From positions 1-47,295 of the forward strand of contig CANRHH010000019.1 of assembly GCA_947630375.1 (NCBI GenBank): a DNA stretch of 47,295 bases, read 5' to 3'. Below the pieces are notes generated by a model. That model saw only the letters and a program-made list of their open reading frames with translations, was not told the DNA's origin and searched no databases. The translations under genes and the position numbers were made by a program. The stretch is from an uncultured Oscillospiraceae bacterium. Its GTDB lineage: Bacteria; Bacillota; Clostridia; Oscillospirales; Oscillospiraceae. This document shows positions 1 through 47,295 of the stretch, one piece after another; position 1 is the first letter of the stretch; the number at the start of each line of letters is the position of its first letter.

Positions 1-138
1 CGAGCGGGAAATATCGCCTTCTATAAGAAACGAAACCCAGAGATGTACGACCAAATGTTGGCGCACTTAATCGAGGAGACCAGAAAAGGTAAAATGTTTG
101 GCGAATGGAATGACTACGGCAGACTGTTAGATTATTAA
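1..138 (+). CDS. C-terminal end of an unidentified protein (5' partial)
   Basis: Frame 1 is open from the first base to a TAA at 136-138 and gives the last 45 residues of a protein that begins outside the window. The tail is charged and rich in aromatic residues, with YKKRNPEMYDQML in the middle and WNDYGRLLDY at the end. I do not recognise the family. The stretch is less GC-rich than the core genes further on, which fits its place beside a toxin-antitoxin pair and a tRNA gene, a common setting for accessory DNA. Confidence that it is coding is moderate, because the only support is the open frame. Confidence 0.5.
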   Translation, partial: RAGNIAFYKKRNPEMYDQMLAHLIEETRKGKMFGEWNDYGRLLDY

Positions 139-205
139 ATTCCCGTTTGACGAGCTAATTTGTTTTGCCGTGAAACACATTTCCTGCTGCTGGGCAACAA
201 GAAAG

Positions 206-237
206 GGCCGTTTGCACTTTGGTGAGTGAAAACGGCC
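206..237 (-). terminator. Likely terminator of the toxin-antitoxin operon
   Basis: The arms GGCCGTTT (206-213) and AAACGGCC (230-237) pair perfectly. An inner CACT/AGTG pair (215-218 with 225-228) extends the stem. Read on the minus strand, the hairpin is followed by CTTTCTTGTT, a broken U-run, and lies about 50 bases past the toxin stop. Confidence 0.55.
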
Positions 238-284
238 TTGGAAGTGGACAATATTTTTCATGGACAAGTAGGAAGTACCAGATT

Positions 285-617
285 CTACTCATCATCGGCA
301 ATATCACCGAACAGGATACGCAGATAGTCCCGGCGCCCATAGAGAATACGGTCAACAAATACGTCCCTGCCATGGACGCGATAAAAGATGATATAATTTC
401 CGGATCCAAGAAATCGGTAATCACTTTGAACATCGGTGACGGAAGCAAGAGCTGCACCGGCCAGCGCATAGTCCCGCAGAATACGAATAGAAGCCGTGAT
501 TTTTTTGACCGTCAAAATGGCCGCCGACGGGTTGCCCAGTTCCTCCGTGATATACTGCTTGATTTCAGCCAGATCGTCCTGAGCCTTTTTCGCAATGTGC
601 AGATTATTCACCGGCAA
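285..617 (-). CDS. RelE/ParE-family toxin of a type II toxin-antitoxin system
   Basis: This 110-residue protein has the usual size and pattern of the RelE/ParE fold. Its N-terminal helical part contains AKKAQDDLAEIKQYI, and its C-terminal strands include YRFLGSGNYIIFYRV and the end motif VDRILYGRRDYLRILF. Family members either cut mRNA on the ribosome (RelE) or poison DNA gyrase (ParE). The long N-terminal helix and the RILYGRRDY end favour the ParE-like branch, but this is inference. The gene starts with TTG at 617, placed about 10 bases after an AGAGGAG site inside the antitoxin gene, and overlaps the antitoxin end by 14 bases. That arrangement implies translational coupling of the pair. 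Confidence 0.88.
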   Translation of the reverse strand: MPVNNLHIAKKAQDDLAEIKQYITEELGNPSAAILTVKKITASIRILRDYALAGAALASVTDVQSDYRFLGSGNYIIFYRVHGRDVFVDRILYGRRDYLRILFGDIADDE

Positions 618-858
618 TTCCGAGCTGCTCCTCTACGGCCTCCAATGTCAACCAGCCTTCTGTTTCGCCGGATTTGCGGCCCTTTGCCAACTCACTCATA
701 AGGCGGAGCGTCGCCTGCGTTTTCTCATAGTCCGCCATGTCCAGAATGGCATATTTGCCCCGTCCGTTTTTGGTCAGAAAGACCGGTTCGCCGACGGCTA
801 CATCGTGCAGCACATCATTGTAATTGCGCAGATCGGAGATGGGTTTTATGTTCGGCAT
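604..858 (-). CDS. Phd/YefM-family antitoxin
   Basis: This 84-residue protein has the Phd/YefM antitoxin pattern: an N-terminal DNA-binding part (IKPISDLRNYNDVLHDV), then GEPVFLTKNGRGKYAILDM, then a helical tail that should bind and block the toxin. The frame could open at a TTG (867), but the ribosome site GGGAG sits directly against that codon and 9 bases before the ATG at 858, so I choose 858. It is the first gene of a two-gene operon with the ParE-like toxin. A promoter and an overlapping palindrome lie just upstream, as expected for a pair that represses its own transcription. Confidence 0.88.
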   Translation of the reverse strand: MPNIKPISDLRNYNDVLHDVAVGEPVFLTKNGRGKYAILDMADYEKTQATLRLMSELAKGRKSGETEGWLTLEAVEEQLGIAGE

Positions 859-882
859 TTCGTTCAACTCCCTTCATCACAT

Positions 883-911
883 AGTATACTTCAATCTGCT
901 GTAAAATTCAA
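883..911 (-). promoter_or_regulatory. Sigma-A-type promoter of the toxin-antitoxin operon
   Basis: On the minus strand TTGAAT (906-911) is followed after 17 bases by TATACT (883-888). The start point should fall about 20 bases before the antitoxin ATG, leaving room for the GGGAG ribosome site. Confidence 0.6.
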
Positions 912-928
912 CCGCAAATTTTACTGCA
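897..928. promoter_or_regulatory. Palindromic operator candidate over the toxin-antitoxin promoter
   Basis: The half-sites TGCTGTAAAATT (897-908) and AATTTTACTGCA (917-928) are inverted copies matching at 11 of 12 positions, with an 8-base spacer. They cover the -35 element of the antitoxin promoter. Phd/YefM antitoxins normally bind such palindromes, alone or with the toxin, to repress their own operon. This role is inferred from position and symmetry. Confidence 0.55.
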
Positions 929-985
929 AAATGAATGCCAGCTCTGACGGGCGCTGTGCGCCCGCGTCGCCGCCCTTGATTGAAT

Positions 986-1005
986 TTCAAGAGGTCAGCG
1001 GTTCG
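986..1005 (+). repeat. 20-base inverted copy of the tRNA-Ala 3' half
   Basis: The 20 bases at 986-1005 are an exact copy of the tRNA-Ala segment that runs from the 3' side of the anticodon stem into the T loop (1080-1099 on the minus strand), but in the opposite orientation. Similarity stops sharply at both ends. It may be a relic of a tRNA-targeted insertion or of an inversion. A conventional attachment-site duplicate would be a direct repeat, so this is not a typical att site. Confidence 0.6.
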
Positions 1006-1027
1006 CCCGGACATTTTCCCGCAAAAC

Positions 1028-1051
1028 AAAAAAGACGGCCAAAAGCCGTCT
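1028..1051 (-). terminator. Rho-independent terminator of tRNA-Ala
   Basis: AGACGGC (1033-1039) pairs with GCCGTCT (1045-1051) around a 5-base loop. On the minus strand it runs into six T residues. It begins 10 bases after the tRNA CCA end. Confidence 0.85.
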
Positions 1052-1060
1052 CTTTCGTTT

Positions 1061-1136
<76 letters not shown>

Positions 1137-1149
1137 ATGAGCGAAAATT

Positions 1150-1178
1150 ATAATACCAGATGACAGGGGAAATGTCAA
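1150..1178 (-). promoter_or_regulatory. Promoter of tRNA-Ala
   Basis: On the minus strand TTGACA (1173-1178) is followed after 17 bases by TATTAT (1150-1155), about 14 bases before the mature tRNA 5' end at 1136. This is close to the sigma-A consensus. Confidence 0.75.
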
Positions 1179-1253
1179 GCGGAAATTTTTCTTTTTTAAA
1201 AACTTTTAGGGGATCTTTACCCGCGCTTTTTATAAAAAGTTCATTTTTAATAC

Positions 1254-1282
1254 TGGAAGTTTTTGCAATGCCGGAGTATAAT
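1254..1282 (+). promoter_or_regulatory. Possible promoter of the acyltransferase-phosphatase pair
   Basis: A perfect TATAAT lies at 1277-1282. The hexamer 17 bases upstream (TGGAAG, 1254-1259) is a poor -35, so the call rests on the -10 and on its place 67 bases before the chosen start. Confidence 0.4.
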
Positions 1283-1348
1283 ACTTATCGCTTCGCCTCC
1301 TCCGGGAGACGGGGCAATTTGCCGCCGGCCGGAGGGGACAGAACATCT

Positions 1349-2104
1349 ATGGGCAAAAAGATCAGTGCTTTCTTCTATAAAATATTAAAGTTTTTTGTCC
1401 TGCTGCTGTATCCTAAGATCCGGGTGACCGGCGCGGAAAATCTCCCCGAGGGGCCGGCCCTCGTGGTGGGCAATCACAGCCAGCTGCACGGCCCCATTGC
1501 CGGGGAGCTGTATTTTCCGGGGGACCACTGGATCTGGTGCGCCGGGCAGATGATGCACTGGAAAGAAGTCCACGCCTACGCCTTTGAGGATTTCTGGTCC
1601 TTCAAGCCCTGGTTCAGCCGCTGGTATTACAAGCTCTGCTCCTATCTGATCACGCCCCTGGCCGTGTGCATCTTCAACAATGCCCACACCATCCCCGTCT
1701 ATCACGACGCCCGGCTGCTGAGCACCTTCCGGCTCACCCTGGCCCGGCTGGAAGAGGGGGCCAAGGTGATCATTTTCCCGGAGCACAACGTAAAGCACAA
1801 CAACATTGTCTACGAGTTTCAGGACAAATTTGTGGACACGGCCCGGATGTACTACAAAAAAACCGGCCAGGCGCTGCCCTTCGTGCCCCTGTATCTGGCC
1901 CCCAAGCTGAAAACTATGGTCATCGGCGAGCCGCTGTTTTTTGACCCCGCCAGACCCATCCAGGAAGAGCGAGAGCGGCTTTGCGCCGGGCTCATGGACC
2001 GGATCAGCGGCCTGGCCTACGGCCTGCCGGAACACACCGTGGTGCCTTACCGGAACATCCCCAAGAAAAACTATCCCAAGAACGACCGAGGTATGTCTGT
2101 ATGA
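1349..2104 (+). CDS. PlsC-like 1-acyl-glycerol-3-phosphate acyltransferase homologue, divergent
   Basis: This 251-residue protein resembles the PlsC/LPLAT acyltransferases that add the second acyl chain to lysophosphatidic acid at the membrane. Near the N-terminus a hydrophobic stretch (KILKFFVLLLYPKIRV) leads into LPEGPALVVGNHSQLHGP, the place of catalytic motif NHxxxxD. Here the aspartate position is Gly. The FPEGT-like block is FPEHN. Both changes mean the substrate or even the activity may differ from true PlsC. I choose ATG 1349 because GGAGGGG lies 11 bases upstream; longer in-frame starts have no ribosome site. The stop overlaps the next start as ATGA, so it is probably co-translated with the PAP2 phosphatase. 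Confidence 0.72.
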   Translation: MGKKISAFFYKILKFFVLLLYPKIRVTGAENLPEGPALVVGNHSQLHGPIAGELYFPGDHWIWCAGQMMHWKEVHAYAFEDFWSFKPWFSRWYYKLCSYLITPLAVCIFNNAHTIPVYHDARLLSTFRLTLARLEEGAKVIIFPEHNVKHNNIVYEFQDKFVDTARMYYKKTGQALPFVPLYLAPKLKTMVIGEPLFFDPARPIQEERERLCAGLMDRISGLAYGLPEHTVVPYRNIPKKNYPKNDRGMSV

Positions 2105-2847
2105 AAAAGCCCGCCGTCGATTACCGGGGCTTTCGCCTTTCCCGTGTCAATGAGCCGCAGTTTTCCCACGTCAAGCTCCTGCTGGGCTGGGTGGGATACT
2201 TTACCCTGTATCTGCTGACGGAGAATCTGATCCCCCGGGAGCGCTGCACGCCGATCCACTGTGCGCTGGACGATCTGATCCCCTTCAACGAGTTCTTTCT
2301 GATCTTCTATGTGGGCTGGTATCTGCTGGTGATCGCCACGCTGGCCTATACCTTTTTCTACAACGTGCCCAATTTCAAGCGCCTACAGACCTATATCATC
2401 ATCACCCAGGTGGTGGCTATGGCGATCTACATCCTGCTGCCCAGCCGGCAGGACCTGCGGCCGGAGGTCTTTGCCCGGGACAATGTCCTGACCCGGCTCA
2501 CCGCCTTTATCTATTCCTTCGACACCAGCACCGGCGTCTGTCCCTCCCTCCATGTGGCCTACTCCATGGGGATCCTGTCGGTGTTTTTGAAGGACCGGGA
2601 GATCTCCCGGGGCTGGAAGCTGTTCTTGGTGGCGGACGTGGTGATGATCTGCCTGTCCGTATGCTTCGTGAAACAGCACTCGGCGCTGGACGTGCTGGCG
2701 GCATTGCCGGTCTGCCTGCTGGCGGAGGCGCTGGTCTACGGCCGGAGCTTCTGGCGGGAGAAATGGCAGAGGGCGCGCTCCCTGGGCGGGGGAGCGGAAA
2801 AGAAGCGCCCGCCCCGAAAAAGGGCCGCCAGGGACGGAAACTGCTGA
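2101..2847 (+). CDS. PAP2-superfamily membrane phosphatase
   Basis: The 248-residue membrane protein has about six hydrophobic spans. It carries the PAP2 signature as PSRQDLRPE (block 1 region), CPSLHVAYS (block 2, Pro-Ser-x-His) and KQHSALDV (block 3, His-x3-Asp). Members remove phosphate from lipid phosphates or exchange lipid head groups; the CPSLH variant also occurs in inositol-phosphorylceramide-synthase-like proteins. The start ATG 2101 overlaps the stop of the PlsC-like gene (ATGA). The pair therefore looks like a small lipid module that makes phosphatidate-like lipids and dephosphorylates or modifies them. The C-terminal 25 residues are very rich in Arg and Lys and probably lie in the cytoplasm. 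The exact substrate is unknown. Confidence 0.8.
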   Translation: MKKPAVDYRGFRLSRVNEPQFSHVKLLLGWVGYFTLYLLTENLIPRERCTPIHCALDDLIPFNEFFLIFYVGWYLLVIATLAYTFFYNVPNFKRLQTYIIITQVVAMAIYILLPSRQDLRPEVFARDNVLTRLTAFIYSFDTSTGVCPSLHVAYSMGILSVFLKDREISRGWKLFLVADVVMICLSVCFVKQHSALDVLAALPVCLLAEALVYGRSFWREKWQRARSLGGGAEKKRPPRKRAARDGNC

Positions 2848-2876
2848 ATTTTTTGGCGCCGGCCCCCAATTGCCTC

Positions 2877-2904
2877 TTGATTTTTTCACCGTCTATTGTA
2901 AAAT
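2877..2904 (+). promoter_or_regulatory. Promoter of the phosphoribosyltransferase gene
   Basis: TTGATT (2877-2882) and TAAAAT (2899-2904) are separated by 16 bases, about 40 bases before the start codon. It lies in the short gap after the PAP2 gene. Confidence 0.55.
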
Positions 2905-2945
2905 AGAAGCAGCGGAAACCACAAAGTTTGAGGAGGAGCCATTGC

Positions 2946-3500
2946 ATGACATATGAGATAGACATAGCGGGGATGAAGCGGAAGCTGACCCTGTGCCCGG
3001 TATCGGACGACCTGTACATCGGCGCGTTTGTGATCTTTGGGGACGTGGAGCTGACGGTCCACTGTGCGGCGGAGCTGCTGAAGCGGGCCCCGGAATATGA
3101 TTACATCATCGCCCCGGAGGCCAAGTCCATCCCCCTGCTGTACGAGATGGCGCGGCAGAGCGGCGCGTCCAAGTACTTCCTGGCCCGCAAGGGCCCCAAG
3201 GCCTACATGTCCGGCGTGTTTGAGGTCTCGGTCAAGTCCATCACCACTGCGGCTGTGCAGCGCCTGGTGATCGATACGGCGGACGCGGAGCTGATCCGCG
3301 GCAAGCGGATGCTGATCCTGGACGATGTGATCTCCACCGGCGAGTCTCTGCGGGCCATGGAGGAGCTGATCGCCAAGGCCGGCGGCATCGTGGCCGGGCG
3401 GATGGCGATCTTAGCGGAAGGGGATGCCGCCAAGCGGGACGACATCATTTATCTGGCCCCGCTGCCCCTGTTTAATCCCGACGGAACGGTGAAAGAGTAA
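2946..3500 (+). CDS. Adenine-phosphoribosyltransferase-like protein
   Basis: The 184-residue protein has a type I phosphoribosyltransferase core. MLILDDVISTGESLRA is the PRPP-binding loop (Asp-Asp followed by the Thr-Gly turn), and YIIAPEAKSIPLLYEMAR resembles the APRT segment that precedes it. Such enzymes join a base to PRPP to form a nucleotide. The sequence is close to apt-type proteins of clostridia that may be regulators or act on other bases, so I leave the symbol blank. The ATG at 2946 follows AGGAGG by 9 bases. The gene is single, with a promoter upstream and a strong terminator after the stop. Confidence 0.78.
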   Translation: MTYEIDIAGMKRKLTLCPVSDDLYIGAFVIFGDVELTVHCAAELLKRAPEYDYIIAPEAKSIPLLYEMARQSGASKYFLARKGPKAYMSGVFEVSVKSITTAAVQRLVIDTADAELIRGKRMLILDDVISTGESLRAMEELIAKAGGIVAGRMAILAEGDAAKRDDIIYLAPLPLFNPDGTVKE

Positions 3501-3521
3501 AAAAAGTAAAGGTAAAAAAGT

Positions 3522-3560
3522 AAAGGATCCTCTTCCGGCTGCGCCGGAAGAGGATCCTTT
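3522..3560. terminator. Bidirectional terminator between convergent genes
   Basis: A perfect 18-base inverted repeat (3522-3539 with 3543-3560) with a TGC loop separates the phosphoribosyltransferase gene from larC. The arms begin with AAA and end with TTT, so it can work on both strands. Confidence 0.85.
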
Positions 3561-3573
3561 GCTATAATAATGG

Positions 3574-4764
3574 TTACGCTTTTGGAGCGATCGCGTCCAG
3601 GACCTCCCGCAGGGAGAGGCCCCGCTCCCGGGCGATGCGGGCCAGGTCCTCATATTCGGGCTTTTCCCGCTCCACCCCCCAGCCGGAGGCCGTCTTGAAG
3701 CGGACCGGGCCCAGGGGCGTCTCCCGGGGCTCAACGCGCCGCTTCAGGGTGTACCGGCGGCAGACCGTCTCCCGGACGCCTAAGGTGCCCGTATGCCGGA
3801 ACAGGGCTTCCACCATCGTCTGCCGCTGGGCAGGGCGGCACAGGCAGGTGAGCAGAACGCCGGGCCGGCCTTTTTTCATGCCCGCGGGCAGGGTGAACAC
3901 GTCCAGGGCCCCGGCCTCCAGCAGGGCCTCCGTGGCAAAGCCCAGGGCCTCGGGGGTGCTGTCGTCCAGGTTGCACTTGAGCTCTAAGATCTCCTCCTGG
4001 GCGCCGTCCTCTGTCTCACCCAAAAAGGCCCGGAGCAGGTTGGCGGTCTCAAAATCCCGGGTGCCGGAACCCTGGCCCAGGGCCGTGACGCGCATTAGGG
4101 GCAGGGGGCCGAAGTCCCCGGCAAAATGCCGTAGCAGGGCCGCCCCGGTGGGGGTGCACATCTCCCCGGAGATCTCCCCGGCGTAGACCGGCAGGCCCCG
4201 AAGCAGCAGCTCCGTAGCCGGGGCGGGGACAGGCAGCAGCCCGTGGGCGCAGCGGACGGTCCCGCTGCCCACCCGGATGGGGGAGCAGAGCACCCGTTCC
4301 GGCCGGAGCTTGTCCATCAGCAGGCAGACCCCCAACACGTCCGCCAAGGCGTCCAGAGAACCCACCTCGTGAAAATGGATCTGTTCCACCGGCTCCCCGT
4401 GGACCTGGCTCTCCGCCTGGGCCAGCAGGCCGTAGACCGCCTGGGCGTCCTCCTTCACCTTCTCCGGCAGGGGCAGCGCGCCGATCCGCGCCAGCAGCTC
4501 CTGGACGCCGATGTGGGCATGGTGATGGTGCTCGTGGTGGGCCGGAGGCTCCGCCCCCTCCTCCACGCCGCCCACAGTCACGCGCATATGGGTAGCCCGG
4601 ATGCCCCTTTTCACGTCCGGCAGGGCGGCGACCTCCGCCAGGCCCGCCAAGGCGGCGTTCAGCTCCCGGAGAAAACCTTCCCGGTCCGGGCACAGCTCGT
4701 ACAGCGCTCCCATGAGCATGTCCCCGGCGGCGCCCATGGAGCAGTCAAAATACAGTGTTTTCAT
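3574..4764 (-). CDS. larC: LarC, nickel insertion enzyme for the nickel-pincer cofactor
   Basis: The 396-residue protein starts MKTLYFDCSMGAAGDM, the hallmark opening of the LarC/DUF111 family. A histidine-rich stretch (HHEHHHHAHIG) near residues 80-91 should bind nickel. LarC inserts Ni into the dithiolated pyridinium mononucleotide, using CTP, to complete the cofactor of lactate racemase-like enzymes. In lactobacilli larC is split and joined by a ribosomal frameshift; here it is one uninterrupted frame. It follows larB by 7 bases, and its ribosome site GAAGGA lies at the end of larB, so the two are co-expressed. larE and larA are not in this window. Confidence 0.93.
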   Translation of the reverse strand: MKTLYFDCSMGAAGDMLMGALYELCPDREGFLRELNAALAGLAEVAALPDVKRGIRATHMRVTVGGVEEGAEPPAHHEHHHHAHIGVQELLARIGALPLPEKVKEDAQAVYGLLAQAESQVHGEPVEQIHFHEVGSLDALADVLGVCLLMDKLRPERVLCSPIRVGSGTVRCAHGLLPVPAPATELLLRGLPVYAGEISGEMCTPTGAALLRHFAGDFGPLPLMRVTALGQGSGTRDFETANLLRAFLGETEDGAQEEILELKCNLDDSTPEALGFATEALLEAGALDVFTLPAGMKKGRPGVLLTCLCRPAQRQTMVEALFRHTGTLGVRETVCRRYTLKRRVEPRETPLGPVRFKTASGWGVEREKPEYEDLARIARERGLSLREVLDAIAPKA

Positions 4765-4771
4765 AGTTCCT

Positions 4772-5524
4772 TCAATCCAGATGGTTGATCATGCTGGCCA
4801 TATAGCCCGCGCCAAAGCCGTTGTCGATGTTCACCACGGACACGCCGCTGGCGCAGGAGTTGAGCATACTCAGCAGCGCGGCGATGCCCCCCAAGGAGGC
4901 CCCGTAGCCCACGCTGGTGGGCACGGCGATCACCGGGCAGTCCGCCAAGCCGCCGATGACGCTGGGCAGCGCCCCCTCCATCCCGGCCACGGCCACAATG
5001 ACCCGGGCGCTCATAATGTCGTCCATGTGGCGCAGAAGCCGGTGGATGCCGGAGACGCCCACATCGTACAGCCGCTTGACCCGGTTGCCCAGGACCTCCG
5101 CCGTGACGGCGGCCTCCTCGGCCACGGGCATGTCGCTGGTGCCGCCGGTGGCCACCACCACCAGGCCCTTCCCGGTGGGCTCCGGCAGGGGGCCGATCAG
5201 CCCGGTTTTGGACAGGGGGTCGTATCGCAGAGGCAGCTGGCCCTCCACGAGCCGGGCCGCCTCTTCACTCATACGGGTGACCAGCACCGTCTCCTGGCCG
5301 TTTTCCCGCATGGCGCGGGCAATGCCTAAGATCTGCTCCGGGGTCTTTCCCGCGCCGTAGATGATCTCGGGCACCCCCTGGCGGAGGCCCCGGTGCAGAT
5401 CCACCTTGGCGTAGTCCCCCAATTCGGCGATGGGCTGCATCTTCAATTGCAGCAACGCCTCGTCCACCGCCGTCTCCCCGGCGGCTACCCGCTCCAGCAG
5501 CTCTTTGATCTCCCGTTTGTCCAT
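4772..5524 (-). CDS. larB: LarB, pyridinium-3,5-biscarboxylate mononucleotide synthase
   Basis: The 250-residue protein carboxylates and hydrolyses nicotinate adenine dinucleotide, the first step of nickel-pincer cofactor synthesis. Its C-terminal two thirds resemble the PurE/AIR-carboxylase fold: VVVATGGTSDMPVAEEAAVT is the characteristic glycine-rich block, followed by RVIVAVAGMEGALPSVIGG and VPTSVGYGASLGG. The N-terminal part (KVDLHRGLRQGVPEIIYGAGK) is also typical of LarB. I choose ATG 5524 because AAGAAGG lies 7 bases upstream; an upstream in-frame TTG (5530) is too close to that site. It is the first gene of the larBC pair. Confidence 0.93.
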   Translation of the reverse strand: MDKREIKELLERVAAGETAVDEALLQLKMQPIAELGDYAKVDLHRGLRQGVPEIIYGAGKTPEQILGIARAMRENGQETVLVTRMSEEAARLVEGQLPLRYDPLSKTGLIGPLPEPTGKGLVVVATGGTSDMPVAEEAAVTAEVLGNRVKRLYDVGVSGIHRLLRHMDDIMSARVIVAVAGMEGALPSVIGGLADCPVIAVPTSVGYGASLGGIAALLSMLNSCASGVSVVNIDNGFGAGYMASMINHLD

Positions 5525-5557
5525 ATTCAAGCCTTCTTTATATCAGTTGTATGATTC

Positions 5558-5563
5558 ATTATA
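5558..5563 (-). promoter_or_regulatory. Possible -10 element of larBC
   Basis: A perfect TATAAT on the minus strand lies 34 bases before the larB start. I find no convincing -35 at 16-18 bases; TTGCGG is 20 bases away. Confidence 0.35.
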
Positions 5564-5618
5564 CTACCAGATTTGCGCCCCTTCCGCAAGTTACAAATAA
5601 AAGAGAATGTTAAAAAAT

Positions 5619-5647
5619 AGCGCCGGCACGTTCAACGCGCCGGCGCT
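5619..5647 (-). terminator. Terminator-like hairpin at the end of the non-coding stretch
   Basis: AGCGCCGGC (5619-5627) pairs with GCCGGCGCT (5639-5647). On the minus strand it is followed by ATTTTTTAAC, a good U-run. It would end transcripts coming from the flavoenzyme gene at 5903-7969 after a 3' untranslated region of about 290 bases. Confidence 0.65.
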
Positions 5648-5672
5648 TAAAACGAAAGGTAAAGTTTTGCTT

Positions 5673-5740
5673 TGTTTGCCGCAGAGCGGCAAACAGAATT
5701 TTACATCTGTTTTTGAGGCAGCTTTGCCGCCTCAAAAACA
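5673..5740. repeat. Two adjacent perfect hairpins in intergenic DNA
   Basis: TGTTTGCCGC (5673-5682) pairs with GCGGCAAACA (5686-5695) around a 3-base loop. TGTTTTTGAGGC (5708-5719) pairs with GCCTCAAAAACA (5729-5740) around 9 bases. Neither is followed by a clean U-run. They form the middle of a chain of stems between larB and the flavoenzyme gene. Confidence 0.7.
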
Positions 5741-5763
5741 CCCTGAGGCGAGCCAAGCGAGCC

Positions 5764-5896
5764 CTCGCGCCGACCAACCGAAGGGCGATGAGCGCGAGTT
5801 CCTCAAATGCGAGCCCAGCGTCGCGCCCGCAGGCGCATTTCGGAGGCCAACCGCCCGAAGGGCGGCTCTTAGGCCGGAGATAGCGGGTCGCATTTG
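5764..5896 (-). other. Candidate structured RNA element in the 3' region of the flavoenzyme gene
   Basis: This stretch has no credible gene but holds nested inverted repeats. CTCGCGC (5764-5770) pairs with GCGCGAG (5792-5798). CAAATGCGA plus CCC (5804-5816, one bulge) pairs with GGG plus TCGCATTTG (5885-5896). Inside that closing stem, GGCC (5845-5848) pairs with GGCC (5872-5875) around the hairpin CCGCCC/GGGCGG (5851-5865). It ends 6 bases from the flavoenzyme stop, so the likely strand is minus. It could be a 3' RNA structure, a small RNA or a dispersed intergenic repeat. I match it to no known RNA family. Confidence 0.45.
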
Positions 5897-5902
5897 AATT
5901 GC

Positions 5903-7969
5903 TTAGATCTTCATGCAGACGTCCCAGGCCCGCCAGATGACGGTGCGCAGGTTGCCGATGGCCACGCAGTCGCCCACGCGGTGGACATGGGCTTTCTTCT
6001 CACCCACGGGGGTGGGCACGAAGCCGATGCCGTTGACCACGTTGTCGCACTCCACCTTGAACTCCTTGCCGTCCTTGCCCTTGACCATCACATAGCCGTC
6101 GCCGAACTCGGTGATGGTGGAGTTCAGGTACACGGGCACCTGCTTGTACTCCAGCATGTCGCGCAGGAAGGAGGTGTTGGCCAGGCAGGTGGCCTGGGCC
6201 GCGATCAGGTCGGGCGCGTACTCCACGATGATGGGGTGCTTGCCCTGGAGGATCAGCTCATAGGCCGCCTCGCAGGAGGACTGGCCGCCGCCGAAAAACA
6301 GCACCTTGTCGCCCACGGGGACCTTATCCTTCAGAAGCTCGGTAAAGGTCAGGCACTTGCCGAAGCCGGGGATGGGCATGGTCCGGGGCACGGAGCCGGT
6401 GGCCACGATGATCTCGTCATAGCCCTTGAGGGTGTTCAGGTCGGTGATCTCGCTGTTGAGGCGGATGTCGATACCCTGCTTTTTGACCTCCCGCTTGTAC
6501 CACTCGATGAGCTCCTTGTCGTTCTCCTTGAAGCTCATGGCGGAGGCGGTGATGAACAGGCCGCCCAGCTCATTGGTCTTTTCAAAGACCACCGGGTGAT
6601 GGCCCCGCTGCTTGAGCACCAGGGCGCACTCCAGGCCGCCGATGCCGGCGCCGATGATGGCCACCTTCTTGGGATTCTTGGTGGGGACGATCTTATAGCG
6701 GTTGTGCTGCATGGTGCTGGGGGTCAGCGCGCAGCGGGCCAGGTGCAGCGAGTCGTCCAGGGACTGGAGGTTGGGCGTGCCCTTGTACTTGGCGAAGTTG
6801 AAGCAGCCGTTGTGGCAGCGGATGCAGGGCTTGATCTCGTCCTGCCGGCCCTCCATGATCTTGTTGACCCACTCCGGGTCCACCAGGTTCTGGCGGGCGA
6901 TGGCCACCGCGTCCAGACGGCCGGCGGCAATCTCCTCGGCGGCCTTCACCGGGTCCATACGGCCGGCGCAGACCACGGGGGCGGTGGTGAAGTTCTTGAT
7001 GTGCTCCACATATTCCAGGTTGCAGTTGTCGGGCATGTACTGAGGCGGATGCGCCCAGTACCAGGCGTCATAGGTGCCGTTGTCGCAGTTGAACATGTCA
7101 TAGCCGGCGTCAGTCAGGTACTTGATGGCCTTCTCGGACTCTTCCATGTCGCGGCCGAACTCCACGAACTCCTCGCCGGGCACCGCGCCCTTGCCCCAGC
7201 CCTTGGTCTTGGAGACCACGGAATACCGCAGGGAGACGGGGAAGTCCGCCCCGGCCTGCTTCTTGATCTCCTGCACGATCTCCACGGGGAAGCGGTACCG
7301 GTTCTCGAAGGAGCCGCCGTACTGGTCGGTGCGGTAGTTCATGTTGGCGATGGTGAACTGGTCCAGCAGATAGCCCTCGTGGACCGCGTGGATCTCCACG
7401 CCGTCTACGCCGGCCTCCCGGAGCTTCTTGGCGGTCTTGCCGAAGGCCTCCACCATCTCGTGGATCTCGTCCACGGTCATGGGGCGGGACTTCACATCTT
7501 CAGACCAGCGGTTGGGGGTGGCGGAAGCGGAGGCGCAGCTGTACTGCACGTCCACGATGGGGCTGGCCAGCTTGTTGAGGGTGTCGTTCTTGGCCAGGAC
7601 GGTCATCCAGTTGTTGATGGCCATGGAGCGGCCGAAGCCGGCGGCCAGCTGAATGAAGAGTTTGGCGCCGGTCTTGTGGAACTCTTCCATAAAGGGCTTG
7701 AGTTCCTTGAACATCCGGTCGTTCTGCCAGAGCCATTTGCGGCCGGGGATGCCCAGGGTGTCGCGGACACACTGCATACCGGGGAGGATCAGGCCCACGT
7801 TGTTCTGGGCCCGGTTCAGCAGGTGGTAGGCGGCCTCTTTGTCAAAGTGGTTGGGCTCCAGCCAGCCGAACAGGGAAGTGCCGCCCATGGAACACTGGAC
7901 AATGCGGTTTTTGATCTCCACATTGCCTATTTTCCAGGGGGTAAACAAAGCGCTGTATTTCTCGTCCAT
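5903..7969 (-). CDS. Old-yellow-enzyme-family flavin/Fe-S oxidoreductase (enoate or dienoyl-CoA reductase type)
   Basis: The 688-residue protein has the three-part build of 2,4-dienoyl-CoA reductase, trimethylamine dehydrogenase and clostridial enoate reductases. Residues 1 to about 370 form an FMN-binding TIM barrel with the active-site block GVEIHAVHEGYLLDQF. The cysteines of CIRCHNGC (from about 381) plus a later Cys (HLARC) bind a 4Fe-4S cluster. The C-terminal part has two nucleotide-binding folds, VAIIGAGIGGLECA (about 433) and VLFFGGGQSSCEAA, for FAD and NAD(P)H. Such enzymes reduce activated C=C bonds and often serve Stickland-type amino-acid reduction or bile-acid and dietary-acid reduction. 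A good AGAAAGGA ribosome site precedes ATG 7969. It is transcribed alone. The substrate cannot be read from sequence. Confidence 0.86.
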   Translation of the reverse strand: MDEKYSALFTPWKIGNVEIKNRIVQCSMGGTSLFGWLEPNHFDKEAAYHLLNRAQNNVGLILPGMQCVRDTLGIPGRKWLWQNDRMFKELKPFMEEFHKTGAKLFIQLAAGFGRSMAINNWMTVLAKNDTLNKLASPIVDVQYSCASASATPNRWSEDVKSRPMTVDEIHEMVEAFGKTAKKLREAGVDGVEIHAVHEGYLLDQFTIANMNYRTDQYGGSFENRYRFPVEIVQEIKKQAGADFPVSLRYSVVSKTKGWGKGAVPGEEFVEFGRDMEESEKAIKYLTDAGYDMFNCDNGTYDAWYWAHPPQYMPDNCNLEYVEHIKNFTTAPVVCAGRMDPVKAAEEIAAGRLDAVAIARQNLVDPEWVNKIMEGRQDEIKPCIRCHNGCFNFAKYKGTPNLQSLDDSLHLARCALTPSTMQHNRYKIVPTKNPKKVAIIGAGIGGLECALVLKQRGHHPVVFEKTNELGGLFITASAMSFKENDKELIEWYKREVKKQGIDIRLNSEITDLNTLKGYDEIIVATGSVPRTMPIPGFGKCLTFTELLKDKVPVGDKVLFFGGGQSSCEAAYELILQGKHPIIVEYAPDLIAAQATCLANTSFLRDMLEYKQVPVYLNSTITEFGDGYVMVKGKDGKEFKVECDNVVNGIGFVPTPVGEKKAHVHRVGDCVAIGNLRTVIWRAWDVCMKI

Positions 7970-7998
7970 GTGATGATCCTTTCTTCTGTTTTATTGTT

Positions 7999-8021
7999 TT
8001 CTCCGGCGCCCTGCCGGAGAA
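7999..8021 (-). other. Hairpin in the 5' leader of the flavoenzyme gene
   Basis: TTCTCCGGC (7999-8007) pairs with GCCGGAGAA (8013-8021) around a 5-base loop. It lies in the short leader between promoter and ribosome site and has no U-run, so it may affect mRNA stability rather than termination. Confidence 0.55.
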
Positions 8022-8036
8022 ATACCGGATATATTC

Positions 8037-8066
8037 ATTATAACACAAAGTCACCCTTCATGGCAA
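8037..8066 (-). promoter_or_regulatory. Promoter of the flavoenzyme gene
   Basis: On the minus strand TTGCCA (8061-8066) and TATAAT (8037-8042) are 18 bases apart. The transcript would have a leader of about 60 bases with the hairpin just inside it. Confidence 0.65.
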
Positions 8067-8126
8067 CAGACAATCTGTTACGGTTTGTATTATTTTTTGC
8101 GGAGAAAGGATCCGTTCCGCCGGCGC

Positions 8127-8849
8127 TCACACCTGCATCCTGCGCAGGATCTCCCGCCGCAGCCGCTCGATGATGCGCTTTTCCAGGCGGCTGATATAGC
8201 TCTGGGAGATGCCCATGGCGTCGGCCACCTCCTTTTGGGTGTACTCCCGGCCCGAGGGCAGGCCGAAGCGCATGAGGATGATGCTCTGCTCCCGCTCCGA
8301 CAGCTGGCCGATGGCCTCCATGAGCATCTGCTTTTCCGCGTCGTCCTCCAGGGGGCGGCAGACCTCGTCCTCCTCGGTGCCCAGGATGTCCGACAGCAGC
8401 AGCTCGTTGCCGTCCCAGTCGGTGTTCAGAGGCTCGTCAAAGCTGACTTCCGTGCGCTGGGAGCTGATCTTGCGCAGATACATGAGGATCTCGTTCTCAA
8501 TGCAGCGGGAGGCATAGGTGGCAAGCTTGATATTTTTGCCGGCCTTGAAGGTGTTGACCGCCTTGATCAGGCCGATGGTGCCGATGGAGATCAGGTCCTC
8601 GATGTTGACGCCGGTGTTTTCAAAGCGCTTGGAGATATACACCACCAGGCGCAGATTGTGCTCGATGAGCCGGCGGCGGGCGGCGTCGTCCCCGGCCTCT
8701 AAGGCGAGAATGGCCCGGTCCTCTTCCTCCCGGGAGAGGGGCGGGGGCAGAGTGTCGCTGCCGCCGATGTAGAAAACGGCGGGAGGCTTGACGCCTAAAA
8801 TAGAGAGAAGCTGCTTGCGGAGAAAAAAGATCTGGGGTTTACAGAGCAT
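8127..8849 (-). CDS. sigE: Sporulation sigma factor SigE (made as pro-SigE)
   Basis: The 240-residue sigma-70-family protein directs mother-cell transcription early in sporulation. The first ~27 residues are a hydrophobic and basic pro-sequence, and [13 protein letters not shown] (27-39) matches the conserved segment at which SpoIIGA cuts. Region 2 is present as [19 protein letters not shown] and [19 protein letters not shown]. Region 4 ends with the helix-turn-helix [23 protein letters not shown] 8849 follows GGAGGA by 6 bases. The gene lies directly after spoIIGA, its processing protease, as in other spore formers. The same frame stays open upstream into spoIIGA, but that extension is not coding. 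Confidence 0.96.
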
Positions 8850-8860
8850 GGGAGTCCTCC

Positions 8861-9676
8861 TTAGATGATAGCGTCGAAGCCGTCCCCGGCCGCGTCGGGG
8901 GAGACGGCGATCAGGTGTTCCCGGTCCGCCGCGCCGTCCACGGTCAGGCTCTCGGGCCGGAAAACCGGCAGCAGGCCGGCGGCGCCGACGGCGCTGTAGG
9001 GCACCAGGCGCAGCCGGCCCCGGAGCAGGGGGACGCGGGCGGCCAGCTCCAGCAGCTCCACCGGCGGCGCGGAAAAGAGGGCGGCGTACTCCCGGAAAAT
9101 GGGATCCAACGCCCGGGGGCAGGCCAGCAGCACCGGCGCGCCGGTGACCGGGTCGGACAGGGTGTTGCCGGTGTCCAGCAGGGCGGTGAACTCCGCCGTC
9201 CGGCCCAGAAAGACCACCCGCACCCGCACCCGCTTTTTCTCCGCTAAGGCCGCCCGGCAGCCCAGGACCAGCCGCCCGGCGGCGTAGCACAGGGCGAAGG
9301 CCAGCACCAGGGTCCGGGGCTCCAGCACCGCCCGGCCGCCGGCGGGATCCCCCGCCGCCAGGGACACGGCCCAGATGGCCCCGCCGAAGGCGGCGGACAC
9401 GGCGAAGAATACCCCCGTGCAGCGCAGGGGCCGGCTCTCGCCCCCGTAGGCGATGAGCCCCATCGCCAGCCCTGCGGCCAGCTTCACCAGAGGGCCTGCC
9501 AGAAAGCCCAGCCCCGGCAGAAAAACTGCCGCGGCGTAGAGGGCGCCGAAGAGGGCGGCGAGAAAATACCGTCCTCTTCTCAGCCGCAGGCCGCACACGC
9601 GGCCCGCCGCCAGGCACAGCAGATAGTCCGTCAGCAGGCTGAGAAAAAACAGGGAGTCCAGGTAGATGATTTCCAT
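8861..9676 (-). CDS. spoIIGA: SpoIIGA, membrane aspartic protease that activates pro-SigE
   Basis: The 271-residue protein has about five N-terminal membrane spans (roughly residues 1-145) and a C-terminal soluble domain. That domain carries [12 protein letters not shown] near residue 165, the catalytic Asp-Thr-Gly motif of the SpoIIGA aspartic protease. It sits in the forespore septum and, after a signal from the forespore, cuts the pro-sequence from SigE. The protein is shorter than the Bacillus homologue (about 309 residues). The gap to sigE is only 11 bases, so they form one operon. The ribosome site is weak (AGG), while the sigE site is strong. Confidence 0.93.
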
Positions 9677-9701
9677 GGGCCTATTTTAAACCCGGCGGCT
9701 T

Positions 9702-9730
9702 TGCATATTTTGTCATTTGGGAATTGTCAA
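9702..9730 (-). promoter_or_regulatory. Likely spoIIGA promoter with degenerate 0A box
   Basis: On the minus strand TTGACA (9725-9730) is followed after 17 bases by TATGCA (9702-9707). TGACAAA (minus strand, 9709-9715) is one mismatch from the Spo0A-box pattern TGNCGAA. The Spo0A link is inferred from knowledge of spoIIG control. The -35 overlaps that of the divergent eamA promoter. Confidence 0.4.
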
Positions 9731-9752
9731 AAACCATATGCTGTGGTAAAAT
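9724..9752 (+). promoter_or_regulatory. Promoter of the eamA-pyrH-polC run
   Basis: TTGTCA (9724-9729) and TAAAAT (9747-9752) are 17 bases apart, near the sigma-A consensus. It is the only clear promoter ahead of the long co-directional run that reaches polC. Confidence 0.75.
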
Positions 9753-9788
9753 CAACAGGGAATACTGTCAGAGAGGAAAAAAGTCTTT

Positions 9789-10700
9789 ATGTGGTTTTGG
9801 TTCGCCCTTATCGCGCTGCTCTGCTGGAGCGGGTCTGATCTGTTCTCGAAAATCGGCTGTCAGGACGGGTCGGACAGGTACTCGCACCTGAAAATGGTCA
9901 CCGCAGTGGGCGTGGTCATGGGCCTGCACGCGGCCTATGAGATCTTTTTCGGCGGCGTGGAGATCAACGCCTCCGTTTTGCTGACCTATCTGCCGGTGTC
10001 GGCGCTGTATATCCTGTCGATGGCCATCGGCTATCTGGGCCTGCGGTACATAGAGCTGTCTATCTCCTCGCCCATCTGCAACAGCTCCGGCGCCATCGTG
10101 GCGGTGCTCACCTTCGCCACCGTGGGCATCAGCGAGGATCTGCCTCCCGTGGCCCTGGTGGCGGTGGCCCTGGTGTGCGTGGGTGTGATCGCCCTGGGCT
10201 TTACCGAGGCCAACGAGGACGAGGGGCTCCGCCGGGCCCGGCAGGACGCCTCCAACCACCACTACGCCAAGAGCTGGATCGCCATCGCCATCCCGGTTAT
10301 CTACTGCCTGCTGGACGCCCTGGGCACCTTTGCCGACAGCCGGGTGCTGGAGATCATCGACGAGGACTCGGCCAACGTGGCCTATGAGCTGACCTTCCTG
10401 GTGGTGGGCCTCGCCTGCGCCGTGTATGTGCTGGGCGTCAAGAAGCAGAAGCTGCTGCCCAGGCAGGAGGCGCCCAAATACACCGGCGCCGTGTTCGAGA
10501 CCATCGGCCAGTTCTTTTACATCTACGCCCTGGCCGACGCGGAGCACGTGGCCTTCGCGGCCCCCATCATCTCGTCCTACTGCGTGGCCTCGGTGATCTG
10601 GGGCCGGATCTTCCTGAAGGAGAAGCTGTCCGCCAAGCACTACCTGTCCATTTTGCTGGTGGTGATAGGCATCGTCATATTGGGTATATTGGATATATAG
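9789..10700 (+). CDS. EamA/DMT-family membrane transporter
   Basis: The 303-residue protein has about ten hydrophobic spans in two repeats, the layout of drug/metabolite (EamA) transporters. The N-terminal repeat opens with WFWFALIALLCWSGSDLFSK and ends with SISSPICNSSGAIVAVLTF. The second repeat ends with APIISSYCVASVIWGRIFLKEKLS, the typical helix with the KEKL signature. A hydrophilic linker (GFTEANEDEGLRRARQD) joins the halves. The substrate is unknown; members export or import amino acids, sugars or nucleotides. It is the first gene of the long run, 13 bases before pyrH, in the place where rpsB-tsf often stand in other Firmicutes. Confidence 0.85.
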   Translation: MWFWFALIALLCWSGSDLFSKIGCQDGSDRYSHLKMVTAVGVVMGLHAAYEIFFGGVEINASVLLTYLPVSALYILSMAIGYLGLRYIELSISSPICNSSGAIVAVLTFATVGISEDLPPVALVAVALVCVGVIALGFTEANEDEGLRRARQDASNHHYAKSWIAIAIPVIYCLLDALGTFADSRVLEIIDEDSANVAYELTFLVVGLACAVYVLGVKKQKLLPRQEAPKYTGAVFETIGQFFYIYALADAEHVAFAAPIISSYCVASVIWGRIFLKEKLSAKHYLSILLVVIGIVILGILDI

Positions 10701-10713
10701 AGGAGGAGCGACC

Positions 10714-11424
10714 ATGGAAGCGATCTACAAGCGGGTTTTGATCAAGATCAGCGGCGAGGCCCTGTCCGGCGGGAAGGGCACCGGCTTTGATTTTGATTTT
10801 GTGTCCCGGGTCTGCCAGACGGTGATCGACTGCGTCCAGAGCGGCGTGCAGGTGGGCATCGTCATCGGCGGCGGCAACTTCTGGCGGGGCGTCAAGGACG
10901 GCGCCGGCAAGGTGGAGCGGGTCAGCGCGGACCGGATGGGGATGCTGGCTACGGCCATGAACTGCCTGGCGGTGGCGGACGTGTTCCGCAAGCACGGGGC
11001 CGACGCCCGGATCATGACCGCCGTGGACATCCAGGGCGTGGGCGAGCGCTTTGACCGGGACAAGAGCATCGAGTACCTGCGGCGGGGCAGCATCGTGCTG
11101 TTCGCCTGCGGCACCGGCTCCCCCTTCTTCTCTACGGACACCGCCGCGGTGCTCCGGGCGGCGGAGATCGGCGCCGAGGCGATCCTGCTGGCCAAGAACA
11201 TCGACGGGGTCTACAGCGCCGACCCCCGGAAGGACCCCGCGGCCGTGAAGTTTGACCGCATCTCCTATGCCGAGGTCCTGGCCCGGCAGCTGGCTGTTAT
11301 GGACAGCACCGCCACCAGTCTCGCCATGGATAACGCCATCCCCGTGGCCGTCTTTGCCCTGGCCCAGCCGGAGAACATCGGCCGGGTCCTTAGCGGGGAG
11401 AACATCGGGACCATCGTCAGTTAA
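10714..11424 (+). CDS. pyrH: Uridylate kinase (UMP kinase)
   Basis: The 236-residue protein turns UMP into UDP with ATP in pyrimidine synthesis. It belongs to the bacterial hexameric, amino-acid-kinase-fold type. KISGEAL at the start, GIVIGGGNFWRG (ATP/UMP glycine-rich loop), the DRMGMLATAMN block and GVYSADPRKDP near the end are all typical. Length is normal. A GGAGGAG site precedes the ATG. pyrH next to frr is a very widely conserved pair. Confidence 0.97.
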   Translation: MEAIYKRVLIKISGEALSGGKGTGFDFDFVSRVCQTVIDCVQSGVQVGIVIGGGNFWRGVKDGAGKVERVSADRMGMLATAMNCLAVADVFRKHGADARIMTAVDIQGVGERFDRDKSIEYLRRGSIVLFACGTGSPFFSTDTAAVLRAAEIGAEAILLAKNIDGVYSADPRKDPAAVKFDRISYAEVLARQLAVMDSTATSLAMDNAIPVAVFALAQPENIGRVLSGENIGTIVS

Positions 11425-11472
11425 AGCGCACGCGCTTTCAAAATACAAAATACGTACAAGGAGGGATATCCT

Positions 11473-12024
11473 ATGTCTGATTACAAGGAATTTGAAACCA
11501 AGATGAAGAAGACCTGCGAGGCGCTCACCACCCAGCTGGCCACCATCCGCGCCGGCCGGGCCAATGCCGCCGTGCTGGACCAGATCCAGGTGGACTACTA
11601 CGGCGCGCCCACCCCCATCCAGCAGCTGGCCTCCATCGCCACGCCGGACCCCCGGTCCCTGACCATCCAGCCCTGGGACGGCTCCATCCTCAAGGGCATC
11701 GAGAAGGCCATTCTGGCCTCCGACCTGGGCATCAACCCCCAGAACGACGGGCGCATGATCCGCCTGGTGTTCCCCCCGCTGACGGAGGAGCGCCGCAAGG
11801 ACCTGGTCAAGCAGACCAAGAAATACGGCGAGGAGAGCAAGGTGGCCATCCGCAACATCCGGCGGGACGCCATCGACAAGTTCAAAAAGCAGCAGAAGGC
11901 CTCTGATATCACCGAGGACGACTACAAGATCGCCGAGAAGGATATCCAGAAGCTGACGGACGACTACATCAAGGAGATCGACAAGATCACCGAACGCAAA
12001 GAAAAAGAGCTGACCGAGATCTGA
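11473..12024 (+). CDS. frr: Ribosome recycling factor
   Basis: The 183-residue protein splits ribosomes after termination together with [23 protein letters not shown] and the C-terminal [18 protein letters not shown] are signature parts of the coiled three-helix domain. [11 protein letters not shown] lies in the middle domain. Length is standard (about 185). AGGAGGG precedes the ATG. Its TGA stop overlaps the uppS start as TGATG, so uppS is translationally coupled to it. Confidence 0.97.
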
Positions 12025-12773
12025 TGGAGCTCTTGAAGGACAAAAAAGCCGCGGCGGGGGAGCGGGAGACATCCGGCCTCCCCCGTCATATTGCGATCAT
12101 ATTGGACGGCAACGGCCGCTGGGCCAAGAAACGGGGCCTGCCCCGGACGGCGGGACACGCGGCGGGCTCGGAGAATTTCCGCCGCATCGCCACCTACTGT
12201 AAAAACATCGGCGTGGACTATCTGACGGTCTATGCCTTTTCCACCGAGAACTGGAAGCGGCCTCCGGAGGAGGTCAGGACCATCATGCGCCTGCTGGACC
12301 GGTATCTCCATGAGGCCATCGACACCATGGAGCGGGACAGGATCCGCATGAAGGTCTTCGGCAACGTGGAGGGCCTGTCCCCGGAGCTCCAGGCGCTGGT
12401 GGCCAGGACCAACGAGATCTCCCGGCGCTATGAGGGCTTCCAGGCCAACATCTGCCTGAACTACGGCGGGCGGGACGAGATCGTCCGGGCCGCCCGGCGC
12501 TACGCGGAGGACTACGCCCAGGGGAAGGCCGGGGAACTGACCGAGGAGCGCTTCGGGGACTATCTCTACTCCGCCGGCATCCCGGACCCGGACCTGCTGA
12601 TCCGCCCGGGCGGCGAGCAGCGGATCTCCAACTTCCTGCTGTGGCAGTGCGCCTACGCGGAGTTCTATTTTACCGACGTGCTGTGGCCGGACTTTACGTC
12701 CCAGGAGCTGGATAAGGCCATCGCGGCCTACCGGGACCGGGACCGGCGCTACGGCGGAGTGAAAAATCCGTGA
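12024..12773 (+). CDS. uppS: Isoprenyl transferase (undecaprenyl diphosphate synthase type)
   Basis: The 249-residue cis-prenyltransferase extends farnesyl diphosphate with isopentenyl units to make the undecaprenyl carrier for cell wall synthesis. HIAIILDGNGRWAKKRG holds the catalytic Asp and the Mg/diphosphate-binding segment. AFSTENWKRP and LLIRPGGEQRISNFLLWQ followed by CAYAEFYFTDVLWPDF are the other conserved blocks. Its start overlaps the frr stop by one base. In many bacteria cdsA follows; here the next gene is dxr after 40 bases. Confidence 0.95.
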   Translation: MELLKDKKAAAGERETSGLPRHIAIILDGNGRWAKKRGLPRTAGHAAGSENFRRIATYCKNIGVDYLTVYAFSTENWKRPPEEVRTIMRLLDRYLHEAIDTMERDRIRMKVFGNVEGLSPELQALVARTNEISRRYEGFQANICLNYGGRDEIVRAARRYAEDYAQGKAGELTEERFGDYLYSAGIPDPDLLIRPGGEQRISNFLLWQCAYAEFYFTDVLWPDFTSQELDKAIAAYRDRDRRYGGVKNP

Positions 12774-12813
12774 CGGCCCGGGGCCGGAAAAGAAAAAAGA
12801 AGAGGAAAAAACC

Positions 12814-13959
12814 ATGGTACGATCCATTTCTGTTTTAGGCTGCACCGGCTCCATCGGCCGGCAGACCCTGGCCGTGGCGGAGCACACGGGGATCCGGGTG
12901 GCCGCCCTGACCGCCAACCGGCAGATCGACCGGCTGGAAGAGCAGACGCGGAAATTTAAACCGGCCTTTGTGGCCGTGTACGACGAGGCGGCGGCCCGGG
13001 CCTTCCGGACCGCGGTGGCGGACCTGCCCGTCCGGGTGGGCTCCGGTCTGGAGGGCCTGATGGAGGCCGCGGCCCTGCCCGAGGCCGACTGCGTGGTGAC
13101 GGCGGTGTCCGGCTCGGTGGGGCTGAAGCCCACCCTGGCCGCCATCGACGAGAAGAAGCGCATCGCCCTGGCCAACAAGGAGACTCTGGTCTGCGCCGGG
13201 GAGATCGTCATGCAGCGGGCCAGAGAGCGGGGGGCGGAGATCGTCCCCGTGGACTCGGAGCACTCGGCCATTTTCCAGAGCCTCATGGGCCGGCAGCCCG
13301 GGGAGCTGCATAAGATCCTGCTCACCGGCTCCGGCGGCCCCTTCCGGGGGATGCGGCGGGAAGAGCTGGAGGGCATCACCCCCCAGCAGGCGGTGAAGCA
13401 CCCCAACTGGCACATGGGCGCCAAGATCAGCGTGGACAGCTCCACGCTGATGAACAAGGGCCTGGAGTTTATCGAGGCCATGCATCTGTTTTCCGTGAAG
13501 CCGGAGCAGATCCAGGTGGTGATCCACCCCCAGAGCGTCATACACTCTATGGTGGAACTGGTGGACGGGACGGTGATCGCCCAGCTGGGCGTGCCGGATA
13601 TGGGCCTGCCCATCCAGCTGGCTCTGACCTATCCGGAGCGGAAGACCTCCCTGTTTGAGCACCTGGATTTCTACAAGCTCTCCGCCCTGAGCTTTGAGGC
13701 GCCGGACCTGGTCAATTTCCCCTGTCTGGCTTTGGCCATGGACTGCGCCCGGCAGGGCGGCACGGCGGCCTGCGTCATGAGCGCCGCCAACGAGGAGGCG
13801 GTGCATCTGTTCCTGGACGGCCGCCTGGGCTATAACCGGATCTATGACCTGGCCGCCGGGGCGGTGGAGCAGGTGGGCGTGGTCCAGGGGGCGGATATCG
13901 ACGGCATCCTGGCCGCCGACGCCGCGGCCCGGGCCTATGTGCGGGAGAACGCAAAGTAA
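12814..13959 (+). CDS. dxr: 1-deoxy-D-xylulose 5-phosphate reductoisomerase
   Basis: The 381-residue enzyme makes MEP from DXP with NADPH, the committed step of the non-mevalonate isoprenoid path. GCTGSIGRQTL at the N-terminus is the NADPH-binding loop. ALANKETLVCAGE, VDSEHSAIFQ (metal-binding Asp and Glu) and LTGSGGPFRG are the classic active-site blocks, followed by KISVDSSTLMNKGLE. It stands between uppS and rseP, upstream of ispG, so two enzymes of the MEP path and a user of its product lie in one operon. Confidence 0.97.
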   Translation: MVRSISVLGCTGSIGRQTLAVAEHTGIRVAALTANRQIDRLEEQTRKFKPAFVAVYDEAAARAFRTAVADLPVRVGSGLEGLMEAAALPEADCVVTAVSGSVGLKPTLAAIDEKKRIALANKETLVCAGEIVMQRARERGAEIVPVDSEHSAIFQSLMGRQPGELHKILLTGSGGPFRGMRREELEGITPQQAVKHPNWHMGAKISVDSSTLMNKGLEFIEAMHLFSVKPEQIQVVIHPQSVIHSMVELVDGTVIAQLGVPDMGLPIQLALTYPERKTSLFEHLDFYKLSALSFEAPDLVNFPCLALAMDCARQGGTAACVMSAANEEAVHLFLDGRLGYNRIYDLAAGAVEQVGVVQGADIDGILAADAAARAYVRENAK

Positions 13960-13986
13960 CACAGCGCTGTTTGGAGACCTGTTGCT

Positions 13987-15045
13987 ATGACCATTTTGTA
14001 TATCATTCTGGCGATCCTTCTGTTCGGCGTGCTGATCGCCATCCACGAGCTGGGGCATTTTATGGCCGCCAAGGCCTGCGGGGTGAAGGTGGAGGAGTTC
14101 GCCATCGGCATGGGTCCGGTCCTTTGGAAAAAGAAGGGGGAGGAGACCCAATATTCCCTGCGCCTGGTCCCCATCGGGGGCTTTTGCGCCATGGCTGGGG
14201 AGGACGAGAGCTCCGAGGACCCCCGGGCCTTCACCAACCAGGCCCCCTGGAAGCGGGCCGTGATCCTGGCCGCCGGGGCCTTTATGAACTTCGTGCTGGG
14301 CCTGGTCATCATCCTGCTGCTCTATGCCAACGCCGAGGCCTTTGCCGCCCCGGTGCTGACGGACTTCATGGAGGGCTGCCCTTATGAGTCCGCCGAGGGG
14401 CTGCAGGTGGGGGACCGGTTTTACAGCATCGACGGCCGGCGGATCTACCTCCAGTACAACGTGACGGACTTCCTCTCCCGGGGAGACGGGGAATACGACT
14501 TAGTGGTGATCCGGGACGGGAAAAAGCTCCGGCTGGAGGATTTTGAGCTGGTCCGCCGGGAATACGAGGGCTACGAGGGGAAAATGTTCGGCTTTATCAT
14601 GGGCTATGAGGAGGCCACCTTCTCCAACAAGCTGTCCTACACCTGGAACACGGCCATGGAGTTTGGCCGCATGGTCTGGGTGGGCCTGGGGCAGCTGATC
14701 TCCGGCCAGGTAGGCGTCAAGGACCTGTCCGGCCCAGTGGGGATCGTGGACCTGATGGCCGAGACCGGCGAACAGGCCGAGAGCACCGCCGACGCCCTGT
14801 ACAGCATCTTCTATCTGGGGGCTTTTATCGCGGTGAACCTGGCCATCATGAACCTGCTGCCCATCCCGGCTCTGGACGGGGGCCGCATTTTCCTGCTGCT
14901 GGTGACCTGGCTGATCGAGAGCGCCACCCACAAAAAGCTCGATCCCAAATACGAGGGCTATGTCCATGCCGCCGGCATGGTGCTGCTGCTGGGGCTCATG
15001 GCCCTGGTGATGTTCAACGACATTATAAAGGTGATCACCTCATGA
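13987..15045 (+). CDS. rseP: RseP-type site-2 membrane metalloprotease
   Basis: The 352-residue protein cuts membrane-embedded regulators and remnant signal peptides (regulated intramembrane proteolysis). The zinc motif HELGH is at residues 20-24 in the first span. A PDZ-like region follows (EGLQVGDRFYSIDGRRIY). The second catalytic block NLLPIPALDGGR with its Asp lies in a late span. Four spans are visible. The stop overlaps the ispG start (ATGA), so the two are coupled. The place after dxr is the normal one in Firmicutes. Its target here is unknown; anti-sigma factors are the usual ones. Confidence 0.94.
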   Translation: MTILYIILAILLFGVLIAIHELGHFMAAKACGVKVEEFAIGMGPVLWKKKGEETQYSLRLVPIGGFCAMAGEDESSEDPRAFTNQAPWKRAVILAAGAFMNFVLGLVIILLLYANAEAFAAPVLTDFMEGCPYESAEGLQVGDRFYSIDGRRIYLQYNVTDFLSRGDGEYDLVVIRDGKKLRLEDFELVRREYEGYEGKMFGFIMGYEEATFSNKLSYTWNTAMEFGRMVWVGLGQLISGQVGVKDLSGPVGIVDLMAETGEQAESTADALYSIFYLGAFIAVNLAIMNLLPIPALDGGRIFLLLVTWLIESATHKKLDPKYEGYVHAAGMVLLLGLMALVMFNDIIKVITS

Positions 15046-16103
15046 CAAAGAGAGAAAATACAAGACAGATCTCTGTCGCCGGGCGGAAGATCGGCGGCGG
15101 AGCGCCCATCCCGGTCCAGTCCATGTGCAATACCAAGACCTGGGACGTGGAGGCCACGGTGGCCCAGATCAAGGCCCTGCGGGCCGCCGGGTGCGAGATC
15201 GTGCGCCTGGCGGTGCCGGATATGGCCTCCGCCCGGGCCGTCTCCGCCATCAAGGAGCAGACGGATGTGCCCCTGGTGGCAGATATCCACTTTGACTATA
15301 AGCTGGCCCTGGAGTGCGCCGCCCGGGGGATCGACAAGATCCGCATCAATCCCGGCAACATCGGCGGCGAGGACCGGGTGCGGGCGGTGGCCGAGGCCTG
15401 TAAGGCCAGGCACATCCCCATCCGCATCGGCGTCAACGCCGGGAGCCTGGAAAAACCCCTGCTGGAGAAATACGGGCACCCCTGCCCGGAGGCCATGGTG
15501 GCCAGCGCCCAAGGCCACGCGGCCCTGCTGGAGAAGTTCGGCTTTGAGGACATCTGCCTGTCCTTAAAGGCCTCCTCCGTGCCCCTGACCATCGCCGCCT
15601 ACCGGCTGGCGGCGGAGACCTTCCCTTACCCGCTGCACATAGGCGTCACCGAGACGGGGACCGAGTGGTTCGGCACCGTCCAGTCCGCCGTGGGCATCGG
15701 CACCCTTTTGTGCGAGGGCATCGGGGACACCATCCGGGTCTCCCTGACGGCGGACCCGGTGAAGGAGGTCACCGCCGGCATCGCCATTTTAAAGGCGGCG
15801 GGGCTGCGCCCCGGCGGGGTGCGCTTTGTGTCCTGCCCCACCTGCGGCCGCACGGAGATCGACCTGATCGGCCTGGCCCGGGAGGTGGAGAGCCGGGTCA
15901 AGGACCTGGACCGGGATATCACCGTGGCCGTCATGGGCTGTGCGGTGAACGGCCCCGGGGAGGCCCGGGAGGCGGACTACGGCGTGGCCGGGGGCAAGGG
16001 CAAGGGCCTGCTCTTCAAAAAGGGCCAGGTCTTAGGGACCTATCCCTATGAGCGGCTGTGCGACGCGCTGCTGGAACTGATAGCAAAGGACGAGGGCAAA
16101 TGA
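15042..16103 (+). CDS. ispG: 4-hydroxy-3-methylbut-2-en-1-yl diphosphate synthase
   Basis: The 353-residue Fe-S enzyme reductively opens MEcPP to HMBPP, the next-to-last step of the MEP path. The N-terminal TIM barrel has VQSMCNTKTWDVEATVAQI and GIDKIRINPGNIG. The C-terminal part holds the cluster cysteines in SCPTCGRT and MGCAVNGPGEA. Length is typical of the bacterial two-domain form. Both ends overlap neighbours as ATGA (with rseP and polC), so translation is linked along the chain. Confidence 0.97.
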   Translation: MTKRENTRQISVAGRKIGGGAPIPVQSMCNTKTWDVEATVAQIKALRAAGCEIVRLAVPDMASARAVSAIKEQTDVPLVADIHFDYKLALECAARGIDKIRINPGNIGGEDRVRAVAEACKARHIPIRIGVNAGSLEKPLLEKYGHPCPEAMVASAQGHAALLEKFGFEDICLSLKASSVPLTIAAYRLAAETFPYPLHIGVTETGTEWFGTVQSAVGIGTLLCEGIGDTIRVSLTADPVKEVTAGIAILKAAGLRPGGVRFVSCPTCGRTEIDLIGLAREVESRVKDLDRDITVAVMGCAVNGPGEAREADYGVAGGKGKGLLFKKGQVLGTYPYERLCDALLELIAKDEGK

Positions 16104-19100
16104 GCCATACCCCATTTCTGACCATATTTCCCGGCTGCGAGGACCAGCGCGCCTTCGCGGGCGGGCTGGATAAAGCCTATGTGACCCAGGTGCAGATCGA
16201 CCGGGCGGAGCGGACCATGTCCGTCTGCGCCTGGTTTTCCGCCATGCCCTCTCCGGTGGAGGCGGCGGCCCTCAGCGAGCGGCTGAAGCAGGACTATGGC
16301 CTGGACGGCGTGGGCCTGATCCCGGACTATCCCCGGCCCAAGCTGGCCACCAGCCCCGCCGCCCCGGCGGCAAAGCCCGGGGACAGACCCTCTGCCCCCA
16401 GCGGGAACGTGCTCTATGGCCGCGCCATCAAGCAGCACCCGGTGCCCATGAGCACCCTGAGCCTGGAGTCGGGCCGGGTGACCGTGGAGGGGGACGTGGT
16501 GGCCGTCACCAGCCGGTCCCTGCAGAAGCGGGGCGGGGCGGTGCTCTGCTTTGACATCACCGACCGGACCAACTCCGTCCGGGTGACCCACTTTTTCCGG
16601 GCTGACGACGACAAGTCCGTCCTGAACAAGGTGGCCGTGGGGGACCATGTGGCGGTCCAGGGGGAGATCATCTACAGCAAGTATGACGACGACATGGTCC
16701 TGGACCCCAAGAGCATCGTCAAGGGCAAGCGGTTCATCCGGCCCGACAATGCGCCGGAAAAGCGGGTGGAGCTGCATGTACATACCCGCTTCTCTGCCCT
16801 GGACGCCCTGACGGACCCGGAGGCCATCGTCAAACGGGCGGCCTATTGGGGCATGCCCGCCATCGCCGTCACGGACCACGGAGTGGCCCAGGCCTTCCCG
16901 GACATGTGGAAGGCGGGGAAAAAGCACGGGGTCAAGATCATCTACGGCCTGGAGTGCTACTACAAAAACGACATGGACGGCAACAGCGCCGTCATTGGCA
17001 AAAGCAAGCTGCCGCTGGACGCGGAGTTTGTGGCCTTCGATATCGAGACCACCGGCCTCAACGCCAGCACGGACCGGATGACGGAGATCGGCGCGGTGAT
17101 CTTCTCCGGCGGGGAGATCCGGCAGACCTTCAACACCTTTGTGGACCCGGGGATGCATATCCCGCCGGAGATCACCAAGCTCACCGGCATCCGGGACAGC
17201 GACGTGGCCGGGGCGCCGGGGGAGAAGGAGGCCATGGAGCGCTTCATGGCCTTCGCCGGGGACCGGCCTTTGATCGCCCACAACGCCCATTTCGACGTGG
17301 GCTTCATGACCGCCGCCGCCGGTCGCCAGGGCCTCCGGTTCAGCCCCGTGTTTATGGACACCCTGGCCCTGTCCCAGGCCCTGCTGCCGGAGCTGAAGCG
17401 CTTTAAGCTGGATATCGTCTCCAATCACCTGAATCTGCCCCAGTTCAACCACCACCGGGCCTCGGACGACGCGCTGGTGGTGGCCCGGATCATGGAGAAG
17501 TTTCTGCCCATGCTCCAGAGCCAGGGGGCCCGGACCGTGGACGACATCGAGACGGTGTACCACTCCATCCGCCGCACGGACATGAGCAAGACCTATCATA
17601 TGGTGCTGCTGGTGAAAAACCGGGTGGGGCTCAAGAACCTCTATGAGATGATCTCCCAGTCCTATCTGAAGTATTTCCACCGGAACCCGGTGGTGCCCAA
17701 GAGTCTGCTCCAGCAGCACCGGGAGGGGATTCTGGTGGGCTCCGCCTGCGGCATGGGCGAGCTCTACGGGGCCGTCATGCGGGGGGCCGGGGACGAGGAA
17801 CTGAAAAAGATTGCCTCCCTGTATGACTATCTGGAGATCCAGCCCATCTGCAACAACGGCTTTCTGGTGGAGAACGGCCGGGTGAAGGACGAGACGGTGC
17901 TCCAGGACTACAACCGCACCATCCTGCGCATCGGCAAGGAGCTGGGCAAGCCGGTGGTGGCCGCCAGCGACGTGCATTTTCTGGACCCGGAGGATGAGCA
18001 GTACCGGAAGATCCTCCAGGCCGCCAAGAAATACGCGGACCCGGACCGGGACTGCCCCATCTATTTCCGCACCACCGACGAGATGCTGTCGGAATTTGCC
18101 TACCTGGGGGAGGAGACCGCCAGAGAGGTGGTCATCACCAACACCCGGGCCATCGCCGACCAGGTGGAGCCTTTGGAGCTGCTGCCCAAGGGCCTGTTCC
18201 CGCCCAAGATCGAGAACTCCGCCCAGGAGCTCAAACGCCTGGTCTACGACAAGATGCACCGCATCTACGGGGAAGAGCCCCCGGAGATCGTCCGGGAGCG
18301 GGTGGACGTGGAGCTGGACACCATTTTGAGCCACAACTATGATGTGATCTACATGAGCGCCCAGAAGTTGGTGCAGAACTCCCTGGAAAACGGCTACTTG
18401 GTGGGCAGCCGGGGCAGCGTGGGCTCGTCCCTGGTGGCCTATATGGCGGGCATCACGGAGGTCAACTCCCTGCCGCCCCACTATGTCTGCCCCCAATGCC
18501 GGTACTCGGAATTTATCACCGACGGCAGCTACGGCTGCGGGGCGGACATGCCCGAGAAGAACTGCCCCCGCTGCGGCGCGCCCCTGCGCCGGGACGGGTT
18601 CGACATCCCCTTTGAGACCTTCCTGGGCTTCCCGGGCAACGCCAAGACCCCGGATATCGACCTGAATTTCTCCGGCGAGTACCAGGCCAAGGCCCACAAA
18701 TATACCGAGACCCTTTTCGGCTCGGACCACGTGTTCCGGGCCGGGACCATCGGCACTTTGGCGGAAAAGACTGCCTACGGCTATGTGAAGCGCTATCTGG
18801 AGGAGCGGGGCCTCCAGGCCACCAAGGCCGAGGAGAACCGGCTGGCCCTGGGCCTGGTGGGCATCAAGCGCACCACCGGCCAGCACCCCGGGGGCCTGGT
18901 GGTCATTCCCCAGGACATGGACGTGACGGATTTCTGCCCCGTCCAGCATCCGGCGGACGACCCGGACAGCAACATCATCACCACCCATTTTGAATATCAC
19001 TGCATGGAGGACAACCTCCTCAAGTTAGACGAGCTGGGCCACGATGACCCCACCATGATCCGGATGCTGGAGGACATGACCGGGGAGGACGCCAAGACCA

Positions 19101-20107
19101 TCTCCCTCTCGGACCCGGAGACCATGCGCATTTTCAAGAGCCCGGACGCCCTGGGCCTGCCGGACGACGACCCCATCATCGGCAAGACCGGCACCATCGG
19201 CGTCCCTGAGTTCGGCACCAACTTCACCCGGCAGATGCTGGTAGACACCCAGCCCGACCAGTTTGACACCCTGGTCCGCCTCTCCGGCTTCTCCCACGGC
19301 ACCGACGTGTGGGCCGGAAACATCCATGACCTGATCGTCAACGGCATCGCCAGCGTCAAGGAGACGGTGGGCTGCCGGGACGATATCATGCTGTACCTGA
19401 TCTCCAAGGGCATGGAGCCCTCCCTGGCCTTCAAAACCATGGAGGCCGTGCGCAAGGGCAAGGTGAAAAAGAGCGGGGAGTTCCCCGGCGACGCGGAGCA
19501 GCAGATGCGCTCCCTGGGCGTGCCGGACTGGTACATCGAGTCCTGCCGGAAGATCGCCTACCTGTTCCCCAAGGCCCACGCGGTGGCCTATGTGATGATG
19601 GCCTTCCGGATCGCCTGGTTCAAGGTCCACCGGCCCCTGGCCTTCTACAGCGCCTATTTCTACCGGCGCAGCCAGAAGGGCGGCTTTGACGCGGCCATGA
19701 TGACCGGCGGCGCCGACGATGTGCGCCGGCGCATCAACGAGCTGCTCCGCAAGCAGGACAAGGCCGCCAACGAGGAGGACATGCTGGTGACTTTAGAGGC
19801 GGTGTACGAGTTCAACATGCGGGGCTTCACCTTCGCCCCCATCGACCTGTACGAGTCCGACGCGCTGAAATTCAAGATTGTGGGGGACAGGCAGCTGCGC
19901 CCGCCCTTCGTGTCCATCTCCGGCCTGGGCGAGTCCGCGGCCCTGGACCTGGACCGGGCCCGCAGTTCCGGGCGGCAGTTCATCTCCGTGGAAGAGCTGG
20001 GCCAGGCCTGCCCCAAGGTCAGCCAGGCCCACCTGGAGCAGCTGCGGACCCTGGGCGCCTTGGGCGACCTGCCCGAGACCAGCCAGATCAACCTTTTTGA
20101 GATGTGA
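16100..20107 (+). CDS. polC: DNA polymerase III alpha subunit, PolC type
   Basis: The 1335-residue replicative polymerase is typical of low-GC-lineage Firmicutes. An N-terminal region and OB fold (to about residue 225) precede the PHP domain (VELHVHTRFSALD, AVTDHGVAQAF). A DEDDh 3'-5' proofreading exonuclease is inserted at about 305-475 (FVAFDIETTGLN, HNAHFDVGFM). Near 796 comes a four-Cys zinc site (CPQC, CPRC). The polymerase palm follows with KTPDIDLNFSGEY, which carries catalytic aspartates. Length is a little under the usual 1430. I choose ATG 16100, which overlaps the ispG stop as ATGA; an upstream in-frame start would lie inside ispG. It ends the long operon. Confidence 0.97.
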   Translation: MSHTPFLTIFPGCEDQRAFAGGLDKAYVTQVQIDRAERTMSVCAWFSAMPSPVEAAALSERLKQDYGLDGVGLIPDYPRPKLATSPAAPAAKPGDRPSAPSGNVLYGRAIKQHPVPMSTLSLESGRVTVEGDVVAVTSRSLQKRGGAVLCFDITDRTNSVRVTHFFRADDDKSVLNKVAVGDHVAVQGEIIYSKYDDDMVLDPKSIVKGKRFIRPDNAPEKRVELHVHTRFSALDALTDPEAIVKRAAYWGMPAIAVTDHGVAQAFPDMWKAGKKHGVKIIYGLECYYKNDMDGNSAVIGKSKLPLDAEFVAFDIETTGLNASTDRMTEIGAVIFSGGEIRQTFNTFVDPGMHIPPEITKLTGIRDSDVAGAPGEKEAMERFMAFAGDRPLIAHNAHFDVGFMTAAAGRQGLRFSPVFMDTLALSQALLPELKRFKLDIVSNHLNLPQFNHHRASDDALVVARIMEKFLPMLQSQGARTVDDIETVYHSIRRTDMSKTYHMVLLVKNRVGLKNLYEMISQSYLKYFHRNPVVPKSLLQQHREGILVGSACGMGELYGAVMRGAGDEELKKIASLYDYLEIQPICNNGFLVENGRVKDETVLQDYNRTILRIGKELGKPVVAASDVHFLDPEDEQYRKILQAAKKYADPDRDCPIYFRTTDEMLSEFAYLGEETAREVVITNTRAIADQVEPLELLPKGLFPPKIENSAQELKRLVYDKMHRIYGEEPPEIVRERVDVELDTILSHNYDVIYMSAQKLVQNSLENGYLVGSRGSVGSSLVAYMAGITEVNSLPPHYVCPQCRYSEFITDGSYGCGADMPEKNCPRCGAPLRRDGFDIPFETFLGFPGNAKTPDIDLNFSGEYQAKAHKYTETLFGSDHVFRAGTIGTLAEKTAYGYVKRYLEERGLQATKAEENRLALGLVGIKRTTGQHPGGLVVIPQDMDVTDFCPVQHPADDPDSNIITTHFEYHCMEDNLLKLDELGHDDPTMIRMLEDMTGEDAKTISLSDPETMRIFKSPDALGLPDDDPIIGKTGTIGVPEFGTNFTRQMLVDTQPDQFDTLVRLSGFSHGTDVWAGNIHDLIVNGIASVKETVGCRDDIMLYLISKGMEPSLAFKTMEAVRKGKVKKSGEFPGDAEQQMRSLGVPDWYIESCRKIAYLFPKAHAVAYVMMAFRIAWFKVHRPLAFYSAYFYRRSQKGGFDAAMMTGGADDVRRRINELLRKQDKAANEEDMLVTLEAVYEFNMRGFTFAPIDLYESDALKFKIVGDRQLRPPFVSISGLGESAALDLDRARSSGRQFISVEELGQACPKVSQAHLEQLRTLGALGDLPETSQINLFEM

Positions 20108-20153
20108 TTCTATAAAAATTTTTATGGAATTTCCCTGTGCATAAAACATTCCG

Positions 20154-20183
20154 TTGACATAATGCCGATGTTTGTGGTAGGAT
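20154..20183 (+). promoter_or_regulatory. Promoter of the pseudokinase-lectin gene
   Basis: TTGACA (20154-20159) and TAGGAT (20178-20183) are 18 bases apart, about 40 bases before the start codon in the gap after polC. Confidence 0.6.
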
Positions 20184-20225
20184 AGTACACGGGTAAGAGC
20201 ATCCGCTGAGTGGGAGGATGAGCAT

Positions 20226-21776
20226 ATGAGCAAGTTGGAATTTGACGCCGGAAAGGCACTGGGGAGCGGGATCGCCCGGATGAGCCGGCAGGAGCTGTGC
20301 CAGCTGGTGGCCAAGCTCTGCGCCCGGATCAAGACCGAGGCCGGGACCCGCAGCTACCGGGGCGGCCTGTATCCGGACAATATTTTTCTGGACGCCCGGG
20401 GCGAGGTCTCCGTGGGCCTGGCCAAGCAGAGCGACTGGTCCGGCCAGGAGCTCCAGTTCCTGCCGCCGGAGCTGTACTGGAACGGCGTGAAGGGCTCGTT
20501 CTCCGATGTGTATTCCCTGGGCCTGCTGCTGTATTACGGCACCAGCAGGGGCCGCCTGCCCTTTGAGGGCAGCTGCCTGGACCCCCAGCAGCGCCGCATG
20601 AGCGGAGAGGATTTCCCGGCCCCCAAAGCGGCGGGCCGCCGTCTGGGGCAGATCATAGAGAAAGCCACCCGCTTCAACTCTGAGGAGCGGTATAAAAACG
20701 TGGAGGAGCTGCAGATCATGCTGGAGGCGCTGGGGGAGAACCAGTACCTCAACGGGGAGAACGGCGCCGAGGCCATCTTCAAAAAGAGCAGCGGCGAGCT
20801 GAGCGACCTGGAGCGGATCATGGTGGAGATCATCGAAAACGGCGAGGAAGAGCCCCTGCCCGAGGAGGAGCCGGAGGCCGAAGAGGCCGCCGTCTCCGAG
20901 GGGGAGCAGGCCCCCGCCGCGCCGGAGGAAGAGGAAGTGCTCCGGGTGTATGAGCCCCAGCACAAGAGCTCCTTCTCCGCGTCGGCGCCCGCCGGGGCGC
21001 CCCGCCCTGCCGCCCGGCAGCCGATCCCCATTCTCACCGAGGAGAAGAACCCGGAGCTGGCGCCGGTGGTGCCCGGCAGCCGCCCGGTGACTCCGGCGGT
21101 CCAGTACGGGGTCAGCGCCCGGCGGGAGAAAAAGATCGCCGAGGAAGTGAAAAAACGCCGCCGCCGGCCCGGCCTGCTGATCCTGGTGCTGTGCGCCATC
21201 CTGATCGTGGCGGCGCTGCTTATCAACGCCATGCTGCGGGACTTCGCCTGGGGCAGCCCCAGCGGGATGGCCCCGGTCCCCACCGGCCCGGTGGCCACGC
21301 TGCCGCCGGTCAGCGCCGCCCCGTCCTCCGAGGCGCCGGATGAGGCCGAAGAGGGGGCAAAGACCGTCTCTACCTATGAGATCGTCCGGTCGAATCTGAG
21401 CTGGACCGAGGCCCGGGACCGCTGCGAGGCCGACGGAGGGCACCTGGCGGTGATCTCCAGCCAGGAGGAGTGGGACGAGCTGATCCCCCTGGCTACCGAG
21501 CGGGGCATCGAGCACCTGTGGGTGGGCCTGTACCGGGACGCGGGGGACCTGCTCACCGTCACCGGGGAGGATGAGGGGTCCTACATCCCCTGGGCCGAGG
21601 GCGAGCCCTCCTATACCGACGGCTATGACGGCGCCACGGAGGACTATGTGATGCTCACCAACGACGGGACGGGCTGGGCCTATAACGACAGCCGGAACGA
21701 CCCGGTGGCCGACTATCCCGATATTTACGGCGGAAGCATCGGCTATATCTGCGAATACGAGACGGCTGTGGACTGA
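20226..21776 (+). CDS. Membrane protein with degenerate kinase domain and extracellular C-type-lectin-like domain
   Basis: The 516-residue protein has four parts. Residues 1 to about 175 resemble the C-lobe of Ser/Thr kinases: YRGGLYPDNIFLD stands where HRDLKPxN should be, VSVGLAKQ where DFG should be, then LPPELYW (APE-like) and FSDVYSLGLLLYYG. The N-lobe with its ATP-binding Lys is missing, as are both catalytic aspartates, so it is very likely a pseudokinase. An acidic, Pro/Ala-rich linker follows (about 195-310). RRRRPGLLILVLCAILIV begins the single membrane span (about 318-338). The C-terminal domain (about 381-512) is C-type-lectin-like, with WTEARDRCEADGGHLAVI, HLWVGLYRD, WAYNDSRND and YICEYE. 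Positive charges before the span put the lectin part outside. The role is unknown; a wall- or ligand-sensing protein is a guess. Confidence 0.8.
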   Translation: MSKLEFDAGKALGSGIARMSRQELCQLVAKLCARIKTEAGTRSYRGGLYPDNIFLDARGEVSVGLAKQSDWSGQELQFLPPELYWNGVKGSFSDVYSLGLLLYYGTSRGRLPFEGSCLDPQQRRMSGEDFPAPKAAGRRLGQIIEKATRFNSEERYKNVEELQIMLEALGENQYLNGENGAEAIFKKSSGELSDLERIMVEIIENGEEEPLPEEEPEAEEAAVSEGEQAPAAPEEEEVLRVYEPQHKSSFSASAPAGAPRPAARQPIPILTEEKNPELAPVVPGSRPVTPAVQYGVSARREKKIAEEVKKRRRRPGLLILVLCAILIVAALLINAMLRDFAWGSPSGMAPVPTGPVATLPPVSAAPSSEAPDEAEEGAKTVSTYEIVRSNLSWTEARDRCEADGGHLAVISSQEEWDELIPLATERGIEHLWVGLYRDAGDLLTVTGEDEGSYIPWAEGEPSYTDGYDGATEDYVMLTNDGTGWAYNDSRNDPVADYPDIYGGSIGYICEYETAVD

Positions 21777-21836
21777 AAAGCGGCCGGGATCCCGCCTGAA
21801 AAGAGAAAAAAAGGTATACTTTAGCGAAACGCTGTG

Positions 21837-21842
21837 CTATAA
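21837..21842 (+). promoter_or_regulatory. Extended -10 promoter of the M29-like gene
   Basis: TATAAT preceded by TGC forms an extended -10 (TGnTATAAT), so a weak -35 (TATACT, 17 bases upstream) may suffice. A small GGCCCT/AGGGCC hairpin follows at 21844-21859 in the leader. Confidence 0.55.
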
Positions 21843-21912
21843 TGGCCCTTGTGAGGGCCTGCGGCACGGCGTTTTGTTGTGGCCGGAAAGAGAGAGAAGA
21901 GGGGGGCATCCG

Positions 21913-22896
21913 GTGGACCTGGAACAGGGGGCGAGGATCATTGTGGAGCGCTGGCTTCAGGCCAGGACCGATGATGTGCTCCACTTTATTACCGACGAGA
22001 CCAAGCTGCGGGAGGCAGAGGCCTTTTCCCGGGCGGCGGAGGCCTTCGGCGCGGTGCCGAAGGTGTCTGTGCTGCCGTCGGAATCCATCCAGTCGGGGGA
22101 CAGCATCGAGGAGATGCGGCAGATCATGTCCTACGCCAACGCCATTGTAGGCGCCACCAATTATTCGTTCATCACCACCAACGCGGTCTCCTATGCCCTG
22201 AAGCACGGGGCCCGGTTCCTCTCTCTGCCCCTGTCCACCAACGACGGGAGCTCTCTGCTGGAGCAGGACTTTTTGAACATGGACCCCCGGCAGGCGGCGG
22301 CTTTGGGCCGCCCCATGCTGCGGGCTCTGCGCCGGGCGGACAGCATCCGTGTGACCACCGCTTTAGGGACCGACGTGCGTTTTCGGATCCGGGGCCGGAA
22401 GCCCGGGCTCTTCAACGGCGTGGCCGCCCGGCCCGGCGTCTGCGCTTCGGCCAGCTTTGAGGTGTACATCCCCCCGGAGGAGACGGAGACGGAGGGCCGG
22501 GTGGTGCTGGACGGGTCCATGGGCTATATCGGGCTGGTGGAGGAGCCGCTGGAGCTGCGCTTTGAAAAGGGCCGGCTGGTGGAGATCGCCGATACCGCCG
22601 ACGGGCGGCGGCTGCGGGCGTACATAGAGAGCTTCGGGGATCCGGAGATGTTCTGTGCGGCGGAGTTCGGCATCGGGCTGAACCAGATCTCCCGCTGCCG
22701 GGGCGCCTCCTATATCGAGGACGAGTCCGCCTACGGCACGTTTCACATCGGCTTCGGGCGCAACCTGGCCTTGGGCGGCGGGCACGACGCGGCCGGCCAT
22801 TTTGACATCGTGGTCCACGAGCCGGATATCGAGGCCGGGGGCGAGCGGATCATGACCCGGGGCCAGGCGAAAAAGCCCTTTTTCAGCCTGTTCTGA
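21913..22896 (+). CDS. M29 (AmpS)-like metallopeptidase family protein
   Basis: The 327-residue protein resembles the M29 aminopeptidase / NicX-type dioxygenase superfamily. The C-terminal half keeps the expected metal ligands in order: Glu in AEFGIGLNQ, His in GTFHIGFGRN, and His-x-Asp in GHFDIVVHEPD. VVLDGSMGYIG is the preceding strand block. M29 enzymes remove N-terminal residues with two metal ions; a related family opens pyridine rings with Fe(II), so peptidase activity is probable but not certain. I choose GTG 21913, preceded by GAGGGGG; a start at 21874 would give an unusual Arg-rich leader without ribosome site. The N-terminal domain is shorter than in typical members (about 400 residues). 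Confidence 0.65.
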   Translation: MDLEQGARIIVERWLQARTDDVLHFITDETKLREAEAFSRAAEAFGAVPKVSVLPSESIQSGDSIEEMRQIMSYANAIVGATNYSFITTNAVSYALKHGARFLSLPLSTNDGSSLLEQDFLNMDPRQAAALGRPMLRALRRADSIRVTTALGTDVRFRIRGRKPGLFNGVAARPGVCASASFEVYIPPEETETEGRVVLDGSMGYIGLVEEPLELRFEKGRLVEIADTADGRRLRAYIESFGDPEMFCAAEFGIGLNQISRCRGASYIEDESAYGTFHIGFGRNLALGGGHDAAGHFDIVVHEPDIEAGGERIMTRGQAKKPFFSLF

Positions 22897-22934
22897 GGGA
22901 ACTTAAAAAATATGACAATTTTGTGAATATTTTG

Positions 22935-22963
22935 TTGACATTCTTTGTACGGCATGGTATACT
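22935..22963 (+). promoter_or_regulatory. Strong promoter of the DUF969-DUF979-pcp operon
   Basis: TTGACA (22935-22940), 17 bases, then TATACT (22958-22963). This is one of the best consensus matches in the window. The start point should be near 22970. Confidence 0.85.
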
Positions 22964-22973
22964 CATTGTATAG

Positions 22974-23025
22974 AAAAGGCGTTCTTACCGGCGGCTTGAT
23001 CATAGTGCGGCAAGAACGCCTTTTT
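22974..23025 (+). terminator. Terminator-like hairpin at the very start of the leader (candidate attenuator)
   Basis: AAAAGGCGTTCTT (22974-22986) pairs with AAGAACGCCTTTT (23012-23024) for 13 pairs and ends in five T residues. After an A/C mismatch, CCG/CGG lengthens the stem; the loop is about 18 bases. It lies between the promoter and the first gene, about 30 bases before the start codon of 23058, so transcripts must pass through it. It may be an attenuator, or it may end a tiny RNA. Confidence 0.7.
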
Positions 23026-23057
23026 CCTACTATTTTATTCTTTTTTATGAGGAGGGA

Positions 23058-23744
23058 ATGAGTATGGAAGTATTGAAGCTCATCGGCGTAGTGATCGTCA
23101 TCGTCGGCTTTGTCATGAAGCTGGACACGCTGGCGGTGGTCGTGGTGGCCGGTCTGGCCACGGGCCTGGTGGCGGGCATGACGCCGCTGGCCATCCTGGA
23201 TACGCTGGGCAACGCTTTCATCACCAACCGCACCGCGACCCTGTTCGTGCTGACGCTGCCGGTCATCGGCCTGTGTGAGCGCAACGGCCTGAAGGATAAG
23301 GCTGTGGACCTGATCATGAAGCTAAAGAAGTGCACCACAGGTATGTTGATCTCCGTCTACCAGGCGATCCGTACCGTGGCCTCCGCTTTCTCGCTGCGTA
23401 TCGGCGGCCATCCGCAGTTTGTCCGTCCCCTGATCAACCCCATGGCTCAGGCTGCCGCCGTTGTCCGTTACGGCGAGCTTGATGAGAAGACCGAAGACGA
23501 GATCAAAGGTATGGCGGCAGGCGCCGAGAACTACGGCAACTTCTTCGCCCAGAACTGCTTCATGGGCGCGTCCGGTACGCTGCTGATCGTCTCCACCCTG
23601 ACCGAGCAGGGCTATGAGGTCACCGCGCTCCAGATCGCCGGTCAGTCCGTGCCCATCGCCGTGATCTCCGTGGTCGTGGGCGTGATCTACGCGCTGCTCC
23701 GCGACCAGATCATGAAACGCCGCTTTGCCGGCCGTGCGAAGTAA
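23058..23744 (+). CDS. DUF969-family membrane protein
   Basis: The 228-residue protein is strongly hydrophobic, with about five or six spans. It matches what I know as the DUF969 family, for example VLKLIGVVIVIVGFVMKLDT at the start and IRTVASAFSLRIGGHPQFVR in the middle. It stands 15 bases before a DUF979 protein; the two families are nearly always adjacent and are thought to form one permease. The following pcp gene points to 5-oxoproline or pyroglutamyl peptides as cargo, but this is context inference. ATG 23058 follows GAGGAGGGA. Confidence 0.78.
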   Translation: MSMEVLKLIGVVIVIVGFVMKLDTLAVVVVAGLATGLVAGMTPLAILDTLGNAFITNRTATLFVLTLPVIGLCERNGLKDKAVDLIMKLKKCTTGMLISVYQAIRTVASAFSLRIGGHPQFVRPLINPMAQAAAVVRYGELDEKTEDEIKGMAAGAENYGNFFAQNCFMGASGTLLIVSTLTEQGYEVTALQIAGQSVPIAVISVVVGVIYALLRDQIMKRRFAGRAK

Positions 23745-23759
23745 AGGAGGCGCTTGAAC

Positions 23760-24689
23760 ATGACTTGGAATTTGAGTACCGTTGTGGCCGAGATCTTTTA
23801 CTGCATCATCGGCATCATCTTCATCCTCACCGGCATCAAGGCCCTGAAGGACCCCGGCTGCGCCAAGAAGGGCACCACCTCCGCGTTCTGGTTCATCCTG
23901 GCCGCCACCTTCATCGTGGGCCCCTATCTGCCCAAGTGGGTCACCGGCCTGTGCGTGGTCATCATGGCCGCTCTGACCGCCATGAAGGGCGTCGTCCAGA
24001 GCAAGAGCGATGTGCCCACCGCGCAGGAGACCCGCAAGTCCGCCGACAAGTTCGGCTATTCCGTGTTTGTTCCCCCGCTGGTGCTGGCCCTCAGCGCCGT
24101 GCTGGTGGCCACGTTCCTGACCGCCCTGGGCGCCAACAACGCCATCGGCATCTCCGGCGCCATCGCCCTGGCGGCCGCCTTCCTGCTGTTTAAACCCAAG
24201 CCGGTCTATGCGGTCAAGGACGGCACCCGGCTCATGGACAACGTGGGCTCTGTCGGTATGCTGCCCCAGGTGCTGGCCGCGCTGGGCTCCCTGTTCACCG
24301 CCGCCGGCGTGGGCGACGTGATCGCCAAGGGCGTCAGCGTCATTATTCCTGACGGCAACCTGCTGATCGCCACCGCCGTGTACTGCATCGCTATGGCCCT
24401 GTTCACCATGATCATGGGCAACGGCTTCGCCGCCTTCTCGGTCATCACCGTGGGCGTCGGCATCCCCTTCCTGATCGCCCACGGCGCGAACCCGGTGGTG
24501 GTGGGCGCGATGGGCCTGACCGCCGGCTACTGCGGCACCCTGATGACCCCCATGGCCGCCAACTTCAACATCATGCCCGCCGCTTTGCTGGAGACCAAGA
24601 GCAAATATGCCATTATCTTCTCACAGGTCCCGGTGGCGCTGGTCATGCTGCTGATCCACATCATTCTGATGTACATCCTGGCGTTCTGA
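23760..24689 (+). CDS. DUF979-family membrane protein
   Basis: The 309-residue protein has about nine spans and looks like the DUF979 partner of the preceding DUF969 gene. It carries glycine-rich membrane blocks such as MIMGNGFAAFSVITVGVGIP and MGLTAGYCGTLMTPMAANFN, which recall ion-coupled permeases. I choose ATG 23760, 9 bases after AAAGGAGG; the in-frame TTG at 23754 is too close to that site. It probably forms a two-subunit transporter with the DUF969 protein. No biochemical function is established to my knowledge. Confidence 0.78.
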   Translation: MTWNLSTVVAEIFYCIIGIIFILTGIKALKDPGCAKKGTTSAFWFILAATFIVGPYLPKWVTGLCVVIMAALTAMKGVVQSKSDVPTAQETRKSADKFGYSVFVPPLVLALSAVLVATFLTALGANNAIGISGAIALAAAFLLFKPKPVYAVKDGTRLMDNVGSVGMLPQVLAALGSLFTAAGVGDVIAKGVSVIIPDGNLLIATAVYCIAMALFTMIMGNGFAAFSVITVGVGIPFLIAHGANPVVVGAMGLTAGYCGTLMTPMAANFNIMPAALLETKSKYAIIFSQVPVALVMLLIHIILMYILAF

Positions 24690-24701
24690 TCCCTACTTTT
24701 C

Positions 24702-24732
24702 CTATACCGCCCGCCTGTGACGGGCGGTATAG
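24702..24732 (+). terminator. Intercistronic hairpin before pcp
   Basis: CTATACCGCCCG (24702-24713) pairs perfectly with CGGGCGGTATAG (24721-24732) around 7 bases. Only ATTTAACT follows, so it may end part of the transcripts or protect the upstream mRNA rather than stop all transcription. Confidence 0.6.
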
Positions 24733-24769
24733 ATTTAACTGACAATGAAAGAAAGGATGGTTTACTACT

Positions 24770-25414
24770 ATGAAGATCCTGCTGACTGCATTTGATCCCT
24801 TCGGCGGCGAGCCGGTAAACCCCGCGCTGGAGGCCGTCAAGCTGGTGGCCGACAAGGTGGGGGACGTGGAAGTCGTCAAGCTGGAAGTCCCCACGGTGTT
24901 CCGCAAATCCATCGCCACGGTGGCCGCGGCCATGGAGAAGGAAAAGCCCGACGCGGTGCTCTGCATCGGCCAGGCCGGCGGCCGCTATGACCTGACCCCG
25001 GAGCGGGTGGCCATCAACATGGACGACGCCCGCATCAAGGACAACGAGGGCAACCAGCCCATCGACCTGCCCATCTTTGAAGACGGCGCCCCGGCGTATT
25101 TCACCAATCTGCCGATCAAGGCCATGGTTCAGGCCATCCGCAAGGCGGGTGTCCCGGCCAGCGTGTCCAACACGGCGGGCACCTTTGTCTGCAACCACCT
25201 GATGTACGGCGTGCTGTATACCATCGCCAAGAAGTACCCCGGCATGAAGGGCGGCTTTATGCATGTGCCCTTTGTGCCCAGCCAGGTGGTCAACCGGGCC
25301 TCTCCCGCCCCCTGCCTGAACATGAAGGACATCGCCATGGGCATTGAGGCCGCGCTGGCCGCCATTGCCGAGAACGATACCGATATCGTGGCTGCCGAGG
25401 GCAAGACCCACTAA
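24770..25414 (+). CDS. pcp: Pyroglutamyl-peptidase I (pyrrolidone-carboxylate peptidase)
   Basis: The 214-residue cysteine peptidase (family C15) removes N-terminal pyroglutamate from peptides in the cytoplasm. [19 protein letters not shown] is the family's opening. The catalytic triad is visible as Glu in [15 protein letters not shown], Cys in [13 protein letters not shown] and His in [12 protein letters not shown]. Length is standard. It follows the DUF969/DUF979 pair, so peptides or 5-oxoproline may enter by that permease and be handled here. A GAAAGGA site lies before the ATG. Confidence 0.96.
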
Positions 25415-25427
25415 ATCAGAGATCCGC

Positions 25428-25461
25428 AAGATCCCCTTGCCCGGCAGGACAAGGGGATCTT
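25428..25461 (+). terminator. Hairpin after pcp
   Basis: AAGATCCCCTTG (25428-25439) pairs with CAAGGGGATCTT (25450-25461) around 10 bases and ends in TTT. The U-run is short, so read-through into the next gene 23 bases on is likely. Confidence 0.6.
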
Positions 25462-25484
25462 TGCCGAAAGGAGAACAGACCGGC

Positions 25485-25985
25485 GTGAGCAAAGTAAAAA
25501 ACGAACCGAAGATCAAAAATCCCCTGATCGTGGCCATCCGGGACCAGCTGGAGCACCGGGCTTTGTGGATGTATCTGCTCTGCGACGAGGCGGCGAAAAA
25601 GGGCCTGCCCCCGGAGGATTACGTGCCGGCGGCCATTCGCCGCTGCGGCCTGTACCAGGGCGGCAATCTCCGGGCCAAGGCGGGAGGCGGCGCGTCCCTG
25701 AAGGGCCTGAAAAAGACCCTGTTCACCAAGCCCGCCCAATGGGTCTTTGAGATGGACGTGAAGCGCTGCACCGACGACCATCTGGATCTGGATTTCCACT
25801 ACTGTCCCCTGGTCAAGGCCTGGCAGAAGCAGGGCTGCTCCGACGAGGAGCTGGAAAAGCTGTGCGACTTTGCCATGTGCGGGGACCGGGGCATCGCCGA
25901 GAGCTTCGGCTGCCGCCTGGACCTGCAGGACACCATCGCCCGGGGTGGGGATGTATGCAAGATCCGCTTCGTGCGGGACAAGTAA
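25485..25985 (+). CDS. L-2-amino-thiazoline-4-carboxylate (ATC) hydrolase family protein
   Basis: The 166-residue protein matches the ATC hydrolase family by its C-terminal pattern: LDFHYCPLVKAWQKQGCSDE, then FAMCGDRGIAESFG, then a Cys-containing end strand (GGDVCKIRFVRD). ATC hydrolase opens a cyclic cysteine precursor on the way to L-cysteine, but most family members in gut clostridia are untested. GTG 25485 follows AAGGAG by 11 bases; an earlier start would overlap the preceding hairpin. Its place after pcp, another enzyme acting on a ring-containing amino-acid derivative, suggests a common theme, which is inference. A strong terminator ends the operon. Confidence 0.7.
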   Translation: MSKVKNEPKIKNPLIVAIRDQLEHRALWMYLLCDEAAKKGLPPEDYVPAAIRRCGLYQGGNLRAKAGGGASLKGLKKTLFTKPAQWVFEMDVKRCTDDHLDLDFHYCPLVKAWQKQGCSDEELEKLCDFAMCGDRGIAESFGCRLDLQDTIARGGDVCKIRFVRDK

Positions 25986-25993
25986 AAGAAGCG

Positions 25994-26040
25994 AACGAAC
26001 ACCGGGGCCGCAAACGCCGTTTGCGGCCCCGGTGTTCGTT
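25994..26040 (+). terminator. Strong terminator after the ATC-hydrolase-family gene
   Basis: A perfect 21-base inverted repeat (25994-26014 with 26020-26040) with a CGCCG loop lies 9 bases after the stop and ends in TTCGTTTGG. It is the longest perfect stem seen in the window. Confidence 0.85.
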
Positions 26041-26085
26041 TGGTAAAAATTAAGAAAACTTAAGAATAAAACAAGGGGTAAAAAC

Positions 26086-26114
26086 TTGCGGGAGCGTACA
26101 TTATATGGTATAAT
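26086..26114 (+). promoter_or_regulatory. Promoter of the permease-adaptor operon
   Basis: TTGCGG (26086-26091), 17 bases, then a perfect TATAAT (26109-26114). The start point should be near 26121, about 43 bases before the first gene. Confidence 0.75.
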
Positions 26115-26163
26115 TCCTGGAGAACAGCACAATATATTACAAAACGGAAACAATTCTGAAGAA

Positions 26164-27111
26164 ATGAAACGATTCAGTCTGAAAAAGAAAAAAGAGCCGG
26201 CGCGGGAGCTGAACGAGGAAGAAGCGCTGCGGCGCCGGGAGGCCGTCCGGGAAAAACGACGGGACTTCGGGCGCAGTCTGTGCTTCCTGTCCCCCAGCCT
26301 GCTGGGCGTGGGCATGTTTTTCATCGTGCCCTTCGGCGTGGTGGTGTATTACTCCCTGATCGACGGGGTGGGCTCCCGGAATTTCGTCTTTCTGGACAAT
26401 TTCCTGGCCCTGTTCAAAAACTCCGCCTTTCTGATGGCCGCCGGCAACACCCTGAGCTTTTCCGCCCTGGCCGTGCCCCTGGCGGTGGTGCTGGCGATGG
26501 TGCTGGCGCTGATGCTGGAGTGCCGTATCCCGCTGAAATCCCAGTTCAGGACCTTTTTCCTGAGCCCCATGATGGTGCCGGTGGCTTCGGTGGTGCTGAT
26601 CTGGCAGGTGTTGTTCAACTACAACGGCACCATCAACGAGCTGGTGCTGGCCCTGGGCGGCGGCCGGATCGATTGGCTCCAGTCGGACTACTGCCAGTGG
26701 GTGGTGATCCTGCTGTTCCTGTGGAAGAACCTGGGCTACAATATGATCCTGTTCATGGCGGGCCTGGCCAACATCCCCCGGGAGCTGCTGGAGGTGGCCG
26801 ACGTGGAGGGCGCCTCGGAGACCTATAAGTTTTTCGCCATCAAGCTGCGCTACCTGTCCCCCACGGTGCTCTTTGTCACCATCCTCTCCCTCATCAACTC
26901 CTTCAAGGTGTTCCGGGAGGTGTATCTGCTGACAGGGGACTACCCCTTTGAGAAGCTGTACATGCTCCAGCACTTTATGAACAACACCTTCAAATCTCTG
27001 GATTATCAGAAGCTGTCCGCTGCGGCGGTGGTGATGGCCATCGTGATGGTGGTCCTGATCGCACTGCTGTTCAAGGCGGAGGACTGGTTCGGAAAGGATG
27101 TGGAGGGATGA
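26164..27111 (+). CDS. Sugar-type ABC transporter permease (MalF/UgpA class)
   Basis: The 315-residue protein begins with a basic cytoplasmic tail (KRFSLKKKKEPAREL) and has six spans. The cytoplasmic loop that docks the ATPase is clear: PRELLEVADVEGASETYKFF and the following IKLRYLSP match the EAA motif. Such permeases pair with a MalG-type partner, a binding protein and an ATPase to import sugars or other solutes. Only the partner is here. I choose ATG 26164 although its ribosome site (GAAGA) is weak, because earlier in-frame starts fall on the promoter itself. It overlaps the next gene as ATGA. Confidence 0.87.
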   Translation: MKRFSLKKKKEPARELNEEEALRRREAVREKRRDFGRSLCFLSPSLLGVGMFFIVPFGVVVYYSLIDGVGSRNFVFLDNFLALFKNSAFLMAAGNTLSFSALAVPLAVVLAMVLALMLECRIPLKSQFRTFFLSPMMVPVASVVLIWQVLFNYNGTINELVLALGGGRIDWLQSDYCQWVVILLFLWKNLGYNMILFMAGLANIPRELLEVADVEGASETYKFFAIKLRYLSPTVLFVTILSLINSFKVFREVYLLTGDYPFEKLYMLQHFMNNTFKSLDYQKLSAAAVVMAIVMVVLIALLFKAEDWFGKDVEG

Positions 27112-27983
27112 AGAAAAAACACTATTTCGGCCGGGGGGCCATGTTCCTGCTCTGCGCCTTCTTCGCCGTGGCCTTCCTGCTGCCCACGGTGCTGACCATC
27201 ACCAACTCCTTCATGTCCGAGGCGGAGATCAACTCCAACTATGGCATGATCTTCTCCACCACCTCCGGGGGCTATGTGTCCGAGACGGTGAACCTGAAGC
27301 TCATCCCCGACAAGGTGACTTTCTCCCAGTACGTCACCGGGCTGATCAAATCCCCCGAGTACCTGCTGAAATTCTGGAACAGCATCCTGCTGGTGCTGCC
27401 CATCGTGATCGGCCAGGTAGCCATCGCCTCCGTGGCGGCCTACAGCTTCACCCGCTGGCGGGGGAAGCTCCGCAGCGGCATCTTCTTTTTCTACGTGATT
27501 TTGATGCTCATGCCCTACCAAGTGACCCTGGTGCCCAACTATCTGGTCAGCGACTGGCTGGGGATCCTGAACACCCGCTGGTCCATCATCCTGCCGGGCA
27601 TGTTCGCTCCCTTCTCCGTTTTCCTGCTGACCAAATTCATGCGCCGCATCCCCTATTCCCTCATCGAGGCGGCCAAGGTGGACGGGGCGGGGGAGTGGGA
27701 TATCTTCACAAAGATCTGCCTGCCCCAGTGCCGCTCGGCCCTGTATTCCATCACCATCTTAGTGTTCATCGACTACTGGAACATGGTGGAGCAGCCTTTG
27801 ATCCTGCTCCAGGACGCGGAGTCCCAGCCCCTGTCCGTGTTCCTGTCCTCCATCAATTCCGGCGAGATCGGCCTGGCCTTCGCCATGGCCACCGTCTACA
27901 TGATACCGCCTCTGCTGCTGTTCCTCCACGGGGAGGAGTATTTGGTGGAGGGCATCGCCAATTCCGGCAGCGTCAAGGGATAA
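27108..27983 (+). CDS. Sugar-type ABC transporter permease (MalG/UgpE class)
   Basis: The 291-residue protein has six spans and the MalG-type EAA loop SLIEAAKVDGAGEWDIFTKI followed by CLPQCRS. VAAYSFTRWRGKL is the usual block before it. An extracellular segment after the first span (residues ~30-70) is longer than in many MalG proteins and rich in polar residues. It is coupled to the first permease by a 4-base overlap and followed 20 bases later by a HlyD-type adaptor, which is not a normal partner of an importer. ATPase and binding protein must come from elsewhere (a shared MsmX-like ATPase is common in Firmicutes). Confidence 0.87.
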   Translation: MKKKHYFGRGAMFLLCAFFAVAFLLPTVLTITNSFMSEAEINSNYGMIFSTTSGGYVSETVNLKLIPDKVTFSQYVTGLIKSPEYLLKFWNSILLVLPIVIGQVAIASVAAYSFTRWRGKLRSGIFFFYVILMLMPYQVTLVPNYLVSDWLGILNTRWSIILPGMFAPFSVFLLTKFMRRIPYSLIEAAKVDGAGEWDIFTKICLPQCRSALYSITILVFIDYWNMVEQPLILLQDAESQPLSVFLSSINSGEIGLAFAMATVYMIPPLLLFLHGEEYLVEGIANSGSVKG

Positions 27984-28003
27984 GAAAGGAGCGCTGATTC
28001 AAG

Positions 28004-29863
28004 ATGCAGTTCAAACCGATAAACAGAGAATGGGTGAAAAACGCCGCCATCGTCTTTCTGGCGGTGCTCCTGGTGCTGACTTTCTTTTCCAACACCATTA
28101 TGAACCGGACCCTGCCGGAAGTGGCCACCCAGTATGTGACCAGCGGCACCGTGACCGCCCGGGTCCGGGGCACGGGCACCGTGGTGGCCAACGGCAGCCA
28201 CCAGGTCAAGGCGGAGTCCACCCGGGAGATCCGCTCCGTCATGGTCCGGGTGGGGCAGGAGGTAAACGCCGGGGATGTGCTGTTCATCTTGGGCGAAGGA
28301 GACGCGGACGATCTGGACGCGGCCCAGGAGCAGCTGCGCCAGCTGCAGATCAGCTACCAGCGGGCGGCTATCAACTCACCCACGTTCAACTATACCGCGG
28401 CCCAGCGCAGGATCGACGCGGCCAAAAAGGCCTATGACGAGGCCCAGGCGGCGGCCAATGCCGCCAAAGCGGAGATCCCCCAGGGGGACCAGGATGAAAT
28501 AGACCAGGCGAAAGCCAAATGGAAACAGGCGGAAGAACAGTTGGAGCAGCAAAGGGCATCCTTTGAAGAGCGGCGGCAGAAGGCTCTGGAACGAGTCACC
28601 GAAGCGCAGAAAAAGGTGGATGAGCTCAGAGCCGCGGCAGAGGCCAATCCAAGCTCAGCGCCGGAAAGCAACGGCGCGGGCGAGAACACGCAGCCTCCCG
28701 CCAGCCCCCCGCAGAACACTGCGGAGTCTGTGCCCAGCCCGGAGGTTACGACGGATCCGCCGAAGGAGACAAACTCTCCTCCGCCGGAGGAGACCGGCGA
28801 CCCCGCGTCCTCAACTCCCGAACCTGTTGCCAGCGCGCTGACGGCCTCTTCCGACGGGAATTACCGGATCAGCCTTCTGACGGTCGGGGATCCTTCCCCC
28901 TCTCCCGACGTGGAAAAGGAACCAACCGAGCTGGAAAAAGCGGAGCAGGAGCTGGCTGACGCCAAGCTGGCCCTGGAGCTGATGGATGAGACCACCGACC
29001 CGTCCATCAAGATCGCCACCGACATCCGGGACGATGCCAAGGCGGAGTGGGAACGGTTGACCCAAAACCCCAGCAGCCCTGAAGTGGCGGCCTACAGAGC
29101 GGCCCAAGCCGCGGCGGACGAGGCCCTGGCCGCCTATCAGCAGCTGCAGGACGAGCTGGATGCCCAGAAGGAGAGCGACAACAAGAGCCAGGCCCTGGCC
29201 GGACTGGATATGGCCGATATCGCCGCCCAGATCGAGCGGCAGAAGAAGATCATCGAAGAACTGGCCGGCGGCGACGGGAACCAGGTGCTGGCCAACGTGT
29301 CCGGCACCGTGGAGTCCATCGAGTGCACCGCCGGGGACACAGTGATGGAGGACGGGGTCCTCTGTACCATCGAGGTGCCCGACATGGGCTACACCCTCAG
29401 CTTCTCCGTCACCAACGACCAGGCCCGCCGCCTGAGCCCCGGAGACACGGCCTCTGTCACCAACTACTACTGGGGCAGCCAGATCAACGCCACCCTCAGC
29501 ACCATCCGGGTGGACCCGGAAAAGCCCCAGACCAACAAGATGCTGACCTTTGACCTGGACGGCGACGTGAGCGCCGGGTCTGAGATCACCCTGTCTGTGG
29601 GCCAGCGCAGCGCGGGTTACGACACCATCGTGCCCAACAGCGCCATCCGCAGCGACTCCAACGGGTCCTTTGTGCTGATCGTGGAGTCCAAGAGCTCCCC
29701 TCTGGGCAACCGGTACATCGCCCGCCGGGTGGATGTGGAGGTCCTGGCGGCGGACGATATCAACTCCGCGGTGACCGGGGATCTGAGCGCCTATAGCTAT
29801 GTGATCACCACCAGCAACGCGCCGGTGAACAACGGGGACATGGTCCGCATGGCCGACACCTGA
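28004..29863 (+). CDS. HlyD/RND-type periplasmic adaptor protein with Pro/Ser-rich insert
   Basis: The 619-residue protein has an N-terminal anchor (about 12-30), then a biotinyl-lipoyl-like half domain (VKAESTREIRSVMVRVGQEV and AGDVLFILGEGD, about 66-98), and a long coiled coil (about 105-210). A low-complexity segment rich in Pro, Ser, Thr and Glu (about 213-280) is followed by more coiled coil (about 305-420), and the second lipoyl half with beta-barrel and membrane-proximal parts (VLANVSGTVESIECTAGDTV onward). Adaptors of this kind link inner permeases to outer parts of efflux systems. In a Gram-positive cell it would span the wall zone. Most adaptors are 350-450 residues, so the insert accounts for the extra length. 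Confidence 0.85.
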   Translation: MQFKPINREWVKNAAIVFLAVLLVLTFFSNTIMNRTLPEVATQYVTSGTVTARVRGTGTVVANGSHQVKAESTREIRSVMVRVGQEVNAGDVLFILGEGDADDLDAAQEQLRQLQISYQRAAINSPTFNYTAAQRRIDAAKKAYDEAQAAANAAKAEIPQGDQDEIDQAKAKWKQAEEQLEQQRASFEERRQKALERVTEAQKKVDELRAAAEANPSSAPESNGAGENTQPPASPPQNTAESVPSPEVTTDPPKETNSPPPEETGDPASSTPEPVASALTASSDGNYRISLLTVGDPSPSPDVEKEPTELEKAEQELADAKLALELMDETTDPSIKIATDIRDDAKAEWERLTQNPSSPEVAAYRAAQAAADEALAAYQQLQDELDAQKESDNKSQALAGLDMADIAAQIERQKKIIEELAGGDGNQVLANVSGTVESIECTAGDTVMEDGVLCTIEVPDMGYTLSFSVTNDQARRLSPGDTASVTNYYWGSQINATLSTIRVDPEKPQTNKMLTFDLDGDVSAGSEITLSVGQRSAGYDTIVPNSAIRSDSNGSFVLIVESKSSPLGNRYIARRVDVEVLAADDINSAVTGDLSAYSYVITTSNAPVNNGDMVRMADT

Positions 29864-29864
29864 T

Positions 29865-30956
29865 ATGAAGAGACGAGGAAGCAAGAAGAATCAAAAGAAA
29901 ATACGGTTTATCAGCCTGAACCTGATCTTGGTGGTCCTGGCGCTGGCGTGCTTTTCGGCGGTGGCGGTCCTGACCCGGCTGCTGCCCGCCCAGCAGGCAG
30001 CCCAGCGCTGGCAGGGAGACAGTGAGACGGATTTCGGCCAGCTGAGCTGCTATATCCCGATAGACGCCAAGCTGAGCCTTGACCAGATCTACCAGTGGCG
30101 CAGCGATATGCAGACGAAGTTCCACGAGGCGGCTCTGGATGTGGACAACGAGGAGCAGCTCTACGAGGACGCCTGGAGCGCCACCGGCAAGGTCGATGTC
30201 TCCACCGCCCTCGGCAGCGGCGAGGCGGCAGTGATCGCCGTGGGAGGCCAGTTTTTCAACTTCCACCCGCTGCGGCTGCTCAGCGGCAGCTATCTCAACG
30301 AGGGGGACTTGATGAAGGACCGGGTCCTGCTGGATCCGGAGCTGGCCTGGCTGCTCTTCGGCGGCACGGACCTGCAGGGGATGGAGCTGCGCGTCAACGG
30401 CTATCCCTTTTTGGTGGGCGGCGTGATAGAGCGGGAGGACGACTTTGCCAGCCGCCGGGCCTATACCTCTGGCATGGGGCTGTACATGTCCTACGACGCC
30501 TTCTCCCAGCTGGACGAGACCGCGGGCATCAGCTGCTATGAGCTGGTGGCGGCGGAGCCGGTGGACGGCTTTGCCAAGGCCATGGTGGAGGACAAATTCC
30601 CCCTGGGCCAGGGGGAGGTCGTGGACAATTCCGGCCGTTTCTCCTTCTCCGGGCTGATGAAGGTGATCGGCGGCTTCGGCACCCGCTCCATGCAGAGCCT
30701 GGGCGTGCTGTACCCCTATTGGGAGAACGCCGCCCGGATGATTGAGGACTGGAGCGCCCTGCTGCTGCTCTTGGGGCTGCTGGCCTGCCTGTGCCCGGTC
30801 CTTACCGCCCTGATGCTGCTGGTGCGGCTGCTGCGGCGGGGGAAAGAGAAGCTGGGGGAGGAGGTCCTGCCCCGGCTGAAAGACAACGCCCAGGAGGCCG
30901 TCCGTGTCCGCCAGCGGCGGCATTGGGAAAAAAAGCACGGGCAGCATGAGAAATAA
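29865..30956 (+). CDS. MacB-like periplasmic-core-domain membrane protein
   Basis: The 363-residue protein has an N-terminal span (ISLNLILVVLALACFSAVAV), a large extracellular domain (about 40-300) and one C-terminal span (LLLLLGLLACLCPVLTALML) followed by a basic tail. The outer domain has MacB-core-like features: LLSGSYLNEGDLMKDRVLLD, then ELAWLLFGG and VNGYPFLVGGVIERE. True MacB/FtsX permeases have four spans and a longer transport unit; here only two remain, so it may be an accessory subunit rather than a complete permease. It starts one base after the adaptor stop, so the two are surely co-translated. Its function is unknown. Confidence 0.6.
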   Translation: MKRRGSKKNQKKIRFISLNLILVVLALACFSAVAVLTRLLPAQQAAQRWQGDSETDFGQLSCYIPIDAKLSLDQIYQWRSDMQTKFHEAALDVDNEEQLYEDAWSATGKVDVSTALGSGEAAVIAVGGQFFNFHPLRLLSGSYLNEGDLMKDRVLLDPELAWLLFGGTDLQGMELRVNGYPFLVGGVIEREDDFASRRAYTSGMGLYMSYDAFSQLDETAGISCYELVAAEPVDGFAKAMVEDKFPLGQGEVVDNSGRFSFSGLMKVIGGFGTRSMQSLGVLYPYWENAARMIEDWSALLLLLGLLACLCPVLTALMLLVRLLRRGKEKLGEEVLPRLKDNAQEAVRVRQRRHWEKKHGQHEK

Positions 30957-30964
30957 GACCCTGT

Positions 30965-30990
30965 CTCTGTGGGGCCCCGGCTCCACAGAG
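30965..30990 (+). other. Hairpin before the LCP gene
   Basis: CTCTGTGG (30965-30972) pairs with CCACAGAG (30983-30990). There is no U-run, so it is more likely an mRNA structure than a full terminator. Confidence 0.4.
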
Positions 30991-31024
30991 GCAAGCATGT
31001 TCACAACATACGGGAGGAACCTAC

Positions 31025-32512
31025 ATGAGTGCTTCTGAAGAGAAGAAAAAACCGGCCGGAAAAGGCGCCCAGACCGCTTTGGTCTGGATCGGGGGGATCG
31101 CCCTGGCGGCGGCAGTCCTGGCCCTTCTGGCGATGAATCTGTATATCGCTTCGCTGGGCATCCTGCCCGCCAAATACCAGCTGATCCTGGCCGCAGTCTC
31201 CGGGCTGTTCTGCCTGATCTGCCTGCTTCTGCTGCTGCGGGGGAAGGGCCGGGCTTTCCGCTGCACCCTGAGCATGATCCTGTGCCTGGTGGTGGTGGCC
31301 CTGTCCCTGACGGGGACCCTGTATCTGCGGCACATCTACGCCAGCTACAGCGCCAGCAACGAGACCTCCGGCCAGGTGAAGACCGTGATGGCGGTCTATG
31401 TCCGCGCCGACGCGGGCTATACGGACCTGAGCGCGCTCCAGGGCGGCGTTTTAGGGATCGGGCAGGAGAGCCCGGACAAGACCCAGCAGCTGCTGAGCCA
31501 GATCCAGGAGCTGTTGGGGGAGAATGTGCAGACCCTGACCTATCCGGGGATCACCGAGCAGGTGCAGGCCCTGAAGGATGGCTCGGTCAACGCCATCGTG
31601 ATCAACGAGGCCATGATCGACGCCATTGAGGACGGCATCGACGAGGACTTTGAGAGCTGGGCCGTCAAGCTGCCCATGACGGTGAACATCGTGCTGGAGC
31701 ACGAGATCGAGACCGCGGCCGTAGACGTGACCAAGGACAATTTTATTGTCTACATCTCCGGAATCGACAACCGGGGCGGCACGGTGAATGACACAGGCCG
31801 GTCCGATGTGAACATCCTGGCCGTGGTCAATCCCCAGGACAAGAAGGTCCTGCTGGTGAATACCCCCCGGGACTACTATCTGCCCCTTTACGGGGATGAG
31901 AGCAAGATGGACAAGCTGACCCACGCCGGGCTCTATGGGGTGGACTGCTCTATGAGCACCTTGGGCAACCTGTTCGGGGTGGAGATCCCCTATTATGTGC
32001 GCTTCAACTTTGACTCGGTGGTCCGCATCATCGACGCGCTGGGCGGCATCACCATCTATTCGGATTACACTTTCTATTCCGCTGCTTCCCGCTACGGCCA
32101 GGGATACCAGTTCTACGAAGGGGAGAATGAAGTCAGCGGCGACGCGGCTCTGGCCTTCTCCCGGAGCCGGGCTTTTGCCGCCGGGGACCGGGTGCGCGGC
32201 AAGCACCAGCAGGCGGTCATTACGGGCGTGATCAACAAGGTGACCTCGCCGGCCATCATCAAAAACTTCAACGCCGTGCTGGATACGGTGCTGGACAATG
32301 TGATGACCAACGTCTCCACCGACGACATCAACGCCCTCATCCGGATGCAGCTGGAGGATATGAGCTCCTGGGATGTGCAGTCCATCTCGGTGGACGGCAC
32401 AGGCGACTACCTGATGACCTACAGCGGCAACGTGATCCGCTATACCATGGTGCCGGATATGGAGACGGTCCAGACAGCGATCGACGCCATCAACGGGGCC
32501 CTGGCAGGGTAA
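31025..32512 (+). CDS. LytR-CpsA-Psr (LCP) family cell-wall ligase or regulator
   Basis: The 495-residue protein has three N-terminal spans (to about residue 105) and then an extracellular region. The LCP domain proper starts near residue 238 with IVYISGIDNRGG. It contains RSDVNILAVVNPQDKKVLLV, NTPRDYYLPL and FSRSRAFAAGDRVRGKHQQA, which hold the Asp and Arg residues that bind the polyprenyl-phosphate substrate. LCP enzymes transfer glycopolymers such as teichoic acids or capsule from undecaprenyl carriers to peptidoglycan. The part between spans and LCP domain (about 110-235) resembles a solute-binding-like segment (IVINEAMIDAIEDGI). It follows the permease-adaptor genes after 68 bases and ends at a strong terminator. 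Confidence 0.9.
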   Translation: MSASEEKKKPAGKGAQTALVWIGGIALAAAVLALLAMNLYIASLGILPAKYQLILAAVSGLFCLICLLLLLRGKGRAFRCTLSMILCLVVVALSLTGTLYLRHIYASYSASNETSGQVKTVMAVYVRADAGYTDLSALQGGVLGIGQESPDKTQQLLSQIQELLGENVQTLTYPGITEQVQALKDGSVNAIVINEAMIDAIEDGIDEDFESWAVKLPMTVNIVLEHEIETAAVDVTKDNFIVYISGIDNRGGTVNDTGRSDVNILAVVNPQDKKVLLVNTPRDYYLPLYGDESKMDKLTHAGLYGVDCSMSTLGNLFGVEIPYYVRFNFDSVVRIIDALGGITIYSDYTFYSAASRYGQGYQFYEGENEVSGDAALAFSRSRAFAAGDRVRGKHQQAVITGVINKVTSPAIIKNFNAVLDTVLDNVMTNVSTDDINALIRMQLEDMSSWDVQSISVDGTGDYLMTYSGNVIRYTMVPDMETVQTAIDAINGALAG

Positions 32513-32526
32513 AACGCAAAAAAACA

Positions 32527-32550
32527 GCTCCCCCGCAGAGGCGGGGGAGC
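32527..32550. terminator. Terminator between the LCP gene and pgi
   Basis: GCTCCCCCGC (32527-32536) pairs with GCGGGGGAGC (32541-32550) around AGAG. TTTTTT follows on the plus strand, and an A-run upstream lets it serve pgi on the minus strand too. Confidence 0.85.
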
Positions 32551-32566
32551 CGCTTTTTTGATGGCT

Positions 32567-33844
32567 TTATTTCGCGCCGGGCTTGCCCAGCATACGGAAC
32601 ATGTTTTTCTTATAGGCTTCCACGCCCGGCTGGTCAAAGGGATTGACGCCGGACATGTATCCGGAGATGGCGCAGGCCAGCTCAAAGAAGCAGACCAGGG
32701 CCGCAAAGCCCTCCTCGTCGCGCATGGGCACCTCAATGACGATGTTGGGCACGCCGCCGGCCACATGGGCCTCCTTCACCGCGTCCGCCGCCACATGGCT
32801 CACCTCGGCGATGTCCCGCCCGGCCAGATAGTTGAGCCCGTCGGTGTCCTCCGCCTCAAAGGGGAAGGGATAGCAGCGGCGGCTGTGGCTGAAGCGGACC
32901 ACCGATTCCATCAGCGTCCGGGGGCCGGACTGGATAAACTGCCCCATGGAATGCAAATCGGCGGTGAACTCCACCGAGGCGGGGAAAATGCCCTTGCCGT
33001 CCTTGCCCTCGCTCTCGCCGTAGAGCTGCTTCCACCACTCGGCCATAAAGCGGAAGCTGGGCTCATAGCAGGCCAGGATCTCGATGTTATAGCCCTTGCC
33101 GTAGAGATGCTGCCGGGCGGCGGCATATTTCCAGGCCGGGTTTTCCGGGGAGCGCAGGTCCAGGGCCTGGAACTCCGCCTGGGCCGCGTCGATGACCCGG
33201 CGCACGTCGATCCCCGCCACGGCCATGGGCAGCAGGCCCACCGCGGACAGCACGCTGAAACGGCCGCCCACATCGTCGGGCACCACAAAGGTCTTCCAGC
33301 CGTGGGCATCCGCCAGGGATTTCAGCACGCCCCGGTGGGCGTCGGTGGTGGCAAAAATGTGCTCGTCGGCTTTGTCCCCGTATTTCTTCTCCAGCAGCTC
33401 CCGGAAGATCCGGAAGGAGACCGCCGGCTCCAGGGTGGTGCCGGATTTGGAGATCACGTTCACGTCGAAATCCGCGTCTCCCAACAGCTCCAGGGTGCCG
33501 CCCAGCGCGTCGGCCGAGAGCATGTTGCCCACAAAGAGGATGCGGGGATCGCCGGGGCCGGGATAGGGCTTCAGAAGCTCGATGGCGCCCCGGGCGCCCA
33601 GGTAGGAGCCGCCGATGCCCACGACCACCAGGGCCTTGGAGCGGCTGCGGATCAGCTGTGCGGCGGCGAGAATGTCATCCAGCTCCGTGGCCTTGACCCG
33701 CTGGGGCAGCTCCAGCCAGCCGGTGAACTCCGCGCCTAAACCGGAGCGCTCGGTGAGCATTTTGTGGGCAACCTCCGCCAGAGCATAGTTGGGGCCCGCA
33801 GAGGTAAAAAACGCGGCCGCGCCGGATAAATCTACTTTGACCAT
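32567..33844 (-). CDS. pgi: Glucose-6-phosphate isomerase
   Basis: The 425-residue enzyme interconverts glucose 6-phosphate and fructose 6-phosphate. KALVVVGIGGSYLGARGAIE is the phosphosugar-binding (SIS) core. DVNVISKSGTTLEPAVSFRI is the second conserved block, and the later QLYGESEGKDGKGIFPASVE with HSMGQFIQSG carries active-site residues. Length fits the shorter Firmicute form (about 450). The ATG at 33844 follows GGAGG closely, and a promoter lies just upstream. It is converging with the LCP gene. Confidence 0.96.
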   Translation of the reverse strand: MVKVDLSGAAAFFTSAGPNYALAEVAHKMLTERSGLGAEFTGWLELPQRVKATELDDILAAAQLIRSRSKALVVVGIGGSYLGARGAIELLKPYPGPGDPRILFVGNMLSADALGGTLELLGDADFDVNVISKSGTTLEPAVSFRIFRELLEKKYGDKADEHIFATTDAHRGVLKSLADAHGWKTFVVPDDVGGRFSVLSAVGLLPMAVAGIDVRRVIDAAQAEFQALDLRSPENPAWKYAAARQHLYGKGYNIEILACYEPSFRFMAEWWKQLYGESEGKDGKGIFPASVEFTADLHSMGQFIQSGPRTLMESVVRFSHSRRCYPFPFEAEDTDGLNYLAGRDIAEVSHVAADAVKEAHVAGGVPNIVIEVPMRDEEGFAALVCFFELACAISGYMSGVNPFDQPGVEAYKKNMFRMLGKPGAK

Positions 33845-33890
33845 GTTGCCTCCTATAAAAGAAAGTTTTTTCTTTGGAATCGCTGTTTTT

Positions 33891-33919
33891 ATTATACACC
33901 CGCGGCAGGGACGGGTCAA
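33891..33919 (-). promoter_or_regulatory. Promoter of pgi, overlapping the end of the carboxypeptidase gene
   Basis: On the minus strand TTGACC (33914-33919), 17 bases, then TATAAT (33891-33896). The TGA inside TTGACC is the stop codon of the upstream gene. Confidence 0.8.
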
Positions 33920-35073
33920 TAATTTAATCCGAAGAGACTGCCGGCCAGCATACGCAGGACTCCGAAAAAGCCCACCCGGGGCACATCCCGCTCCGCGCAG
34001 ACCGGGGTCTGGGCCACCACGTTCCCGCCCAGCTGGACGGTGAGCGTCCCCACCGGCTCCCCGGCCTTCACCGGGGCGCTGAGCTTCTCCGGCAGCTCCA
34101 GGCTGTATTCCGGCTGGGCGCTGGTTTTGGATACCAGGGCGGATTCCGCGCCGGAATAGGCCAAGGAAACGGTTTTTTCCGCCCCCATCTCCACCGGCAG
34201 CTCCGGCAGGGCCCTGCCGTCCCGGAGGGGACAGAGGGTGAAGTTGGCAAAGCCGTAATTTAAAAGGGCGGTGGCGTCGGCGTTGCGCGCGTCGATGCTG
34301 GCCGCGTGCATGAGCACGGCGATGTACTCCACCCCGTCCCGCTCCGCCGTGGCGGACAGACAGTACATGGCCGCCGAGGTAAAGCCGGTTTTGAGTCCGG
34401 TGCAGCCCTCGTACCAGTACACCAGCTTGTTGGTGTTGTTCAGCTCAAAGGTGCCGCCCCGGATGCTGTCCAGCCAGATGGTGGAGTAGTTCTTGATCAG
34501 GTCATGCCGGATCAGCTCCCGGGACATCACGGCCACGTCGTAGGCGGAGGTGTAGTGGTTGGCGTCGTCAAAAAGGCCGGTGCAGTTGGTAAAATGGGTG
34601 TCCCGCAGCCCCAGCTCCTCCGCCCGCCGGTTCATCCGGTCCACAAAGACCTGCTCCGTGCCGCTGACAAACTCCGCCATGGCCACGGCGCAGTCGTTGG
34701 CGGAGACCACGGCGATGCATTTGAGCATCTCGTGGACGCTCATCTGCTCGCCCTCCTCCAAAAACACGTTGCTGCCCCCGAAGGAGGCGGCCCGGGCGCT
34801 GGCGGTGACGGTGTCCTCCAGGCGGATCTTGCCCGCCTCGATGTCCTCCATGAGCAGCAGCAGCGTCATGACCTTGGTGACACTGGCGGGCAGCATGCGC
34901 TCATGGGCGTTTTTTTCATAGAGGATCTCCCCGGTGGACTTTTCCATCAGGATGGCCGAGGGGGCGCTGATCTCGATATCGCCGTCCTGCAAAGGCTCCA
35001 GCGCCTGGGCCGGCGCACCGGAAAGGGGGAGGAGCAGGACGAAAACAAGAAGGAAGCTGAGCATTCTTTTCAT
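33916..35073 (-). CDS. D-alanyl-D-alanine carboxypeptidase (DacF-like PBP5 family)
   Basis: The 385-residue protein has a signal peptide (MLSFLLVFVLLLPLSGAPAQA, cut near residue 24) and an S11 peptidase domain. The three penicillin-binding motifs are clear: SVTK (SxxK), SAND (SxN) and KTG (GLKTGFTS). It trims the last D-Ala from peptidoglycan stem peptides outside the membrane. A C-terminal beta domain (about 275-355) and a hydrophobic end helix (GFFGVLRMLAGSLFGLNY), probably a membrane anchor, complete it. DacF-type enzymes often act in sporulation. I choose ATG 35073, 6 bases after GGAG; another ATG (35085) has a poorer site. Confidence 0.93.
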   Translation of the reverse strand: MKRMLSFLLVFVLLLPLSGAPAQALEPLQDGDIEISAPSAILMEKSTGEILYEKNAHERMLPASVTKVMTLLLLMEDIEAGKIRLEDTVTASARAASFGGSNVFLEEGEQMSVHEMLKCIAVVSANDCAVAMAEFVSGTEQVFVDRMNRRAEELGLRDTHFTNCTGLFDDANHYTSAYDVAVMSRELIRHDLIKNYSTIWLDSIRGGTFELNNTNKLVYWYEGCTGLKTGFTSAAMYCLSATAERDGVEYIAVLMHAASIDARNADATALLNYGFANFTLCPLRDGRALPELPVEMGAEKTVSLAYSGAESALVSKTSAQPEYSLELPEKLSAPVKAGEPVGTLTVQLGGNVVAQTPVCAERDVPRVGFFGVLRMLAGSLFGLNY

Positions 35074-35182
35074 GGCGATCTCCATTCTGCCTGCGGCAAG
35101 CTTAGTCTTGAGCCAGTCTATGCCCCGGCGGAGGCGCCTATGAACCGGTTTACAAAATTATGTATAATTCGACAGGGGGGAA

Positions 35183-35221
35183 ATGAATATGAGTCCTGTA
35201 AAAAGCTCCGGATGGGGATAA
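35183..35221 (+). CDS. Possible 12-residue leader peptide
   Basis: ATG 35183 lies 2 bases after GGGGGG and opens MNMSPVKSSGWG before a TAA. A TATAAT stands at 35163-35168, but without a usable -35 at 16-18 bases. It lies 175 bases before the AI-2E family gene, which has its own promoter. This is weak evidence; it may be chance. Confidence 0.15.
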   Translation: MNMSPVKSSGWG

Positions 35222-35239
35222 ATCAAGGAGTTTTTGACA

Positions 35240-35263
35240 TTTTCCACAGAGTTTTCAACAGAG
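35240..35263 (+). repeat. Tandem 12-base repeat resembling DnaA boxes
   Basis: TTTTCCACAGAG (35240-35251) is directly followed by TTTTCAACAGAG (35252-35263), differing at one base. TTTTCCACA is one mismatch from the DnaA box TTATNCACA; the second unit is two away. It lies in the 323-base gap between divergent genes (35074-35396), which otherwise holds only promoters. Confidence 0.5.
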
Positions 35264-35337
35264 CTGATTTTGTATATCCATCCTCTTATTTGCAAAAGAG
35301 TCAACATAAAACGGGAGAAGAATTTTATAAATTCAAC

Positions 35338-35366
35338 TTGACGGACTTTCCTCGCAATAGTAAAAT
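35338..35366 (+). promoter_or_regulatory. Promoter of the AI-2E family gene
   Basis: TTGACG (35338-35343), 17 bases, then TAAAAT (35361-35366), about 30 bases before the start codon. Confidence 0.75.
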
Positions 35367-35396
35367 ATAATTTAACCGAATGAAAGGAGGAAGCCC

Positions 35397-36692
35397 ATGA
35401 GAAGGCCTTTTCGCTGGGATAAAAAATACCTGTATTGGGGCGTTACCGCGTTCTGCGTCGTAGCTGCGGCCATTTTGTTCTATATGGCCCTCAATTATTT
35501 TTCTCTGCTGGGTACGGCGGTGAGGACGTTGCTGGGCATTTTGAGCCCCTTTATCTGGGGCCTGGTGATCGCCTATCTGCTCACGCCGCTGATGCGGTCC
35601 ATGGAGCGGGGGCTCTTCCTGACCCTGGGGAGAAAGCTGTACCCCAAACGGGAGAAAAAGGCGGCCGGCTTTGCCCGGGGCTTTTCCGTGCTGGCCTCGG
35701 AGCTGATCCTGCTGGCCCTGATCGCGGCCCTGTTCTATCTCATCCTGCCTCAACTCTACAGCAGCATTGACACCATCGTAGCCAACAGCGGCACCTATAT
35801 CGCCCGCCTGTCCGAGTGGGCCTTTGGGCTGGTGGAGAAGTACCCGGCCCTGGGCCAGTTCCTCACCGGCTTCCTGACGGACACCACCCAGAGCATGTCG
35901 GACATCGTGGCCTGGGTCCAGAACAACGTCCTGCCCCAGCTGGGGAGCGTGCTCACCAACCTGACCTCCGGCCTGTACTATGTGGTGATGGCGGTGTATA
36001 ACCTCATCATCGGCATCATCGTGTCGGTGTACATCATGAGCAACATGGAGAGCTTCGGCGCGGCGGCCAAGCGGATCCTGTACTGCATCTTCACCGTGGA
36101 GGCCGCAGAAAAGATCCGGGACGCGGTGGCGTTTGTGGATAAGACCTTTATGGGCTTTATCAACGGCAAGATCCTGGATTCAGCCATTATCGGCCTCATC
36201 TGCTATATCGTCTGCTCGCTGCTGAAAATGCCCTACACGCTGCTGGTCAGCGTCATTGTGGGCGTGACCAATGTGATCCCCTTCTTTGGCCCCTTTATCG
36301 GCGCGGTCCCCTGCGCGTTTATCATCCTGCTGGTGGACCCGGTCAAGTGCCTGATCTTTATCGTCTTCGTCGTGGTGCTGCAGCAGGTGGACGGGAACAT
36401 CATCGGCCCCAAGATCCTGGGCAGCTCCGTGGGCATCAACGGCTTCTGGGTCATGTTCTCCATCATCTTAGGGGCCGGGCTCTTCGGCTTCTGGGGGATG
36501 CTGCTGGGTGTGCCGGTGTTCGTGGTGATCTATACCGCCATCAATTCCCACGTGGTCAAAAAGCTCAAGCGCAGCGACCTGCCCTGGGAGATCGAGGACT
36601 ATATGGATCTGGACCATATCGACCCCATCACCCGCCGGGCCGTGAAAAAGGAGCCGCCCCCGGAGACAGAACCGGGCCAGCTCCCCAAATAA
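35397..36692 (+). CDS. AI-2E-family (PerM/TqsA-like) membrane transporter
   Basis: The 431-residue protein has about eight spans with a central extracellular or amphipathic part (about 130-190). It has the family's typical late block DGNIIGPKILGSSVGINGFW followed by a glycine-rich span (FSIILGAGLFGFWGMLLGVP). VTNVIPFFGPFIGAVP is the other hallmark. Members export autoinducer-2, Na+/H+ or other solutes; in clostridia the cargo is mostly unknown. AAAGGAGG lies 9 bases before the ATG. The C-terminal tail is hydrophilic and proline-rich (KKEPPPETEPGQLPK). It is a single gene, ended by a hairpin shared with the convergent gene. Confidence 0.9.
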   Translation: MRRPFRWDKKYLYWGVTAFCVVAAAILFYMALNYFSLLGTAVRTLLGILSPFIWGLVIAYLLTPLMRSMERGLFLTLGRKLYPKREKKAAGFARGFSVLASELILLALIAALFYLILPQLYSSIDTIVANSGTYIARLSEWAFGLVEKYPALGQFLTGFLTDTTQSMSDIVAWVQNNVLPQLGSVLTNLTSGLYYVVMAVYNLIIGIIVSVYIMSNMESFGAAAKRILYCIFTVEAAEKIRDAVAFVDKTFMGFINGKILDSAIIGLICYIVCSLLKMPYTLLVSVIVGVTNVIPFFGPFIGAVPCAFIILLVDPVKCLIFIVFVVVLQQVDGNIIGPKILGSSVGINGFWVMFSIILGAGLFGFWGMLLGVPVFVVIYTAINSHVVKKLKRSDLPWEIEDYMDLDHIDPITRRAVKKEPPPETEPGQLPK

Positions 36693-36711
36693 GCCATCCA
36701 ATCAGAAACAG

Positions 36712-36734
36712 CGCGGCGCTCAAAGAGCGCCGCG
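36712..36734. terminator. Hairpin between convergent genes
   Basis: CGCGGCGCTC (36712-36721) pairs with GAGCGCCGCG (36725-36734) around AAA. It is GC-rich but lacks a U-run on either strand, so it may only partly stop transcription. Confidence 0.5.
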
Positions 36735-36749
36735 TAGTCTGCTATGGCG

Positions 36750-37877
36750 TCAATGCCTTAGGGTCCGGGCCGCGTCCTCCAGGCCCTGGCACAGCGCGTC
36801 GATATCCTCGGCCGTACTGTACCGGGAGAGGCTGACGCGCAGGGCCCCGTCGATGGTGCGCTCATCCAGACCCATGGCCTCCAGCACGTGGCTGCGCCCG
36901 CCCTTCTTGCAGGCGGAGCTTTTGGATACATAGACCTCCCGGGCCTCCAAGACGTTCATCAGGACCTCGCTGCGGTAGCCCGGCAGGGAGAGGCTTAAAA
37001 TATGGGGCGCGCCGCCGCCGATCACGCGCAGCTCCGGCAGAGAGACCGTGAGCCGGTCTATGGCCCGCTGCCGCAGGGCTCCCATCCGGCGGCCGTTTTC
37101 CTCCAGGCCGGCCATGGCGATCTGGCAGGCCGTGCCGAAAGCGGCGATCTGGGGCAGGGCCTCGGTGCCCGCCCGGCGGCCCTCCTCCTGGCTGCCGCCG
37201 GTCAGATAGGGCCGGAGCCGGAGCCCGCCGCGTATGTACAGCGCGCCGACGCCCTTGGGGGCGTGGAGCTTGTGCCCGCTGACGCTGATCAGGTCCGCCC
37301 CCAGGCTTTTGGCGGTGAAGGGGATCTTCCCCAGGGCCTGGACCGCGTCGGTGTGCAGCAGGGCGGCGGAGCCGGCGCGCCTGAGGAGCCGGGAAACGGC
37401 CCCGATATCCGTGACGGCGCCGGTCTCGTTGTTGACCAGCATCAGGGAGACCAGCACCGTGTCCTCCCGCAGGGCCTCCGCCACCGCCTGGGGCGCTATG
37501 GCCCCGTCCGGCCCGGGGCGGAGCCGGGTCACCTCATAGCCCTCGGCCTCCAGCCGGTCCAGGGTCTTGCGGACCGCGTCATGCTCCGCCTGGGAGCTGA
37601 GGATATGCCCGCCCCGGCGGCGGGCCGCCCGGGCCCCGCTCAAAAGGGCCCAGTTGTCGCTCTCGGAGCCGCAGGAGGTAAAGACCAGCTCCTGGCTCTT
37701 GCAGCCCAGGGCGGCGGCCACCTGCCGGCGGGAGGCCTCCAGCAGCTTTTTGGCCTCCCGGCCCAGGGTATGGGTGGAGCTGGGGTTGCCATAGACCTCG
37801 GTCATGGCCCGCAGGGCCGCCTGGGCCGCCTCGGGGCAGACCTTCGTGGTGGCCGAATTGTCCAGATAGTGTTCCAT
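36750..37877 (-). CDS. Cysteine desulfurase (NifS/IscS-like)
   Basis: The 375-residue PLP enzyme takes sulfur from cysteine as an enzyme-bound persulfide. YLDNSATTKVCPEAA at the N-terminus, SVSGHKLHAPKGVG with the PLP lysine, and VSKSSACKKGGRSHVLEAMG with the catalytic Cys are all present. The short SSACxxG loop is typical of the group II-like NifS form of Firmicutes. ATG 37877 follows GGAGAG. The gene diverges from mtaB with only 37 bases between start codons. Sulfur from this enzyme could feed the Fe-S clusters and the methylthio group that mtaB installs, which is inference. Confidence 0.93.
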   Translation of the reverse strand: MEHYLDNSATTKVCPEAAQAALRAMTEVYGNPSSTHTLGREAKKLLEASRRQVAAALGCKSQELVFTSCGSESDNWALLSGARAARRRGGHILSSQAEHDAVRKTLDRLEAEGYEVTRLRPGPDGAIAPQAVAEALREDTVLVSLMLVNNETGAVTDIGAVSRLLRRAGSAALLHTDAVQALGKIPFTAKSLGADLISVSGHKLHAPKGVGALYIRGGLRLRPYLTGGSQEEGRRAGTEALPQIAAFGTACQIAMAGLEENGRRMGALRQRAIDRLTVSLPELRVIGGGAPHILSLSLPGYRSEVLMNVLEAREVYVSKSSACKKGGRSHVLEAMGLDERTIDGALRVSLSRYSTAEDIDALCQGLEDAARTLRH

Positions 37878-37914
37878 ATGGTCTCTCCAAATCATATTTA
37901 AAGGAAATAGATGT

Positions 37915-39201
37915 ATGAATTATATTATAACCACTCTCGGCTGCAAGGTCAACCAGTATGAGACCCAGGCCATGGAGACGCTGCTCCGGCAGCGGGGGCA
38001 CAGAAGCGCCGGGCCCGGGGAACCGGTCCAGGCCGTCATTGTGAACACCTGTGCCGTCACCGCCGAGAGCGGGCGCAAATCCCGGCAGGCGGCCCGCCAT
38101 CTGCTGAGCGAGCACCCGGAGGCGGTGCTGGCCGTCTGCGGCTGCTATTCCCAGCTGAGCCCCGAAGAGGCGGAGAAGATCGGGGCCCAGGTGGTCTTTG
38201 GCTCCGGAGACCGGGAGAAATTCGTCTTAGCTGTGGAGCAGGCAGTGCTGGAGGGGCAGCGCCGGCGGGAGATCGACCGGCCTTTCCGGCGCTTCGGCTT
38301 TGAGAAGCTGCCCGCCGGGGCGGTGGACGGCCGGACCCGGGCCATGCTGAAGATCCAGGACGGCTGCGTGAATTTCTGCACCTACTGCATCATCCCCTAC
38401 ACCCGGGGCCGGCTCCGGAGCCTGCCGGTGGCCGACGCGGCGGCGGAGACGGAGCGCCTGGCGGCCCAGGGCTTCCGGGAGCTGGTGCTGACGGGGATCG
38501 AGGTGGCCTCCTATGGGCTGGACCTGCCGGACAGGCCGGGCCTGGGGCAGCTGGTGGAGGCCGTGGCGGCCGCCTCCGGCCCCATGCGCCTGCGCTTAAG
38601 CTCCCTGGAACCCACGGTGATCACCGAGGACTTCTGCCGCCGCCTGGCCGGGACCGGGAAGCTCTGCCGGCATTTTCACCTGTCCCTCCAGTCCGGCTGT
38701 GACCGGATCCTGCAGGCCATGAACCGGAAGTATGACACCGCCGCCTTTGCCCGGGCGGTGGACCTGCTGCGGGCCTGGTTCCCCGGCTGCGCCCTCACCT
38801 GCGACCTGATCACCGGCTTCCCCGGGGAGACGGAGGAGGACCACCGGCAGACCCTGGCCTTTATCCGGCAGTGCGGCTTTGCCGCCATGCACGTCTTCCC
38901 CTACTCCCGCCGCCCCGGCACCCCGGCGGACAAGATGCCCGGCCAGCTGCCCGCGGCCGTGAAGGAGCGGCGGGCCGGAGAGGCCCGGGCGGTGGGGGAG
39001 GACATGCGCCGGGCCTTCCTGGAGAGCAGCCTGGGCCAGACGCTGCCGGTGCTGTTCGAGACGGAGAAGGACGGCTTCTGTACCGGCCACAGCGACACCT
39101 ATCTGCCTGTCCGGGCGGCGGGCACGGGGCTTCGGGGCCGGATCCTGCCCGTGCGGGCCGAAAGTCTGGAAAACGGCGGATTGGTGGGCGAAATTGTTTG
39201 A
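37915..39201 (+). CDS. mtaB: tRNA N6-threonylcarbamoyladenosine methylthiotransferase
   Basis: The 428-residue radical-SAM enzyme adds a methylthio group to t6A37 of tRNAs reading ANN codons. The N-terminal UPF0004 domain (ITTLGCKVNQYETQAMETLL, VNTCAVTAESGRKS, VCGCYSQ) has three cysteines for one 4Fe-4S cluster. The radical-SAM cluster motif is CVNFCTYCIIPYTRGRLRS (CxxxCxxC). A TRAM-like end is present (RAAGTGLRGRILPVRAESLE). GCKVNQYE rather than GCQMNxxDSE separates MtaB from MiaB. AAAGGA precedes ATG 37915. Confidence 0.95.
   Translation: MNYIITTLGCKVNQYETQAMETLLRQRGHRSAGPGEPVQAVIVNTCAVTAESGRKSRQAARHLLSEHPEAVLAVCGCYSQLSPEEAEKIGAQVVFGSGDREKFVLAVEQAVLEGQRRREIDRPFRRFGFEKLPAGAVDGRTRAMLKIQDGCVNFCTYCIIPYTRGRLRSLPVADAAAETERLAAQGFRELVLTGIEVASYGLDLPDRPGLGQLVEAVAAASGPMRLRLSSLEPTVITEDFCRRLAGTGKLCRHFHLSLQSGCDRILQAMNRKYDTAAFARAVDLLRAWFPGCALTCDLITGFPGETEEDHRQTLAFIRQCGFAAMHVFPYSRRPGTPADKMPGQLPAAVKERRAGEARAVGEDMRRAFLESSLGQTLPVLFETEKDGFCTGHSDTYLPVRAAGTGLRGRILPVRAESLENGGLVGEIV
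37924..37952 (-). promoter_or_regulatory. Promoter of the cysteine desulfurase gene, inside mtaB
   Basis: On the minus strand TTGACC (37947-37952), 17 bases, then TATAAT (37924-37929). The whole element lies within codons 4-13 of the divergent mtaB gene, giving a leader of about 40 bases. Confidence 0.7.
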
Positions 39202-39226
39202 CGGGGCGGAGCGGATGCGGTATAAT
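39198..39226 (+). promoter_or_regulatory. Promoter of the serA-type gene, overlapping the mtaB stop
   Basis: TTGACG (39198-39203), 17 bases, then TATAAT (39221-39226). The TGA stop of mtaB (39199-39201) lies inside the -35 hexamer. Confidence 0.8.
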
Positions 39227-39276
39227 TTAGGGCGTCCGTTTTGAGACAGAGAAGAGATTTTTTGAGAGGGAACGCC

Positions 39277-40440
39277 ATGTTTGACATCAAAACCATGAAC
39301 AGCATCTCCCCGGCGGGGATCGCCGCCCTGGAGAAGAGAGGCTGCCGGGTCGGGCCGGAGGTGGAAAAGCCCCAGGGCCTGCTGATCCGCAGCGCCGATC
39401 TGCATGGGCTGGACTTCGGGCCGGAGCTGCTGGCCATCGCCCGGGCCGGGGCCGGGACCAACAATATCCCCGTAGAGGACTGCGCCGAGAAGGGCATCGT
39501 GGTCTTTAACAGCCCCGGGGCCAACGCGGAGGCGGTGAAGGAGCAGGAGATCTGCTCCATGATCCTGGCCTCCCGGGACGTGCTGGGGGCCATCGACTGG
39601 GTGAAGACCATCGCGGACAAGGGGGAGGAGATTCCCAGGCTGGTGGAGAAGGGCAAGGCCGCTTTCACCGGGCCGGAGCTGCTGGGCAAGAGCCTGGGCG
39701 TCATCGGCCTGGGGGCCGTGGGGGCTCTGGTGGCCAATATCGCCTTGGAGTTCGGCATGGAGGTCCACGGGTACGACCCCTTTATGTCCGTGGACGCGGC
39801 CTGGCGCCTGAGCCGGGAAGTGATCCACGCGGAGACGGTGGATGAGATCTATCGCAGCAGCGATTATATCAGCATCAATGTGCCCTATACCGACGCTACC
39901 CGCCACATGCTCAACGCCGAGGCCTTTGCCATGATGCGCGACGGGGTCCGGATCATCAACGAGTCCCGGGCCGAGGTGGTGGACGACGAGGCCATGACCC
40001 GGGCGCTGGAGTCCGGCAAGGTGGCCCGGTATGTGACGGACTTTCCCAACCAGGTGATTTTGAAAGCGCCCCATGTGATCGCCATGCCCCATTTAGGGGC
40101 CTGCACCCCCGAGAGCGAGGACCGCTGCGCGGCGATGGCCGCCGAGGAGCTCTATGACTACCTGAAAAACGGCAACATCAAGAACTCCGTGAACCTGCCG
40201 GACGTGTCCCTGAGCCGGATGGGCGTGTGCCGCCTGTGGGTGCTGCACCGGAACGTGCCCCGGATGATCACCAGTATCCTGGACTTTATCGGCAGGCTGA
40301 ACATCAACGTGGAGCACATGATCAACAAGCCCCGGGGGGCCTATGCCTGCACCATCGTGGACTTGGGGGAGACCATCGGCCCCGAGACCGCCGAGAGCAT
40401 CCGGCAGATGCGGGATGTGCTCCGGGTGCGGGTCCTGTGA
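39277..40440 (+). CDS. serA: Phosphoglycerate dehydrogenase-like D-2-hydroxyacid dehydrogenase with ACT domain
   Basis: The 387-residue protein has the split substrate domain and Rossmann NAD domain of D-isomer 2-hydroxyacid dehydrogenases. LLGKSLGVIGLGAVGALVAN is the NAD loop, and ARAGAGTNNIPVEDCAEKGI is the substrate-domain block. MPHLGACTPESEDRC holds the catalytic His. A C-terminal ACT domain (ILDFIGRLNINVEHMINKPR) could sense serine. It most likely oxidises 3-phosphoglycerate for serine synthesis. The catalytic Arg loop reads IINESRAEVVDDEA rather than the common N-x-x-R-G-G-x-V-D, seen in a clostridial subgroup. ATG 39277 follows GAGGGA. The MTA/SAH nucleosidase-like gene starts 11 bases after its stop. 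Confidence 0.88.
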   Translation: MFDIKTMNSISPAGIAALEKRGCRVGPEVEKPQGLLIRSADLHGLDFGPELLAIARAGAGTNNIPVEDCAEKGIVVFNSPGANAEAVKEQEICSMILASRDVLGAIDWVKTIADKGEEIPRLVEKGKAAFTGPELLGKSLGVIGLGAVGALVANIALEFGMEVHGYDPFMSVDAAWRLSREVIHAETVDEIYRSSDYISINVPYTDATRHMLNAEAFAMMRDGVRIINESRAEVVDDEAMTRALESGKVARYVTDFPNQVILKAPHVIAMPHLGACTPESEDRCAAMAAEELYDYLKNGNIKNSVNLPDVSLSRMGVCRLWVLHRNVPRMITSILDFIGRLNINVEHMINKPRGAYACTIVDLGETIGPETAESIRQMRDVLRVRVL

Positions 40441-40451
40441 GGGAGCAGACT

Positions 40452-41129
40452 ATGAAAAACATCGGCATGATCGTGGCCTGCGAGATCGACGCGGTGCTGG
40501 GCCGTTACGGCAGCCCCCTGTGGGAGGAGACGCGCTGCGGCTTCCCCGTGCGGTGCTACGCCATGGGGGAAAACCGCCTGGTGGTGGTCCACACCGGGGT
40601 GGGGGAGCTGGCGGCGGCCGCCGCCGCGGCCCTGCTGATCGACCGCTATGAGGCGGAGCTGATCGTCAATTTCGGTGTGGTGGGCGGCCTGACCGAGGAG
40701 ATGGCCCAGACCAAATGCTGCGTGGTGGAGAAGCTGGTCCACTATGATTTTGACACCAGCCATATCGACGGCACCGTCCCCGGCCAGTACGAGGGCATGG
40801 ACAGCGTCTATATCCCGGCCACGCGGTCGCTGGTGGACAAGGCTGTAGCCCTGTGCCCGGAGCTGAAGAAGGCCGTGTGCGCCTCGGCGGACAAGTTTGT
40901 GGACGGCCGGGAGAAAAAGGCGGAGCTGCACCGGCTCTACGGCGCGGACATCTGCGAGATGGAGTCTGCCGGGATCGCCCTGACCTGCCGCCGGGCAGGA
41001 GCGCCCTTCCTGCTGATCAAGGCCGTGTCCGACGGCCTCAACGGCGGCGCGGCGGAGTTCCACGCGGAGCTGGAGCGCTGCTCCCGCTTGTGCCTGGACC
41101 TGACAGACCGGATCATCCGGGAAATCTGA
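40452..41129 (+). CDS. 5'-methylthioadenosine/S-adenosylhomocysteine nucleosidase-like protein
   Basis: The 225-residue protein belongs to the nucleoside phosphorylase/hydrolase fold. The N-terminal MKNIGMIVACEIDAVL, the central LIVNFGVVGGLTEEMAQT and the active-site stretch DICEMESAGIALTCRRAGA with its Glu, then LLIKAVSDGLNGG with the catalytic Asp, match MTA/SAH nucleosidase. That enzyme releases adenine from by-products of SAM. The similarity is good but the N-terminal part differs from typical MtnN, so a related nucleosidase is possible. GGGAG precedes the ATG. It probably forms an operon with serA and the next two genes. Confidence 0.8.
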   Translation: MKNIGMIVACEIDAVLGRYGSPLWEETRCGFPVRCYAMGENRLVVVHTGVGELAAAAAAALLIDRYEAELIVNFGVVGGLTEEMAQTKCCVVEKLVHYDFDTSHIDGTVPGQYEGMDSVYIPATRSLVDKAVALCPELKKAVCASADKFVDGREKKAELHRLYGADICEMESAGIALTCRRAGAPFLLIKAVSDGLNGGAAEFHAELERCSRLCLDLTDRIIREI

Positions 41130-41148
41130 GAGAAATGGGGGAAAAGAG

Positions 41149-42714
41149 ATGGAGAGACAGCGCGAAAAAGAGCGGGATCTTTTGACCCGGTGCCGGGAGC
41201 AGATCAGGCCGGAGTGGAAAACGGCCTTTCTCTCCGCGTTTCTGATCGGCCTGGCTGCCCACCTCTATAAGTTCACCAACACCCTCTATAACCACGACGC
41301 GCTCTACTGCGTCTATGCCAGCAACGACATGGTGGAGTTCGGCCGCTGGTTTCTTGCCGCGGCCACCGCGCCCAGCTCCATGTTCGATCTGCCCTGGTTC
41401 AACGGGCTGCTGACGCTGCTGTACATCGCCCTGACCGCCGCTGTGGCGGCGGATATCTTCCGGCTTCGCCGCCCCGGCGCGCTGATCCTGTGCGGCGGGC
41501 TGCTGGCGGCCTTTCCGGCGGTGACCAGCACGATCTTCTATGAATACCTGTCGGACGGCTTCATGCTCTCCATGCTGCTTGCGGCCCTGTCCGTGCGGCT
41601 GAACTTAGTGGGGGACCGGACCAAATGGCATTTTCCCGTCTCGGCCCTGCTGCTGTGCCTGTCCTGCGGGATCTATCAGGCCTATGTGTCCTTTGCGCTG
41701 CTGCTGTCCATGAGCCATTTTATCCTGGTCCTGCTGGACCCGGAGCGGGATATCCGGGACTGCCGCCGCTGGATCGGCCGGCAGTTCCTGATCTACGGGG
41801 GCGGCCTGCTGCTCTACTATGGCGTGTGGAAGCTGCGCCTGGCGCTGCTGGGGTTGGGAGCCGCCAGCTACCAGGGCATGGATCAGATCGGGGCCCTGGG
41901 CCCGGCCGGCCTTTTAGGCGCCGTGAAGGAGATGGCCCAGACCCTGGCCTCCTTCCTGCTGGGCGGGAATGTGTTTGTATACGGCTGGACGCTGTACGCG
42001 GCGCTCAACGCCCTGTTTCTGCTGCTGCTGACAGGGGCGCTGGTCTACGCCGCGGCCAAGAGCGGGCTTTTGAAAAAACCGGAGCGGCTGGCCCTGCTGG
42101 CCCTGAGCCTCCTCTCTCTGCCCTTTTTTGCCTGTATCTGGCTGTTCGTCTCCCCCGGGGTCAGCTACCACGGGGTGATGCTCCAGAGTTTATGCATCCT
42201 GTATATCCTGCTGCTGGCCCTGGCGGAGCGCTGGCCCCGGGCCTGGACCCGGTCGGCCTCCGGGCTGCTGCTGGCCGCGCTGGTGTTCAAATTCGCCCTG
42301 ATGGCCAACGCCGCCTATTTTGAGATGGAGCGCTGCAACCGGCGGACGCTGATGGAGGCCACCGAGATGCTCACCCGCATCCATCTGCAGGACGACGGCT
42401 CCGTGACCCGGATCGCTTTTGTCGGCGGCGGGGAGCAGTCTATCGTCGCGGCGGGGGTCCCGGGGGCGGAGAAGCTGATGGCCGTGGCCCATCAGGTGAG
42501 CATGACGCTGCTGTATGACCACACCCATGCCTCCCTGCTCTTTACCAATGTGCTGGACAGCGGCTATGTCCCGTTAGACGACGGGGAGCTGGAGGCGCTG
42601 ATCGCCTCCGGCCAGACGGCGGACATGCCCGCCTGGCCCCTGGAGGGCTCCGTGCGCGTGATCGGGGACACGGCGGTGGTCCGCCTGCCGGACGTGCCGG
42701 AGAGCGCGGAGTAA
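41149..42714 (+). CDS. GtrII-like polytopic glucosyltransferase-domain protein
   Basis: The 521-residue protein has about ten to twelve spans and the pattern of the GtrII-like glucosyltransferase family (GT-C fold). YNHDALYCVYASNDMVEFGR lies in the first outer loop and could hold the acidic catalytic residue. LPWFNGLLTLLYIALTAAVA and FYEYLSDGFMLSMLLAALSV are typical membrane blocks. Such proteins move glucose from undecaprenyl-phosphate-glucose to surface polymers, but clostridial members are mostly untested. The final ~120 residues (about 400-521) are hydrophilic and probably outside. The gene lies 19 bases after the nucleosidase gene and 12 before alaX. Confidence 0.75.
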   Translation: MERQREKERDLLTRCREQIRPEWKTAFLSAFLIGLAAHLYKFTNTLYNHDALYCVYASNDMVEFGRWFLAAATAPSSMFDLPWFNGLLTLLYIALTAAVAADIFRLRRPGALILCGGLLAAFPAVTSTIFYEYLSDGFMLSMLLAALSVRLNLVGDRTKWHFPVSALLLCLSCGIYQAYVSFALLLSMSHFILVLLDPERDIRDCRRWIGRQFLIYGGGLLLYYGVWKLRLALLGLGAASYQGMDQIGALGPAGLLGAVKEMAQTLASFLLGGNVFVYGWTLYAALNALFLLLLTGALVYAAAKSGLLKKPERLALLALSLLSLPFFACIWLFVSPGVSYHGVMLQSLCILYILLLALAERWPRAWTRSASGLLLAALVFKFALMANAAYFEMERCNRRTLMEATEMLTRIHLQDDGSVTRIAFVGGGEQSIVAAGVPGAEKLMAVAHQVSMTLLYDHTHASLLFTNVLDSGYVPLDDGELEALIASGQTADMPAWPLEGSVRVIGDTAVVRLPDVPESAE

Positions 42715-42726
42715 AGGAGAACCGCC

Positions 42727-43890
42727 ATGACCGAGAAGCTCTATTATGCCGACAGCCATCTGCATGTATTTACCGCCCGGGTCACCGGCTGTGAGGAGAC
42801 CGAAAAGGGCTGGGCCGTCACCCTGGACCGGACCGCTTTCTTTCCCGAGGGCGGCGGCCAGGCGGCGGACACGGGGGCCGTCGGACCCGCCCGGGTGCTG
42901 GATGTGCAGGAGCGGGCAGGGGAGATCCTCCACTATACGGCCACGCCCCTGGAGCCGGGGACGGAATACCCCTGCGCCCTGGACTGGGAGCAGCGCCTGC
43001 GCCGGATGCAGAACCACACGGGGGAGCACATCGTGTCCGGCCATGTGCACCGGCTGTACGGCCTGAACAACGTGGGCTTTCATATGGGCCAGCGCTGCCT
43101 GACCGTGGATTTTGACGGGGTTTTAAGCTGGGAGCAGCTGTTGGAGATCGAGCGGCTGGCCAACGAGACCGTCCGGGCCGACCTGCCGGTCACCGCCCGG
43201 TTCCCGGCCCCGGAGGAGCTGGCGGGGCTCTGCTACCGCAGCAAGTTGGAGCTGACGGAAAATGTGCGCCTGGTGGAGATCCAGGGGATCGACCTGTGCG
43301 CCTGCTGCGCGCCCCATGTGGCCCGGACCGGGGAAGTGGGGCTGGTGAAGCTGCTGGACGCCCAGAAGCACCGGGGCGGGATCCGGGTGGAGCTGCTGTG
43401 CGGCATGGACGCCTGCGAGGAGGTCCGCCTCCGGCAGGAGCAGGTGGCGGAGATCTCCCGGCTGCTCAGCGCCAAGCGGGACGAGACGCCCCAGGCTGTC
43501 CAACGGCTGCTGGAGGAGCGGGACCGGCAGAAGGAGCGGGCCGCGGCCCTGAGCCAGCGGCTGGCGGAGCAGACGGCAGCGGCCTTTGAGGAGCGGGAAG
43601 GGAACTTCTGCGTCTTTGAGGAGCTGCTGGAGGAAAACGGGGTGCGGGAGCTGGTGAATCTGCTCTCGGAAAAATGCAGCGGCCTTGCCGCCGCTTTTTT
43701 CCCGGACGGAGAGGGCTGGCGCTATATCATCGGCAGCAGGCAGCTGGACCTGCGGAAGCTGACCCGGGAGATCAACGCGGGCATCGGCGGCCGGGGCGGC
43801 GGGCAGCCCAGCATGATCCAGGGCCGGGCGGAAAAAAGCCGGGAGGAGATCGAAAAATTTATATATTCCATTCCGTTTAGACAAAAATGA
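42727..43890 (+). CDS. AlaX-L-type alanyl-tRNA editing protein with DHHA1 domain
   Basis: The 387-residue protein removes wrongly attached Ser or Gly from tRNA-Ala. RTAFFPEGGGQAADTG and MQNHTGEHIVSGHVHRLYG hold the first two zinc His (HTGEH..H). DLCACCAPHVARTGEVG supplies the Cys and His of the third block. A coiled coil (about 240-295) leads to a C-terminal DHHA1 domain ending in IGGRGGGQPSMIQG. It is therefore the long AlaX form, equal to the editing plus C-Ala parts of alanyl-tRNA synthetase. AAAGGAG precedes the ATG. The tRNA-Ala(GGC) of this window is a natural substrate. Confidence 0.9.
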   Translation: MTEKLYYADSHLHVFTARVTGCEETEKGWAVTLDRTAFFPEGGGQAADTGAVGPARVLDVQERAGEILHYTATPLEPGTEYPCALDWEQRLRRMQNHTGEHIVSGHVHRLYGLNNVGFHMGQRCLTVDFDGVLSWEQLLEIERLANETVRADLPVTARFPAPEELAGLCYRSKLELTENVRLVEIQGIDLCACCAPHVARTGEVGLVKLLDAQKHRGGIRVELLCGMDACEEVRLRQEQVAEISRLLSAKRDETPQAVQRLLEERDRQKERAAALSQRLAEQTAAAFEEREGNFCVFEELLEENGVRELVNLLSEKCSGLAAAFFPDGEGWRYIIGSRQLDLRKLTREINAGIGGRGGGQPSMIQGRAEKSREEIEKFIYSIPFRQK

Positions 43891-43954
43891 CGAAAGTGTA
43901 TAATAAATATCCAAAAATAACTGGAGAAATTCAGCTAATCTGACGAAAAATCCG

Positions 43955-43983
43955 TTGACAATATGTTAACATCTTGATAAAAT
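43955..43983 (+). promoter_or_regulatory. Promoter of the 2-hydroxyacyl-CoA-dehydratase-like operon
   Basis: TTGACA (43955-43960), 17 bases, then TAAAAT (43978-43983). The leader to the GTG start is about 90 bases. Confidence 0.85.
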
Positions 43984-44006
43984 AGACTCACAAGAGTGAG
44001 TTTGCC

Positions 44007-44036
44007 GGGCCCGGCGGGGCAGCTCCCGCCGGGCCC
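44007..44036 (+). promoter_or_regulatory. Strong leader hairpin upstream of the dehydratase-like operon
   Basis: GGGCCCGGCGGG (44007-44018) pairs perfectly with CCCGCCGGGCCC (44025-44036) around 6 bases, inside the 5' leader. TCGTAATCTCTTTGG follows, so it is not a clean terminator. A smaller ACTCA/TGAGT stem lies just before it (43986-44001). It may stabilise the mRNA or take part in attenuation. Confidence 0.6.
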
Positions 44037-44081
44037 TCGTAATCTCTTTGGACGGAAAGAAACTATTTTGGGAGGTATTCT

Positions 44082-45269
44082 GTGAAAGATCTCAAACACT
44101 TGATCTACTTTGAGGATCTGCTTCAGGAGGCCAACAACAAGCTTGTCCAGCAGGCAAAGAGCGAGGGAAAGTACGCCATCGGATATACGTGCTTCTTTAT
44201 GCCCGAAGTGCTCCTTGACCTGCCGGGCTGCTTCTCGGTCCGCCTGAGAGCGCCTCGCTGCACATCCCCGGACATCGCCACCTATTACATGTCGGCCCGT
44301 GTCTGCCACTATGGCCGGAGCCTGTTTGAACGGGCTCTGGAAGGCGGGTACAACTTCCTGGACGCCCAGATGGCCACCGAGACCTGCACCGTCACCTGCC
44401 GCTTCCAGGAGCATCTCCAGCGGATGGACGTGATCAAGAACCCCAACTTCTTCTGTGAGTTTATCGATGTGCCCTTTAAGAAGACCGAGAACAGCTATGT
44501 CCACTACCGGGAGCAGCTGCGTTTCCATGTGCTGGGCAAGCTCCACGAGAAGCTGGGCGTTGACGTGTCCGACGAGGCGCTGATGGCCGCCATCGAGCAG
44601 CAGAACGAGGTCAGCCGCCTGATCAACGAGATCGGCGACTACCGGAAGCTGGACAACCCCACCATCACCGGCTATGAGTTCGCCGTGATCCAGCTGGTGT
44701 CGCTGACCTGCCCCAAGTACCTGATCCTGCCCTATCTGCGGGAGACCGCCGAGGAGCTGAAGACCCGGGAGCCCGACGCCAAGCCCGATTTCCGCTGCAA
44801 GGTGGTGCTGGCCGGTTCCGAGAACGACGACCCGGATTTCACCAAGCTGATCGAGAGCTGCGGCGCCCGGGTGGTCTGCGACCGGTACTGCTACGGCGCG
44901 GTGGAGAGCCGGCAGATCATCCACGTGGCCGAGGGCCAGGACCCGCTGGACGCCATCGCCCGCCATTACCTGGACGCCAGCAACTGTCCCCGCTTCATGC
45001 CTCAGGACGTGATGCGCGGCCGGAAAAAGGAGCTGGCCCGGCTGGTGAAGGAGTACAAGGCCGATGGCCTGATCGTGGCCTCCAACAAGTTCTGCGAGTA
45101 TTGGAGCTATGAGCGCGTCATTGACACCATCGTGATGAAGCGCGATTTTGACATCCCCGTGTGTTCCATCGAGAAGGAGTACATAAACGCGGCCTCCGGC
45201 CAGCTGCGTACCCGTTTCCAGGCCTTCGTCGAAAGCGTTGAGATCAAGAAGATCCAGGAGGGCAAATAA
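44082..45269 (+). CDS. 2-hydroxyacyl-CoA dehydratase / benzoyl-CoA reductase family subunit (HgdB-like)
   Basis: The 395-residue protein has the family's cluster-binding layout. YAIGYTCFFMPEVLLDLPGC lies near the N-terminus, followed by ARVCHYGRSLFERALEGGYN and MATETCTVTCRFQEH, then a C-terminal LIVASNKFCEYWSYE. Cysteines in these blocks bind 4Fe-4S clusters that receive electrons from an ATP-driven activator. Members remove water from 2-hydroxyacyl-CoA (amino-acid fermentation) or reduce aromatic acyl-CoA. GTG 44082 follows GGGAGG. The next gene starts directly at the stop. The protein departs clearly from the HgdB and FldC sequences I know, so the substrate is open. Confidence 0.85.
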   Translation: MKDLKHLIYFEDLLQEANNKLVQQAKSEGKYAIGYTCFFMPEVLLDLPGCFSVRLRAPRCTSPDIATYYMSARVCHYGRSLFERALEGGYNFLDAQMATETCTVTCRFQEHLQRMDVIKNPNFFCEFIDVPFKKTENSYVHYREQLRFHVLGKLHEKLGVDVSDEALMAAIEQQNEVSRLINEIGDYRKLDNPTITGYEFAVIQLVSLTCPKYLILPYLRETAEELKTREPDAKPDFRCKVVLAGSENDDPDFTKLIESCGARVVCDRYCYGAVESRQIIHVAEGQDPLDAIARHYLDASNCPRFMPQDVMRGRKKELARLVKEYKADGLIVASNKFCEYWSYERVIDTIVMKRDFDIPVCSIEKEYINAASGQLRTRFQAFVESVEIKKIQEGK

Positions 45270-46889
45270 ATGGCTAAGAAGATCAAAAACAAGGAAGAGC
45301 TGAAAAAGCTGGCCAAGGACTTCTGGTACGGCAAGCCCCACGGCGAGCGCCACCTGGGCGAACTGTACATAGAAAAGACCGGCCTGTACAAGCACAGAGA
45401 GTGGCGCGGCGTCAGCGACACGATGTATTATTTCTATAACGTCTGGCTCTACAACTACGCGATGATGGTCTATGACCTGATCCGCTACGGCGGCTTGGGC
45501 GTCTTCCTCAAGGGCGTGTGGCGCTACCGCTGGGTGGGCCAGACCTACCTGACCGTTATGCACTGGTTCGACCGGGGCATGGAAGGTATGCGGGGCGAGG
45601 TCCTGCGGGCCGCTCCCTGGCACTACCGCGGCATGGTCAGCGAGACCATCCGCCAGTTCCAGCACATGTTTGCCGCCGACGCCAACCTCCACGGCGGCAA
45701 GCACAACGACGCCTGGCACCACACCATGGCCCACAACGAGACCGTCTGGGGCGGCATCTTCTACCCCTGGCGGGATAAGTTCGAGAACGTGGCCATGGAG
45801 ATGATCCCCTATTTCGTCACCTGCCACGTGAACTCCCACACCGTCCAGAACTACATCGACGCGGTCCAGTCCATCGGCCTGCCCGGTGACCCCTGCCCCA
45901 TGTGCCAGGCGGAGGCCGGCCTGTTCGTGCTGGACGACATGCCCGATTATTCCCCCTTCGTCATCACCTCCAACGAGGCCTGCGACGCGTCTGTGTCCAC
46001 CTCCATCCTGCAGGACTGGTTCCTGGACAAGCCCCTGTTCGCCATGCCCCAGCCCATGCAGTTTGACGATCCTCTGGTCCACAAGCACTGCATGAACGAG
46101 ATCGAGGAGTGCTGGAAGTTCATCGAGGAGCAGACCGGCGTGCCCTTCAACTGGGAGATGCTGAAGAAGCACCTGGAGCAGCAGAACGAGCTGCAGGAGT
46201 TCGAGCACGAGAAGTGGGAAGTGTCCGCCAAGACCAACTCCTATCCCATCAACGGCGTGGCCCAGGCCCTGTACCGGATCTACTACAGCCAGGACGGCGA
46301 CCACGAGATCTGGCACCACTGCGACAAGAAGGTCCGCAAGGTGCTGGAGCGCTGCGTGCGCAACAAGACCAATACCTTCCCCAACACCCGGCACCGGGTC
46401 ATCGCCTGGTCCTGCGCGCCGCTGTTCTTCTCCAACTGGCCCACCTGGGCGTATAACTGCTGGGGCCTGAACGTCATTATCAACATGGACTCCCTGATGT
46501 TCGACATGACCATCCGCACCGACAGCTATGAGCACGCCCTGGAGGACATGGCCACCTATCACATGTGGGCCCCCATGCGGCGCATGGCCGTGGGCGGCAT
46601 GCACCACATCTTCGAGCTGTGGGAGAACATGGAGAAGTTCAACTGCGACTTCGTCATGATGTATGACCAGCTCCAGTGCAAGGGAATGCAGGGGGTGCAC
46701 GGCCTGTTTGAGGACGAGTTCCGGGATCGGAACATCCACGCCATCTGGATGCCCCACGCCCTGCCGGACAGCCGCACCGTCACCCGGGCGGAGATCCGCC
46801 GCATCGTCAACGATTACATGACCACCGTCATGCACGAGGAGCCTTTGGATCCGTCCCTGCTGGACTTCGACGATTCCATGGGCTGGTAA
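45270..46889 (+). CDS. Large second subunit of the 2-hydroxyacyl-CoA dehydratase / BCR family
   Basis: The 539-residue protein is the partner of the preceding gene. The central block GLPGDPCPMCQAEAGLFVLD and FVITSNEACDASVSTSILQD show the cysteines and the CD-type strand ends of the family. A further Cys set lies in RVIAWSCAPLFFSNWP. It is longer than the family norm (about 380-480). The first ~115 residues, rich in Tyr, Trp and Phe (YYFYNVWLYNYAMMVYDLIR), have no counterpart I recognise. It starts at the base after the stop of the first subunit, with AGGAGG inside that gene. The two probably form a heterodimer with cluster and substrate site at the interface. The substrate is unknown. Confidence 0.8.
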   Translation: MAKKIKNKEELKKLAKDFWYGKPHGERHLGELYIEKTGLYKHREWRGVSDTMYYFYNVWLYNYAMMVYDLIRYGGLGVFLKGVWRYRWVGQTYLTVMHWFDRGMEGMRGEVLRAAPWHYRGMVSETIRQFQHMFAADANLHGGKHNDAWHHTMAHNETVWGGIFYPWRDKFENVAMEMIPYFVTCHVNSHTVQNYIDAVQSIGLPGDPCPMCQAEAGLFVLDDMPDYSPFVITSNEACDASVSTSILQDWFLDKPLFAMPQPMQFDDPLVHKHCMNEIEECWKFIEEQTGVPFNWEMLKKHLEQQNELQEFEHEKWEVSAKTNSYPINGVAQALYRIYYSQDGDHEIWHHCDKKVRKVLERCVRNKTNTFPNTRHRVIAWSCAPLFFSNWPTWAYNCWGLNVIINMDSLMFDMTIRTDSYEHALEDMATYHMWAPMRRMAVGGMHHIFELWENMEKFNCDFVMMYDQLQCKGMQGVHGLFEDEFRDRNIHAIWMPHALPDSRTVTRAEIRRIVNDYMTTVMHEEPLDPSLLDFDDSMGW

Positions 46890-46901
46890 GGAGGAAAAGC
46901 G

Positions 46902-47126
46902 ATGAAAAAATGCAAATGCAAGCTGGGCAAGCTGCTTTTGAAGCTGCTGGGCGGTCTGCTGGTGGCCAATGTGGCGCTGTTCTTAGTGTTCTTCTTCGAC
47001 CTGGACGGCAAGCTGCTGTTCTATGTGGGCGAGCCCATGCTGAAGAAGCACTATGACAACATGCCCCGGAAGGATACCCTGAAGGCGCCCTACGACGTGG
47101 ACAAGTATCCCTCCTACGAGTACTGA
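46902..47126 (+). CDS. 74-residue single-span membrane protein of the dehydratase-like operon
   Basis: The protein has a basic, Cys-containing start (MKKCKCKLGK), one strong membrane span (about 10-31, LLLKLLGGLLVANVALFLVF) and a hydrophilic tail that ends in acidic and Tyr-rich residues (YDVDKYPSYEY). I know no family for it. A good AAGGAGG site precedes the ATG, and it lies 12 bases after the large subunit and 38 before the activator gene, so it is a real operon member. It could anchor the complex to the membrane or link it to an electron donor; this is a guess from position. Confidence 0.7.
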   Translation: MKKCKCKLGKLLLKLLGGLLVANVALFLVFFFDLDGKLLFYVGEPMLKKHYDNMPRKDTLKAPYDVDKYPSYEY

Positions 47127-47164
47127 TTTTTAGACTATAAAGAAAAGAAAGAAGGCAAAACCAA

Positions 47165-47295
47165 ATGAAATACTATGGCGGCTGCGATGTGGGCTCCACT
47201 TACACCAAGGCGGTGATCCTGGACGAGAACGGCAAGATGGTAGCGGACACCACGATCCGCAGCAAGATCAATTCCGAGGCCAGCGCCATTGCGGC
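47165..47295 (+). CDS. ATP-dependent activator (BadF/BadG/BcrA/HgdC-type ATPase), 3' partial
   Basis: Only the first 43 codons are inside the window. MKYYGGCDVGSTYTKAVILD contains the phosphate-binding loop DVGSTYTK of the acetate-kinase/Hsp70-type fold used by 2-hydroxyacyl-CoA dehydratase activators. These homodimers carry one 4Fe-4S cluster between subunits and push single electrons into the dehydratase at the cost of ATP. The cluster cysteines lie beyond the window. The position after two dehydratase-like subunits supports the call. AAGAAGG precedes the ATG. Confidence 0.88.
   Translation, partial: MKYYGGCDVGSTYTKAVILDENGKMVADTTIRSKINSEASAIA

Follow-up and report, generated by a model that had tools for sequence, protein, structure and literature searches.

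The last 3.2 kb of the DNA analysed here (the window: 47,295 nucleotides, the complete contig C19 of a 2.33-Mb genome in 64 contigs, 95.9% complete and 2.65% contaminated) carry genes for two HGD-D subunits, A (395 aa) and B (539 aa), and for a small membrane protein, SM (74 aa); an activator gene follows, of which 43 codons precede the contig end. On balance, we consider that these genes represent a new branch within the BCR/HAD family of radical enzymes, i.e. ATP-driven reductases or dehydratases that are perhaps attached to the membrane. The BCR/HAD architecture and the family membership are well supported: two HGD-D subunits occur with a BadF/HgdC-type ATP activator (here as two contig-end pieces), B has the ligand triad for a [4Fe-4S] cluster and A, as in BZD-type enzymes, has six double-cubane ligands. 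The features are as follows.

43955..43983, + strand: putative sigma-70-like promoter, TTGACA-17-TAAAAT with TG preceding the second hexamer (consensus scan, 11/12)
44082..45269, + strand: subunit A, HGD-D, 395 aa, predicted [8Fe-9S] double-cubane carrier (Pfam, BzdN alignment)
45270..46889, + strand: subunit B, HGD-D, 539 aa, predicted substrate subunit (Pfam, profile alignment, fold model)
45270..45614, + strand: helical N-terminal extension (residues 1-115) that precedes the aligned HGD-D fold of B
46902..47126, + strand: SM, 74-aa single-pass membrane protein, with a GGAGG site and conserved downstream of B
47165..47295, + strand: activator (BcrAD_BadFG ATPase), first 43 codons, cut at the contig end (identity to an intact relative)

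A first-pass annotation of the letters alone had proposed two subunits and an activator of this radical, ATP-driven family, and the Pfam matches of A and B and the activator start at 47165 bear this out; the same annotation overlooked the fourth gene, SM, between B and the activator. B starts directly after the stop of A, and a GGAGG at 46890-46894 stands 7 bases 5' of the ATG of SM. The promoter-like site lies ∼100 bases 5' of A, and the scan of 43800-44200 returned 2 sites against a mean of 0.5 in shuffled sequence. The operon probably has the order A-B-SM-activator and ends there. An Rfam search of 40000-47295 gave no match, so no riboswitch was found upstream of the operon. The upstream dehydrogenase gene, a homologue of which follows a serC-like gene in four relatives, is one that we take to be serA of serine synthesis.

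The activator piece at the contig end is identical to an intact relative at 41 of 43 residues, and is too short for its TIGR00241 score (13.7 bits) to be informative; an intact homologue in locus L092 scored 218.5 bits against a cut-off of 125.4. At the start of contig C8 stands a C-terminal activator piece, 75 aa of which match residues 190-264 of a relative in locus L046 without a difference; a presumably FtsH-like gene comes next, on the opposite strand. We infer that the C19 and C8 pieces belong to one gene, 146 residues of which are absent from both contigs. Outside the window, activator-domain matches in the genome were the C8 piece and a two-domain protein on C22, which, from its architecture, we take to be PlsA-like. 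One activator type is seen, in two contig-end pieces, one N-terminal and one C-terminal, that could also stem from separate genes.

Subunit A supports the proposed branch through its ligands. Its cysteines C37, C75, C102, C270, C302 and C338 align one to one with C36, C73, C100, C263, C293 and C327 of BzdN, which the consulted part of PMC11971306 gives as the [8Fe-9S] ligands. All six were present in 120/120 distinct A proteins (frames of at least 380 aa), whereas HadC retains four (without the C37 and C270 positions) and MbdN three. The A and B sets were gathered by B-based searches, the DNA patterns of which included C397 of B and none of the nine ligands. Judged by this conservation, A likely holds an [8Fe-9S] double cubane, which agrees with an early hint at double-cubane relatives; with the full ligand set in A, the predicted architecture is BzdNO-like and not that of HgdAB, FldBC or HadBC. 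At the same time, A scored far under every characterised-enzyme cut-off in NCBIfam: the best match was double_cubane (NF040772; 144.1 bits, cut-off 350), followed by BzdN (TIGR03190; 86.3 bits, cut-off 453.8), HadC (NF052456; 85.4 bits, cut-off 700) and BcrC (58 bits, cut-off 421). The phylogeny that the first-pass annotation had proposed as a check gave the same picture for A: 36 of 37 A rows formed one long-stemmed clade (support 100/99), outside which fell BzdN, DCCP, HadC, MbdN and one weak row, L141. This tree sampled 37 rows from the 120 at 82% identity plus four reference rows, whose long branches (4.6 to 6.3) leave the order among the references unsure. The divergence claimed earlier thus stands, in that neither the NCBIfam scores nor the A tree place the system close to any characterised enzyme.

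These results make it unlikely that the operon encodes a classical (R)-2-hydroxyacyl-CoA dehydratase for the fermentation of amino acids, of the HgdAB, HadBC or FldBC type, with an unusual B: according to the consulted part of PMC11971306, the HADs have lost the double cubane, all six ligands of which are kept in A, and the HadC model is far from matched. The genome setting points the same way. No ETF and no acyl-CoA dehydrogenase match was found in the genome (positive controls in 10/14 and 9/14 genomes, respectively), although at 95.9% completeness such absences are not final. The only CoA transferase of family III, the one family searched, lies on C6, 23 kb from the A/B pair of that contig, within a bai-like cluster (24.9-38.3 kb). 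This cluster also encodes two OYE flavoenzymes, one of which reached 821.3 bits (BaiCD cut-off 825), a short-chain dehydrogenase and a bile-acid--CoA ligase that scored 839.5 bits with the BaiB model (cut-off 650). The dehydrogenase upstream of the operon, if it is serA, likewise speaks against the fermentative reading. Five AMP-binding matches occur in the genome, none of them on C19, and they are at least 20 kb from any A/B pair or on other contigs. Together with the family-III transferase they indicate that the genome makes CoA esters, which counts against the reading that we favour; none adjoins a pair, though, and the absence of CoA-pathway neighbours noted on first inspection is borne out. 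Overall, the genome setting argues against standard Stickland or benzoyl-CoA pathways.

Subunit B supports the proposed branch through its ligands and fold. The triad C209/C238/C470 was present in 120/120 distinct B proteins (frames of at least 480 aa); C209 and C238 align with C95 and C128 of BzdO and with C84 and C117 of HadB, and the assignment of C470 as the third ligand position rests on the MbdO alignment. C397 was found in 118/120, a count biased by its inclusion in the search patterns, and Ser241 in 117/120, at the place that the alignment gives to BzdO His131. The fold model of B matched HadB, BzdO and DCCP, with BzdO as the top Foldseek match; B had no HadB match in NCBIfam up to E 1 and reached 35.4 bits against the cut-off of 350 with the DCCP model NF040772. 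The HGD-D fold begins at residue 116, and the oversized B with an unfamiliar N-terminal part, as first described, is confirmed by the 115 residues before it, which carry the motif REWRGxxDT...YRW...DRxxxGxRG with 10 invariant positions (29 aligned rows). Modelled alone, the extension gave a weak model (pLDDT 72.4, pTM 0.55) without a Foldseek match at E <= 10, which is no proof of a new fold. It sits just before the helix equivalent to the BzdO helix that lines the CoA channel. We do not propose the extension as a membrane anchor, because by the Wimley-White and Kyte-Doolittle scales residues 40-115 were no more interface-prone than the rest of B; within B of the SM type, the mean best 19-mer was -7.2 for these residues and -9.1 for the remainder (Wimley-White), a weak comparison because the remainder is longer.

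SM has one predicted transmembrane helix and the tail motif [ND]LDxK...EP...KHYD. In a profile search from 60 bases before to 500 bases after the end of B, an SM-type ORF followed 99 of 118 distinct complete B genes, one further B having no downstream room; we used this count in place of a motif-rule count (78/122) that missed real cases. The dN/dS of SM in the window against seven relatives was 0.11-0.27 (0 to 0.32 over all 28 pairs among these eight), indicating purifying selection. In a database search for SM, 727 of 728 candidates matched at E <= 0.01; the 120 matches listed included no Pfam domain, and the names among them were "hypothetical" (two) and "uncharacterized membrane protein" (one). 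The 19 B genes without SM suggest that the family can do without it at times, and the SM label takes 3 changes on the A tree. Eighteen of these 19 have within reach an activator together with a CooC-like gene, a mini-CdhC-like gene or both; in the other, L112, an activator accompanies B, and neither A nor SM gave a match. A CooC-like or CdhC-like gene was also near 11 of the 99 SM cases. As parts of the present system CooC and mini-CdhC were rejected, since neither was found in this genome (in searches without a positive-control genome), and we keep this set as a sister cassette.

The resemblance of B to BzdO raises the question of an aromatic acyl-CoA reductase (class I benzoyl-CoA reductase type) acting on plant or host aromatics. 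The predicted cluster pair is the same as in BzdNO, the seven OYE-type frames of 645-766 aa in the genome (two in the bai-like cluster, one in the window; there is also one short piece) could further reduce dienes, and 12 of 80 related loci contain an OYE gene. However, a CooC-like or CdhC-like gene is present in 11 of these 12 as well, and the association with OYE may thus be a trait of that cassette. The low BzdN score of A and the lack of an AMP-binding ligase match on C19 weigh against this reading as well, as may the absence of any sign of a second activator subunit, and we regard it as improbable.

The genome carries five A/B pairs, the operon pair being one, and an SM-type gene (51-92 aa) stands after each. 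An Fe-ADH gene adjoins one pair on C2, and a dicarboxylate symporter gene precedes the C6 pair. Relatives of B were found in 25/25 genomes of the same genus (this one included, some with fragments only) and in 0/15 genomes from other families of the order. In wider scans that scored at most three candidates per genome, they occurred in 13/395 genomes of the order at E <= 1e-30 (two families, this genome included) and, at E <= 1e-20, in 2/398 genomes of a phylum sample, namely this genome and one with an HGD-D-level match only. A scan of named genomes yielded 487 loci; by title, the best 80 are MAGs, uncultured assemblies or scaffolds. Oscillospiraceae, Ruminococcaceae or Clostridiales are named in many of these titles and Lachnospiraceae, Erysipelotrichaceae or Solobacterium in others; the source, where a title gives one, is mostly animal guts or rumens. 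From the titles we take the order to be Oscillospirales. The host is a probable gut bacterium. DCCP-R has a single activator type, as seen here. With double_cubane as the top NCBIfam match of A, one might think of a small-molecule reductase (acetylene, azide or hydrazine), or of a redox or stress function that needs no organic substrate, but this is quite improbable given the shortfall of A from the DCCP cut-off, the three-ligand pattern of B, unlike DCCP, where both subunits of a homodimer hold a double cubane (PMC11971306, in the part consulted), and the five retained paralogues, which hint at several substrates.

The A-B enzyme, which would be oxygen-sensitive, has relatives that attack very stable bonds with ATP-energised electrons. 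In the new BCR/HAD branch that we favour, the activator would use ATP to drive electrons of very low potential into A, where the putative double-cubane [8Fe-9S] cluster would store them. The electrons would then pass to a predicted [4Fe-4S] cluster of B with one open iron (water or hydroxide), which would perform one-electron chemistry on the B-bound substrate, either a reduction or a reductively started dehydration. One activator may serve all five A/B pairs, and SM would tie the A-B complex to the membrane. Such attachment is plausible; the charge pattern of SM, which predicts N-in/C-out in 76/78 (2 equal), would put the conserved tail on the extracellular side, apart from A and B, and counts against it, and the extension scan is of no help.

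The place of the extension and a tether by SM would point away from the usual CoA esters of fermentation as the substrate. The earlier assignment of class and substrate stands as to family; the architecture is BzdNO-like, the pair is one of five within a wider family, and nothing in this analysis shows the substrate to be a CoA ester. The likeliest substrates would be unsaturated or hydroxylated gut compounds or a lipid. For a lipid there is a precedent in plasmalogen synthase, which PMC12838417, in the part consulted, places in the HAD family, the conversion of diacyl lipids to plasmalogens being ascribed to two reductase genes (PMC9702350, likewise in part). Tentatively, we put forward as a possibility a membrane-tethered, CoA-independent class of radical reductases with BzdNO-like cluster chemistry, a dedicated transmembrane partner, a new substrate-capping domain, one activator and, here, five paralogues, by which little-cultured Oscillospirales of gut and rumen might act, by reduction or dehydroxylation, on gut compounds that are aromatic or resemble lipids or steroids.

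In the literature, judged by titles and the starts of abstracts and with most subscription journals outside the coverage, we recognised no description of an A-B-SM family. The consulted part of PMC11971306 states that before BzdN the double cubane was reported for DCCP only and that enzymatic Birch reduction is held back by the requirement for CoA esters. The known range of the double cubane would become broader with a gut family that joins the BzdN ligand set to an additional domain and a membrane-protein neighbour, and such a family would be a place to seek CoA-free low-potential chemistry. The SM gene provides a simple marker by which to recognise these systems, and the A-B-SM system offers a tangible starting point in the search for new anaerobic chemistry of the gut.

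Of the closest known systems, BzdNO (BZD-type class I benzoyl-CoA reductase, PDB 8S02) shares the predicted heterodimer of a six-Cys and a three-Cys [4Fe-4S] subunit and the fold of B, but differs in the BzdN score, the 115 additional residues of B, the SM gene and His131 of BzdO, which is replaced, mostly by Ser241. DCCP (PDB 6ENO, 7YYL) has the six ligands of A, but is a homodimer, whereas A and B are different genes. HadBC (2-hydroxyisocaproyl-CoA dehydratase, PDB 3O3M) shares the fold and ligands of B, but its second subunit has lost the double cubane, the six positions of which A keeps, and no fermentation partners were found here. As for plasmalogen synthesis, the genome has a separate protein, on C22, that we presume to be PlsA-like. 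PlsA/PlsR itself is a HAD-family enzyme acting on a membrane lipid (PMC12838417, PMC9702350), and its activation and reduction domains are described together in the consulted part of PMC12838417, whereas the activator and the subunits A and B of the present system are encoded by separate genes.

The genome that contains the window (G000, an uncultured Oscillospiraceae MAG of 2.3 Mb) encodes seven OYE-type flavoenzyme frames of 645-766 aa, two of which fall inside a bai-like cluster on contig C6. No matches to ETF or acyl-CoA dehydrogenase were found in G000.

window:6836-7948 and other places in G000: OYE-type frames
L172:883-14266 (G000 C6, about 24.9-38.3 kb): bai-like bile-acid dehydroxylation cluster
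L017:1670-5915 (G000 C22): PlsA-like protein and partner

Within the C6 cluster, BaiB scored above its NCBIfam cut-off and BaiCD reached 821 bits against a cut-off of 825; a second OYE, which we take to be BaiH-like, is also present, together with a short-chain dehydrogenase, an MFS transporter and a family-III CoA transferase. The cluster further encodes a 176-aa protein that resembles BaiE and had no match in an NCBIfam search at E 1e-20. This gene content suggests that the G000 lineage may carry out bile-acid 7-dehydroxylation. On C22, the PlsA-like protein (about 996 aa; two BcrAD_BadFG stretches and DUF2229) and its 421-aa partner are a candidate plasmalogen synthase.

Many MAG contigs, among them the one that forms the window, break off within the activator gene (window:47165-47295, L039-L041, L050 and others). 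The start of the activator protein is strongly similar across relatives, and the contig ends probably reflect assembly breaks at shared sequence. At L112:1-2616, the activator is followed by B, with neither an A nor an SM match. Among 80 related loci, A-B-SM shares its locus with an HtpG (Hsp90) gene in 15 and with an OYE/BaiCD-like gene in 12.

L057, L089, L092, L098, L101 and others: loci with HtpG and OYE/BaiCD-like genes
L092:2228-7764; also L098, L101, L108, L114, L150, L155, L156: sister cassette

The sister cassette opens with a CooC-like ATPase; next come A', then B', whose length is about 516 or 594 aa, then an activator, and a CdhC-like protein closes it. In Candidatus Limivicinus faecipullorum (L046:1446-6309), a window-type A-B-SM-activator operon is followed by a mini-CdhC-like gene. 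The last protein of the sister cassette (roughly 230-270 aa) ends in a C-x2-C-x5-C tail and is similar to a portion of CO dehydrogenase/acetyl-CoA synthase: it matched PDB 3git at E 3e-5, and Pfam CdhC at E 2e-4, which falls short of the cut-off.
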